A stretch of DNA of 41,361 bases from the IMG/VR virus record IMGVR_UViG_3300046804_000979, positions 1 to 41,361 of that record; one strand, 5' to 3'. Below are positions 1-41,361 of this stretch, piece by piece. Position numbers and translations under genes: made by a program. The stretch's first letter is position 1. Each line of letters opens with the position of its first letter. The notes beneath the pieces were generated by a model. The model saw only the letters and a list, made by a program, of their open reading frames with translations, was not told the origin of the DNA and did no database searches. This DNA is from a virus.

Positions 1-1
1 G

Positions 2-319
2 GCCCAGCCTGCTCAGTTGTACGTACAACGTGCTAACACGTTCAAGGTTTTCCTGTATCCATCGCCCAATCTTGCCTACACGTTGGTCTATTACCGCATT
101 CGCCGGATCCAGGATGCAGGCGTCTACACCAATACCGCAGACGTTAACTTTCGTTTTCTGCCCTGCCTTGCTTCGGGCCTCGCCTACCAGATTTCGCTCA
201 AGTATGCGCCTGAGCGGACGGTTATTCTGAAGCAGATCTATGAAGAAGACTTCGCGCGCGCAGCGGCAGAAGATCGTGACACAGCAAGCGCACTTTTTAT
301 TCCTGATTTCGGGCAGTAA
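2..319 (+). CDS. Adaptor-like head-tail connector protein, C-terminal part
   Basis: The reading frame is open at the left edge, so only the last 105 residues are present; the TTG at 17 is unlikely to be the true start. The visible part has an aromatic and basic core (VYYRIRRIQDAG, then FRFLPCLASGLAYQ) and an acidic, alanine-rich tail. From memory this matches the C-terminal half of a protein family of about 220 aa that is common in aquatic phages and annotated as phage adaptor proteins (P22 gp4 / SU10 adaptor-type), which sit between portal and nozzle. That assignment is recalled, not searched. A zinc-ribbon gene follows after 3 bases, an arrangement I associate with this family. About half of the protein should lie outside the window. 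Confidence 0.6.
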   Translation, partial: AQPAQLYVQRANTFKVFLYPSPNLAYTLVYYRIRRIQDAGVYTNTADVNFRFLPCLASGLAYQISLKYAPERTVILKQIYEEDFARAAAEDRDTASALFIPDFGQ

Positions 320-322
320 ATC

Positions 323-685
323 ATGGCCTTTGCAACGGGCAAATTCTCGTTCGGCCTGTGTGACTACTGTGGTCAACGGTATTCGTACAACACCTTGCGC
401 AAGAATTGGCGCGGGTTCATGGTCTGTCCCGACGACTACGAGCCTAAAGAACCCCAGCTTTACCCGCTTAAGTTTCGAGGCGATTCAATTGCGCTTAAAG
501 ACCCTCGCGTTGATCGCGTTGAACCCGTTACAATCTACCTCGGAACCCCTGGTTTTAGCGCACCGTTCCAAAGCATTGGTTCTGGGTTTAGTACGGTCAA
601 TCGAACGAACATGCAACCGTATCCACCTCAGACCTTTGTCACTGGGTACGGGTTTGTTGGCAACGTCACCGTGGTGATTTCATGA
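323..685 (+). CDS. Small zinc-ribbon-like structural-region protein
   Basis: A 120-aa protein with an N-terminal knuckle (CDYCGQRY, Cys13 and Cys16) and a second cysteine in VCPDDYE (Cys35). Three cysteines are visible, so a complete four-ligand zinc site would need another ligand. The rest is proline- and glycine-rich without membrane segments. It lies between two adaptor-type genes and its stop overlaps the next start (ATGA). Similar small CxxC proteins are common beside phage adaptor genes; the role is unknown and could be connector assembly. The start is the first ATG after the previous stop, without a strong ribosome site. Confidence 0.6.
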   Translation: MAFATGKFSFGLCDYCGQRYSYNTLRKNWRGFMVCPDDYEPKEPQLYPLKFRGDSIALKDPRVDRVEPVTIYLGTPGFSAPFQSIGSGFSTVNRTNMQPYPPQTFVTGYGFVGNVTVVIS

Positions 686-1344
686 CTTACGACGAACTCG
701 TCACCAACATTAGGAACTACACCGAGGTGAACAGCAATGTGTTCACAGATTCGGTGATCAACACGTTTATCACGATGGCCGAGAACCGCATGCTGCGGGA
801 TATTGATCTAGATTATTTTAAGAAAGAGTCCACAGCGTCGATGACTTCAGGCAATAAGTTTTTGACTGCTCCTGGTGATATTTTAACTCACCGCTACATG
901 ATGATTACGGTGCCGTCCACAGGCGATCAAGTCTTCTTGGATTTTAGGGACACGTCCTTCATGAAGGAATATTGGGCCGATGGCAGTGATACGGGGGTCC
1001 CGAAGTATTATTCGGTGTGGGATCAAAACACGTTTTATGTCGCCCCGACACCTAATGCAAACTTTGTTGTTGAGCTAGGTTATATCTACCGTCCTGCGCA
1101 GCTTTCCAGTACTAATACAACAACTTGGATCAGCTTGAATGCACCGGAAGCTCTTTTGTATGCTTGTTTGATCCAGGCTTACAGCTACACCAAAGGTCCT
1201 CCTGAGATGCTTCAATACTTTAACCAGAGTTATCAGCAAGCCATCCAAGGTCTTGGCATGGAACAGCAAGGCCGACGTAGGCGCGATGAGTACAGAGATG
1301 GCATGATTCGCTTACCGATTAGATCCGTGAGTCCTGGGCCGTAA
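682..1344 (+). CDS. Phage adaptor protein (SU10/P22 gp4-type connector)
   Basis: A 220-aa protein beginning MTYDELVTNIRNYTEV, with a helical N-terminus (FITMAENRMLRDID, about residues 28-42), a central beta-rich region (VPKYYSVWDQNTFYVAPTP, about 105-125) and a helical C-terminus ending in a basic RRRRDEYRDG stretch. This order of helix bundle, central beta insertion with the 'FYVAPTP' type turn, and helix bundle is typical of adaptor proteins that form a ring under the portal. It differs in sequence from the adaptor at 34773-35414 but shares the layout, so this phage carries at least two. It overlaps the zinc-ribbon gene by 4 bases. Confident on family, less so on which ring it forms. Confidence 0.7.
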   Translation: MTYDELVTNIRNYTEVNSNVFTDSVINTFITMAENRMLRDIDLDYFKKESTASMTSGNKFLTAPGDILTHRYMMITVPSTGDQVFLDFRDTSFMKEYWADGSDTGVPKYYSVWDQNTFYVAPTPNANFVVELGYIYRPAQLSSTNTTTWISLNAPEALLYACLIQAYSYTKGPPEMLQYFNQSYQQAIQGLGMEQQGRRRRDEYRDGMIRLPIRSVSPGP

Positions 1345-1349
1345 TTACC

Positions 1350-1805
1350 ATGGCGTTATCCATTACTACCGCAATGCCTACAAGCTTTAAAGTGGAATTA
1401 CTTAAAGGCGTCCACGATTTTTCTAATCCTGGTGGCGACGTTTTTAAGATTGCTTTATTTAAGGCTCTTGAGAGTGGATCTGGGGTGTTTGGATCGTCCA
1501 CTACGAATTATTCGCAAATGGGGAGTGATGAGGTTGTAAATGGTAATGGTTACACAACAGGTGGAGAAATACTTACTTCAGTGACCCCTGTGGCTGATGG
1601 GACTGCGGCTGTTGTAAACTTTTCGGCAGTTAGTTGGGCAGGGGCTAGTTTTACCGCCTCTGGGGCTTTAATTTACAACACTTCAGCTTCTAATGCTGCA
1701 TGCGCGGTAATCAGTTTTGGTGGGGATCAAGTGGCCTTAAATCAAACCTTTCAGATCAACTTTCCGTCCCCGCTTGCCTCGACTGCGATTGTTAGGGTAT
1801 TGTAG
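1350..1805 (+). CDS. Predicted virion protein of unknown function
   Basis: A 151-aa protein starting MALSITTAMPTSFKVELLKG. The composition is glycine-, serine-, threonine- and alanine-rich with alternating hydrophobic residues, as expected for a beta-sandwich. The pattern (KVELLKGVHDF, DVFKIALFKA, GNGYTTGGE, then AVVNFSAVSW) resembles a small structural family found in tail and fibre regions of aquatic phages. There is no signal peptide or membrane segment. It sits 5 bases after the adaptor gene and before other small fibre-type genes, so a role in the tail tip or fibre is inferred from position only. Confidence 0.55.
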   Translation: MALSITTAMPTSFKVELLKGVHDFSNPGGDVFKIALFKALESGSGVFGSSTTNYSQMGSDEVVNGNGYTTGGEILTSVTPVADGTAAVVNFSAVSWAGASFTASGALIYNTSASNAACAVISFGGDQVALNQTFQINFPSPLASTAIVRVL

Positions 1806-1834
1806 GATCAATCAACTGTGTTAAGGATTTCATA

Positions 1835-2407
1835 ATGGAACAAGCAAAGACAAATGACGTTGTGGCTAGCGGGTTGATTGCTCGCCCAGGTTCTGAAGAA
1901 GCAGCCCGTGCAATGGGCAAGTATTTCTTTGAGTGCTATGACAAAGATGGCAATCTCAAGTGGACGGCTGAATCTAAAAACCTCGTGGTCAACGTTGGCC
2001 TACAGTACATGGCTGGCACGTCGCTTGATGGCGCAACCTCAAGAATCACTTCTTGGTATATCGGTCTTTATGGGGCTGGAGCATCGAATACACCCGCCGC
2101 AGGCGATACCATGTCGTCACACGCTGGCTGGACTGAGGACACAACGTACAGTAATGCAACGCGCCCTGCGGCAACATTTGCTGCGGCAACAACAGCTAAT
2201 CCGTCAGTGGTTACAAATACAGCAAGTAAAGCATCGTTTAACATCAATGGTACGACTACGATTGGTGGAGCGTTCTTGACAAGCAATAACACCAAAAGTG
2301 GCACAACGGGTACGTTGTTCTCAGCTTCTGATTTTACCGGCGGTGATCGTTCGGTAGTTAGTGGTGACGTTCTTCAAGTAACGTATCAGTTCAGCTTGTC
2401 TGCATAA
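1835..2407 (+). CDS. Predicted tail/fibre-region structural protein
   Basis: A 190-aa protein. AAGGA lies 8 bases before the ATG and supports the start. The N-terminal 55 residues are charged (FFECYDKDGNLKWTAESKNLVVN), followed by 'GLQYMAG', and the remainder is Thr/Ala/Gly-rich beta sequence ending in VLQVTYQFSLSA. The 'DGNLKW...NLVVNVGLQYM' pattern occurs in phage proteins coded beside tail fibres; it may be a particle-attached accessory. The stop codon overlaps the next start (TAATG). The function is unknown. Confidence 0.55.
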   Translation: MEQAKTNDVVASGLIARPGSEEAARAMGKYFFECYDKDGNLKWTAESKNLVVNVGLQYMAGTSLDGATSRITSWYIGLYGAGASNTPAAGDTMSSHAGWTEDTTYSNATRPAATFAAATTANPSVVTNTASKASFNINGTTTIGGAFLTSNNTKSGTTGTLFSASDFTGGDRSVVSGDVLQVTYQFSLSA

Positions 2408-2748
2408 TGGCTTTTGTTGTTGCTGATCGTGTACAGGAAACCACAACCAGCACTGGCACAGGGACAATAACCCTAGCTGGTGCAGTTACAGGGTTTCAAT
2501 CATTTGCCGCTATTGGTAACGGCAATACAACCTTTTATACGATAGCTGATCAGACAGGCTCTGACTGGGAAGTTGGGGTAGGTACCTATACATCCAGTGG
2601 CACGACACTATCAAGAGATACGGTGCTGTCTTCCAGCAACTCAGGAAGCCTTGTTAATTTCAGTGCTGGAACAAAAAACGTTTTTGTGACGCTACCATCT
2701 AGTCGGACTGTATATCCTGCTGCAATTGCGGCGATGATCTTTGGGTAG
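2407..2748 (+). CDS. Small fibre-region structural protein
   Basis: A 113-aa protein beginning MAFVVADRVQETTTSTGTGT. The pattern 'ADRVQETTTSTGTGTITLAGAVTGFQSF ... TTFYTIADQTGSDWEVGVGTYT' is a beta-rich module seen repeatedly in phage tail-fibre tips and short fibre proteins. It has no catalytic motif. It starts on the last base of the previous stop, which suggests translational coupling. Likely part of, or attached to, the host-recognition apparatus; this is inferred from family resemblance and position. Confidence 0.6.
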   Translation: MAFVVADRVQETTTSTGTGTITLAGAVTGFQSFAAIGNGNTTFYTIADQTGSDWEVGVGTYTSSGTTLSRDTVLSSSNSGSLVNFSAGTKNVFVTLPSSRTVYPAAIAAMIFG

Positions 2749-2756
2749 GAATTGAT

Positions 2757-3131
2757 ATGGCCGCACCAAATTTACTTTCCCCGACGACGATCACAGGCAA
2801 GTCGGTAACGGTTGATTTAACCTCTACATCAGCCACGTCTATCCTAAGCAACGCTGCATCCTCTGGTAAGGTTCTTAAGGTCAATAGCCTCTACGTATCT
2901 AATGTGGATGGAACTTCGGCTGCGGAGATCACCATCAATTACTACTCTGCCGCTGCGCTTGGTGGTACAGCAACGCAAATCGCTTCAACAGTCGCTGTCC
3001 CTGCTGATGCTACGTTAGTGGTTATTGATAAAGATGCTTATATCTACCTAGAAGAAAACACATCACTGGGTGCTACGGCTGGTACGGCTAACGACTTAAA
3101 AGTAGTTTGTTCTTACGAAGATATTAGTTAG
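2757..3131 (+). CDS. Small beta-rich virion protein
   Basis: A 124-aa protein starting MAAPNLLSPTTITGKSVTVDL, with TSATSILSNAASSGKVLKVNSLYVSN and an acidic C-terminus. The layout (an 'SILSN...GKVLKVNSLYVSN' strand-turn-strand and a repeated small-residue core) is that of small decoration or neck-type proteins reported in marine phages. The protein at 34015-34434 has the same general plan (FSNPSKFILRRIVVTNAS), so the two may be distant relatives. It sits in the fibre gene run. Function not established. Confidence 0.55.
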   Translation: MAAPNLLSPTTITGKSVTVDLTSTSATSILSNAASSGKVLKVNSLYVSNVDGTSAAEITINYYSAAALGGTATQIASTVAVPADATLVVIDKDAYIYLEENTSLGATAGTANDLKVVCSYEDIS

Positions 3132-3139
3132 GAGCAGCC

Positions 3140-4078
3140 ATGCCCAGAGGTAACGGCGGGATTATTGGCCCAGTTAATACATCGTTTTCCGGTGTTTGGT
3201 CGTTAATAGAAGCGCAAATACGTCGCAGCGCAAACACTTGGCCCGGAGTGTATGGTGCATCATTAAGTGAATCTGCCACAGGTACAGATGCCGTTTCTGC
3301 TCCTAGCGGTTACATAGTCATCCAAACCTTTACGGCTACCTCAACGTGGACCTGCCCTACTGGGGTGACAGAGGTTGAGTATTTGGTTGTGGCTGGTGGT
3401 GGTGGTGGTGGTGCTAAAGGAGGAGGTGGTGGCGGCGCAGGAGGGTTTAGAACTGGAACGGGATTGTCTGTTACAGCAGGGACAGACTACACAGTAACAG
3501 TTGGAGGTGGTGGGGCCGGTCAAACATCCCCAACCAATGGCGCAAACGGATCAAATTCAGTGTTCAGCACTATTACATCCACCGGTGGTGGTGGCGGTGG
3601 AGGGGATGGTCCAGCAACTCCGGGGCAAAATGGTGGCTCAGGCGGCGGTGGTGCTGTATCTGCTTCAGTTAGTACAGGGGGGACTGGAAATACCCCATCC
3701 ACAACACCGAGTCAAGGCAACAACGGTGGGACGAATTTTAATGCAAACAAATATGGGTCAGGCGGAGGTGGCGGCGCAAGCGCTGCTGGTGCTAACGGAA
3801 CCACTAATGCCTCTGGAAACGGGGGTAATGGAACTGCGTCTTCTATAACAGGTTCGTCAGTAACTTATGCCGGTGGAGGCGGTGGTGGAGCTTCGTCTCA
3901 AGGAGCCACTCTTGGAACTGGCGGCGCTGGTGGAGGTGCCAATGGTGCGCCTGCATCAACTGTTGGCCCAGCAGCTCCAAGCAATCTAGGCGGCGGTGGT
4001 GGCGGAGCTGGTGGTGGAACAACAGGTGCAGGCGGAAATGGCGGCTCCGGCATCGTAATCATCAAAATCAATCAATAA
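3140..4078 (+). CDS. Glycine-rich adhesin-like tail protein (copy 1)
   Basis: A 312-aa protein. Residues 1-55 are ordinary sequence, then a conserved entry motif (IQTFTATSTWTCPTGVTEVEYLVVAGG) leads into about 220 residues dominated by glycine runs broken by Ser/Thr/Asn, ending GGSGIVIIKINQ. The 'VEYLVVAGGGGGG' entry is the signature of the glycine-rich domain used at fibre tips and in S16-gp38-like adhesins, where polyglycine helices form sandwiches that display variable loops to receptors. A close relative is coded at 40465-41361. Likely a receptor-binding protein on the particle. The DNA is rich in GGT/GGC repeats and could slip. Confidence 0.7.
   Translation: MPRGNGGIIGPVNTSFSGVWSLIEAQIRRSANTWPGVYGASLSESATGTDAVSAPSGYIVIQTFTATSTWTCPTGVTEVEYLVVAGGGGGGAKGGGGGGAGGFRTGTGLSVTAGTDYTVTVGGGGAGQTSPTNGANGSNSVFSTITSTGGGGGGGDGPATPGQNGGSGGGGAVSASVSTGGTGNTPSTTPSQGNNGGTNFNANKYGSGGGGGASAAGANGTTNASGNGGNGTASSITGSSVTYAGGGGGGASSQGATLGTGGAGGGANGAPASTVGPAAPSNLGGGGGGAGGGTTGAGGNGGSGIVIIKINQ
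3368..3399 (+). repeat. 32-base direct repeat shared with 40585-40616
   Basis: By eye these 32 bases (beginning acagaggttgag) recur without mismatch at 40585-40616, within the matching entry motif of the second glycine-rich adhesin. Flanking sequence is clearly related but diverged. The two copies lie about 37 kb apart in the window and could act as a site for homologous exchange between adhesin genes. Confidence 0.8.
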
Positions 4079-4079
4079 C

Positions 4080-4334
4080 ATGACTACAAAAGTTTATAAG
4101 TTTCTTGGAATCGATGCAGCCATGCACTTGCTTCGTCCAGGTGCGAAATGGGAAATCAGTAACAACGTGTTTACTCGGTGGGATGATCCACGACCATGCC
4201 CAAGCATTGAAGAAGTGTATTGGGTCATTGACAAGATCAAAGAGTTTGAGGATAGCATCCCAACGATCTACACCGACGAGCAACTCAAAGAGATGGGCAT
4301 AGCCAAAGAGGAATTTGAACGTGCAGTTGCATAA
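4080..4334 (+). CDS. Small protein following the adhesin, possible fibre chaperone
   Basis: An 84-aa protein, MTTKVYKFLGIDAAMHLLRPGAKWE. It is charged and soluble, with 'LLRPGAKWEISNNVFTRWDDPRPCPSIEEVYWVIDKIKEFED'. The pattern of 'LRPGA.W...N..FT.WDD..P.PS..E...' resembles the short XkdW-like or tail-fibre-assembly-type proteins found directly after fibre genes, which help fold or cap fibres. That is inferred from resemblance and position (1 base after the glycine-rich adhesin). Its 3' end overlaps the next gene. Confidence 0.5.
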   Translation: MTTKVYKFLGIDAAMHLLRPGAKWEISNNVFTRWDDPRPCPSIEEVYWVIDKIKEFEDSIPTIYTDEQLKEMGIAKEEFERAVA

Positions 4335-4923
4335 CTTATTTCCCATCCCTATTGGCTTTGCAGAGCTTGGCAGACCTCTAAGCGATGAGGAGTTGTTCTT
4401 CATCCGTGAACTGCCAACAAGACCCAACATGGGCAACACCACGTCTACCAACAACTTTGTACTGCGTGATCCTGCGCTGACAAGTCTGCGCTCATTCATT
4501 GAAGATGCAGTCTCGGATTACTTCAAAAGCACAGTCAATCCCAAACACAACGTAAGCCTGAGAGTTACCCAAAGCTGGTGCAATTACTCAGAACCAGGGC
4601 AGTACCATCACAAACACGCACATCCTAATAGCTACATCTCAGGTGTGTTTTATGTGCAGACCAATGCCAACGACAGGATTTACTTTTACCGTGATGGCTG
4701 GCAGCAGATCAAGTTCCCGCCTGAGCAGTGGAACCCGTACAACTCAGAGTCATGGTGGTTTGAAGCAACTGTCGGCAAGCTAATTCTTTTTCCATCGTCA
4801 CTGACGCATATGGTTCCTGAAGTCAAAGGCGATGACACAAGAATCTCACTATCGTTTAACACCTTCCCTGTCGGTGTCGTTGGGGAAGAAATGGACTTAA
4901 CTGGATTAAAGCTGGAGGCGTAA
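4321..4923 (+). CDS. Putative 2OG-Fe(II) dioxygenase
   Basis: I choose the GTG at 4321 because AGAGGA lies 8 bases upstream; the TTG at 4315 is too close to it. The 200-aa product begins VQLHNLFPIPIGFAEL. The core shows QYHHKHAHPNSYISGVFYV (His97, His98, His100 nearby, then a strand), and a distal LILFPSSLTHMVPEV...DTRISLSFN with His163 and Arg174. These match the double-stranded beta-helix of the 2OG-Fe(II)_Oxy_5 family: two or three histidines bind iron and the Arg binds 2-oxoglutarate. Such enzymes are frequent in marine phage tail regions; the substrate is unknown and could be a virion protein or a host metabolite. Confidence 0.75.
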   Translation: MQLHNLFPIPIGFAELGRPLSDEELFFIRELPTRPNMGNTTSTNNFVLRDPALTSLRSFIEDAVSDYFKSTVNPKHNVSLRVTQSWCNYSEPGQYHHKHAHPNSYISGVFYVQTNANDRIYFYRDGWQQIKFPPEQWNPYNSESWWFEATVGKLILFPSSLTHMVPEVKGDDTRISLSFNTFPVGVVGEEMDLTGLKLEA

Positions 4924-5282
4924 TGGCTCACTTCGCAAAGATTGATGAAAACAATATCGTCACTCAAGTGGTGGTTGTCGACAACAAAGACACCAGCGAT
5001 GCTTCTGGCGTTGAGAAAGAGCATATCGGCGCAGCGCATCTGGAGAAGATTCTTGGCGGTACTTGGAAGCAGACAAGCTACAACGGCAACATCAGAAAGA
5101 ACTACGCAGGGATTGGCTACACCTACAGAGCAGACATTGACGCGTTTGTACCGCCTCAGCCTTTTGCATCCTGGACGCTTAACGCTGATGCTCAATGGGA
5201 AGCACCTGTATCCATGCCAACGGACGGTGCGATGTACGCATGGGATGAAGCAACCACTTCTTGGGTAGCACAAAATGGCTAA
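4923..5282 (+). CDS. Conserved aquatic-phage fibre-region protein
   Basis: A 119-aa protein, MAHFAKIDENNIVTQVVVVDN. It has an N-terminal 'AKID.NNIV..V.VV.N' segment, a middle 'GTWKQTSYNGNIRKNYAGIGYTY', and a tail 'FVPPQPFASWTLN....WEAPVSMPTDG'. This combination is a well-known conserved hypothetical family of T4-like cyanophages and other aquatic phages, generally coded near fibre genes. Its role is not known. It starts on the last base of the oxygenase stop and overlaps the following start by 8 bases. Confidence 0.65.
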   Translation: MAHFAKIDENNIVTQVVVVDNKDTSDASGVEKEHIGAAHLEKILGGTWKQTSYNGNIRKNYAGIGYTYRADIDAFVPPQPFASWTLNADAQWEAPVSMPTDGAMYAWDEATTSWVAQNG

Positions 5283-5841
5283 CACCATCAACGCCACATC
5301 AGGCGTAGGCATAGTCTCTACGGCAGACAATACCAACATCCTCACGCTACAGACCAATGGCACAAACGCTCTAACCATAGACGCTAGCCAGAACGTATCG
5401 TTTGCCAATCAGCTATCGCTTGGCGTTAGCGGTACAACGATGCAATTAAAACTATCTGCCGCAGCAGAGACGGTAACGATTGCAGCAACAGCCGCTACGG
5501 GTACGGTTAACTTTGACGTATCGACACAGTCAATCCTGTACTACACCAGTAACGCATCTGCTAACTGGACACTGAACATCCGTGGGTCTAGTTCTGTAGC
5601 ACTCAATAGCATCATGAGTACAGGCCAGAGTGTGACGGTTACGCACTTGGTGACTCAGGGTGGAACGGCTTACTACAACTCAGCGGTTACCGTGGACGGG
5701 ACTAGCGTTACGCCTAAGTGGTCAGGTGGGACGGCCCCAAGCGCAGGCAATGCTAGTAGCGTGGATGTTTACACTTATACGCTTATCAAGACTGGTAGCG
5801 GTTCGTTCACCGTCTTTGCAAGCCAGACTAGGTACGCATAA
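5275..5841 (+). CDS. Beta-rich tail/fibre protein
   Basis: A 188-aa protein, MANTINATSGVGIVSTADNTN. The N-terminal 55 residues (LTLQTNGTNALTIDASQNVSFANQL) are the repeat-like module found at the base of many phage fibre proteins, where it is repeated along trimeric shafts. The C-terminal part (YYTSNASANWTLNIRGSS...QSVTVTHLVTQGGTAYY...VTPKWSGGTAPSAGNASSVDVYTYTLIKTGSG) is a beta-sandwich-type head seen in cyanophage structural proteins. No enzymatic motif. It overlaps the previous gene by 8 bases and shares TAATG with the next. Confidence 0.6.
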   Translation: MANTINATSGVGIVSTADNTNILTLQTNGTNALTIDASQNVSFANQLSLGVSGTTMQLKLSAAAETVTIAATAATGTVNFDVSTQSILYYTSNASANWTLNIRGSSSVALNSIMSTGQSVTVTHLVTQGGTAYYNSAVTVDGTSVTPKWSGGTAPSAGNASSVDVYTYTLIKTGSGSFTVFASQTRYA

Positions 5842-6542
5842 TGCCGATCCTGTCTGCATTCGGTGCTGCTAAAGCCATAGGCGTTGCAGGCAATCCACCT
5901 GTACAAAACTATGCCTATGATTACAACAGCACTTACATGACCTATCCAACAGATAGTGCATTTGCTATTGGATCAAATGATTTTTCGATTGAATGCTTTG
6001 TTTACCTAGAATCTACGCCAACGATCAGTGCAACAATCCTTGACTTTGGCTATCTGAATTCTATTGATATTACATACAGAAACAAACTAAGTTTTTTTAT
6101 CAACAGTTCTAGACAGCCAACCATTGCAAGAGCACTTTCAAGTGGTGGGCAACAATATTCATCAACCATTGCTGTTTCTTTGAACACATGGACTTACGTT
6201 GCTGCAAGCAGGGTTTCAGGAACTGTACGTATTTTTGTTGGCTCATCACTTGGTGTGTCGCAAACCTTTTCTGGAACACTTGTCACATCAAGTAATCCAC
6301 CATCGATTGGCAAGTCTGTGTATGTCACACGTTACTTTGATGGGAAGATCAGCAATCTAAGATTCAACGTAGGGTCTGGGTTTACATCTGCCACTGTGCC
6401 TACAAGCCCATTGAACAATGCGGCAACAACAAAAATGTTGACCTGTCAGTCAGCAACCATCAAGGACAACAGTGTTGCAAATGCTGGTGGCCCTTGGACT
6501 ATTACGAATAACGGCGCTACTGTCACGACAGGGCCGTTCTAG
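5841..6542 (+). CDS. LamG/concanavalin-A-like lectin-fold protein
   Basis: A 233-aa protein. After a short N-terminus, residues about 40-185 follow the LamG jelly-roll order: 'FAIGSNDFSIECFVYLES', 'NKLSFFINSS', 'LNTWTYVAASRVSGTVRIFVGSSLG' and 'YFDGKISNLRFNVGS'. This fold binds glycans in many phage fibres, so a carbohydrate-binding role in host recognition is likely. There is no signal peptide. It is in the fibre run, directly after a fibre-type gene (TAATG junction). The family call rests on the ordered motifs; ligand unknown. Confidence 0.7.
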   Translation: MPILSAFGAAKAIGVAGNPPVQNYAYDYNSTYMTYPTDSAFAIGSNDFSIECFVYLESTPTISATILDFGYLNSIDITYRNKLSFFINSSRQPTIARALSSGGQQYSSTIAVSLNTWTYVAASRVSGTVRIFVGSSLGVSQTFSGTLVTSSNPPSIGKSVYVTRYFDGKISNLRFNVGSGFTSATVPTSPLNNAATTKMLTCQSATIKDNSVANAGGPWTITNNGATVTTGPF

Positions 6543-6544
6543 CC

Positions 6545-6883
6545 ATGAACTTGGACAATCTTTCTAATGTCGTCTTTGGTGATGCAGACGGCTTGCGAGA
6601 GATGATCTTTGAGAATGAACAACAACATCGTACGTTCTACCTACAACTGTTAGCTCAAGATATTGTCATTCCTCAGTATCCATTAGGTGGTGCCGATCTT
6701 GATGACTTAGATGACTGGCTTTGGTCGCATTACCAAGAGCATGAAGCGCTTGCAAACAGGTTGAGTTTAGAGAATCCGTTTGATTTGTTTGACACAGACT
6801 GGAACCAGGAAGATGATTTCTATGAGTGGTTGCAAGGTCATCTAAGCATTCACCAATCAATTATCAATCGTTTGGGGTTGTAA
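6545..6883 (+). CDS. Small acidic helical protein, unknown
   Basis: A 112-aa protein, MNLDNLSNVVFGDADGLREM. It is strongly acidic (LGGADLDDLDDWLWSHYQEHEAL, DWNQEDDFYEWL) and predicted helical with many aromatic residues. It has no recognised domain. It comes directly before the 1597-aa protein (2 bases from stop to ATG) and may be its chaperone or an accessory of the ejection complex; this is inferred only from adjacency. Confidence 0.5.
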   Translation: MNLDNLSNVVFGDADGLREMIFENEQQHRTFYLQLLAQDIVIPQYPLGGADLDDLDDWLWSHYQEHEALANRLSLENPFDLFDTDWNQEDDFYEWLQGHLSIHQSIINRLGL

Positions 6884-6884
6884 C

Positions 6885-9800
6885 ATGGCAACAAGAGAAG
6901 AGGTTCTTGCAGCATACGCAAATAATCCATTAGCCACACTAAACCCAGATGAAAGTGCAATCCAGTATTGGATGAATACTGGAATTGGTAACTTTGATAA
7001 AGTAGTTGATGAAGTAAGAGCGGCCAATCCTGAAATTGCTGCTCAAATTGATAGAGAGCGAGCACAAGAACAAGCTGCGGCTGCGGCTGCGGCTGCGGCT
7101 GCGGCTGAACAAGAAAGATATATTCAGCAATTACTAGCACAGGAACAGTCACAAGCTCAAGCGCAGGCTCAAGCTCAAGCGCAGGCTCAAGCTCAAGCGC
7201 AGGCTCAAGCTCAAGCGCAGGCTCAAGCTCAAGCGCAGGCTCAAGCTCAAGCGCAGGCTCAAGCGCAGGCAGAGGCACAGGCGCAACTAATAGCTGCTCA
7301 ACAAGAGGCTGCAAGGCAAGAGGCTGCAAGGCAAGAGGCAATAAATGATTCTTATCGAATCATGTATCAAGAAATTACAGGTAGAGCACCAGACGCTGCA
7401 GGTTTTGCGTACTGGAAACAACAATTTGGCGATCAAATAGACGCACAAGAAAGGGATACTTTCAAAAGAACTGCATTAGATGCAACTGCTCAACAGGCTT
7501 TTGGGCGGCCATTAACAGAGGCAGAACGCTCTGAGCTTTTTAAACTTGGCAGTGTTCAAGAGGCAAACAATTGGGCTGCTGAAAAAGGTCGCGCTTGGGA
7601 GCAAGAACAGCAAGCAAGAAAAACTTTAATTACAAGTAATTTTGCTAATATTTATAATAATAGCGCTTTAAGTACACAACAAAAAGCGCAACAGATCAAT
7701 CAGTTTGCGCAACAAAACAATCTAAGTCGTGATGAGATTGCTAGCGCCATGAACATTGGCGCTAATGATCTAAATGATTTTTTAGACACAGACCCTGCCA
7801 TTGTTCAGAATCGTGTTAACAATCTACTACAAACAGCAACAACAGAAATAAAGTACAACGACCCTAGATATACAAAGATTGGTCTAGATAGTGAAAACAA
7901 TCCGACATATGTATTGAATGAAGCCGGTCAACAATTAAAACAACAGATACAGGAAGCAGGAAGGCAGCTTGAAGCGCTTGGGTTTGAATATTTTGTTGAA
8001 GCTGCTGGGCCAGATTCAGAATCAGGAAAGTGGTTATCGCCGCAAGAAGCGGCTAATGTCAGAGGGACTAAGGTTAATCAAGCGCTTGTCAATCAAGCGT
8101 ATGTCAAACAAACAGACAATCTTTCTACTGCTCTTAGTCCACTTGCTAATCAACTTCGTCAAAGCCTTGATGCTGCAAACTCTTCTGGAGGAATGCTAAA
8201 AAGTGATCCAGCGTATTTTTACAACAAAATTGCTGAAGAACTTACATCAAAAACAGGCATCACTAATTTAGATGATGTTGGTTATAGAAAACTTGATGTA
8301 ACACCAATCCAGTGGAGTGATGCTAGTACAGGAGCGCTTGAAACAGCCTACATCCGTAAAGATAACGGAAAGATGGTCATCTCTGATGGAGAGTATTTCA
8401 ACAAAAAAACCGGCCAAGCAATCGGTGAAGACTTGCCAACTTTTAGACATGGCATTAAAGATAATGAAACTGGTGCTTATTTCAAAGTAGGCCCAGACGG
8501 CAAGCCAAAATTAACGACGTATTACGCGCATGAAGGCGAAGCATGGAAAGATGTTGTTACAGCGCTAGCGCCAATTGCCATTAACTTTGTACCTGGTGTA
8601 GGTCAGTTTCTTGGTGCTGCAATTCTTCCTGCTGGTACATCTGCTGCCATACAAACTGCGGTAGGCAATGCCGTACTCAAAGCAGGTATTGATGTTGCCG
8701 CAGGCGTTCCTATAGAAACAGCGTTAAAAAATGGTTTTGTAAGCGTCGGTATCAATCAAGGTTTGCCCAATCTTTCTGGCAATGCTTACATTGACAATGC
8801 TGTTAAAGCCGTAAGTGTTGCTGCGTTGACAGGTGGTGACGTTGGAACAGCGCTTGTTAATTCAGTTATTTCAACTGGCGGTAAAGAAGTTCTTGGGAAC
8901 GTAAGTTTGACGGGCGACAAAGTTGTTGACTCAGCCATTACTTCTGCTGTTAACAGTGCAGCCAGTGCAATAATAAGCGGTGGTGATGTTGGCGAATCAG
9001 CGGTAAAAGGATTTGGCTCTGGCTTATCTGCTGGCATCAATGCAGCAAATCAAACAACAACAATTCCTGGTGTACCTGCGCAGACCATTACAGGTGCTAC
9101 TGGCAATGACAGTATTCCTGCTGCTGGTGGCATTGATACAGTTGGTGGTATTACAGGTGCGGATACTGTTAACGCCGGTGTTGCGCAAAACGATGTACTG
9201 GACTTAATTCAAAGAGACATTGATACATCGGTAGCTAACAATGTACAAGGCAATTTGAATGCAGAACAAGAGATTCAATCTGCAACGCCCGTAGAGCCTG
9301 GTACATCTGATTTCACCATACCGGGCGGCACGACAGTTGGTGAGTTTGCTGAACCAGGTACTGGCGGTTTCTCTAGAACACCAACCGTTACTACGCCGCC
9401 TGCAACGTCAACAAGTGGTACGACTACAGTTTCACAAGATCCTCCATATGTTGCTCCAAATGGAATGCACAATCGTACGGCGTTCATACAGGCTGGCGGT
9501 GGTACAAGTGACGCTGATTATGCAACGTATGTTCAAGCAGTCAATGCAGTCATTTCACAAGGTCAAAGCGGTAATTTAATTAAACCATCTTCTGTTAACA
9601 GCGCTGGCAAACAATTACCGTCTACAACTGGCCCTGTGACAACAGAAGCTCCCCGTGTTGATTCTGTTCTTGGAAGTATTGCTGCGCAAGGTGTAGCAAG
9701 TTTTGGCAAAAATACAATTGGTGGAGCACTAAGTGCATTAGGATTTACTGATGCTGGAAATGCTGCAATCAATAAAGCTAATGCTATAGCAGAAGCCGCA

Positions 9801-11678
9801 ACAGTTGCTGAAGGCCCAGAAATTACTGTTGGCAAACAATATATTGACCAAGCAATACGAAATGTAACTAATTCAAATAGTGCAAGAGAAGCATTTGTAA
9901 ATCTTGGCAATCTTGTATCAACAATTTATGACAATCCAAAAGCATTTGGTGCAGTTGTAGGAAGTGAAATTGTTGAAGAAATATTGCAAATAGGATCTAC
10001 TAAAGCAGGAAGTTTTCTTACAAGAGAATTAATTGCGTCAGCCGTTGAAAACGGAGGAGCTGCATATAACAATGAATATGAAAAACAAATAAGATTAGGA
10101 GCGCCTCCAGATGCTGCTCATGAATCTGCGCAATTAGCGGCAGGAACAGCAGCGGGGGCAACGGCTGCATTAGGTTTAGGCGTTGCTGGTGCCGGAAGAC
10201 TTTTAGCTCCCAGAACTGGAACAACAAGTCTTGCAGGAACATTTGCTAAAGAAACGGCTCAAGAGGCTTTGGAAGCTGGAACTGTTGCAAGTGCAGTTGA
10301 TTTAGCGCTTACTGGTTCAGTAGATATTAGAAATGCGCTGACAGAAGCCTTAAATGATGCTGTATATGGTGGAACAATTGCCAGTTCTATGCAGGCTGGA
10401 TCAAATGTTGTGTCAATACCGACATCAACGTCTACACCACCTTCAGATATTGCTAGCGATGTTACAACGCCTCCACCTTCTGGGTCTGGTGTTGTCATAG
10501 CTGTTGATCCAGATACAAAGCAAGCTTCAGTCATTGATGATGGCGGCAATATAACGATCATTCCAGCAGAAGGTTTAACATCTGGCCAAAACATTCCATT
10601 GCCATCAACCCCAGTTGATACTGGCCCTGTTGTTGAACAGCCTGTTGTCACAGCGCCATCAGTTACGCAGCCAGAAGTGACTGCACCGATTGATACCGGA
10701 CCAGTTGTTACTGCGCCTATTGATACTGGGTCGGCTGTAACAACACCAGGTGTTTCAGTGCCTCCGGTTGTTGCGCCAAAAGAAACATCAATTACGATTC
10801 CAGGCATTGTTTTGCAGAACAACAATGACGGCACAGTGCTTGTGCTTACCAACGATGGTGGTGCAATTAACATCCCTGCCAATGACAGCGTAACTGGTAC
10901 GCCATTGGTTGTTGGCGCTAATGTAGATGTCAAACCAGGTGTTGATCCAGGCACAGGTACGGGTACATCAAGTCAACCAACAGTTACGCCTGATACTGGT
11001 CAAACAGTTACTCCAGAAGTTACTCCAGAAGTTACTCCTGAAACAACGCCAGAAGTCACGCCAGAAGTCACGCCTGATATTAATCCTAACGTCAATCCGA
11101 ATCCAGATGTAAACCCCAATCCCAACCCCAATCCAGATGTAAATCCTAACCCCAACCCTAACCCTAACCCTAACCCTAACCCTAATCCTAATCCAAATCC
11201 AAATCCAAATCCAAATCCAAATCCAAATGTAAATCCAAATCCAAATGCAAATCCAAATGCAAATCTAAATGTCAATGTAGATGTACCGATACCACTCCCG
11301 CCACCAGATAAGACTGAAGAAGATCTATTGTTAGAGCAGATTATTGAAGAACTAAATCCTCCAGTAGAAGATCGACTTACTCCGATTCCGCCGCCTATTG
11401 AAGGTGTTCCTATACCAGAGCCAACATTCCCTGAGCCACCTTTGATTGTTCCTGAAACACCGCCTATTAACGTAGATACTGGCAATCAAGTCAGGACAAG
11501 AACTGTAAGGCCATCAGTATCTCCAGGCAGCAGGGTGGAAGAGTCTGCTCAAATACTTCCGCTTAGACCAGGCTTGTCAGAAGGTTATCTTGGTGATATA
11601 GAGGGTACGCCTGAAGAAAAGCAGCAACCCGTCTGGAATGTTAGATCGTTGAAACTTCGTCGCTTGTTAGGAATCTAA
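6885..11678 (+). CDS. Giant internal virion/ejection-type protein, 1597 aa
   Basis: Residues 1-60 have the pattern 'YANNPLATLNPDESAIQYWM...FDKVVDEVRAANPEI'. Residues about 62-74 are an alanine run, about 88-131 a Gln-Ala repeat, and about 155-182 'YRIMYQEITGRAPDAAGFAYW', which fits a DUF4214-like helical domain. Residues 555-760 hold hydrophobic Gly/Ala helices such as APIAINFVPGVGQFLGAAI. The C-terminal third is Pro/Thr-rich with 'PEVTPEVT' and then an Asn-Pro tract (about 1400-1465). Length, position before three more large helical proteins, and amphipathic segments suggest an internal protein ejected with the DNA. No lytic transglycosylase motif was seen. Alternatively it could be a long fibre-like protein. 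Confidence 0.55.
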   Translation: MATREEVLAAYANNPLATLNPDESAIQYWMNTGIGNFDKVVDEVRAANPEIAAQIDRERAQEQAAAAAAAAAAAEQERYIQQLLAQEQSQAQAQAQAQAQAQAQAQAQAQAQAQAQAQAQAQAQAQAQAEAQAQLIAAQQEAARQEAARQEAINDSYRIMYQEITGRAPDAAGFAYWKQQFGDQIDAQERDTFKRTALDATAQQAFGRPLTEAERSELFKLGSVQEANNWAAEKGRAWEQEQQARKTLITSNFANIYNNSALSTQQKAQQINQFAQQNNLSRDEIASAMNIGANDLNDFLDTDPAIVQNRVNNLLQTATTEIKYNDPRYTKIGLDSENNPTYVLNEAGQQLKQQIQEAGRQLEALGFEYFVEAAGPDSESGKWLSPQEAANVRGTKVNQALVNQAYVKQTDNLSTALSPLANQLRQSLDAANSSGGMLKSDPAYFYNKIAEELTSKTGITNLDDVGYRKLDVTPIQWSDASTGALETAYIRKDNGKMVISDGEYFNKKTGQAIGEDLPTFRHGIKDNETGAYFKVGPDGKPKLTTYYAHEGEAWKDVVTALAPIAINFVPGVGQFLGAAILPAGTSAAIQTAVGNAVLKAGIDVAAGVPIETALKNGFVSVGINQGLPNLSGNAYIDNAVKAVSVAALTGGDVGTALVNSVISTGGKEVLGNVSLTGDKVVDSAITSAVNSAASAIISGGDVGESAVKGFGSGLSAGINAANQTTTIPGVPAQTITGATGNDSIPAAGGIDTVGGITGADTVNAGVAQNDVLDLIQRDIDTSVANNVQGNLNAEQEIQSATPVEPGTSDFTIPGGTTVGEFAEPGTGGFSRTPTVTTPPATSTSGTTTVSQDPPYVAPNGMHNRTAFIQAGGGTSDADYATYVQAVNAVISQGQSGNLIKPSSVNSAGKQLPSTTGPVTTEAPRVDSVLGSIAAQGVASFGKNTIGGALSALGFTDAGNAAINKANAIAEAATVAEGPEITVGKQYIDQAIRNVTNSNSAREAFVNLGNLVSTIYDNPKAFGAVVGSEIVEEILQIGSTKAGSFLTRELIASAVENGGAAYNNEYEKQIRLGAPPDAAHESAQLAAGTAAGATAALGLGVAGAGRLLAPRTGTTSLAGTFAKETAQEALEAGTVASAVDLALTGSVDIRNALTEALNDAVYGGTIASSMQAGSNVVSIPTSTSTPPSDIASDVTTPPPSGSGVVIAVDPDTKQASVIDDGGNITIIPAEGLTSGQNIPLPSTPVDTGPVVEQPVVTAPSVTQPEVTAPIDTGPVVTAPIDTGSAVTTPGVSVPPVVAPKETSITIPGIVLQNNNDGTVLVLTNDGGAINIPANDSVTGTPLVVGANVDVKPGVDPGTGTGTSSQPTVTPDTGQTVTPEVTPEVTPETTPEVTPEVTPDINPNVNPNPDVNPNPNPNPDVNPNPNPNPNPNPNPNPNPNPNPNPNPNPNVNPNPNANPNANLNVNVDVPIPLPPPDKTEEDLLLEQIIEELNPPVEDRLTPIPPPIEGVPIPEPTFPEPPLIVPETPPINVDTGNQVRTRTVRPSVSPGSRVEESAQILPLRPGLSEGYLGDIEGTPEEKQQPVWNVRSLKLRRLLGI
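7152..7259 (+). repeat. Six tandem 18-base units coding for Gln-Ala
   Basis: Six in-frame copies of an 18-base unit (beginning caagctcaag) encode the Gln-Ala run in the 1597-aa protein. By eye the copies are identical, so the tract expanded recently and should vary in copy number. It follows a GCTGCG alanine repeat at about 7075-7106 and precedes two copies of a 15-base unit at about 7306-7335. Confidence 0.85.
11085..11280 (+). repeat. Asn-Pro repeat tract containing five CCCTAA hexamers
   Basis: The tract encodes alternating Asn-Pro, broken by Asp-Val and Ala. From 11156 to 11185 the DNA is five exact CCCTAA hexamers, flanked by related CCCCAA, CCTAAT and CCAAAT units. Third-position drift between blocks suggests successive expansions. 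A Thr-Pro-Glu-Val repeat lies just upstream (about 11010-11075). Confidence 0.8.
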
Positions 11679-11680
11679 TC

Positions 11681-12790
11681 ATGGCTAAACAACTTGCCGC
11701 ACTTCTTGGTGGTGGCCTCGATCTCAAAGCGTTAGCAGAGATGCTACGTCTGCAAGGCCGTGGGCAAGACACAATCTTAGCGCACATCACACCGCAAGAG
11801 GCTGCACTACTCAAGTCTAGAGGTGGTGCAGGAACCATGAATCCTGATACAGGGTTGCCTGAGTTTGAAACCGATCCATTCCTTGGTAGCTATGAAGACA
11901 TGGCTCCTGCTGAACAGCAAGGGTTTGACGCGCCAGTTTTTTCTGCTGACACGGTGTCTCAACCAGTCAACATGAATAACGCGCTTATTTATTCCGATCC
12001 AAACAACACTATGGCGCCTAACGAAGTTCCTATTACTAGGTCTTTTTCACCACAGCTTGCGCAAGCGCCAGTTGGTGGGTTTGGTTTTGGAGGTGTTGAG
12101 CCGCAATTCGGTTTAGGTATGTATGAAGGTGAAACGGTTGGCCCGCCACAAGTAAGAGACTTTAAGCAAGAAGCTATAGACCAAGGGGCTGCGCCACAAC
12201 GTGATATGCAAGACCTTGTTAAGTCAGGTGCTAAACAGGTATTTGAAGGACTTAAAACTCCAGGCGGTGCAGCATTAGCCAATGCACTTATGGCTGGTTT
12301 GCAAGCAAGGCGTGGATTCAAAGAAGCTCGTAACTTAGAAAATGAACTAAGGCAACTTGGTCAAGCACCTAGGCAGGTAGGGCAAGAGCAACTTGGTGCT
12401 GGCATGAGAGGTGAGCTAACACCCGTGCAGCGCCAGCAGATTGCTGCATTCCAAGCACAGCAACGTCAAGCATTGGCAAACATGGGGCAAAGGTCAGGAA
12501 CTGCGCAACAGCAGTTAGGTGCTAGGACTATAGAGATGCAGCAGCGTGGTGCTCAGGACTTGATTAACCAAGGGTTGAAGAACATTGGCATTGCAGACAA
12601 GTATCTGCAACAGGCCATTCTTGCAGGCTACGAAGCAGATAGCAGAGTTGGTACTGCGCTTGGTGATGCGCTAAGAGCGTCTGGTTCATTGCTTGCAGGT
12701 CAACCGTCAAATGAGGTTGCCAAGCCTGTACAGACTGCTGCAACGCGACAAAGAAGTCCATTGGATAGCAAATTAGGGAGCCAGTCATGA
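11681..12790 (+). CDS. Predicted internal virion protein, 369 aa
   Basis: Begins MAKQLAALLGGGLDLKALAEM. The N-terminal 60 residues are helical; a Pro/Gly-rich middle follows (about 90-165) and then a Gln/Ala/Arg-rich helical region (RRGFKEARNLENELRQLGQ, PVQRQQIAAFQAQQRQALANMGQR). This composition and the position in a run of large helical genes fit a T7-like internal core protein or ejection protein, but there is no diagnostic motif. It overlaps the next gene by 4 bases (ATGA). Function inferred from context. Confidence 0.5.
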   Translation: MAKQLAALLGGGLDLKALAEMLRLQGRGQDTILAHITPQEAALLKSRGGAGTMNPDTGLPEFETDPFLGSYEDMAPAEQQGFDAPVFSADTVSQPVNMNNALIYSDPNNTMAPNEVPITRSFSPQLAQAPVGGFGFGGVEPQFGLGMYEGETVGPPQVRDFKQEAIDQGAAPQRDMQDLVKSGAKQVFEGLKTPGGAALANALMAGLQARRGFKEARNLENELRQLGQAPRQVGQEQLGAGMRGELTPVQRQQIAAFQAQQRQALANMGQRSGTAQQQLGARTIEMQQRGAQDLINQGLKNIGIADKYLQQAILAGYEADSRVGTALGDALRASGSLLAGQPSNEVAKPVQTAATRQRSPLDSKLGSQS

Positions 12791-14268
12791 CGACAAGCAT
12801 TACTAGTCTGCGCAACCCAATTGATGATTTAACGTCAAAGTTAAATCAACCGCCGACTAAGCCTGTAAAAACGATTGAGGAACAGCTTGCAGGGCAGCGT
12901 GAGCGTGGTGCTGTTGCAGAAGACGTGCGCCCACAAGTCATGAAGGAAAGTCTTGGTTCCGTAGAAACGGCAATGCAAGACTTGCAAGCAAAAAGGGTAA
13001 ATGGCGCTGAAGACTATGGCACGATGCTTGAAAAACAAGCAAAGGACACTGCTGCGCTAGAAAAAAAGTACACGGCCATGCGGCCAGAACCTATTGAGTT
13101 TGCGCCGAGTCAGCAAACGCCAGAACAATTGCAGACTATTGCTGTGTCAATGATGCTCATAGGTGCGCTAGCAGGTGGCAGTGCAAAGCGTAGTGGCATT
13201 GCCGGTTTGAAGGCGATGACTGGAATGCTTGATGGTTACAAGCAAGGGCGTAAGGATGTCTTTGATAGAGAAAAGATCATCTTTGAAAAAGCATTGGAAA
13301 CGCAGAAACAGAAAATAGAAGAAGTTAAGTCACTGTATGACTCAGCACTTAGGGCGCAAACCGCAGGACAAACGGCAGAGGCTAACAAGTTCAAGGCATT
13401 GCTTGAGGCTGAGATTCAGAATGGCGCTATGCTTGTAGACGTGGCTAGAAACCGCAATGATGCCGTTAACAAGATGTTTGATGCACTAGCACAAGCTAGT
13501 AAAACAGCCACTGAACAGCAGATAGCAATAAACAAAGGCATTGAAGATCGTAAGTTGCAGCGAGACAAGATGGCGCAAGAAGCCGGGTTCAAAGAGCGAG
13601 AACTTGGACTTAGAGAAAGAGAAATACAAAGAAAAGAAGCTGGCCAGCCTTTATCTGCGACAGAAGTAAATAAGATACAAGGGCTTGACTCTTTATCGAA
13701 TAGTTTAGAAAAGCAGTTAGCAACATTCAAACCTGAATACGCAAGTCTTGGCTTGTTTGGGCTTGGCGCTGATATGAGCTTGGAGGCAAAGCGTAGGTTT
13801 GGAGAACAATTAGGCGATAAGTTAGCTAAAGAAACGGTTGCTTGGTGGTCAAAATATCAACAGCTACAAGCGCCTAACCGTCATGCTCTTTATGGAGCGA
13901 CACTTACAGGAAATGAACTTAAAAATTACCAGTCTTACACTTCAAAACCTTCTGATGATCCAGAAATTGTTAAAGGATTTTTGCAAGATCAAATTGCTTA
14001 TGCAAAAGGTTCTGCAAGAGATAAAAGAGAAGCATTGCAAAGCACTGGTTACAGAGTTCCAGCCGTAAATGCTAAAGATTTTTTAGAAACTTATAAGGGA
14101 GATCAAGAAACTCCGGGGGCTGGAGCAAAACCTTCGTCTCCTCAACAGCCATCTCAAAGTAATTACATAGAAGACCAAAGAGCAAAAGCAAATGAAGCAG
14201 TGGCTAATGGAGCTAACCGTGATGCTGTAGCAAAAAGATTCAAAGAGCGTACAGGACAGGAGCTATAA
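12787..14268 (+). CDS. Coiled-coil internal virion protein, 493 aa
   Basis: A short hydrophobic stretch (LQTIAVSMMLIGALAGG, about 114-130) is followed by a long charged helical region (DVFDREKIIFEKALETQKQKIEEVKSLYDSALRAQ; later RDKMAQEAGFKERELGLREREIQRKEAG) that is strongly coiled-coil-like, and a Pro/Ser-rich hinge near the C-terminus (about 440-460). A membrane-capable segment plus long helices is typical of ejection proteins that form a channel across the host envelope. No enzyme motif is visible. Stop and next ATG are adjacent (TAA then ATG). Confidence 0.5.
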   Translation: MTTSITSLRNPIDDLTSKLNQPPTKPVKTIEEQLAGQRERGAVAEDVRPQVMKESLGSVETAMQDLQAKRVNGAEDYGTMLEKQAKDTAALEKKYTAMRPEPIEFAPSQQTPEQLQTIAVSMMLIGALAGGSAKRSGIAGLKAMTGMLDGYKQGRKDVFDREKIIFEKALETQKQKIEEVKSLYDSALRAQTAGQTAEANKFKALLEAEIQNGAMLVDVARNRNDAVNKMFDALAQASKTATEQQIAINKGIEDRKLQRDKMAQEAGFKERELGLREREIQRKEAGQPLSATEVNKIQGLDSLSNSLEKQLATFKPEYASLGLFGLGADMSLEAKRRFGEQLGDKLAKETVAWWSKYQQLQAPNRHALYGATLTGNELKNYQSYTSKPSDDPEIVKGFLQDQIAYAKGSARDKREALQSTGYRVPAVNAKDFLETYKGDQETPGAGAKPSSPQQPSQSNYIEDQRAKANEAVANGANRDAVAKRFKERTGQEL

Positions 14269-15894
14269 ATGGATGGTTATGAAGATTTAGTTCCGACAAA
14301 AAAATCTGACGACTACAGCGATCTAATCCCTAAAAAAACACCATTAGACACAAGTAGGCCTGTTACTGATGTTGCCGATGATTTAGTTGGAAAGATTCCA
14401 ACACCACCTGTTACAGGCCCGTCTGGTGGTGCTGCGCAAGAAAGGGGTACGTTTGGAAGAATGGCCGAAAAGTTTGGTGAATACGCCACCGCTGTAGGCC
14501 CATTGGGTGTAGCGGCTGGAGGAGCATTAAAACTTGCAGGGAAAGCGCCCCAAGCTATGGGTGCTTTTGAACGAGGTGCAAGAACTGTTGCGCAAGGATT
14601 ATTTCCTCAAACTGGTAAACAACTTGCTGGCATGACGACTGGAGCCGGAGTTGCTGGTGCAAGTGGTGAATACGTTGCAACAAGAGCTAGAGAGGCTGGC
14701 GCTCCAGAACCAATTGCTGAGACTGCACGAGTTGCTGGTGAACTTGGCCCATCAATGGTTCGCACTGCTACAAGAAGGGTTTTGGCTCCTGCTGTTGAAT
14801 CAATGCGTGAACGCATGTACTCAATTCCTGAAAACATTCGCACTGAAGAAAAGCAGAGGGTATTAAGTCAGGCTTTGCAAACAGGTATGCAACCATTGCC
14901 AAGCCAAATTAAAGAGTCAAGAGGTCTTGCGGCAACAGAACGAGTCATGCAACTAGTCCCTGGTTCTCGTGAAGAATTTATAAAGTTTGGAAGAGAAAAC
15001 CAAGCGGCAGCAAATCGTGCGGTAGCGCAAGCCTTTGGCGGTATTGAGCCAACACTTGCTCCTAGAGCTATGCGTGATGCAGATAAAGCCTTGTCCGATA
15101 GTTACAACGCATTGTTAGCGGGAAAACAAATTAATGTTGATAACGCTGCAAGAAATCAACTTGTAGATGCTTTCAACAAAAACACTACCTTAAATGAATT
15201 TAAGGTTGGGAGCCCTCGTGTATCAGCATTTGCCGAAGCGTTACAAGCCAAGCAGCAAATACCGGCACCTTTGTGGAAAGAAGTTCGTTCAGAGGTTGCT
15301 CAATATGTTTATGGTTTAGAGGGTGCTCCTAAACAAGTTGGCATGAAGGTGCTTCAACAATTTGATGATATTGCTAAGCGCAGCCTCGGAAGAGATGACT
15401 ATGAAACATTGCGCGGCATTGATAAGCAATACGCAGCACTTAAAGCCTTTGAAGACGCTTACTCAAGAAACCCAAACATTCTTAATGCAGGCGATGTAGA
15501 CATTAATAAATTTGCTCAGCAATATGCTGCTGTTGAGCCTACTAATGTGTTGTATGGAAGGGAGCGTGGAAGAGGTGGCGCTTACGTTCCTATAGCAGAA
15601 GCTGGCCAGTCATACAACATTTTTACTAGCCCAAGAGTCCCTCAAACGCAGGCGACTACATTGGGTGGTTTATTGCGAGCGGGGACAGGTTTAAGTCTTA
15701 TGGGTGGTGGCTTGGCTGGAGATATACCTTATTTACCTGCTGCTGGAGCCACAATGCTTGCCGCACCCCCTGCCGCAAGAAGAATGGCTGAGTTATATCT
15801 TAGGCCGGAAGATGTAGCTTCTCGTTTACGGCAAACCCGTGTAAGTCCAGTTGGCGTTGCTGCTGGCGCAGTGAATCGTGCTCAGGAGGAATAA
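14269..15894 (+). CDS. Predicted internal virion/ejection protein, 541 aa
   Basis: Starts MDGYEDLVPTKKSDDYSDLIPKK, a repeated 'DDYSDLIPKK' motif also seen at the N-termini of other phage internal proteins. Residues 75-150 are Gly/Ala-rich hydrophobic helices (AVGPLGVAAGGALKLAG, MTTGAGVAGASGEYVATRA); the centre is helical and charged; residues about 465-500 are again Gly/Ala-rich (LGGLLRAGTGLSLMGGGLAGD). The alternation of amphipathic and soluble helices is that of an ejected, membrane-active protein. It is last of four large genes in this block. Inferred role: DNA delivery. Confidence 0.5.
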   Translation: MDGYEDLVPTKKSDDYSDLIPKKTPLDTSRPVTDVADDLVGKIPTPPVTGPSGGAAQERGTFGRMAEKFGEYATAVGPLGVAAGGALKLAGKAPQAMGAFERGARTVAQGLFPQTGKQLAGMTTGAGVAGASGEYVATRAREAGAPEPIAETARVAGELGPSMVRTATRRVLAPAVESMRERMYSIPENIRTEEKQRVLSQALQTGMQPLPSQIKESRGLAATERVMQLVPGSREEFIKFGRENQAAANRAVAQAFGGIEPTLAPRAMRDADKALSDSYNALLAGKQINVDNAARNQLVDAFNKNTTLNEFKVGSPRVSAFAEALQAKQQIPAPLWKEVRSEVAQYVYGLEGAPKQVGMKVLQQFDDIAKRSLGRDDYETLRGIDKQYAALKAFEDAYSRNPNILNAGDVDINKFAQQYAAVEPTNVLYGRERGRGGAYVPIAEAGQSYNIFTSPRVPQTQATTLGGLLRAGTGLSLMGGGLAGDIPYLPAAGATMLAAPPAARRMAELYLRPEDVASRLRQTRVSPVGVAAGAVNRAQEE

Positions 15895-16077
15895 ATGCCC
15901 CTTAAGAAAGGTAGTAGCCAGAAAACAATCTCTACCAACATTGGAGAGATGGTGCGTAAATTCAAAGATAGTGGCAAGATTGGCACAAGCCGTCCTGCTA
16001 GCAAGCGAGCAGCAATTAAGCAGGCCGCAGCAATAGCCTATTCCACAGCGCGTAAACCAAAGAGAGGTATGCGATGA
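15895..16077 (+). CDS. Small basic conserved phage protein
   Basis: A 60-aa basic protein, MPLKKGSSQKTISTNIGEMV, continuing RKFKDSGKIGTSRPASKRAAIKQAAAIAYSTARK. The 'PLKKGSSQKTIS.NI' start and 'K.A.KQA.AIA.S.A.K' end are a widespread family of tiny phage proteins (DUF6496-like by memory). Possibly nucleic-acid binding or packaged with DNA; role unknown. AGGAGG precedes it and it overlaps the next gene (ATGA). Confidence 0.65.
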   Translation: MPLKKGSSQKTISTNIGEMVRKFKDSGKIGTSRPASKRAAIKQAAAIAYSTARKPKRGMR

Positions 16078-16253
16078 ACTACGATATGACGATGATGAAG
16101 GAAGGCAATAAAGAGATGAAGCGGCAAGAAGCACAAGCCGCTGAAGCAGGGCGTAATGAGGTTGCAGGTTCGCTTGCAGCACAACGTGCGCTTGGCCGTC
16201 AGCCGATGAACAAGATGCCTGAGCGTCAGCCCAAGCGTCGCATGATGCGGTGA
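16074..16253 (+). CDS. Small Met/Arg-rich protein, 59 aa
   Basis: An ATGA overlap with the upstream gene at 16074 and a GTGA overlap with the downstream gene at 16250 frame a 59-codon reading frame starting MNYDMTMMKEGNKEMKRQEA and ending RQPKRRMMR. It is helical, charged and methionine-rich. No family is recognised. The tight coupling on both sides supports translation. Confidence 0.65.
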   Translation: MNYDMTMMKEGNKEMKRQEAQAAEAGRNEVAGSLAAQRALGRQPMNKMPERQPKRRMMR

Positions 16254-16459
16254 AGCGTAAGCAATCGGGTATCAACCCTGACTTAGAGGCTGCGATAAGC
16301 AAACTCTTGGCTGAAGTCATGGCAGACCCTGAAGCAAGCCTAACCGACAAGTCAAAGATTATTGACAGAGCATTGAAGTTAGAAGCGATACGCCTGAAAG
16401 CGAGTGATGCTGAATGGGGTAGTGGCTTTATGAACGATGACGATGATGAAGATAGTTAA
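16250..16459 (+). CDS. Small acidic-tailed helical protein, 69 aa
   Basis: A GTG start within a GTGA overlap gives MKRKQSGINPDLEAAISKLL, continuing LAEVMADPEASLTDKSKIIDRALKLEAIRLK, and ends in an acidic DDDDEDS tail. The helical 'AEVMADP.ASLTDK..IIDRALKLE.IRLK' core looks like a small regulator or terminase-small-subunit-sized helical protein that I have seen beside lysis genes of podoviruses, but I cannot name it. No small terminase gene is otherwise identified in the window, so this is a weak candidate for that role. Confidence 0.6.
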   Translation: MKRKQSGINPDLEAAISKLLAEVMADPEASLTDKSKIIDRALKLEAIRLKASDAEWGSGFMNDDDDEDS

Positions 16460-16486
16460 GGTAGACTAGATATCCTTAATTAACCC

Positions 16487-16747
16487 ATGGGGCTGAACAT
16501 GGATTCAAATCTTCTTCTGAAGGTCGTGCGTATTAGTTTGAAGTTAGTGGTGGCGAGGGTGTTGACAATCTTGGCGTTGTCGATGACTTTTGCCTTAGCT
16601 TGCTGGACAATGTGGGGGCCGAGTTATGAGCGGATCGCTGCATTGCTTATCTTTGCCATCACAGTGTTTTTACCATCCTTAATGAAGGAAACAAAGCATG
16701 ATGACGATGACGAAAGTGGTGAGCAAACAGGTGGTGCTAAAGCCTAG
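16487..16747 (+). CDS. Small membrane protein with two TM segments
   Basis: An 86-aa protein. Residues about 10-40 (LKVVRISLKLVVARVLTILALSMTFALACW) and 48-66 (YERIAALLIFAITVFLPSLM) are hydrophobic, followed by an acidic tail (KHDDDDESGEQ). It is probably a holin-like or lysis-associated inner-membrane protein, by position upstream of the holin and endolysin. The ATG at 16499 may be the true start, since the first ATG has no ribosome site and GGGG sits 7 bases before the second. The 3' end overlaps the next gene in another frame. Confidence 0.6.
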   Translation: MGLNMDSNLLLKVVRISLKLVVARVLTILALSMTFALACWTMWGPSYERIAALLIFAITVFLPSLMKETKHDDDDESGEQTGGAKA

Positions 16748-16862
16748 CCAAGGCACGACCAAGCAAGTCACCCCAAACTTCCAACCGAAGTTCACCAACG
16801 GTGCGCCATGCTATGGCACCATGACGGCAGCGCAACAGTGGGGGAACAAAGGTGGCAAATAA
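16698..16862 (+). CDS. Small overlapping ORF, 54 aa
   Basis: Starts MMTMTKVVSKQVVLKPSQGT inside the end of the membrane protein gene, in a different frame, and ends at a TAA overlapping the next gene. 'AAQQWGNKGGK' closes the protein. The adjacent overlapping genes, and the absence of a gap otherwise left at 16748-16851, support it; similar 50-residue basic proteins are found here in related phages as I recall. Function unknown. Confidence 0.5.
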   Translation: MMTMTKVVSKQVVLKPSQGTTKQVTPNFQPKFTNGAPCYGTMTAAQQWGNKGGK

Positions 16863-17196
16863 TATCGCTTTCCAACCGATGGGCAAGACCTATCGGTTAA
16901 ACCTCACAACCACATCAGCACAAGTTGCAGTCAATGCTGACTCGCCTTGCAACCAGGTGCGTATTCACAATGGTACTGCTGGCGAAATCTTCGTACGCTT
17001 TTCAGCAACGACAGGTCAGGCTGCTGTCATCCCTGTATCAGGTACGCCAGACTATGGCATCGTAATGCACAGCAATACCACTGAGGTGTTCTCTGTGCCA
17101 CAGGCTGCAATCTCTGCACAGTCTACGCTTTACGTTTCAGGCATTGTTGCAAGCGGCACTGGTATTGTTTACATCACGCCAGGTGAAGGACTGTAG
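16852..17196 (+). CDS. Beta-rich predicted virion protein, 114 aa
   Basis: A GTG start (GTGGCAAAT) overlapping the previous stop gives MANNIAFQPMGKTYRLNLTT. The sequence alternates Thr/Val/Ala strands with 'QVRIHNGTAGEIFVRFSATTGQAAV' and '...STLYVSGIVASGTGIVYITPGEGL', the pattern of a small beta-sandwich capsid- or tail-decoration protein. It has no signal peptide. Position before the lysis cassette is usual for small late virion proteins. Function inferred. Confidence 0.55.
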   Translation: MANNIAFQPMGKTYRLNLTTTSAQVAVNADSPCNQVRIHNGTAGEIFVRFSATTGQAAVIPVSGTPDYGIVMHSNTTEVFSVPQAAISAQSTLYVSGIVASGTGIVYITPGEGL

Positions 17197-17198
17197 CT

Positions 17199-17372
17199 AT
17201 GGAAGTCTCGATGTCAGTAGTCATTCAAGCCCTGATTGGTGCTGCTGCCGGAGCCTTTGGTGCATATGTTGCAATCAGATCTGACCTGGCAGAACTCAAG
17301 GCTAAGGTTGAGCATCTGCACATGACTGCTGACAAGGCACATACGCGCATTGACCAGATTCTGAACAAGTAA
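17199..17372 (+). CDS. Small N-terminally anchored coiled-coil protein (57 aa)
   Basis: ATG at 17199, ending in TAATG shared with the holin gene. Residues about 5-26 (MSVVIQALIGAAAGAFGAYVAI) form one membrane helix, followed by a heptad-like segment (RSDLAELKAKVEHLHMTADKAHTRIDQIL). The shape resembles an i-spanin or a small holin partner (XhlA-like). It lies directly upstream of the 3-TM holin. It is probably a lysis accessory; which type cannot be decided by eye. Confidence 0.6.
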   Translation: MEVSMSVVIQALIGAAAGAFGAYVAIRSDLAELKAKVEHLHMTADKAHTRIDQILNK

Positions 17373-17851
17373 TGTTCGACCTGCTATCAGGTGGTCTTCT
17401 TGGCAGTATCTTTGGTGGCTTGTTCAGGCTAGCACCGGAGGTATTGAAGCTACTTGATAAGAAGAATGAACGTGCGCATGAGTTAGCCATGTTCACTTTG
17501 CAGACTGATCTTGAGAAGATGCGTGGCACATTCAAGATGGAAGAGAAGTATGTTGACTACAGTATTCAGCAACTCGATACCATCAAGTCGGCGTTTGAAG
17601 AGCAGAGTCAGACGGCTCAGTCAGCAGGTTGGTTTGTGGCTGGAGTCTCTGCCTTGGTACGTCCAGGAATCACCTGGGCGTTATTTGGAATGTACGCAAC
17701 TGTCAAAGCGGCTACGCTTGTTCTTGCATTTCAAAGTAATGCGGTCTGGCATGAAGTAATACTCAAGTGTTGGGATGCCAATGACTTTGGCTTGTTCACG
17801 ATGGTGTTGACCTTCTGGTTTGTTGGTCGCAGCATAGAGAAGTACAAGTGA
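17372..17851 (+). CDS. Holin, 3-TM type (gene-transfer-agent holin-like)
   Basis: A 159-aa protein, MFDLLSGGLLGSIFGGLFRL. Residues 5-20 are hydrophobic, then a long charged helix (LDKKNERAHELAMFTLQTDLEKM), then hydrophobic helices at about 83-115 (GWFVAGVSALVRPGITWALFGMYATVKAATLVLAF) and 137-153 (FGLFTMVLTFWFVGRSI). This order fits the 'holin of 3TMs, for gene-transfer release' family. It would make the inner-membrane hole that releases the endolysin coded by the next gene, with which it overlaps (GTGA). Confidence 0.8.
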   Translation: MFDLLSGGLLGSIFGGLFRLAPEVLKLLDKKNERAHELAMFTLQTDLEKMRGTFKMEEKYVDYSIQQLDTIKSAFEEQSQTAQSAGWFVAGVSALVRPGITWALFGMYATVKAATLVLAFQSNAVWHEVILKCWDANDFGLFTMVLTFWFVGRSIEKYK

Positions 17852-18315
17852 ATGAAGCGATTGAACTTGCCATCAACGTACTCATCAAACCCTTTGAAGG
17901 TTATGCTCGACGTTTGCCTAACGGCGACTGCTGTGCTTATCCTGACCCCGCTACTGGTGATGAGCCTTGGACTATTGGTTTTGGTAGCACTGGTCGTGGT
18001 ATTGGCAAATACACTATCTGGTCAAAAGAACAAGCTGAAGATGCCCTTCAGGAGCATGTCCGGCACTTCATATCCGGACTGGTAAAACTCTCACCAAGGC
18101 TTGTTTCCGCAAGCCCTAGACGTATTGCCGCGGTGATCAGTTGGGCGTATAACTGTGGTTTAGGCAACTACAGAATCTCTACCTTCAAGAAACGTGTTGA
18201 TGCTGGCGACTGGCAGGGTGCTGCGGATGAATGCCGCAAATGGAACAAGGCTGCTGGCAGAGTGATGCCTGGTTTAACCAGAAGGCGTGAGGCTGAAGCA
18301 TTAATGATGAGGTAA
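17848..18315 (+). CDS. Endolysin, GH24 lysozyme (muramidase)
   Basis: A GTG start in a GTGA overlap. The 155-aa product shows the lysozyme pattern: IKPFEGYARRL with catalytic Glu17, 'YPDPATGDEPWTIGFGST' with Asp33 and Thr42, the 'SWAYNCGLGNYRISTF' helix and 'RVMPGLTRRREAEALM'. It cleaves the glycan strands of peptidoglycan. No signal-anchor is present at the N-terminus, so it depends on the adjacent holin for export. The cysteines at 28 and 29 are close to the catalytic groove and are worth noting. High confidence. Confidence 0.93.
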   Translation: MNEAIELAINVLIKPFEGYARRLPNGDCCAYPDPATGDEPWTIGFGSTGRGIGKYTIWSKEQAEDALQEHVRHFISGLVKLSPRLVSASPRRIAAVISWAYNCGLGNYRISTFKKRVDAGDWQGAADECRKWNKAAGRVMPGLTRRREAEALMMR

Positions 18316-18317
18316 GC

Positions 18318-18563
18318 ATGGCAAACCCGATTGCAAAGACAACTAAAGGTAAGGGCAGACACTTTCAGTCTGTTGCTGAGGGTGGTGGCATGACAGAAGC
18401 CGGTAGGAAGGCTTATAACAGGGCTACAGGCTCTAATCTGCAAGCGCCTGCACCTAATCCTACAAGTCCCAAGGAAAGAGCAAGGAAGAAGAGTTTCTGT
18501 GCTCGCTCACGATCATGGTCTGGCCCTAGAGGTAAGGCTGCTCGCAGACGCTGGAGGTGTTAG
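18318..18563 (+). CDS. DUF6321-like basic small protein
   Basis: An 81-aa protein whose 'VAEGGGMTEAGRKAYNRATGSNLQAP' segment (about residues 18-43) is the signature of the DUF6321 family of small phage proteins, followed by 'SPKERARKKSFCAR' and a basic RRRW end. The C-terminal part is shorter than the family pattern as I remember it. Function unknown. It follows the endolysin directly (2 bases). Confidence 0.7.
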   Translation: MANPIAKTTKGKGRHFQSVAEGGGMTEAGRKAYNRATGSNLQAPAPNPTSPKERARKKSFCARSRSWSGPRGKAARRRWRC

Positions 18564-18725
18564 ATGAAACAAGGACTGTACGCAAACATTCATGCCAAAC
18601 GTGCTCGCATTGCAGCAGGTTCTGGAGAAAAGATGAGAAAGCCAGGTAGTAAAGGCTCCCCCACCGCCAAGAATTTTCGAGAATCCGCAAAGACTGCGAA
18701 AAAAAACCGCCTGACTAGGCGGTAA
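18564..18725 (+). CDS. Small conserved basic phage protein (53 aa)
   Basis: Begins MKQGLYANIHAKRARIAAGS, continuing GEKMRKPGSKGSPTAKNF and a lysine-rich end. The 'GLYANI.AKR.RIAAGSGEKMRKPGSKG.PTA..F..SAKTAKK' pattern is a common tiny phage protein coded beside DUF6321. Its last nine codons overlap a leftward transcription terminator. It is the last rightward gene before the convergent minus-strand operon. Function unknown. Confidence 0.75.
   Translation: MKQGLYANIHAKRARIAAGSGEKMRKPGSKGSPTAKNFRESAKTAKKNRLTRR
18699..18722 (-). terminator. Intrinsic terminator for the leftward operon
   Basis: On the minus strand, CCGCCT-AGTC-AGGCGG forms a six-pair GC stem with a 4-base loop followed immediately by eight T. 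This is a textbook Rho-independent terminator for the leftward genes that end at 18824. On the plus strand it lies inside the last codons of the 53-aa gene and lacks a T-run, so it terminates leftward transcription only. Confidence 0.85.
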
Positions 18726-18823
18726 ACGCTCGTTGGGAAGAGCGATTCGAGGAGACAACTTCGAGGCTATCTGCTAACGCTTGCCTCAAGCGTCACAACC
18801 GACTGGCAGACTCAGTGGGAGAC
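18726..18823 (-). other. Noncoding tail of leftward operon with hairpins
   Basis: No gene is visible. Read on the minus strand it has ACGCTT-GAGGC-AAGCGT (six pairs) and CGCTC-TTCCCAAC-GAGCG (five pairs) ahead of the terminator. The 3' untranslated end could give a stable fragment; a short 3'UTR RNA is a possibility only. Confidence 0.4.
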
Positions 18824-19165
18824 TTAAAGTTCATTCTGCATGAGCGTTATCGCATCGTCAAGCCGGAAGATCACCAGACTCTCCTTGCCATCAGCCCTGC
18901 AAATCACAACCGGTACTTTCTCACCTTTGGATGAGACTTTGGCCTGTTCCATCCATTCATAAAGCGCTATCTTCCTACGACGCTTGCATTCGATCATAAA
19001 CGGGCCTAGATCGATGTCTGAGCCACCATCTCTTGCTTGCCCTAGTACACGGGTTACTTTCGTTCCTAAGCGCTCTGAGAGGGCGTTACAGACCTCTCGT
19101 TCATAACTGGCACCACGGTCTTTACCTAGCTTGCTCAATCTCTGACTCCTCGAAGCACTTTCCAT
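18824..19165 (-). CDS. PD-(D/E)XK nuclease / Holliday-junction-resolvase-like
   Basis: A 113-aa protein with the PD-(D/E)XK order: 'RGASYEREVCNALSERLG' (Glu22/24), 'DGGSDIDLGPFMIECKRRRK' with Asp50/52 and the E59-C-K61 catalytic pair, then Glu70. This fits an archaeal-Hjc or VRR-NUC-like nuclease, which would resolve recombination or replication intermediates. An alternative TTG start at 19138, which overlaps the upstream stop (TTGA) and has GAGGAG about 9 bases before it, would give a 104-aa product without losing any motif and may be the better start. Confidence 0.75.
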   Translation of the reverse strand: MESASRSQRLSKLGKDRGASYEREVCNALSERLGTKVTRVLGQARDGGSDIDLGPFMIECKRRRKIALYEWMEQAKVSSKGEKVPVVICRADGKESLVIFRLDDAITLMQNEL

Positions 19166-19347
19166 GCTTCTTCACGCACTTCACCTTCAACACCATAACC
19201 AAATACATCAGGGTCTAACAATGCACGGATAAACGAATTACGGATAGATAGTTGTCGTTCTGTTCGAGCCACCATGACTCTCAACTCTTGGTTGAGTTGC
19301 TGAAGTGTCTCGATCCTAGCTTGCAAGTCCTCTGATTTTGGAATCAT
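19135..19347 (-). CDS. Small coiled-coil protein, unknown
   Basis: A 70-aa protein, MIPKSEDLQARIETLQQLNQ. The first 40 residues show leucine-rich heptads (LQARIETLQQLNQELRVMVARTERQL); the rest is mixed and basic. It shares a 4-base junction with the upstream winged-helix gene and overlaps the nuclease gene. It could be a dimerising regulator or a nuclease partner; only the position suggests it. Confidence 0.6.
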   Translation of the reverse strand: MIPKSEDLQARIETLQQLNQELRVMVARTERQLSIRNSFIRALLDPDVFGYGVEGEVREEAWKVLRGVRD

Positions 19348-19661
19348 GATGGCCTCAGATTAAATGGATTGTGGAAGGTTTTTGGATCAAGTGTGATTCG
19401 TGTCTTTGCAAATTTGTACGGTCTGTTCACTGGATTTTCTGGTACGGGTTCCATGGTGATGAACTCAAAGAAATACTCTTTACGACAGTTGACGATGCAA
19501 GGCTTGCTTTTGATGTAGCCCTTCTTTGCCAGAAAATGCAGTGCGTGAATTGCGGTGGAGCGGTTGATCTTGGTTTGCAATTGAACATCCTTAGATGTAA
19601 CGGGTGTTTTGCGTTTTGATACGTACTTCAGAATCTTGAGTTGAATGTCAGTCAGTGTCAT
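19344..19661 (-). CDS. Winged-helix DNA-binding protein
   Basis: The start at 19661 is chosen because its ATGA overlaps the stop of the upstream gene; the longer upstream extension lies inside that gene. The 105-aa product begins MTLTDIQLKILKYVSKRKTP. It has 'VTSKDVQLQTKINRSTAIHALHFLAKKGYIKSK', a helix-turn-helix followed by a wing, as in MarR- or DNA-replication-origin-type regulators. It is probably a transcription regulator in the early operon. Family not closer defined. Confidence 0.65.
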   Translation of the reverse strand: MTLTDIQLKILKYVSKRKTPVTSKDVQLQTKINRSTAIHALHFLAKKGYIKSKPCIVNCRKEYFFEFITMEPVPENPVNRPYKFAKTRITLDPKTFHNPFNLRPS

Positions 19662-19867
19662 GCCATATCCTCTCGTAGTGCAGCGTCCCATACCTTGTCA
19701 TTAGCGCCTTTAATGACTTCTGTGGTGGTGAATCGATGAAAGCAAGCGACACAGCGTCGCCTGCGTGTCACCCAAGAGTTCGCAGGCTTCTTGCCGCCAT
19801 ACCTGCGAGTCTCAAGGATGATTGAATCATTGTGTTCACCACGTTCAGCGCATTTCGGACATAACAT
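19658..19867 (-). CDS. NrdR-like zinc-ribbon protein without ATP-cone
   Basis: A 69-aa protein with CPKC (Cys3, Cys6) and CVAC (Cys39, Cys42) bracketing 'TRRRRC...CFHRFTTTE'. This is the DNA-binding zinc-ribbon part of NrdR, the repressor of ribonucleotide reductase genes (CPxC...RRRRxCxxCxxRFTTxE), but the ATP-cone that makes NrdR nucleotide-responsive is absent. The natural reading is a small phage DNA-binding protein; it could compete with host NrdR. Its stop overlaps the next start and it begins on the last base of the SSB-like gene. Confidence 0.7.
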   Translation of the reverse strand: MLCPKCAERGEHNDSIILETRRYGGKKPANSWVTRRRRCVACFHRFTTTEVIKGANDKVWDAALREDMA

Positions 19868-20127
19868 TAAAACGGAACACTGTCATCGTCTTGATGGCTG
19901 ACCTCACGACCTTGCCTTGCAGGCTGGCCTGGCACAAAGTTATTCACTCTGATTGAGATCAGATCGCCGTAAGCACTTCGTTTGGTCCATGCACTTAACT
20001 TGATGACATCACCTGGCTTGTAAGCCTGATCGCAGGTGAAACTACCTGACCAGTCTGGTGCTTTGTCAGACTTCTTCTCTTTGACGGTAAAAAGTACGCC
20101 ACTGCCTTGCTGTTGTTCGTAACCCAT
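19867..20127 (-). CDS. SSB-like single-strand DNA-binding protein candidate
   Basis: An 86-aa protein: MGYEQQQGSGVLFTVKEKKS, then 'APDWSGSFTCDQAYKPGDVIKLSAWTKRSAYGDLISIRVN' and a C-terminal acidic tip QDDDSVPF (79-86). The tip matches the DDDIPF end with which bacterial SSBs recruit partner proteins, and the middle resembles an OB-fold of small phage proteins with 'LSAW.K....GD..SI.V'. It is coded next to recombination genes. Likely covers ssDNA or recruits host SSB partners; the short length leaves room for a degenerate OB fold. Confidence 0.6.
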   Translation of the reverse strand: MGYEQQQGSGVLFTVKEKKSDKAPDWSGSFTCDQAYKPGDVIKLSAWTKRSAYGDLISIRVNNFVPGQPARQGREVSHQDDDSVPF

Positions 20128-20304
20128 TTATTTCCTCACTAGTTGATATTCGGCAAAGGATTTGCCATTACGGTTAATCGTATGTGTCACGATGGTGTGA
20201 CCTTGTTTCCTTAGTTCTTCGACTCTGGCTGCAAGTCTTGTTGACCCAATCTCTGCATACGCTTGCAGTTGCGTAAGAGGCCCATGGTGCAGCCTCTCAA
20301 GCAC
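20128..20304 (-). CDS. HTH (HTH_39-like) DNA-binding protein, unusual start
   Basis: The frame starts within the end of the upstream gene region. From the GTG at 20304 it gives 58 residues: VLERLHHGPLTQLQAYAEIG then STRLAARVEELRKQGHTIVTHTINRNGKSFAEYQL. This is the winged helix-turn-helix pattern of HTH_39-type phage proteins ('LTQ..A...G..RLAARI.ELR..GH.I'). Relatives begin further upstream, at 'LTQTQAVLERL', but here only a non-standard codon (CTA or ACG) sits at the right distance after the GGAG at 20331-20334. The gene ends at TAA directly before the SSB-like ATG. Confidence 0.6.
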   Translation of the reverse strand: MLERLHHGPLTQLQAYAEIGSTRLAARVEELRKQGHTIVTHTINRNGKSFAEYQLVRK

Positions 20305-20328
20305 TGCTTGCGTTTGCGTTAGAGGCCC
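20260..20328 (-). repeat. Two 24-base imperfect direct repeats in the HTH gene
   Basis: Positions 20260-20283 and 20305-20328 match at about 20 of 24 bases and code for GPLTQ-LQA and GPLTQ-TQA. The first helix of the HTH may have been duplicated, or these may be two binding sites for a protein. The upstream copy overlaps the end of the annealing-protein gene. Confidence 0.6.
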
Positions 20329-21173
20329 ATCTCCAGATCGTCTTCCTCTGCCTCCAGAGTCACTACCTTTTTTGTGACGTAAGCCTCGACCTCATGATCG
20401 TGACAGCGCTTTTTGAACTCGATGGCTGCAACCCCGCCAAACGAACCGTAGATTTCTGCGTTGACCCGAAAGAGGCTTGCCAGCTTGGCATTCTTCTCCT
20501 CTGTGCTGATCTTGGTATTGCTAGCAATCTTGCCAATCAAGCCAAAGAAGTTGTCATGCCATTGATGTTCATCGGCATGGCTTGAGTACATCCTAGAGCC
20601 ATCACCATCGGGAATCATGACCTTGAACTTACCTTCGACTGCTGGAGCAACCTTTGGAATCGGTGTATCAACAGGCATAGGCATCGGCGCAGTGACAGCG
20701 TTAGGAATCGTCTCCACCTCAGTCTCATCGAGCATCCCCAATCCACAGTGAGCAAGTACGGTTCGTCTGATTGCTTTGGTGGTTGCCTTCATCAGGGCGT
20801 TGGCTTTTCCGATTCGTTCTGCGTCAAGTTCGACTGCCCCATCATTCTCAGTAACTCTTCCATCCTGTCCAGTGACTCGTACAGATACCAGATAGACACC
20901 CTCAAATCTCTCTCGGTTAATGATCGATACGGACAGCTTGTGCACTGCACACAGTTGCTGTGTGGCTCCAGCATTTGCGTACAACATCTTCTTCCCGTTA
21001 AGAACCAATAAATGGAACGGCTGTGCGCTAGGATCGAGTCCGACTTGCTGGCATCGGTAGTTGTAGTAAGCGACTGCTTGTTCTTGGCTAAGGCCACTCA
21101 TGTCTCCCTTAAGAACAATGGAATGGATTACGTCTTGATCGAGCGTATGTGGGTTAACTAAATCAGTTTTCAT
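20319..21173 (-). CDS. RecT/Red-beta-like single-strand annealing protein candidate
   Basis: A 284-aa protein. The N-terminal 'LSQEQAVAYYNYRCQQVGLDPSAQPFHLL...GKKMLYANAGATQQLC' (about 28-75) and 'GKANALMKATTKAIRRTVLAHCGLGMLDETE' (122-152) resemble phage recombinases (RecT/Bet-type in the 'G.NP...F.L....' part and the 'KA.T.A.RR..L...GLGMLDE' part). A Pro-rich linker (160-180) precedes a helical C-terminus ending in an acidic EAEEDDLE tail. It is paired by an ATGA overlap with the YqaJ-type exonuclease upstream, the typical exonuclease-plus-annealing pair for recombination-dependent replication. Confidence 0.65.
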   Translation of the reverse strand: MKTDLVNPHTLDQDVIHSIVLKGDMSGLSQEQAVAYYNYRCQQVGLDPSAQPFHLLVLNGKKMLYANAGATQQLCAVHKLSVSIINRERFEGVYLVSVRVTGQDGRVTENDGAVELDAERIGKANALMKATTKAIRRTVLAHCGLGMLDETEVETIPNAVTAPMPMPVDTPIPKVAPAVEGKFKVMIPDGDGSRMYSSHADEHQWHDNFFGLIGKIASNTKISTEEKNAKLASLFRVNAEIYGSFGGVAAIEFKKRCHDHEVEAYVTKKVVTLEAEEDDLEMGL

Positions 21174-22069
21174 TTGAGTAAGAACCTCCGTGAACCTGTT
21201 ATGTCACGCATAAAGCGTTGGTAAACCTCTGGCATTTCTTTTTGCAGAAGGGAACTGTCGAATCTTGCAGAACCTTTTGCAGAACGCCATGTGGCAAGCA
21301 CTCGGCCATCAAAAGTCACAAGCGTGTCAGCATCTTTCATTGCAGCTTGCAGGTAAGCCTGTTGTTTAGCTTCTTGCTCTTCAAGTTTTTTAATGTGCTC
21401 CTTAATTGTTTTTAGTTGATGTGCGACTTGCTCAACATGGCTATTCGCCACAGCACTATTGCTCGTTGAAATTGGAAACAGCTTTTTTGCTTCATCAGGC
21501 GTAGTGGGCATTGGTGGTGTTTTGGCCTGGATAGCGCCCCACAGCGCCGCCTCTGCCTTGATAAGGCGATCTTTATCATCATCAGTAATTGATTTATCAA
21601 TCAAAACTAGCTCTTGCCCACCAAAAAGCACTGCAAGAACAACTCTATTTACACGATGCACTGTCGCTTCATGGATGCACTGCACCGAGTCAGCAACTGG
21701 CATCAAGCCGCCAGAGTCAAATTGGCTCCTCTTCATCGCGTTGTAGTTCTTTACTTCAACCAACGTAGAGCCGTCTTCACTAATGAAATCAAAGTGAGAT
21801 CGCATCCAAGGATGATCAGGATGGGCAAGTTCGTAGTCGGCCTCTTTGAGTTCAATCTTAAGTCTCCTAGAAGCCTCTCTGCCGATTGAGTCTTGCAAAA
21901 GCAATCCCCAATTCATGCGTTCCTGACTTGCAGGATCAAATTGGTTTTTCTCTTCCCAATAACTTTCATCAGTTTTCTTGAGATAAACCTCTGCGGCTCT
22001 TCCCTCTGCTATGGCTCTAGCATCGGTTGCAAAGATCGCTTTGCTACGCTCTTCAAATGTATAAATCAT
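21170..22069 (-). CDS. YqaJ-like viral recombinase/exonuclease
   Basis: The start at 22069 (ATGA overlap with the upstream gene, AAGGAG 8 bases before) is preferred over the longer frame. Residues 1-299 include 'MNWGLLLQDSIGREASRRL' with Glu65, 'HPWMRSHFDFIS' with Asp94, and 'STLVEVKNYN' with E105-V-K107: the PD-(D/E)XK metal site of YqaJ/lambda-exonuclease enzymes. A coiled-coil (about 218-245) precedes the C-terminus. It resects double-strand ends to give ssDNA for the annealing protein coded immediately downstream. Confidence 0.85.
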   Translation of the reverse strand: MIYTFEERSKAIFATDARAIAEGRAAEVYLKKTDESYWEEKNQFDPASQERMNWGLLLQDSIGREASRRLKIELKEADYELAHPDHPWMRSHFDFISEDGSTLVEVKNYNAMKRSQFDSGGLMPVADSVQCIHEATVHRVNRVVLAVLFGGQELVLIDKSITDDDKDRLIKAEAALWGAIQAKTPPMPTTPDEAKKLFPISTSNSAVANSHVEQVAHQLKTIKEHIKKLEEQEAKQQAYLQAAMKDADTLVTFDGRVLATWRSAKGSARFDSSLLQKEMPEVYQRFMRDITGSRRFLLK

Positions 22070-22299
22070 GTTGTGATCTCCTTTGCCCAACTGCGAGGCC
22101 ATAAGTAAGACGCAGTGCGAACACCGCCTGCATCAATAAGAACTTGCTCAGGAACTTCCTTCCCACCTGGTAGCACGAACACACCTTGCTTGTTGTAATG
22201 CGGCACGATCATGATCTGTTCAATGTAATAAGAGCGACACCATTGGTGCTCTTCCATCGTGCCTTTCTTGAGCAGCAATCGATCAAGTGCGTTAGTCAT
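22066..22299 (-). CDS. Small protein of unknown function (77 aa)
   Basis: MTNALDRLLLKKGTMEEHQWCRSYYIEQIMIVPHYN, then 'GVFVLPGGKEVPEQVLIDAGGVRTASYLWP'. It has a mixed alpha/beta composition, with no recognised domain or membrane segment. It overlaps the exonuclease start (ATGA) and the HTH gene end by 8 bases, so it is in the same operon. Confidence 0.6.
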   Translation of the reverse strand: MTNALDRLLLKKGTMEEHQWCRSYYIEQIMIVPHYNKQGVFVLPGGKEVPEQVLIDAGGVRTASYLWPRSWAKEITT

Positions 22300-22516
22300 T
22301 TGTTTCTCCTTTGTTTTTGCTCATGCGATGAGCATTAAGCCAAGCGTCGATATCTTCTTTGAAATAGAAAATTCTTCCTTTCTTTACGAAGCGTGGCCCT
22401 TTTCCACTGCACCGCATCATTGCTAGCGTCTTAGGTGCCAGCCCAATATACCGAGCAGCGTCTTCTGTACGCATACGGCCATCTGGGTACATCGTGATGC
22501 CTTTGTCCATGCTCAT
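22292..22516 (-). CDS. HTH_17 / excisionase-like DNA-binding protein
   Basis: A 74-aa protein with 'RTEDAARYIGLAPKTLAMMR' (helix-turn-helix, about 16-35) followed by 'GPRFVKKGRIFYFKEDIDAWL' (wing and 'DIDAWL' end). This is the MerR-fold HTH_17 family, used in phage excisionases (Xis/AlpA-like) and transcription regulators. No integrase is visible in the window, so an early regulator is as likely as an excisionase. It is the second gene of the leftward operon. Confidence 0.75.
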   Translation of the reverse strand: MSMDKGITMYPDGRMRTEDAARYIGLAPKTLAMMRCSGKGPRFVKKGRIFYFKEDIDAWLNAHRMSKNKGETND

Positions 22517-22752
22517 ATACCTACCTCATCAAAGGCTGTAGAAATGTTCTTAGTGACATCCTTACGCTTCATTGAAAGCCAGAGTTGTTTGAACTCTTCG
22601 ATCTCTGCTATCAGTCTTTCAACGTCATCGAAGGCATAAGGTTCAAGCACCGCACTTCGATAGCACATTGACCTGCTAGCCCAAGCTGCTCTCTCAATGA
22701 GTTTCCCCATCGCATCTCTGAGCTCTTTCTGTTCCCAGTAATCAAGTTTCAT
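22513..22752 (-). CDS. First gene of leftward operon, unknown (79 aa)
   Basis: MKLDYWEQKELRDAMGKLIE, continuing RAAWASRSMCYRSAVLEPYAFDDVERLIAEIEEF. It is helical and charged without recognised motifs. A TGGAGA lies 6 bases before the ATG. It overlaps the HTH_17 gene (ATGA). As the first early gene it could be an inhibitor of a host function, but no feature in the sequence shows this. Confidence 0.55.
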   Translation of the reverse strand: MKLDYWEQKELRDAMGKLIERAAWASRSMCYRSAVLEPYAFDDVERLIAEIEEFKQLWLSMKRKDVTKNISTAFDEVGI

Positions 22753-22773
22753 CTGTAAATCTCCAGGTTAGGT

Positions 22774-22798
22774 TGGTACAACAGAACAAAGTGTACCA
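22774..22798. promoter_or_regulatory. Inverted repeat in front of leftward operon (operator-like)
   Basis: TGGTACA at 22774-22780 and TGTACCA at 22792-22798 are perfect 7-base arms separated by 11 bases, centred about 34 bases upstream of the first leftward start. Such a dyad suits a dimeric repressor or activator; a minus-strand promoter must lie nearby but no good -35/-10 pair was found by eye. Confidence 0.5.
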
Positions 22799-22856
22799 TA
22801 GCTACACACTAGGAACCTACGTTAAGCATACTCAAATCTACCGTTTGTCAGATAGC

Positions 22857-22885
22857 TTGCAAGTTTATTGTTTGTTGGTTATGCT
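22857..22885 (+). promoter_or_regulatory. Sigma70-like promoter for small-RNA candidate
   Basis: TTGCAA at 22857-22862, a 17-base spacer, and TATGCT at 22880-22885 give a plausible sigma70 promoter reading rightward. It would start RNA at about 22892, just ahead of the long hairpin with its T-run. Confidence 0.5.
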
Positions 22886-22891
22886 TCGTTT

Positions 22892-22988
22892 GTCTGTGTG
22901 GCGCAGATAGAACCGTTAAGCATGTTCCTGTCCTTGAACTTACCCCTCAAGGAGCTGCCACCAGGGACATCCTTAACGGTTTTTTTTG
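22892..22988 (+). ncRNA. Small-RNA candidate: long rod hairpin with terminator
   Basis: The plus-strand sequence folds into one long rod: AACCGTTAAG (22911-22920) pairs with CTTAACGGTT (22972-22981), a C-C mismatch, then ATGTTCCTG (22922-22930) with CAGGGACAT (22962-22970), then TCCTTGA (22931-22937) with TCAAGGA (22947-22953). The loop is 9 bases and GCTGCCAC bulges on one side. Eight T follow the last pair (22980-22987). With the promoter just upstream, this is a promoter-hairpin-terminator unit of about 95 bases. It might also be only a strong terminator, but no rightward gene precedes it. No known RNA family was recognised. Confidence 0.55.
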
Positions 22989-23236
22989 TTTCTACATGGG
23001 CATACGGGGCCATAACCCAGCCCTCCCTCGGTGCCGCGACCAAAGGAATAAACGTGGCTAATCTTGGGGTTCTCCTTGCGAGCCAGCCTGGATAGGAACA
23101 ACTGGCAAGCATCGGGGCCAGACCCGAGAGCAGACGCAAGTCTGTAGCCTAGATAAACGAGAGCGAGCGCTTTACCCTTTTTAAAACGGGTGAGGTTGTA
23201 TTCTTCCTAGCTTTCAAGTCTTTGTATCTTGGTAAA
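22989..23236. other. Noncoding, structured leader-like region
   Basis: No convincing gene. Structural signs on the plus strand are GCCAG...CTGGC (around 23082-23106), TCGGG-gccaga-CCCGA (around 23112-23127), and CAGAC-GCAA-GTCTG at 23131-23144, a five-pair stem with a GNRA tetraloop. The long minus ORF covering 22879-23139 crosses the perfect rod hairpin and has no supporting start site, so I treat it as noise. It could hold an RNA upstream of the leftward operon, a replication site, or a second small RNA. Confidence 0.45.
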
Positions 23237-23273
23237 GCCCCCTGCGCTGCGCTTTGTGGCTACGCTAGGGGGC
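23237..23273 (-). terminator. Hairpin downstream of the right leftward block (weak terminator)
   Basis: GCCCCCT at 23237-23243 pairs with AGGGGGC at 23267-23273 (seven pairs), with GCG/CGC continuing inside past a bulged base. It lies 6 bases after the end of the 23279-23464 gene on the minus strand. The stem is strong but only three T follow, so termination is likely but not certain. Confidence 0.5.
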
Positions 23274-23278
23274 ATACT

Positions 23279-23464
23279 TCATTCTTTACAAGGTTCTACA
23301 GATTCTGCAACCAGATACTGCAACTGTTCTCTGACGATACTGATCCTCTGTTCCATGTCCTCTACATAGTCCAGTATTGCTTGCAGTTCATTAGCATGGA
23401 TCATTACAAAGTCATTGACCTGTGCCAGGCTAGCTATCAGTTTCATGTTGTGATCGCCACTCAT
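23279..23464 (-). CDS. Small helical protein, unknown (61 aa)
   Basis: MSGDHNMKLIASLAQVNDFV, continuing IHANELQAILDYVEDMEQRISIVREQLQYLV. Mostly helical, acidic, with a heptad-like segment at about 25-50. It overlaps the upstream gene by 4 bases and is the last of the right block. No domain recognised. Confidence 0.55.
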   Translation of the reverse strand: MSGDHNMKLIASLAQVNDFVMIHANELQAILDYVEDMEQRISIVREQLQYLVAESVEPCKE

Positions 23465-23706
23465 TGATTCTTCTCCTTCAAGGCTTGTTCAATGGCTCTA
23501 GCAAACATTTCAAGTGTCCACGTCATGTTGTGATAATTGTGTTTTATGCTGTCGTGTTCCTCATCCGTCAGCCCAACCCATTGCTTTGGTGGTGCGGTGT
23601 AGAGTGGTTCAACCCAATTACCTTCCGTTGGTTTACAAGCAAATTTGTTTGATAGTTTTCCGTCAGGTGATGTAGATCGCCACGCCACTGGATCTTCCTT
23701 GTTCAT
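23461..23706 (-). CDS. Small conserved phage protein with 'WVGLTDEE' motif
   Basis: An 81-aa protein: 'EDPVAWRST...PDGKLSNKF' and 'EPLYTAPPKQWVGLTDEEHDSIKH', ending FARAIEQALKEKNQ. The 'EPLYTAPP..WVGLTDEE' pattern is very common in uncharacterised accessory proteins of phages of Proteobacteria. Its C-terminal module (WV.LTD.E ... ARA.EQA.KEKN) recurs in the 142-aa protein at 23888-24316, so the two share a domain. Confidence 0.65.
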   Translation of the reverse strand: MNKEDPVAWRSTSPDGKLSNKFACKPTEGNWVEPLYTAPPKQWVGLTDEEHDSIKHNYHNMTWTLEMFARAIEQALKEKNQ

Positions 23707-23891
23707 TGCTCCCTCGCTTTCAACATAGCATCTGCAATTTTGTATGCGTTGCGTGAAACATCCCCTTCATGGCTGTATTTCTGCGCTATTGCTTGCATAG
23801 CCTTAGCTGCAAAGTAATCACGCAAAGTCATACCGCTATGGCCTGTTGCCGCAAACAGCGGAAACGCTGGGCCGCCTGTATCTTTGCTCAT
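23703..23891 (-). CDS. Small conserved phage protein (62 aa, 'GMTLRDYFAAKAMQ')
   Basis: MSKDTGGPAFPLFAATGHSG then MTLRDYFAAKAMQAIAQKY. The 'GGPAFP...GMTLRDYFAA.AMQ' pattern is a widespread short protein in phages of Gram-negative bacteria. Its role is unknown. It overlaps both neighbours by 4 bases. Confidence 0.7.
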   Translation of the reverse strand: MSKDTGGPAFPLFAATGHSGMTLRDYFAAKAMQAIAQKYSHEGDVSRNAYKIADAMLKAREQ

Positions 23892-24316
23892 GTGTTCTTC
23901 TCCTTAAAAGCTTGTTCAAGAGCTCTCGCTACATCAAGCCATCCACCACCCTCAAGCACATCATCAATCGCTTCCCATACTTCTTGATCGGTCAAACTGA
24001 CCCATTCGCGCTTAGCTGATTTGCTTGAAATACATGTAACCGTATAAGGCCTGCCACACTGACAACTCCATACCATAGACCCATCTGCTGGTGTCTTTGC
24101 TGATTTGTTTTCAGCCATATGTTTTCCTTTAACCTCTTTGCGTAGTCTGCTGACATGGCCTTTGTTGTATCCAGTCTGCTTTGCAATGTCTGTAACCCTT
24201 AGAGATGGGTCTTTGACTAGTTCTCTGACCGTATTAAATCGGCCGTCATGGCGAGTTGTCTTGCCTGTTTTAACGTCATAAAAAACGGCGAGCTCAATTT
24301 CTTTGCTTTCGCTCAT
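23888..24316 (-). CDS. HTH protein fused to a 'WVSLTDQE' module (142 aa)
   Basis: Residues 20-65 hold 'LRVTDIAKQTGYNKGHVSRLRKEVKG', a helix-turn-helix. The remainder begins MAENKSAKTPADGSMVWSCQ and ends 'REWVSLTDQEVWEAIDD...VARALEQAFKEKNT', the same C-terminal module as the protein at 23461-23706. An internal ATG at 24118 is preceded by AAAGGA at a good distance, so a second product of 76 aa from the same frame is likely. This looks like two genes joined in frame. CQCG at about 85-88 may bind metal. Confidence 0.6.
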   Translation of the reverse strand: MSESKEIELAVFYDVKTGKTTRHDGRFNTVRELVKDPSLRVTDIAKQTGYNKGHVSRLRKEVKGKHMAENKSAKTPADGSMVWSCQCGRPYTVTCISSKSAKREWVSLTDQEVWEAIDDVLEGGGWLDVARALEQAFKEKNT

Positions 24317-24501
24317 TGCATTGCCCCTCTGCTCATGCTGCGCACATAAAAATGAATCTCAATAGCACGATGGAGTTCATGTTCATCAACATTGGCCATC
24401 TCACACAGAATCGGAAGGTAAGCAACATGTCTTGCTAGCTCTTCCTGCCATCGCTCCAGGCTAGCTTGTGCCTCAATATCCTTTAATTGCTTTTTAGTCA
24501 T
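24313..24501 (-). CDS. Small helical protein, unknown (62 aa)
   Basis: MTKKQLKDIEAQASLERWQE, then ELARHVAYLPILCEMANVDEHELHRAIEIHFYV. Helical, with an aromatic/histidine-rich centre. It is coupled by 4-base overlaps on both sides. No family recognised. Confidence 0.55.
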   Translation of the reverse strand: MTKKQLKDIEAQASLERWQEELARHVAYLPILCEMANVDEHELHRAIEIHFYVRSMSRGAMQ

Positions 24502-24773
24502 TTGTTTGCCATGTGTTCAAAGTTTTCTTCCACGCATTCAGCAATCCCGAATCGCTTTGTGCCGAACTCTTTCTCGATACGCTTATCTGCCTCAATTGCT
24601 AGCTTGTGCAAGGCTTTGTATCCAAGCGCCTGAAAGATTGCTTCCTCATAGACTCTAAGTGCTATGTGATACTTTAGGGTCGAGTTCATCTGATCGTCAT
24701 CCATTTCTTTGACTTGCTTTTCATACTGCTCGATCAGTAATTCATAGGCTTTGATGATTAGGCTTTCTTTCAT
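24498..24773 (-). CDS. Helical protein, unknown (91 aa)
   Basis: MKESLIIKAYELLIEQYEKQ, continuing VKEMDDDQMNSTLKYHIALRVYEEAIFQAL. It is wholly helical and charged, with no membrane segment. The stop overlaps the next start and its start overlaps the upstream stop. Function unknown. Confidence 0.55.
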   Translation of the reverse strand: MKESLIIKAYELLIEQYEKQVKEMDDDQMNSTLKYHIALRVYEEAIFQALGYKALHKLAIEADKRIEKEFGTKRFGIAECVEENFEHMANK

Positions 24774-24970
24774 GATTGGGACTCCCGCGAGGGTGAGTAA
24801 TGCGACCAGCTGCGGAAGGCCTTGTGCTTTCTCATGGTCTCAGGGCACTCGGTTGATGGCGGCTTCCAGCCATGTTCGCGCCAAACCTGATCGACGGGTC
24901 GGAACCATTTATCGGGCTGTATTTGATGATCGATAAGATCGATCCATGTAGGGGCTTGCCTATCTTCCAT
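24770..24970 (-). CDS. Small protein, unknown (66 aa)
   Basis: MEDRQAPTWIDLIDHQIQPD, continuing KWFRPVDQVWREHGWKPPSTECPETMRKHKAFRSW. GGAG lies 9 bases before the ATG. Aromatic, tryptophan-rich, without known motif. Coupled to the next gene by 4 bases. Confidence 0.55.
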   Translation of the reverse strand: MEDRQAPTWIDLIDHQIQPDKWFRPVDQVWREHGWKPPSTECPETMRKHKAFRSWSHYSPSRESQS

Positions 24971-25007
24971 GTAGGTTGACTCCAGTAAAGGTAAGAAAAC
25001 GCCTTAA

Positions 25008-25025
25008 AAGCCCGTTTAAGGGCTT
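25008..25025 (-). terminator. Weak leftward hairpin terminator candidate
   Basis: AAGCCC and GGGCTT (six pairs, six-base loop GTTTAA at 25014-25019) lie between the tiny membrane peptide and the downstream gene. On the minus strand the stem is followed by only a short T-run (GGGCTTTTAA), so it may attenuate rather than stop transcription. Confidence 0.4.
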
Positions 25026-25037
25026 CTATGGGCATGT

Positions 25038-25115
25038 TTAGATGTTAAAGAAAACTGCGCAAGCGAAAGCAATGCCGAACAATGCGGCAATAAGCCAATC
25101 GATTAGGTGTTGCAT
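25038..25115 (-). CDS. Tiny single-TM peptide (25 aa)
   Basis: An ATG at 25115 has AAGGAG 8 bases upstream and opens a 25-codon frame starting MQHLIDWLIAALFGI and ending FACAVFFNI; residues about 5-24 are one hydrophobic helix. Too short for ordinary ORF calling but with a strong ribosome site and a clean stop. It could be a small membrane-active phage peptide, for example a lysis or superinfection-exclusion type. Function unknown; position in the early block. Confidence 0.5.
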   Translation of the reverse strand: MQHLIDWLIAALFGIAFACAVFFNI

Positions 25116-25152
25116 GGTGTTATCTCCTTAGTTGTGATGCTGATTGCATCCA

Positions 25153-25178
25153 ATAGCCCACTGATTGCAATGGGCTAT
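25153..25178 (-). terminator. Hairpin after Gp88 gene (terminator/attenuator)
   Basis: ATAGCCCA at 25153-25160 pairs perfectly with TGGGCTAT at 25171-25178 over a 10-base loop, 10 bases after the Gp88 gene on the minus strand. No T-run of note follows, so this is probably an RNA-stabilising or attenuating hairpin. Confidence 0.4.
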
Positions 25179-25187
25179 AAGCTGAAA

Positions 25188-25865
25188 TCAGGCAATTGCT
25201 TTGAGCTTGATTACTTTGGACATGCTTTTGCCATGCGCTACATAGCCAATAACTGGCACTGATTGATTCCAGCAAGCTCTGCAGCCTGAGCATTTACCGC
25301 CATGTTCGTAGGCTTTACAGACAGTTATTGATGGATCGTCAAATGAGCTTGCAATCGTACTTGAATGAGATTGATCGGCTAATACGTCACCGGTGACACT
25401 ATCGGAGCTTGCACGGACTACCACATTCGGAAGCTTTCGCATCAATGCAATGATTGCCTGAAACTTTGGAAACTTATGCATCCTAGTTGGTAACCAATGC
25501 TTAACATGGGGAGTCGCTTGCATAACCATGTAGATCTTTCTTGCAAGCTCTAAGGCATACATGTCACCGCTGTCGAACCAACGAAAGTAACGGTCATTGT
25601 CTAGTGATTGAACCATTTCAAACACCCACTCATCACGCTGCCAATCTTCACGGTTATGCTCACGAGGAGCTTTTACGTTGGGATAACGATAATTGCCTGT
25701 AGTTGCATAACAACCCTTGCAAGCATCAACCAGCTCGCCATGCTTATCTTTTGAACCGGGGCAAGTATCAAGAGCTTGCAAGCTCCAAGATCTAATCCCG
25801 TCTAGTTTGCTGGTAACACTGAGCTTTACTTGTGGCTTGTTGTATTCAGCTGATTGCATTGCCAT
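25188..25865 (-). CDS. Phage gene product 88-like protein (Gp88)
   Basis: The 225-aa product has 'VTSKLDGIRSWSLQALDTCPGS' (18-38), 'CKGCYATTGNYRYPNVKAPREHN' (49-71), 'YFRWFDSGDMYALELARKI' (93-111), 'HWLPTRMHKFPKFQ' (123-136), 'VRASSDSVTGD' (150-160) and 'CKAYEHGGKCSGCRACW' (183-199). This is the cysteine-rich family of phage Gp88 proteins. The Cys clusters (49/52 and 192/195/198) may bind iron-sulfur or zinc, but the biochemical role is unknown. AAGGAG precedes the ATG by 8 bases. It is the first gene of the right leftward block. Confidence 0.8.
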   Translation of the reverse strand: MAMQSAEYNKPQVKLSVTSKLDGIRSWSLQALDTCPGSKDKHGELVDACKGCYATTGNYRYPNVKAPREHNREDWQRDEWVFEMVQSLDNDRYFRWFDSGDMYALELARKIYMVMQATPHVKHWLPTRMHKFPKFQAIIALMRKLPNVVVRASSDSVTGDVLADQSHSSTIASSFDDPSITVCKAYEHGGKCSGCRACWNQSVPVIGYVAHGKSMSKVIKLKAIA

Positions 25866-26024
25866 GATGTATCTCCTTGGTTGTGATGTATTGATATATT
25901 TACATGCTTTTTATACATGTTATATAGACTTTAGTATCAATCTAACACTAAGACACACCGCTACCTTATCTATGCTCGATAAGTACTCTTAAATCTTAAA
26001 AGGTATATAGGGATATAGGGTTCT

Positions 26025-26094
26025 GTATAGATATATATATGGGGATATCACTTCTATTCGGAATATGGGGTTATTGAGATATTGATATCTATAC
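26025..26094. repeat. 10-base inverted repeat, 50-base spacer
   Basis: GTATAGATAT at 26025-26034 and its reverse complement ATATCTATAC at 26085-26094. The region between is AT-rich (tatatatatgg, ggatatcac). It could form a cruciform or be a paired binding site. Confidence 0.6.
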
Positions 26095-26096
26095 GC

Positions 26097-26131
26097 CCCC
26101 TTGATCGATTTTATCGATGGGGTACAAGGGG
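26097..26131. repeat. Nested palindrome in the divergent region
   Basis: CCCCTTG (26097-26103) pairs with CAAGGGG (26125-26131), and inside it ATCGAT-TTT-ATCGAT (26104-26118) folds as a second hairpin. The total is 35 bases. This looks like an origin-type or operator-type element. Confidence 0.6.
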
Positions 26132-26335
26132 CTAGCTCGTCTACCTTTCCCCCTACGCAGTGCATGAGTAGGCACATGCTCAAAGCCACATGGTCATGAC
26201 ATGGCCACATCCAGACGCGCAGATCGTTCGTTGAATGGCGAAGTGAATGGGACGGGGGGTCTGGGTTTGGGTGCACCACTACGCTCCCCGCCCCAATGAA
26301 AATTCAATCTTTCCACCTACCTTAAATATCTATTT

Positions 26336-26587
26336 GTGTATGATGAGTACATCGACAACATGGAGATGTACGAGATGTTTACGTTAGAGAGAGGGTTAGC
26401 GATACCGGAGAGGAAGACTAGTCCTAAATACCCTTACGAACAGTTAGAACTGGGAGATAGTTTCTACATACAAGATGGTGACTTAGCTAAGTTATGTAAT
26501 GCTAACTATAGAGAGTGGAGAAGGACTGGGAAGAAGTACACGGCAAGGAAGGTTGATAAGGGTGTTAGGGTGTGGAGGATTGAGTGA
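26336..26587 (+). CDS. Small conserved phage protein (83 aa)
   Basis: GTG start; a later ATG at 26360 is also possible, and neither has a good ribosome site. The C-terminal 55 residues ('YPYEQLELGDSFYIQDG...REWRRTGKKYTARKVDKGVRVWRIE') match a common small phage family ('L..GDSF...Y..R.G.K...RKV..GVRVWR') of unknown function, perhaps nucleic-acid binding. It is the first gene of the rightward operon and overlaps the next (GTGA). Confidence 0.6.
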   Translation: MYDEYIDNMEMYEMFTLERGLAIPERKTSPKYPYEQLELGDSFYIQDGDLAKLCNANYREWRRTGKKYTARKVDKGVRVWRIE

Positions 26588-26805
26588 AGCATGATGATGC
26601 GGTGAGATGGATTACGAAGTATGCAGAGGGTGATCCTAGTTATCCGTATCTGGCGATGAAGTGGTATGAGGATGAGAGGAAGAAACGTCCTTTGAGTGCT
26701 GATGAGCAAAAGACGGTGTTGTGGTTAAAGGAAACTTATGGAATTGAAGCAAGATTGCAGAAACTGCCACTACAGCCAAGAGATTGGGTTAAAAGAAAGC
26801 CATGA
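26584..26805 (+). CDS. Small protein, unknown (73 aa)
   Basis: GTG start in a GTGA overlap: MKHDDAVRWITKYAEGDPSY, continuing PYLAMKWYEDERKKRPLSADEQKTVLWLKETYGIE. Helical and charged, no family recognised. Followed by about 90 bases before the terminase start. It could be a small terminase or regulator by position only. Confidence 0.5.
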   Translation: MKHDDAVRWITKYAEGDPSYPYLAMKWYEDERKKRPLSADEQKTVLWLKETYGIEARLQKLPLQPRDWVKRKP

Positions 26806-26815
26806 AGGTAAGGAA

Positions 26816-26896
26816 GTGGTATTGATTTGCACAAGGGATGGCTTGCTGGCAGAGAAGGTGTGTATGAATTACCAATATGAACCAGGTACTGAATGA
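26816..26896 (+). CDS. Possible tiny ORF overlapping terminase start (26 aa)
   Basis: A GTG at 26816 opens 26 codons (VVLICTRDGLLAEKVCMNYQ then YEPGTE) that end in an ATGA shared with the terminase start. AAGG lies 7 bases before the GTG. Supported by coupling only; it may be a leader peptide or chance. Confidence 0.35.
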   Translation: MVLICTRDGLLAEKVCMNYQYEPGTE

Positions 26897-28653
26897 AGTT
26901 TGATCTGAATCATTTCTATAAGTTCTGCAAGGAACTCAAGGTTGAGACCAAAGAGTTAGGGATACAGCGCTTAGGGAATCGTTTGCTTGGCAGTCAGACT
27001 TATGTGATGGAGGAAATTGCCAAGGGGTTGAATAACAACATTCACTTCTTTGTGATTCTTAAGGGTAGGCAGTTAGGGATAACGACCATATCGCTTGCAC
27101 TAGACCTTTACTGGCACTTTAAGAACCCTGGGTTTCAGGGAACACTTACCACCGATACGGAAGAGAATAGAGACCAGTTCAGAACGACACTGGCGATGTA
27201 CATGGATGGTTTACCACCAGAGTTCAAGATTCCTTTGATGACGCATAACAGGAATCAGATGGTGTTAAAGAACCGGTCAAGGCTTTTCTACCAGGTGGCA
27301 GGCTTGCGAGCCAAAGGGTCGTTAGGACGTGGTAAGGGGATTACTTACCTGCATGGTACTGAAACATCGTCTTGGGGTGATGAAGAAGGATTAGCTTCGT
27401 TGCTGGCTTCTTTGGCAGAAAAGAACCCTAACCGGTTATATCTCTTTGAAAGCACTGCCCGCGGGTTCAATATGTGGCATGACATGTGGACGGTTGCTAA
27501 ACGTGCCAAGACACAGAAAGCAATCTTTTGTGGCTGGTGGCGTAATGAACTCTATACGGCAGATGCTAAGTCTGATGTCTACAAGGTGTACTGGGATGGC
27601 AAGCTAAGTCCAGAAGAGAAGGAATGGACAAGAGAGGTTAAGAAGCTCTACCAGGTGGAGATCAATACAAGACAGATTGCCTGGTGGCGATGGAAGATGG
27701 CTGAAGGCATTAAAGACGAAGCCTTGATGTATCAGGAGTTTCCACCGACTGAAGACTATGCCTTCATCATGACGGGTTCGAGTTTCTTCTCACATGCTCG
27801 ATGTACTGATCAAGCCAAGGTTGCCAAACAATTGCTTCCCAGGTTTTATCGGTTCTCCATGGGTCAACTCTTTGAGGACACAGAACTCATTCAAAGTACG
27901 GAGCGCATGGCAACGTTAAAGATATGGGAGGAGCCTGTTGACAACGCCTATTACGTCATTGGTGCTGATCCAGCATATGGAAGCAGCGACTGGGCAGATC
28001 GTTTCTGCATCCAAATCTATCGATGCTATTCGGATGGACTTGATCAAGTTGCAGAATTCGCTACCTCAGAACTCAACACCTACCAGTTTGCCTGGGTGGT
28101 TTGTTACATGGCAGGAGCTTATAAGAACTCCACCCTCAACTTAGAAGTTAATGGCCCTGGTCAGGCTGTGATTAATGAGATGCGTAACTTAAAGCGTCAG
28201 GCACAGACCATGGAGCCTAAGAAAGCAAGAGGGCTTATGGATGTCTTATCACACATGCAGCACTACCTTTGGCGGCGAAATGATTCTCTTGGTGGCGTGT
28301 CTAACTCCCTCGGTTACCTCACCACACATTCATCCAAAGAACGGATGTTGAATTACTTTAAGGACTATTTTGAACGTGGGATGATGAATGTGTATTCCAT
28401 GGACTTACTGGAAGAGATGAAGTCTGTGGTGCGTGATCAAGGATCGATTAGTGCTTATGGACGCAACAAAGATGATCGGGTCATTGCCACAGCCCTTGCT
28501 TGCGTTGCCTATGCCGAGCAACTCATGCCAAGGCTCTTGCAAATGCGCATGAGCAGAGATCGTAAAGAAGAAGCGATTAACCCCACCCAAGTACCTGTGG
28601 TGGATAAGCAGATTAACAATTACTTAAAGGCGATTGGCGTTGGCCCTCAGTAA
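26893..28653 (+). CDS. terL: Terminase large subunit
   Basis: A 586-aa protein. Walker A-like LKGRQLGITT (56-65), an acidic Walker B-type ITYLHGTETS (150-159), the 'FESTARG' coupling motif (185-191), then the nuclease domain GADPAYG (Asp359), LEVNGPG (Glu418) and NKDDRVIATALAC (Asp527/528). These are the ATPase and RNase-H-fold nuclease of a phage DNA-packaging motor. It cuts and translocates concatemeric DNA into the prohead through the portal coded two genes downstream. Starts at ATGA with a tiny upstream frame. The small subunit was not identified with certainty. Confidence 0.95.
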   Translation: MKFDLNHFYKFCKELKVETKELGIQRLGNRLLGSQTYVMEEIAKGLNNNIHFFVILKGRQLGITTISLALDLYWHFKNPGFQGTLTTDTEENRDQFRTTLAMYMDGLPPEFKIPLMTHNRNQMVLKNRSRLFYQVAGLRAKGSLGRGKGITYLHGTETSSWGDEEGLASLLASLAEKNPNRLYLFESTARGFNMWHDMWTVAKRAKTQKAIFCGWWRNELYTADAKSDVYKVYWDGKLSPEEKEWTREVKKLYQVEINTRQIAWWRWKMAEGIKDEALMYQEFPPTEDYAFIMTGSSFFSHARCTDQAKVAKQLLPRFYRFSMGQLFEDTELIQSTERMATLKIWEEPVDNAYYVIGADPAYGSSDWADRFCIQIYRCYSDGLDQVAEFATSELNTYQFAWVVCYMAGAYKNSTLNLEVNGPGQAVINEMRNLKRQAQTMEPKKARGLMDVLSHMQHYLWRRNDSLGGVSNSLGYLTTHSSKERMLNYFKDYFERGMMNVYSMDLLEEMKSVVRDQGSISAYGRNKDDRVIATALACVAYAEQLMPRLLQMRMSRDRKEEAINPTQVPVVDKQINNYLKAIGVGPQ

Positions 28654-29044
28654 GCGTCAAATGATGGAAGTCATCCCTGCGTTCTTGCGAGATAAGCGGC
28701 GTGGCATTTCGGTGGCCTTGTTTGCCGAGCTATGCGGTCTTAATCCATTGCATCTCAGAGATGTGTTTCTGAATGGCAAATACCCGCTGACAGAACTTGT
28801 ACAGACCCGTGTTAACCGTGCTTATGAGCAATGGGTGCGTGGTGATGTTGCCATCATGATGAAGTCAGGTAAGAAGTATCTTGAGTTCAGAAAGCAACCC
28901 AAGCCACAGATGGTAAAGCGTCGTCTGATTACTTACGATGGCAGCGGCTTTAAGTTAGACCTTGGCATACGACCCAAGTCACAAGACTATCAACGGCCTA
29001 ATCTTGATCAACAACTAAGGAGAACTCATGGCAGTCGTTCATGA
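28634..29044 (+). CDS. Conserved phage protein between terminase and portal (136 aa)
   Basis: The frame from TTG at 28634 begins MALALSKRQMMEVIPAFLRD; a TTG at 28640 with AAAGG 9 bases upstream, or the ATG at 28661 after the terminase stop, are alternatives. 'RRGISVALFAELCGLNPLHLRDVFLNGKYPLTELVQTRVNRAYEQW' looks like a helix-turn-helix domain and 'FKLDLGIRPK' ends the conserved part. Such a protein is common between terminase and portal in podovirus-like genomes; DNA binding is plausible. The last 17 bases overlap the next gene. Confidence 0.6.
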   Translation: MALALSKRQMMEVIPAFLRDKRRGISVALFAELCGLNPLHLRDVFLNGKYPLTELVQTRVNRAYEQWVRGDVAIMMKSGKKYLEFRKQPKPQMVKRRLITYDGSGFKLDLGIRPKSQDYQRPNLDQQLRRTHGSRS

Positions 29045-29465
29045 CTATAAGTGCCCTGCACACGGTTTTTTTGAAAGCAGAGAGCCTGTATGTCCACATG
29101 GTTGCACCGCAGACATACAGATGGTTTTCTTGCAAGCTGTCGGTATGAAGTCAGATTCCACCAAACATGCTGACACCACACTGCGTGAATTAGCCAAGGA
29201 TTACGGCATGAGTGACATTAAGTCTTCGCGTGAAGGTGATCATCAACAACATGCACTGCTAGGCAATAAACAGGCTGGCAACCCACAGAATCCCTTTGCC
29301 GTGCAGTGGGGTAATCCTAAGCAATTAGGCAACTACAATCTGAATTCAATCCATGGTGAAACCGTTGGGGGCTTGTCTGCGGTGAAAGAAAGTGGTATAG
29401 CATTGCGCAAACCAACGCCATCGGTGGTCATTCGTGATCATGAGAACTTAAAGTTACCTACATGA
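29028..29465 (+). CDS. Small zinc-finger protein upstream of portal (145 aa)
   Basis: ATG with AAGGAG. 'YKCPAHGFFESREPVCPHGC' (8-27) contains Cys9, Cys22 and Cys26 with histidines at 12 and 24, a possible Cys/His metal site; then 'KSDSTKHADTTLRELAKDYGMSDIKSSREGD'. This resembles a short zinc protein that precedes the portal in aquatic podovirus-like genomes. Function unknown. It shares ATGA with the portal gene. Confidence 0.6.
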   Translation: MAVVHDYKCPAHGFFESREPVCPHGCTADIQMVFLQAVGMKSDSTKHADTTLRELAKDYGMSDIKSSREGDHQQHALLGNKQAGNPQNPFAVQWGNPKQLGNYNLNSIHGETVGGLSAVKESGIALRKPTPSVVIRDHENLKLPT

Positions 29466-31090
29466 GAATTCCTGACGATCCCATACAGCGCGAGTATTTC
29501 TACAGTGATTTGGTAGATAAATGCTCTGTCAGCATTCAGGAGCGCACAGGCACCTATGACTCCCTGCGTTCGTATTATCTGTTTGGTGCTGGCCTTGATG
29601 CACCGCCAGCCTACTACAACAAGATTTATCCGCACATTGACCAACTCTCCTCGTTTCTCTATTCCGCAGAAACGACACGCTTTACGATTGCACTCGGTGC
29701 TTCGGTCAATGCACATGAACAAACCAAGATTCCATCGCTTACGGGCGCATTAAATGACGATTGGCTCAATAGCAATGCTGATCAAGTCTTTGCCCAAGCG
29801 CTGAACTGGGCGCTTTGCTACAACTCAACCTTCATCAAACTCATTCAGAAGAATGGCCTGCACCCGTACATGGTAGACCCGCGGTGTATTGGGGTGTATC
29901 GGGAAGATACCCCGCATACAGACCGTCAGGAAGCCTTGGTACAGATCTATTACATCACCCGCTCTGAGTTATACGCCAGGTTGTATTCGCATCCGCAACG
30001 TGAGGCGCTGCTGGCTCGCTTGCAAATGGGTGCCAGTCAAGAAAACCAAGTACCTGATGGCATTCAGCGTTTGATACTGTCAGCCACTGATCCAACCATG
30101 TACGGCAATGTGAACCTCAATATTGCTGGTATGCAGCAATACAAGGCTCGTGTTGCTGAAGATACGATCAAGATGACTGAGTTATGGGTATGGAATGACA
30201 ATACTGATGACTATCAGTGCGTCACCATTGCAGACCCAAACGTCATCATCTATGACAGGCCTGGTGAAAGCATGTTCTTAAAGGGTGAATTGCCCTTTAT
30301 TCAACTCTGTCCCACCCCGCAGTACGACTACTACTGGGGAATCTCTGAAGTAGCAAGACTGGTTTTCTTGCAAGACATGCGCAATAAACGCATGTCAGAG
30401 ATTCTTGACCTCTTATCCAAGCAAGTCTCACCGCCTACAGCGCTGATTGGCTTTACAGGCTTGCTTGATGAGAAGAACTTTGCACTTAACCGGGTGGGTG
30501 GCTTGCTTTCTACTGACATGCCGAATGCCAAAGTTGAGCAAATGGCACCGTCCATCCCCAATGATCTCTTTAGAGAGATTGGCGAGATTGATCAAATGTT
30601 TGAAGAAGCCTCTGGCATTGTCAATGTGCTGCAAGGCAGGGGTGAATCAGGGGTGAGAAGTGCCGGTCATGCGTCTCAATTGGCACGTTTAGGGTCTTCC
30701 AGGGCTAAAAAACGTGCATTAATCATTGAAGATGCCTTAGAAAAGATGGCAACGCTGTATTTGAAAGCCATGCAAGCCTATTCTGACCGCATTTACACGG
30801 ATGATCAGGGTGATAAATTCATTGCTAACCAGTTCACCAAGGATTTTGTGGTGAAAGTGGATGCACATTCCAACTCACCGATCTTTACAGAAGACCTGCG
30901 AAGCCTTGCATTCCAGCTTGCAGACCGTGGTGCGATCACTAAAGAGCGTTTGATTGACATTTTGGAGCCTCCGATGAAGCAATTGCTCAAAGAAGACCTC
31001 CGAAAGATGGAACAAGCGCAGCAAGCAGCACAAGAGATGCAAAAACAACAGCAGCCAACCCCTGAAGGCGCTGCTCCTCCTTCTATGTAG
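29462..31090 (+). CDS. Portal protein
   Basis: A 542-aa protein placed directly after terminase and before capsid genes. The N-terminus (LRSYYLFGAGLDAPPAYYNKIYPHIDQL), the middle 'WGISEVARLVFLQDMRNKRMSEILDLLSKQVSPPTALIG' (helices of the stem and clip) and the C-terminal 'RGESGVRSAGHASQLARLGSSRAKKRALIIEDALEKMATLYLKAM' are portal-like; the tail is Gln/Pro-rich. It forms the dodecameric ring through which DNA enters and leaves. Portal assignment rests on order and composition. ATGA overlap with the upstream gene. Confidence 0.85.
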   Translation: MRIPDDPIQREYFYSDLVDKCSVSIQERTGTYDSLRSYYLFGAGLDAPPAYYNKIYPHIDQLSSFLYSAETTRFTIALGASVNAHEQTKIPSLTGALNDDWLNSNADQVFAQALNWALCYNSTFIKLIQKNGLHPYMVDPRCIGVYREDTPHTDRQEALVQIYYITRSELYARLYSHPQREALLARLQMGASQENQVPDGIQRLILSATDPTMYGNVNLNIAGMQQYKARVAEDTIKMTELWVWNDNTDDYQCVTIADPNVIIYDRPGESMFLKGELPFIQLCPTPQYDYYWGISEVARLVFLQDMRNKRMSEILDLLSKQVSPPTALIGFTGLLDEKNFALNRVGGLLSTDMPNAKVEQMAPSIPNDLFREIGEIDQMFEEASGIVNVLQGRGESGVRSAGHASQLARLGSSRAKKRALIIEDALEKMATLYLKAMQAYSDRIYTDDQGDKFIANQFTKDFVVKVDAHSNSPIFTEDLRSLAFQLADRGAITKERLIDILEPPMKQLLKEDLRKMEQAQQAAQEMQKQQQPTPEGAAPPSM

Positions 31091-31098
31091 AGGTTTTT

Positions 31099-31299
31099 AT
31101 GCTGACAAACGGTAATTCCAACATGAACGGCGGTTCTGGAGGTTCAAGCGGTGGTACTGACCGTTATTCCTTCAAAAGTGACCAGCCAAGAACCGGTAAA
31201 TCCGAGTTAAAACAGATTTATCGCACTCCGCAACTCAATTACGGTCGTGCAACGATGAATCGCACGGGTTATCAACGCGCAGGAGGTCGTTTTTCATGA
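31099..31299 (+). CDS. Small basic Gly/Ser-rich protein (66 aa)
   Basis: AGAGG lies 5 bases before the ATG. MLTNGNSNMNGGSGGSSGGT then DRYSFKSDQPRTGKSELKQIYRTPQLN, basic end. No fold recognised; possibly an unstructured capsid-associated peptide. It shares ATGA with a tiny downstream frame. Confidence 0.55.
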   Translation: MLTNGNSNMNGGSGGSSGGTDRYSFKSDQPRTGKSELKQIYRTPQLNYGRATMNRTGYQRAGGRFS

Positions 31300-31343
31300 T
31301 GCAACGCAAAATGTTACGTCGATCACGCCCTTATCGCCGTTGA
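31296..31343 (+). CDS. Very short basic peptide (15 aa)
   Basis: Fifteen codons, MMQRKMLRRSRPYRR, starting in an ATGA overlap with AGGAGG about 9 bases upstream. Highly arginine-rich. The strong ribosome site in such a dense region supports translation, but it may be chance. Confidence 0.4.
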   Translation: MMQRKMLRRSRPYRR

Positions 31344-31347
31344 TCGC

Positions 31348-31376
31348 TTGACAGACGGTCGGTAAGTGGTTACAAA
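31348..31376 (+). promoter_or_regulatory. Sigma70-like promoter before scaffold/capsid genes
   Basis: A perfect TTGACA at 31348-31353, a 17-base spacer and TACAAA at 31371-31376, 22 bases before the ATG of the acidic 159-aa gene. This would give extra transcription of the scaffold and capsid genes, which need higher levels than the portal. Confidence 0.55.
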
Positions 31377-31397
31377 CCGCCCTGAAAGGACATAAAT

Positions 31398-31877
31398 ATG
31401 GGTGTTAGTGCAGAAGATTTGATGAAACTCATCCGAGGCGGTGCCAAAGGTGATGGAAAAGCCTCGATGGAGATCGAAGTCGAGGAAGAAGGCACTGAAG
31501 GCGAAGAAGGCATGGAAAAAAAGCCTGCTTTGTCAGGCGCAGCATCCCCGCCAATGTCATCCCCCATGTCCACGCCTGAACCAAAGAAGGGCGAAGAAAT
31601 GCAAGGCCGTATTGATGTGCAACTCGGTATGGGTATGCTCATGGGTGCGATGCAAAAGTTTCCTGATGGTTCGCCAGAGCAAAAGGCGATTAAAGATGCC
31701 ATTGGCAAGATTGGTTCTGCATTTGGCGAGATGGATTACAAAGCCAAGGAACTGGTACCTTCTGAAATCATGCAAATGATTCAAACCCTGCCTCAGGCTG
31801 GTGGCGCATCGGCTGAGATGCGAGCAATGGCTGCGGCACCAACCCCTGGGACTCAAAACCCACCCTTACCTATCTAG
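31398..31877 (+). CDS. Acidic, disordered head-region protein (159 aa)
   Basis: MGVSAEDLMKLIRGGAKGDG, then an acidic EIEVEEEGTEGEEGMEKK stretch, a Pro/Ser-rich spacer, and a helical second half (IDVQLGMGMLMGAMQKFPDGSPEQKAIKDAIGKIGSAFGEMDYKAK). By position between portal and capsid it may help assembly (scaffold- or protease-like), but no motif confirms it. A good promoter sits just upstream. Confidence 0.55.
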   Translation: MGVSAEDLMKLIRGGAKGDGKASMEIEVEEEGTEGEEGMEKKPALSGAASPPMSSPMSTPEPKKGEEMQGRIDVQLGMGMLMGAMQKFPDGSPEQKAIKDAIGKIGSAFGEMDYKAKELVPSEIMQMIQTLPQAGGASAEMRAMAAAPTPGTQNPPLPI

Positions 31878-31886
31878 GAGATAGCG

Positions 31887-32066
31887 ATGGAGCTTTTTAA
31901 ACCTAAAGCTGGCACCATCCGTCGTCCGACGGACAACCAGCAAAAGAATGGTCAGATTTACAACCCACCCCGGTATGAGCCGTTTGGTGGTCTGAGTGGA
32001 GCGAACAAGGTTACTAAAAACCAGATGACGCTTTCCAAACCCGGTGACACCAAGCGTGTCATTTAA
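31887..32066 (+). CDS. Small head-region protein (59 aa)
   Basis: TAGGAG precedes the ATG. MELFKPKAGTIRRPTDNQQK then NGQIYNPPRYEPFGGLSGANKV; polar, proline-rich, basic end. No family recognised. It lies between the acidic and scaffold-like genes and is likely co-transcribed with them. Confidence 0.6.
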   Translation: MELFKPKAGTIRRPTDNQQKNGQIYNPPRYEPFGGLSGANKVTKNQMTLSKPGDTKRVI

Positions 32067-32069
32067 CTA

Positions 32070-32096
32070 ATTGTTTTAAACGGCTGAAAAAACAAT
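32070..32096 (+). promoter_or_regulatory. Hairpin covering the scaffold start codon
   Basis: ATTGTTTT (32070-32077) pairs with AAAACAAT (32089-32096), eight pairs over an 11-base loop; the start ATG at 32095 lies in the right arm. No Shine-Dalgarno sequence is visible before this gene, so opening of the hairpin may control translation. Confidence 0.5.
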
Positions 32097-32637
32097 GTCG
32101 CTAGAAAACCTTACCCCTGACGCACGAGATGAACTTGCTGCCTTGGCGAAAGCCTTGGCTGAAAATCCAAAGACCCGAAAGGAGTTTTTGCGATTGACCA
32201 AGCAAGCACATCCCGACCTTCCTGTTCCTGAACTTGAGATTGAAGATCGAACCAATCATGCCATTAGCGAGCAGCAAAATCGCATTGCACAATTGGAAGC
32301 GAAATTGAAAGAGAAGGACGCTCGCACTGAGTTAGAAAGACGTAGAAATACGTTGAAGGAGAAACGTCTTGCCGAATCAGATGATGATGTCAAAGCAATT
32401 GAGAAGTTAATGATTGAAAAAGGCATCAGCAATCATGAGTCGGCTGCTGAGTATTACAACTGGATGCGCCAGGCTGATAAGCCTACGCCAGCATTCAGTA
32501 ATTCGCCAATTACCTCAAAGGTCAATGACTTTCAGAAGTATTTGAAGAATCCAGCAGCGGCAGCAAGGGAAGCAGCGGCGAGCGCACTCAACGAGCTAAG
32601 ACAGGGAAACCAGTCTCGCCCGATTGGACTTCGTTAA
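32095..32637 (+). CDS. Scaffolding-like protein (180 aa)
   Basis: MSLENLTPDARDELAALAKA, then a long charged coiled-coil (ISEQQNRIAQLEAKLKEKDARTELERRRNTLKEKRLAE, about 57-95) and an alanine-rich helical end (NPAAAAREAAASALNELRQG). Length, charge, coiled-coil and position directly upstream of the major capsid gene fit a scaffolding protein that shapes the prohead and is lost on maturation. No sequence family recognised. It may start with a hairpin (see adjacent feature). Confidence 0.65.
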   Translation: MSLENLTPDARDELAALAKALAENPKTRKEFLRLTKQAHPDLPVPELEIEDRTNHAISEQQNRIAQLEAKLKEKDARTELERRRNTLKEKRLAESDDDVKAIEKLMIEKGISNHESAAEYYNWMRQADKPTPAFSNSPITSKVNDFQKYLKNPAAAAREAAASALNELRQGNQSRPIGLR

Positions 32638-32666
32638 TTAGGTCTGTTTCTTAAAAGGAACCTATC

Positions 32667-33668
32667 ATGCCTATTGGTGGCGGTATTATCCCAACAGCAG
32701 GCACCAGTCAGTACAATGAACTGACCTACGTTACCCGTAGGGCTTTCATTCCGAAACTGGTTGTCCAGCTTTATAACTCAACTCCCCTGCTTGCTGCATT
32801 GCTTGCAAACTCGCAGACTGCCTCTGGCGGTGTGTCGTCTGTAACGGTTCCAGTACAGGGTTCTCAGTTTGTCAACGCGCAGTGGTCAGACTACAGCGGT
32901 TCGTTTGCACAGCCTAGCGTACAGCAAGGTGCTTACAACGCTGAGTTCAACCTTAAACTGATGATCGCACCCGTGCCGTTCCTCGGTATGGAAGGTGCAG
33001 TTCAGCAAGACTATGCTGTGATCCCCTTGATTGAGGCTCGCATGAACGATGCGACCAACGTCATGATGGATGCCATGGCAACAGCGCTTTACAACAACAC
33101 CAGCAATGCACAGCAATTCACTGGATTGCCCATTGCAGTTGATTCGGCAGGCACCTATGGTGGCTTGAACCGCTCAACTTATGCTTGGTGGGGTTCTAAA
33201 GAGTACGCCGCAGGTAGCGTTAACCCAACCCGTCAAAACATCCTCCAGTACATCTCTGGAACGGTGAAAAACGGTGCTGAGGTGCCTTCCTTTGGTGTTT
33301 GCGGCTTTGGCACTTGGACACTGTTGGCGCAAGACTTTGTAGGCCAAGAAACCTACATGATCACCCCTGGCAGCAACTTTGCAAGCGGTGAAGAAGGCCC
33401 AACGTCTGGTTTCCGTGCGCTCATGGTTGCAGGTGTGCCCATTTACCCTGATCCCTATTGCCCAGAAGGCACGTTGTACTTGCTGAACTCGAACTACCTC
33501 AGCATGTACATCCACGATCAGGCTGAGTTTGCGTTCACTGGCTTTGAGTCCACGCTGCCTAACTGGCAGATTGGTTATGTTGGCGCAGTGTTAACCATTG
33601 CAGAAATGGTGAGCACCAAGCCTAAGAGCATGACCAAAGTGACCGGCCTTAACTCACTCACGCTGTAA
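32667..33668 (+). CDS. Major capsid protein, HK97-like
   Basis: AAGGAA precedes the ATG. The 333-aa protein begins MPIGGGIIPTAGTSQYNELTY, with 'RRAFIPKLVVQLYNSTPLLAALL' (N-arm region), 'SVTVPVQGSQFVNAQWSDYSG', a helical 'EARMNDATNVMMDAMATALY' (about 123-143), and 'PTSGFRALMVAGVPIYPDPYCPEGTLYLLNSNYL' (beta-rich P- and A-domain). Size and order fit an HK97-fold shell protein. It follows the scaffold-like gene and precedes small decoration-like genes. The exact family was not established. Confidence 0.8.
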   Translation: MPIGGGIIPTAGTSQYNELTYVTRRAFIPKLVVQLYNSTPLLAALLANSQTASGGVSSVTVPVQGSQFVNAQWSDYSGSFAQPSVQQGAYNAEFNLKLMIAPVPFLGMEGAVQQDYAVIPLIEARMNDATNVMMDAMATALYNNTSNAQQFTGLPIAVDSAGTYGGLNRSTYAWWGSKEYAAGSVNPTRQNILQYISGTVKNGAEVPSFGVCGFGTWTLLAQDFVGQETYMITPGSNFASGEEGPTSGFRALMVAGVPIYPDPYCPEGTLYLLNSNYLSMYIHDQAEFAFTGFESTLPNWQIGYVGAVLTIAEMVSTKPKSMTKVTGLNSLTL

Positions 33669-33678
33669 GGAGTTAATC

Positions 33679-34002
33679 ATGGCATTGGCACTTAATAAAA
33701 TCATCGTTAGTGGCTTAAGCAGCGATGCTGACGGCGCTTATTTTGACTATGGTACTCAGGCAGTTACAGCCGGTACCGATGTCACGATCCCAGCAGGTCT
33801 GTATTTGCTCTATCCAGTGGCAAACCTATCGGTGCAAGCCTATAACGGCACATCGTGGGCAACACTGATTGCAGCCAATACAGGAGCAACCATCGTTTCT
33901 GATGGTCAGAACCTGAAATGGGTAAGCGCATCAGGCACCGTAACCGCGCTGTACCTCACGGTTAACGGCGGTCAGGCTGCTTCTGGCACCTATAACTCGT
34001 AA
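33679..34002 (+). CDS. Beta-rich small virion protein (107 aa)
   Basis: MALALNKIIVSGLSSDADGA, continuing 'YGTQAVTAGTDVTIPAGLYLLYPVANLSVQAYNGTSW'. Ala/Thr/Val strands without motifs. Directly after the capsid gene, a decoration or cement role is likely by position. Confidence 0.55.
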   Translation: MALALNKIIVSGLSSDADGAYFDYGTQAVTAGTDVTIPAGLYLLYPVANLSVQAYNGTSWATLIAANTGATIVSDGQNLKWVSASGTVTALYLTVNGGQAASGTYNS

Positions 34003-34014
34003 TTGGAGTAAAGC

Positions 34015-34434
34015 ATGGATGCAAACAAAGTCGGTAGTCTATTGCCGCAGCAGTTTGGAGGCATCCTGCTTGGGAAATTGATCGGTGCGAATATGAATTC
34101 GACTGCCGATCAGCAGATCACCATCTTTAGCAATCCGTCTAAGTTCATTCTGCGACGGATTGTGGTGACCAATGCTTCAATCTCACTGACCACGGCTGCT
34201 GGCGGCGTTTATACCGCTGCGAGCAAAGGTGGTACAGCAGTTGTTGCAGCGGCCCAGGCTTACTCCTCACTGACAACGTCAGCGCTTTTCCTTGACCTAA
34301 CACTAAGTACGACAAGCAGTGCGAGTACAACAGTGAAGTCAAGCATTCCCAACTTATACTTATCGCTCACCACCGCTCAAGGTGCAGCAGCAACAGCGGA
34401 TGTATACGTTTACGGGGACATTTTAGAAGCATGA
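34015..34434 (+). CDS. Small virion protein (139 aa)
   Basis: MDANKVGSLLPQQFGGILLG, then 'QQITIFSNPSKFILRRIVVTNASISLTTAAGGVYTA' and a Thr/Ser/Ala-rich beta tail. The strand 'FSNPSKFILRRIVVTNAS' parallels that of the protein at 2757-3131. Probably a head decoration or connector protein. Overlaps the next gene by 4 bases. Confidence 0.55.
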   Translation: MDANKVGSLLPQQFGGILLGKLIGANMNSTADQQITIFSNPSKFILRRIVVTNASISLTTAAGGVYTAASKGGTAVVAAAQAYSSLTTSALFLDLTLSTTSSASTTVKSSIPNLYLSLTTAQGAAATADVYVYGDILEA

Positions 34435-34772
34435 TCTTTGTGACAAACAAAGGTTCTCAGCCACTGGTTGCCAAGTATGTCGATCAGTGGTTTGAGTTTC
34501 CTCCGAACAAAAGCGTTCCTATCGAACCTCATGTTGCGCGACATATTTTCGGGTATGGCGACGACAATAAATATCAATACCTAGTGCGTTTAGGTTGGAT
34601 GAAAATGTCAACCGACCGTGACAAAGCGATGGCTCGGCTTGCCGAGTTCACCTTCACAGACGCACCAGTAAAAGACCAGCAATCAGCCGTGTTGGTGGAA
34701 CGAGTAGCCCCTCCCGCTCCACGAGGGCGAGCAGGGGTCAAAGTCCAGCCCCAGACAAGCGATGAGGCATAA
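34431..34772 (+). CDS. Conserved head-region protein, head-completion-like (113 aa)
   Basis: MIFVTNKGSQPLVAKYVDQW, then 'FEFPPNKSVPIEPHVARHIFGYGDDNKYQYLVRLGWM'. The 'FEFPPNK.V.I....ARHIFGYGDDNK..YL.RLGW' core is a family I recall from aquatic phage genomes, coded between capsid and adaptor. It has no catalytic residues. By position it may be a head-completion or connector accessory. Confidence 0.65.
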   Translation: MIFVTNKGSQPLVAKYVDQWFEFPPNKSVPIEPHVARHIFGYGDDNKYQYLVRLGWMKMSTDRDKAMARLAEFTFTDAPVKDQQSAVLVERVAPPAPRGRAGVKVQPQTSDEA

Positions 34773-35414
34773 ATGGCAACCTACTCAGGGTATATCGCAG
34801 AAGTTAGACGACTTTTGCATGACGCTGCTGGCAACTTCTGGACTGACACCGAGCTAACCGATTACATCAACGGTGCTCGGCATCGTGTCGTCCGTGACAC
34901 GGGTTGCTTGCGCAATATCCTGACAGGTGCAACCACCACCTCGGTTGAAACCCTTAATATCTCAACACTGACACTTCCCTCATGGGCAGAGCAGATTCTT
35001 GACATCCTCAATATCAATCTGTATTGGGGTAATACACGCATACCTTTGCGCTACATGTCATGGTCGCAGTTCAATGCTGAGTTGCGGTTCTGGCAAAACT
35101 ACACAGGCCGTCCTATAGCGTTTACACGTTACGGCCAGAATGAAATTTACTTTGGCCCAGTGCCTGACCAAGTCTATGTGATTGAGGTCGATACGATTCT
35201 TTTGCCTGTACCGCTGACATCGGACTCGCAAACTGAAGTGATCTTAGAGCCTTACACATCGCCAGTTGCGTTTTATGCAGCTTACAAGGCAAAGTACAAA
35301 GAACAGTCCTACGGTGAAGCAGAAATATTTAATGCCGAGTACAAGAAGCAATTGCTGGCAGCGATTAACTCTAGCTTTACCCGTCGTCTACCAACGCCTT
35401 ACTCGATCCAGTAA
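34773..35414 (+). CDS. Phage adaptor protein (SU10/P22 gp4-type), copy 2
   Basis: A 213-aa protein starting MATYSGYIAEVRRLLHDAAG with 'LTDYINGARHRVVRDTGCLRNIL' (helices), a central beta part (RPIAFTRYGQNEIYFGPVPDQVYVIEVDTILLP), and a helical end (VAFYAAYKAKYKEQSYGEAEIFNAEYKKQL). This is the typical adaptor layout. It sits directly before the nozzle-like gene, the canonical position of the adaptor that connects portal and nozzle. At least two other adaptor-type genes are at 2-319 and 682-1344. Confidence 0.75.
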   Translation: MATYSGYIAEVRRLLHDAAGNFWTDTELTDYINGARHRVVRDTGCLRNILTGATTTSVETLNISTLTLPSWAEQILDILNINLYWGNTRIPLRYMSWSQFNAELRFWQNYTGRPIAFTRYGQNEIYFGPVPDQVYVIEVDTILLPVPLTSDSQTEVILEPYTSPVAFYAAYKAKYKEQSYGEAEIFNAEYKKQLLAAINSSFTRRLPTPYSIQ

Positions 35415-35416
35415 TC

Positions 35417-37156
35417 ATGGCCGCCGTTGAGCAAAAGAAGTCCTACCACGTAACCAAGGATTTCAAAGGGCTTAACACCAAGGCCAATCGTACGGCCATC
35501 CAAGAAAATGAGTTTGCTTGGATAGAGAACGTCATGCCTATCGGGTACTCCAACCTGAAGGTTATTCCTAAAGAAAAGCGTGTTACTTACAGCAGTACCA
35601 GTTTTACATGGGGCGGCACGGTGCATTACATGGCACCAGTCAATATTGGCGGTGTTGCCTATATGCTTGCGTTCTTTACGAATGGAGGTGCGCAGTATGT
35701 CAGCCTGGAAACACCAACCGCACCCGTTACGCTGGCAGCGTCTGGGACATTCAGCGGAACAAGAACTCAAATTAGTCAATGGAAGAATGAGCGGGTACTC
35801 ATCATTGACACAACTTATGGATACGCTACGTTCGACGGGACGAATCTCGTTCGGGTCGGTTCGGTTGCCACCATCGAAGTCACCGCAGGCGGTTCAGGCT
35901 ACTCATCAGCACCGACAGTAACCATTGGCCCACCTAATCAAACAGGTGGCGTTCAAGCAACCGCCGAAGCCACGATCTCTGGTGGGATTGTCACTGCGAT
36001 TACGATTACTGAGCCTGGTACTGGTTACACCTCTGCCCCTGCTATTAGCTTCTCGAGCGGTGCAGCGACTGCAATTGCAACGACTATTAGCCAACCTGGT
36101 ACATCAATCCAGTCATTTTCAGGTCGAGTATGGATTGCTGATGGCAGGACGGTGTATTACACGGCAGCAGACAGTTATAACGACTTTACAAGCATCTCTG
36201 CGGGCAACATTACGCTGGTTGATGCAACGCTTTATGGCGATATCACACAGATTGTTGCGGCTAACAACTTCTTGTATGTGTTTGGTGAGTCGTCCATCAA
36301 CGTCTTTTCAGACGTTCGAGTCAATACGCTTGGTGAGACGCTCTTTACCAACACCAATATCAGCGCTTCGATTGGTACAGAACTCTTTTTAGGCATCTTT
36401 GCCTACTTTAGAAGCATTCTGTTCATCAACCGTTACGGTGTTTACGCGCTTGTTGGTGCAACAACGACCAAGATTAGCGATGCACTTGATGGCATCTTCC
36501 CGAATATTGACTTTAGTTCAACGGTAACGGGTTGCCAGACCCTGATTTACAACATTCTGGTGTCTGCATGGAACGTCAGGTACAACGATAACGGCACCTA
36601 TAGACGTGTGCAGCTCGTATTCTTTGATCGCAAGTGGTTTATTAGCTATCAAGGTAATTTAACGCACATCAATTCATCACCCGTGAATGGTTTGATTAAC
36701 GCTTATGGTGTTGAATCAGGTGGTGCGTTTTACCGATTGTACGAAGATCAGACGGCAAATATTGCCACTGAGGTTGTGACAGCGCTTTGGGACTTAAAAG
36801 ACCCGATTCGAGATAAGCAAGCGCTCAAACTTGGTGTTGAAGCGACGTTTCCTGTCTCTGTGGCAGGTTCATTGAATATTTCGATTGATAGTGAGTCAAG
36901 AGCGTCAACATCAATTGCCCTTGGTAACGCAGTTGCATGGCAGAACAACAGTTTTAACAATATTGCGTGGACAAATAACGCAGGAAGCACGTTGCAGTGG
37001 GTTTCTTCTGGGTATCAACTCACAGAAGGGTATAAGTTACTGAAGTACGATGCTCAGATGTATGGAAAATACCTCGGCATGACGGTAACATCCACGGCAC
37101 CAGCATTTACCTTCAACGGCTTCCAGCTTGAACATGAATTAAGAGCGAGGTTCTGA
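35417..37156 (+). CDS. Tail nozzle / stabilisation-like protein (579 aa)
   Basis: Starts MAAVEQKKSYHVTKDFKGLN, then 'TKANRTAIQENEFAWIENVMPIGYSNLKVIP' and repeated 'TFDGTNLVRVGS', 'RVWIADGRTVYYTA', 'YDAQMYGKYLGMTV' strands, as in podoviral nozzle or P22 gp10-like proteins. Residues about 150-226 are an inserted beta module with the repeated motif GSGYSSAPTVTI and GTGYTSAPAI. Coded right after the adaptor, it would close the portal vertex. TGATG overlap with the fibre gene. Confidence 0.65.
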   Translation: MAAVEQKKSYHVTKDFKGLNTKANRTAIQENEFAWIENVMPIGYSNLKVIPKEKRVTYSSTSFTWGGTVHYMAPVNIGGVAYMLAFFTNGGAQYVSLETPTAPVTLAASGTFSGTRTQISQWKNERVLIIDTTYGYATFDGTNLVRVGSVATIEVTAGGSGYSSAPTVTIGPPNQTGGVQATAEATISGGIVTAITITEPGTGYTSAPAISFSSGAATAIATTISQPGTSIQSFSGRVWIADGRTVYYTAADSYNDFTSISAGNITLVDATLYGDITQIVAANNFLYVFGESSINVFSDVRVNTLGETLFTNTNISASIGTELFLGIFAYFRSILFINRYGVYALVGATTTKISDALDGIFPNIDFSSTVTGCQTLIYNILVSAWNVRYNDNGTYRRVQLVFFDRKWFISYQGNLTHINSSPVNGLINAYGVESGGAFYRLYEDQTANIATEVVTALWDLKDPIRDKQALKLGVEATFPVSVAGSLNISIDSESRASTSIALGNAVAWQNNSFNNIAWTNNAGSTLQWVSSGYQLTEGYKLLKYDAQMYGKYLGMTVTSTAPAFTFNGFQLEHELRARF

Positions 37157-39732
37157 TGGCAAAGCCAGTAACAATCCCGAATACATTTGCCACGGCGACG
37201 ACATCCATCCCGCTTGCCAACCTGGATGCTGATTTCACCACGGTTGCAACGGCACTTAATGACGCATCGACCTATAGCAACTATGCCTTAGATTCAGGCA
37301 CAACTAACGCTTATGTAGTTTCGCTTTCTGGGCTATCAACGACGTACCAGGCAGGTCTAGCGATTCAGTTTCAAGCAACCAGTGCAAACACTGGGCCTTG
37401 CACCTTAAACGTCAACGGCCAAGGTGCTAAGAACATCATTTACCCTGATGGCAGCACCTTGTCTGCAAATGCTATTGTCGTTGGTGCGATTTGTTCGCTC
37501 ATGTATGACGGCTCTAGCTTTCAATTGCTGTCCGTTAAGAATGCAGCAGGCGGTGGTGGTGGAGGAGGCAGTGTTTCCTCGGTTGCGATGACGGTACCAG
37601 CCTTCTTATCGGTTTCTGGCACACCCATCACAACGTCTGGCACTTTAGCGGTTAGTTACTCTGGCACACCGCTGCCAATTGCCAATGGTGGTACAGGTGC
37701 AACCACCGCTGCTGGCATTCGCGTCACGATTGGTGCTGGCGATGTCAATGGTCCTGCGGCATCGGTTGATGATGAGATTGCGCTTTACTCAAGCACCACG
37801 GGTAAGGTGATCAAGCGAGCAACAACAACTGGCATTCTTAAAGCAACGGCTGGCGTATTGTCGGCTGCAACAAGTGGGACTGATTATCTTGTTCCTGGCG
37901 GCGCACTTGGCACACCATCTTCTGGCGATCTATCAAACTGTACTAACCTTCCTTCTGGAAGCATTACCGGACTCGGTACTGGCGTACTTACTGCCTTACA
38001 AACCGCTATTGGATCAAGCGGTGCATTTGTTCCTACAGGAGGTACAGGTGCAACCGGAACATGGAACATTGATGTTCTTGGTAATGCAGGCACTGTAACT
38101 AACGGTGTCTACACCACAGGCAGTTACTCAAATCCTGCATGGATCACAGCGCTTGCCGCAACTAAGATCACAGGTACGCTTGCAATCAGTCAGGGCGGGA
38201 CAGGTCAAAGCGATAAGACTTCAGCGTTTGATGCCCTAGCGCCTAATACAACCAAGGGTGACATGATTGTCTACACAGGAACGGACAATGTTCGTTTACC
38301 TGTTGGCACTGACGGTCAGATACTGGTTGCTGACTCCACCACGACTGAAGGCGTTAAGTGGTTCACCACGCCTGGTGCTGGCACAGTCACATCGGTTGGT
38401 ATATCGCCACCAGCATTTTTAACAGCAGGTTCTCCAGTTACAAGTTCTGGGAATATCACACTCAGTTATTCTGGAACTGCAATACCGATCACTTCCGGTG
38501 GTACTGGATTAACAGCATTAGGCACTGCTGGTCAGGTCCTGCAAGTCAATGCAGGCGGTACAGCACTGGAGTATGGAGCGCCTGTTGGCGTTGGTGATGT
38601 TGTTGGGCCAGCATCGTCAGTCAATGCGCAGATTGCTTTATACAGTGGCACGACTGGCAAACTGATTCAGGCAGCAACAACCACTGGCGTGGTTAAAGCG
38701 ACAAGCGGTGTTATTGCAGCCGCTGTTGCTGGCACCGATTACGTTGCACCAGGTGGTGCGCTTGGTACGCCTTCATCAGGCACATTAACCAACACAACTG
38801 GTCTTCCGATCTCAACGGGTGTTGCTGGCTTAGGAACTGGCATTGCAACAGCGCTAGGCCAATCAGTAGGCACTGCTGGTGCACCGGTTCTATTCAATGG
38901 CGCATTAGGAACACCATCAAGCGGTACGCTTACTAATGCGACTGGCTTGCCAATCACTACTGGCGTATCTGGCCTTGGCACTGGGGTTGCAACCGCATTA
39001 GGATTTACTGCTGGCACTACAGGCGGCGTTGTTATTTATGACGGTGATGCTGGTACGCCTTCGGCGGCAAACCTTACCAATGCAACTGGTCTCCCGTTAT
39101 CAACAGGGATTACTGGCACATTAGGCGTTGCCAACGGTGGTACAGGTCTGACAGCCATAGGTACAGCTAATCAGTACCTAAAGGTCAATAGCGGTGGAAC
39201 TGCGCTTCAGTTTGCAACATTGACGGCAGGTGATGTTAATGGGCCTGCAAGTTCAACTGACAATGCAATTGCTCGGTTTGATTCGACAACTGGCAAGTTA
39301 TTGCAGAACTCTAGTGCAACGATCACTGATATTGGTCAGGCATCGTTTGTTGGTTATGCACAGGTTACGGCTAATACAGGTGCTGGCACATCGGGTTACT
39401 TAGAGCTTCAGTCTAATGACGCAGGTTCTGGTACCAAGACATTACGCATTCAGCCAAGTAATGCAGCTACAACGTCAACGCAGACTTACACATTCCCAAC
39501 GGATTACGGCTCTGCGGGTTACTTCTTGCAAAGCGATGGTGCTGGTGCGCTTACATGGGCTGCTGGAGGCGGGGGTGGATCTGGTGGGCCGGTTCTTGAG
39601 TCACAGATTGTGATTAGCCAGAACTACACATTCACAAGTAATACAAACGGATTATCAGTGTCACCTGTAACAGTAGCGGCAGGATATTCGGTTACTGTTG
39701 GTACGGGCCAAGCCTGGATGATTTTAGGTTAA
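37156..39732 (+). CDS. Tail fibre protein (858 aa), modular
   Basis: The N-terminal 130 residues (VTIPNTFATATTSIPLANLDADFTTVATALND, then SGLSTTYQAGLAIQFQATSANTGPCTLNVNGQGAK...YDGSSFQLLSV) are the common attachment part of aquatic phage fibres. A glycine run (GGGGGGGS, about 133-139) leads to a long repeat region with recurring 'GDVNGPASS.D..IALY.STTGK', 'TSGTDY..PGGALGTPSSG.L.N.TGLP' and 'GLGTG.ATALG' modules, ending in a Gly-rich tip. Likely a trimeric fibre; the repeats imply module exchange. It starts in the nozzle stop (TGATG). Confidence 0.8.
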   Translation: MAKPVTIPNTFATATTSIPLANLDADFTTVATALNDASTYSNYALDSGTTNAYVVSLSGLSTTYQAGLAIQFQATSANTGPCTLNVNGQGAKNIIYPDGSTLSANAIVVGAICSLMYDGSSFQLLSVKNAAGGGGGGGSVSSVAMTVPAFLSVSGTPITTSGTLAVSYSGTPLPIANGGTGATTAAGIRVTIGAGDVNGPAASVDDEIALYSSTTGKVIKRATTTGILKATAGVLSAATSGTDYLVPGGALGTPSSGDLSNCTNLPSGSITGLGTGVLTALQTAIGSSGAFVPTGGTGATGTWNIDVLGNAGTVTNGVYTTGSYSNPAWITALAATKITGTLAISQGGTGQSDKTSAFDALAPNTTKGDMIVYTGTDNVRLPVGTDGQILVADSTTTEGVKWFTTPGAGTVTSVGISPPAFLTAGSPVTSSGNITLSYSGTAIPITSGGTGLTALGTAGQVLQVNAGGTALEYGAPVGVGDVVGPASSVNAQIALYSGTTGKLIQAATTTGVVKATSGVIAAAVAGTDYVAPGGALGTPSSGTLTNTTGLPISTGVAGLGTGIATALGQSVGTAGAPVLFNGALGTPSSGTLTNATGLPITTGVSGLGTGVATALGFTAGTTGGVVIYDGDAGTPSAANLTNATGLPLSTGITGTLGVANGGTGLTAIGTANQYLKVNSGGTALQFATLTAGDVNGPASSTDNAIARFDSTTGKLLQNSSATITDIGQASFVGYAQVTANTGAGTSGYLELQSNDAGSGTKTLRIQPSNAATTSTQTYTFPTDYGSAGYFLQSDGAGALTWAAGGGGGSGGPVLESQIVISQNYTFTSNTNGLSVSPVTVAAGYSVTVGTGQAWMILG

Positions 39733-39741
39733 GGAAGCGAG

Positions 39742-40464
39742 ATGAGTAAGATCAAATTCCAAGGTAATGCAAGTGGCACTGGGACGACGACGTTTCAGTC
39801 TGCCAACACATCTTCTAACACGACGTTCACGCTTCCTGGTACAGATGGAACGAACGGGCAGGTATTAACAACAGACGGTTCTGGCAACCTGACGTTTGGT
39901 GCTGCTGGTGGTTCAGGGACGGTAACGACGGTTTCGGTTGTTTCGGCTAACGGCCTAGCAGGATCAGTTGCTAATGCAAGTACGACTCCAGCGATTACGC
40001 TTACAACGTCCATAACAGGGGTGTTGAAAGGCAACGGCACAGCGATATCTGCTGCAACCGCAGGAACGGATTACGTTGCTCCTGGTGGCGCATTAGGAAC
40101 GCCAAGTTCTGGAACCCTGTCATCGTGTACGGTGGATGGTACTAACAAGGTCGGTTATATTGGCGCTCCACAAAGCACGAATACGACTGTGGCGGCAAGC
40201 GATGCAGGAAAACATATTTATATTACCGGAGGTTCTACAGCAACTCTTACGGTAAACACAAACGCAACAACACCCATTGATGTCGGAACGACAATTCTTG
40301 TGGTTAACAACAATTCTGGAAACCTTACGATCTCAGGTTCTGGCGTTACATTCCAGTTAGCCAACGGAGCAACCGGCAACAGGACAGTGGCGACAAAGGG
40401 CATGGCCACCTTGCTGAAGGTTGCTACAGATACTTGGTACGTTTCTGGCGCGGGGGTAACCTAA
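39742..40464 (+). CDS. Short tail fibre/tip protein (240 aa)
   Basis: AAGGAAG precedes the ATG. The first 40 residues (SKIKFQGNASGTGTTTFQS...FTLPGTDGTNGQVLTTDG) are a fibre-start module. Residues about 105-125 (ATAGTDYVAPGGALGTPSSGTL) repeat the module of the 858-aa fibre. The C-terminus (STNTTVAASDAGKHIYITGG...GMATLLKVATDTWYVSGAGVT) is a beta-sandwich tip as in many phage fibres. A second fibre that shares modules with the first is inferred. Confidence 0.75.
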   Translation: MSKIKFQGNASGTGTTTFQSANTSSNTTFTLPGTDGTNGQVLTTDGSGNLTFGAAGGSGTVTTVSVVSANGLAGSVANASTTPAITLTTSITGVLKGNGTAISAATAGTDYVAPGGALGTPSSGTLSSCTVDGTNKVGYIGAPQSTNTTVAASDAGKHIYITGGSTATLTVNTNATTPIDVGTTILVVNNNSGNLTISGSGVTFQLANGATGNRTVATKGMATLLKVATDTWYVSGAGVT

Positions 40465-41361
40465 ATGGCTGGCGCATTAAGTGCAATGATTGCCGCTGCC
40501 TTTTCTGGAGGTGGCGGAGGTGGTGGCTACACCGTCGTCCAAACCTTTACCGCTACGTCTACTTGGACTTGCCCTGCTGGTGTTACAGAGGTTGAGTATT
40601 TGGTTGTGGCTGGTGGGGGCGCTGGAGGAAGTCAAGGCGGAGGTGGTGGTGCTGGTGGTTTTAGAACTGGAACAGGCTTATCCGTTACAGCGGGAACAGA
40701 CTATACAATAACAATAGGTTCTGGCGGTGCTGGTAATAGCGATAGAAATACAACAGGCGCAAACGGTAGTAATTCATCAATTAGTGGTACAGGGATTACT
40801 GCAAATCCATCAGGAGTAGCTCCTGCAAATACTTTTGTATCTTATGGCGGTGGTGGCGGCGCAGCAAGGTTAAGCGGACCAACAACACCGTCTGGCGGCT
40901 CCGGAGGTGGTGGTAATCCTGCTGGGCAAGCATCTGCTGGATCTGGAAACACTCCGTCAACCACTCCTAGTCAGGGTAATAATGGTGCTTTAGGGGCTGC
41001 CCCTGGTTTAACAACAGAATCAAGCGGTGGCGGTGGCGGTGCAGGAGCAAGCGGTGGGGCGGGTACTACAGGTGTTGGGGGTTCTGGTGGAAGCGGTACG
41101 GCTTCCTCAATAACAGGCTCGTCAGTTACTTATGCTGGTGGAGGCGGTGGATCTGTTTCTCAAAGCCCAAGCCCTCCTTCAACAGGAGGAAGCGGTGGAG
41201 CTGGAGGTGGTGGTGCCGGTGGCGCAAATACAAACGGAAGCTCTGCAACGGCAAACACGGGCGGTGGCGGTGGCGGGGCAGGATACACGTTTACATCCGG
41301 CGCAGGCGGCTCCGGTATCGTCATCCTAAAGTACACCGTACCTAGCCAAACCGTCTTTGTA
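40465..41361 (+). CDS. Glycine-rich adhesin-like protein (copy 2), runs off window
   Basis: ATG at 40465, open to the last base (299 codons, no stop). After MAGALSAMIAAAFSGGGGGG the entry motif 'VVQTFTATSTWTCPAGVTEVEYLVVAGG' leads to glycine-rich repeats with 'GGAGGFRTGTGLSVTAGTDYT' and 'SSITGSSVTYAGGGGG', the same blocks as the protein at 3140-4078; it ends here at IVILKYTVPSQTVFV. The relative ends soon after 'SGIVIIKINQ', so little is missing. Likely a receptor-binding fibre tip; the second of two such adhesins. Confidence 0.7.
   Translation, partial: MAGALSAMIAAAFSGGGGGGGYTVVQTFTATSTWTCPAGVTEVEYLVVAGGGAGGSQGGGGGAGGFRTGTGLSVTAGTDYTITIGSGGAGNSDRNTTGANGSNSSISGTGITANPSGVAPANTFVSYGGGGGAARLSGPTTPSGGSGGGGNPAGQASAGSGNTPSTTPSQGNNGALGAAPGLTTESSGGGGGAGASGGAGTTGVGGSGGSGTASSITGSSVTYAGGGGGSVSQSPSPPSTGGSGGAGGGGAGGANTNGSSATANTGGGGGGAGYTFTSGAGGSGIVILKYTVPSQTVFV
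40585..40616 (+). repeat. 32-base direct repeat shared with 3368-3399
   Basis: By eye, identical over 32 bases to 3368-3399, in the 'TEVEYLVVAGG' segment of the two glycine-rich adhesin genes. The copies are in the same orientation. Confidence 0.8.

Follow-up and report, generated by a model that had tools for sequence, protein, structure and literature searches.

A hypervariable, pseudoknotted RNA ending in an intrinsic terminator and its linkage to a second conserved non-coding element in phages

The window analysed here (the whole 41,361-bp stretch, an IMG/VR virus record from a freshwater phage) carries on its plus strand a non-coding element, hereafter RNA1, flanked by leftward genes. 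These encode a YqaJ/RecE-like exonuclease (21170-22102), an excisionase/HTH protein (22292-22516) and small products without assignment. Judged by its position alone, next to the exonuclease, the product of 20319-21173 could be a RecT/Erf-type partner; it matched no PHROG or Pfam model. A first-pass annotation had described a promoter and, after it, a three-tier rod (10, 9 and 7 pairs) interrupted by one C-C mismatch and an 8-nt bulge, closed by a 9-nt loop and followed by eight T, and had read it as a discrete RNA of about 95 nt with no plus-strand gene before it. All these elements are in the sequence: the promoter is present exactly as claimed, the rod is correct to the base, and no plus-strand gene precedes RNA1 in the window. 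Missing from that description were a 5' hairpin with a pseudoknot and a second element, RNA2, located downstream (Table 1). A promoter-driven structured RNA of ~95-100 nt with its own terminator is still predicted, but not as an isolated small RNA, as RNA2 follows it; since RNA1 is the first half of a two-part unit, a cis gate for RNA2 is no less likely than a free small RNA.

Table 1. Features of the RNA1-RNA2 locus in the window.
Feature	Position	Strand	Evidence or detail
Sigma70-type promoter, TTGCAA-N17-TATGCT	22857..22885	+	-35 at 22857-22862, -10 at 22880-22885
RNA1, pseudoknotted ~100-nt RNA with intrinsic terminator at its end	22890..22991	+	Covariance model match, 92-110 bits; covariation
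P1 hairpin, GUCUG (22892-22896) with CAGAU (22904-22908)	22892..22908	+	Fold; covariation
Pseudoknot 5' strand GUGGCG, within P1 loop	22898..22903	+	6 bp with 22956-22961
P2 5' strand, terminator stem	22911..22920	+	10 pairs with 22972-22981
P3 5' strand	22922..22930	+	9 pairs with 22962-22970
P4 stem, 7 pairs (22931-22937 with 22947-22953), apical loop ACUUACCCC	22931..22953	+	Fold; covariation
8-nt 3' bulge GCUGCCAC	22954..22961	+	22956-22961 (UGCCAC) is the pseudoknot 3' strand
P3 and P2 3' strands, including C22971 mismatch	22962..22981	+	Fold; covariation
U tract, 8 T	22980..22987	+	First two T pair with A22911-A22912
RNA2, type t2, conserved non-coding element downstream of RNA1	22999..23220 (ends approximate)	+	Conservation; linkage

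The fold of RNA1 is not due to chance. Its minimum free energy (MFE) is -42.3, compared with -23.7 +/- 3.1 for dinucleotide shuffles (z = -5.9), and none of 200 shuffles was as good. The C22921/C22971 mismatch separates P2 from P3, and P4 is capped by a 9-nt loop (22938-22946). With P2 as a GC-containing stem followed by the U tract, RNA1 has the make-up of an intrinsic terminator. The terminator stem is kept in the MFE and centroid folds, among which there is no antiterminator alternative; as the pseudoknot and the terminator stem are compatible and do not compete, no switch is apparent in RNA1.

The promoter-like sequence of the window shows 8 of 12 matches to the consensus, with a spacer of 17 nt. 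Neither it nor the RNA1 stem-loop appeared in the list of a generic promoter/terminator scan, because the promoter falls under the 9-of-12 cut-off of that scan and the stem-loop exceeds its loop limit. Relatives carry comparable sites, for example TTTACA-N17-TAAGAT at the matching position in L002, L005 and L006, or, in L249, L264 and L274, TTGACA separated by 18 nt from TACAAT or TAGAAT. More generally, 51% of 68 regions upstream of RNA1 contain a sigma70-like site that agrees with the consensus at 9 or more of 12 positions, versus 3% in shuffles. In three loci (L016, L026, and L036), the promoter region upstream of RNA1 also contains short direct repeats with TTTGCC, which are possibly binding sites of a phage regulator. 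In a few others, tRNA genes lie directly upstream of RNA1 (tRNA-Met and tRNA-Asn at L256:8315-8469; tRNA-Met at L269:1852-1926 and at L274:4167-4241), while most loci have none.

Using the protein encoded at 20319-21173 as a scan query, we retrieved 55 viral loci, more than 30 of which have kept RNA1 at the same place. A pattern scan together with a covariance model (R1) extended the RNA1 set to at least 65 loci and at least 36 distinct sequences, and later to more; a second covariance model (R2), likewise built without the pseudoknot, recovered many more divergent copies. The set now holds at least ~100 distinct sequences, from well over a hundred IMG/VR contigs and one named phage genome (MW202484), many of the records being fragments and some of the loci being one contig fetched twice. 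RNA1 also occurs in other gene settings: immediately after the gene of the large terminase subunit (L108, L131, L145, and L156), ahead of that of the small subunit (L090) or ahead of RusA (L113 and MW202484.1, our locus L235). In the latter, a complete podovirus genome, RNA1 (33509-33615, i.e. L235:5001-5107) lies mostly inside the CDS of a hypothetical protein, UOF77725.1. Among named phages, MW202484.1 was the sole record found by blastn, and three more RNA1-RNA2 queries yielded no further one. In bacterial genomes, scanning GTDB contigs with a pattern produced 65 hits, of which the covariance model supported none as a convincing RNA1, and 401 Acidovorax-family genomes contained no RNA1 at 1e-5 under strict filters and without a positive control. 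The collections searched may omit near relatives of the window.

The first-pass annotation had recognised no known RNA family, and the same answer came from Rfam 15, in which RNA1 found no match at gathering score when the whole window was scanned. At E <=10, the segment 22700-23300 gave weak sub-threshold matches only, none of them on the plus strand and covering RNA1; five loci scanned at E <=2 gave nothing at RNA1, and thirteen relatives gave RF02932 alone, outside RNA1. As a separate observation, the models of Betaproteobacteria toxic small RNA and anti-hemB match L028:4804-4877 (+) below threshold (26-27 bits). Literature searches returned no description of RNA1, which we rate as a new RNA family.

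Compensatory changes in related phages, on which the first-pass annotation had staked its proposal, turned out to be massive. In an alignment of 81 RNA1 rows (A4), two-sided changes occur at all 32 modelled pairs. Overall, 93.4% of cells pair, versus 66.9% when shuffled and 31-49% when partners are slid by 1-3 columns, and the covariation score is 0.685 versus 0.226 for shuffles. P1 is paired in 86.9% of cells, with two-sided changes at five of five pairs, and helix 2 of the model (P2) in 99.1%, with two-sided changes at 11 of 11. These A4 values lean upward, because the alignment was made to fit the structure and its rows are related sequences, and for the latter reason shuffle counts overstate independence; the margin is nonetheless large. 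The U tract is persistent: of 80 aligned copies, 78 have six or more T among the 9 nt that follow P2. The two exceptions, L251 and L320, have the P2 stem and lack the T run, which implies that termination is not the sole selected role of RNA1.

The pseudoknot was evaluated on unaligned, parsed sequences, as in alignment A2 the bulge is displaced by one column from row to row, which depresses the pair count there (63% paired). The bulge measures 7-8 nt in all 38 parsed copies, and its match to the P1 loop spans 6-8 bp (mean 7.1), compared with 4.4 when bulges are exchanged between copies and 4.5 when they are shuffled; 14 distinct strand pairs are represented. With 1-2 nt before and none after the pairing strand in the P1 loop, the arrangement has classical H-type geometry. 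Near relatives display paired changes, such as GUGAGAG:CUCUCAC in L017 versus GUGGAAG:CUUCCAC in L073. The match is found again in 63 further sequences, which were found with the pseudoknot-blind model and are the members of the A4 set outside a 17-locus core (a few being near relatives of sequences used in building R2): the mean is 7.4 bp, versus 5.5 exchanged and 5.3 shuffled, at least 6 bp are formed in 60 of the 63, and 38 distinct pairs are observed. Covariation thus establishes the predicted structure of RNA1, pseudoknot included, and comparison of sequences also shows its strand.

Directly after the RNA1 terminator, every early relative carries 220-300 nt of conserved, GC-rich non-coding sequence. 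This place is occupied by several unrelated types of RNA2, which differ by phage. The t2 type of the window is kept in L006, L012, L069 and, partly, L060, with no reading frame in common. As its fold energy is ordinary (z = -0.56), the case for it relies on its being conserved where relatives have no reading frame in common, and on its linkage to RNA1. An antisense ORF running leftward across RNA2 and RNA1 was considered and rejected, as frames differ between relatives. The window also contains a strong GC-rich hairpin, GCCCCC...GGGGGC (23237-23274), after RNA2 and before the leftward gene that comes next ends. For type t1, an alignment of 24 diverse copies contains 17 pairs with kept two-sided changes, and the plus strand fits the structure better (78 G-U versus 4 A-C cells) than the complement (49 and 10). 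Several t1 copies (L331, L340, and L113; also L304, L256, L249, L342, L257, and L344) bear an insert of ~100 nt at the tip of one hairpin, with tRNA-like acceptor and T-arm features, in which ARAGORN calls no tRNA. Finally, one t4 variant (L054:3762-3891, minus strand) contains the Betaproteobacteria-1 RNA (RF02932, 80 bits), a model with no match in RNA1 or in the RNA2 of the window. In bacterial genomes (compare L244, L246, and L247), Betaproteobacteria-1 RNA has no RNA1 upstream, so RNA2-like elements need not all have an RNA1. These bacterial copies sit after the end of an apparent phage primase gene.

The linkage between the two elements was approached from the RNA2 side, with search patterns that derive from loci having RNA1. 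Of 153 contigs selected purely by their RNA2 sequence, among the matches listed, 110 have RNA1 just upstream. They comprise 103 of 146 new contigs chosen through RNA2 motifs only, with RNA1 upstream on the same strand (E <=0.001), and seven of seven new contigs chosen through a t2 motif. Contigs without an RNA1 match include some that are too short and some with a divergent RNA1 (L332 and L343, later recovered). In L328, L329, L337, and L372, a different module of promoter, structured RNA and terminator replaces RNA1 before RNA2. Replacement modules of this kind are found in L328, L339, and L352, in L346, L372, and L337, and in L329, L331, L335, and L340. Only 9-32 nt separate P2 from RNA2, which is too short for RNA2 to have its own promoter there, and RNA1 is too variable to contain a conserved one. 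Most simply, RNA2 would be transcribed through RNA1.

RNA1 changes very fast in sequence while its fold is kept. In 175 locus pairs, each flank reaches 85% identity or more; RNA1 is less than 70% identical in 48 of them (mean flank identity 93% upstream and 96% in RNA2), a count to be read with the provisos that the pairs are non-independent, a few alleles recurring, and that phage mosaicism could concentrate exchange at RNA1. The pattern appears in separate groups (L064 versus L365, L358 versus L375). In L394-L400, RNA1 is likewise swapped or rewritten amid near-identical flanks. Such fast turnover suggests either that the RNA1 sequence is recognised by something and evades it, or that alleles must stay distinct.

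To our mind, the best explanation, to which we assign a probability of roughly 0.4, is that RNA1 is a leader terminator braced by a pseudoknot, which releases an RNA of ~100 nt and gates read-through into RNA2. A sigma70-type promoter would start transcription just before P1, and the nascent RNA would fold P1 and then the P2-P3-P4 rod. The P1 loop would pair with the bulge of the rod, forming an H-type pseudoknot that braces it, and P2 with the U tract would end most transcripts, leaving a stable RNA of ~100 nt. RNA2, together in some phages with the gene that follows, would be made only when a polymerase passes the RNA1 terminator. The released RNA1 may act as well.

A free small RNA acting in trans, either as a regulator of host or phage RNA or as a decoy for a host defence or RNA-binding protein, is what the own promoter, compact fold and U-tailed terminator of RNA1 could also indicate, RNA2 being then made by incidental read-through. 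Quick allele turnover would suit an arms race. We nevertheless find such a role somewhat unlikely, as the linkage to RNA2 and the spacing are constant, nearly the whole RNA1 molecule is paired, and no target emerged: the best complement of RNA1 elsewhere in the window is 11 nt, similar to shuffles (average 10.5). Constant co-occurrence on the same strand, at a short fixed spacing, would agree with RNA1 and RNA2 being domains of one GOLLD-like phage RNA of ~350-450 nt, with the U tract as a linker or a partial stop. The absence of the U tract from two sequences fits this composite, as do the tRNA-like inserts of RNA2 and the tRNA genes beside RNA1, an association also reported for GOLLD (PMC12286853). 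It must be set against a canonical strong terminator (P2 plus U6-8) kept in 78 of 80 copies and against the lack of any match to the Rfam models of GOLLD or ROOL in the window, the thirteen relatives or the five loci, and we hold a single composite RNA to be unlikely.

The replacement of alleles between phages with near-identical flanks, and the leader position of RNA1 behind a promoter, are also what one would expect of RNA-based immunity or exclusion similar to that of phage P4 CI RNA or c4 antisense RNA, in which alleles would be specificities. This seems improbable, given that the Rfam scans returned no c4 match, that the window contains no complementary target, and that the variable parts lie mostly in intramolecular pairs. 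Least credible of all is an ordinary terminator between convergent units, devoid of RNA function. It would account for a stem and T run at the end of RNA1 and for the leftward orientation of neighbouring genes in the window, but RNA1 has a promoter and no plus-strand gene before it there, and P1, the pseudoknot, P3, and P4 all covary, none of which a bare terminator needs.

Beyond the preferred reading of RNA1 as a gating leader terminator, we tentatively, and with some doubt, envisage a widespread two-part phage locus, in which hypervariable, pseudoknot-braced RNA1 alleles, swapped between phages, would be the specificity part and conserved RNA2, sometimes with a tRNA-like domain, the working part. 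Such a locus would have no described counterpart and might serve in exclusion, counter-defence or translation control. To our knowledge, few non-coding RNAs combine a fixed fold with a hypervariable sequence, and distinct RNA1 alleles in near-identical phages form the pattern expected of a recognised or self-identifying molecule. What was a guess from a single genome has become an RNA family whose fold is backed by sequence comparison, with a pseudoknot (14 and 38 distinct pairs in two sequence sets) and a linked RNA2, and Betaproteobacteria-1, a known orphan RNA, gains a wider phage context. The pseudoknot offers clean mutants, as a change in the loop or bulge would break it and a compensating change restore it.

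Several known systems resemble parts of this locus. In the Pistol ribozyme, a 5' hairpin loop pairs with a bulge strand of a second hairpin, as is also the case in RNA1, but no conserved cleavage site was noticed in RNA1; a Pistol-like ribozyme was rejected, as the rod of RNA1 carries its partner bulge on the other side (3') and Rfam gives no match. Phage P4 CI RNA and c4 antisense RNA are short phage leader RNAs, as RNA1 would be, whose alleles would differ; RNA1 matches them neither in sequence nor by model, and the window offers it no complementary target. Betaproteobacteria-1 (RF02932) is contained in one RNA2 type (L054), and thus belongs to RNA2 and not to RNA1. With leader attenuators and riboswitch terminators, RNA1 shares a promoter, a pseudoknotted folded leader, an intrinsic terminator and a downstream product, although this product is foremost another non-coding RNA, and although RNA1 is hypervariable instead of being conserved around a ligand site and has no antiterminator in its MFE and centroid folds. 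GOLLD and ROOL, ornate RNAs of phages and prophages, are likewise structured and have loop-to-strand pairings (PMC12286853), and tRNA genes or tRNA-like inserts lie nearby, as they do in some of the present loci, whereas here RNA1 is ~100 nt long with its own terminator and RNA2 ~220-300 nt. GOLLD combines a variable 5' region with a conserved 3' region (PMC12286853), to which the variable RNA1 and the conserved RNA2 would correspond.
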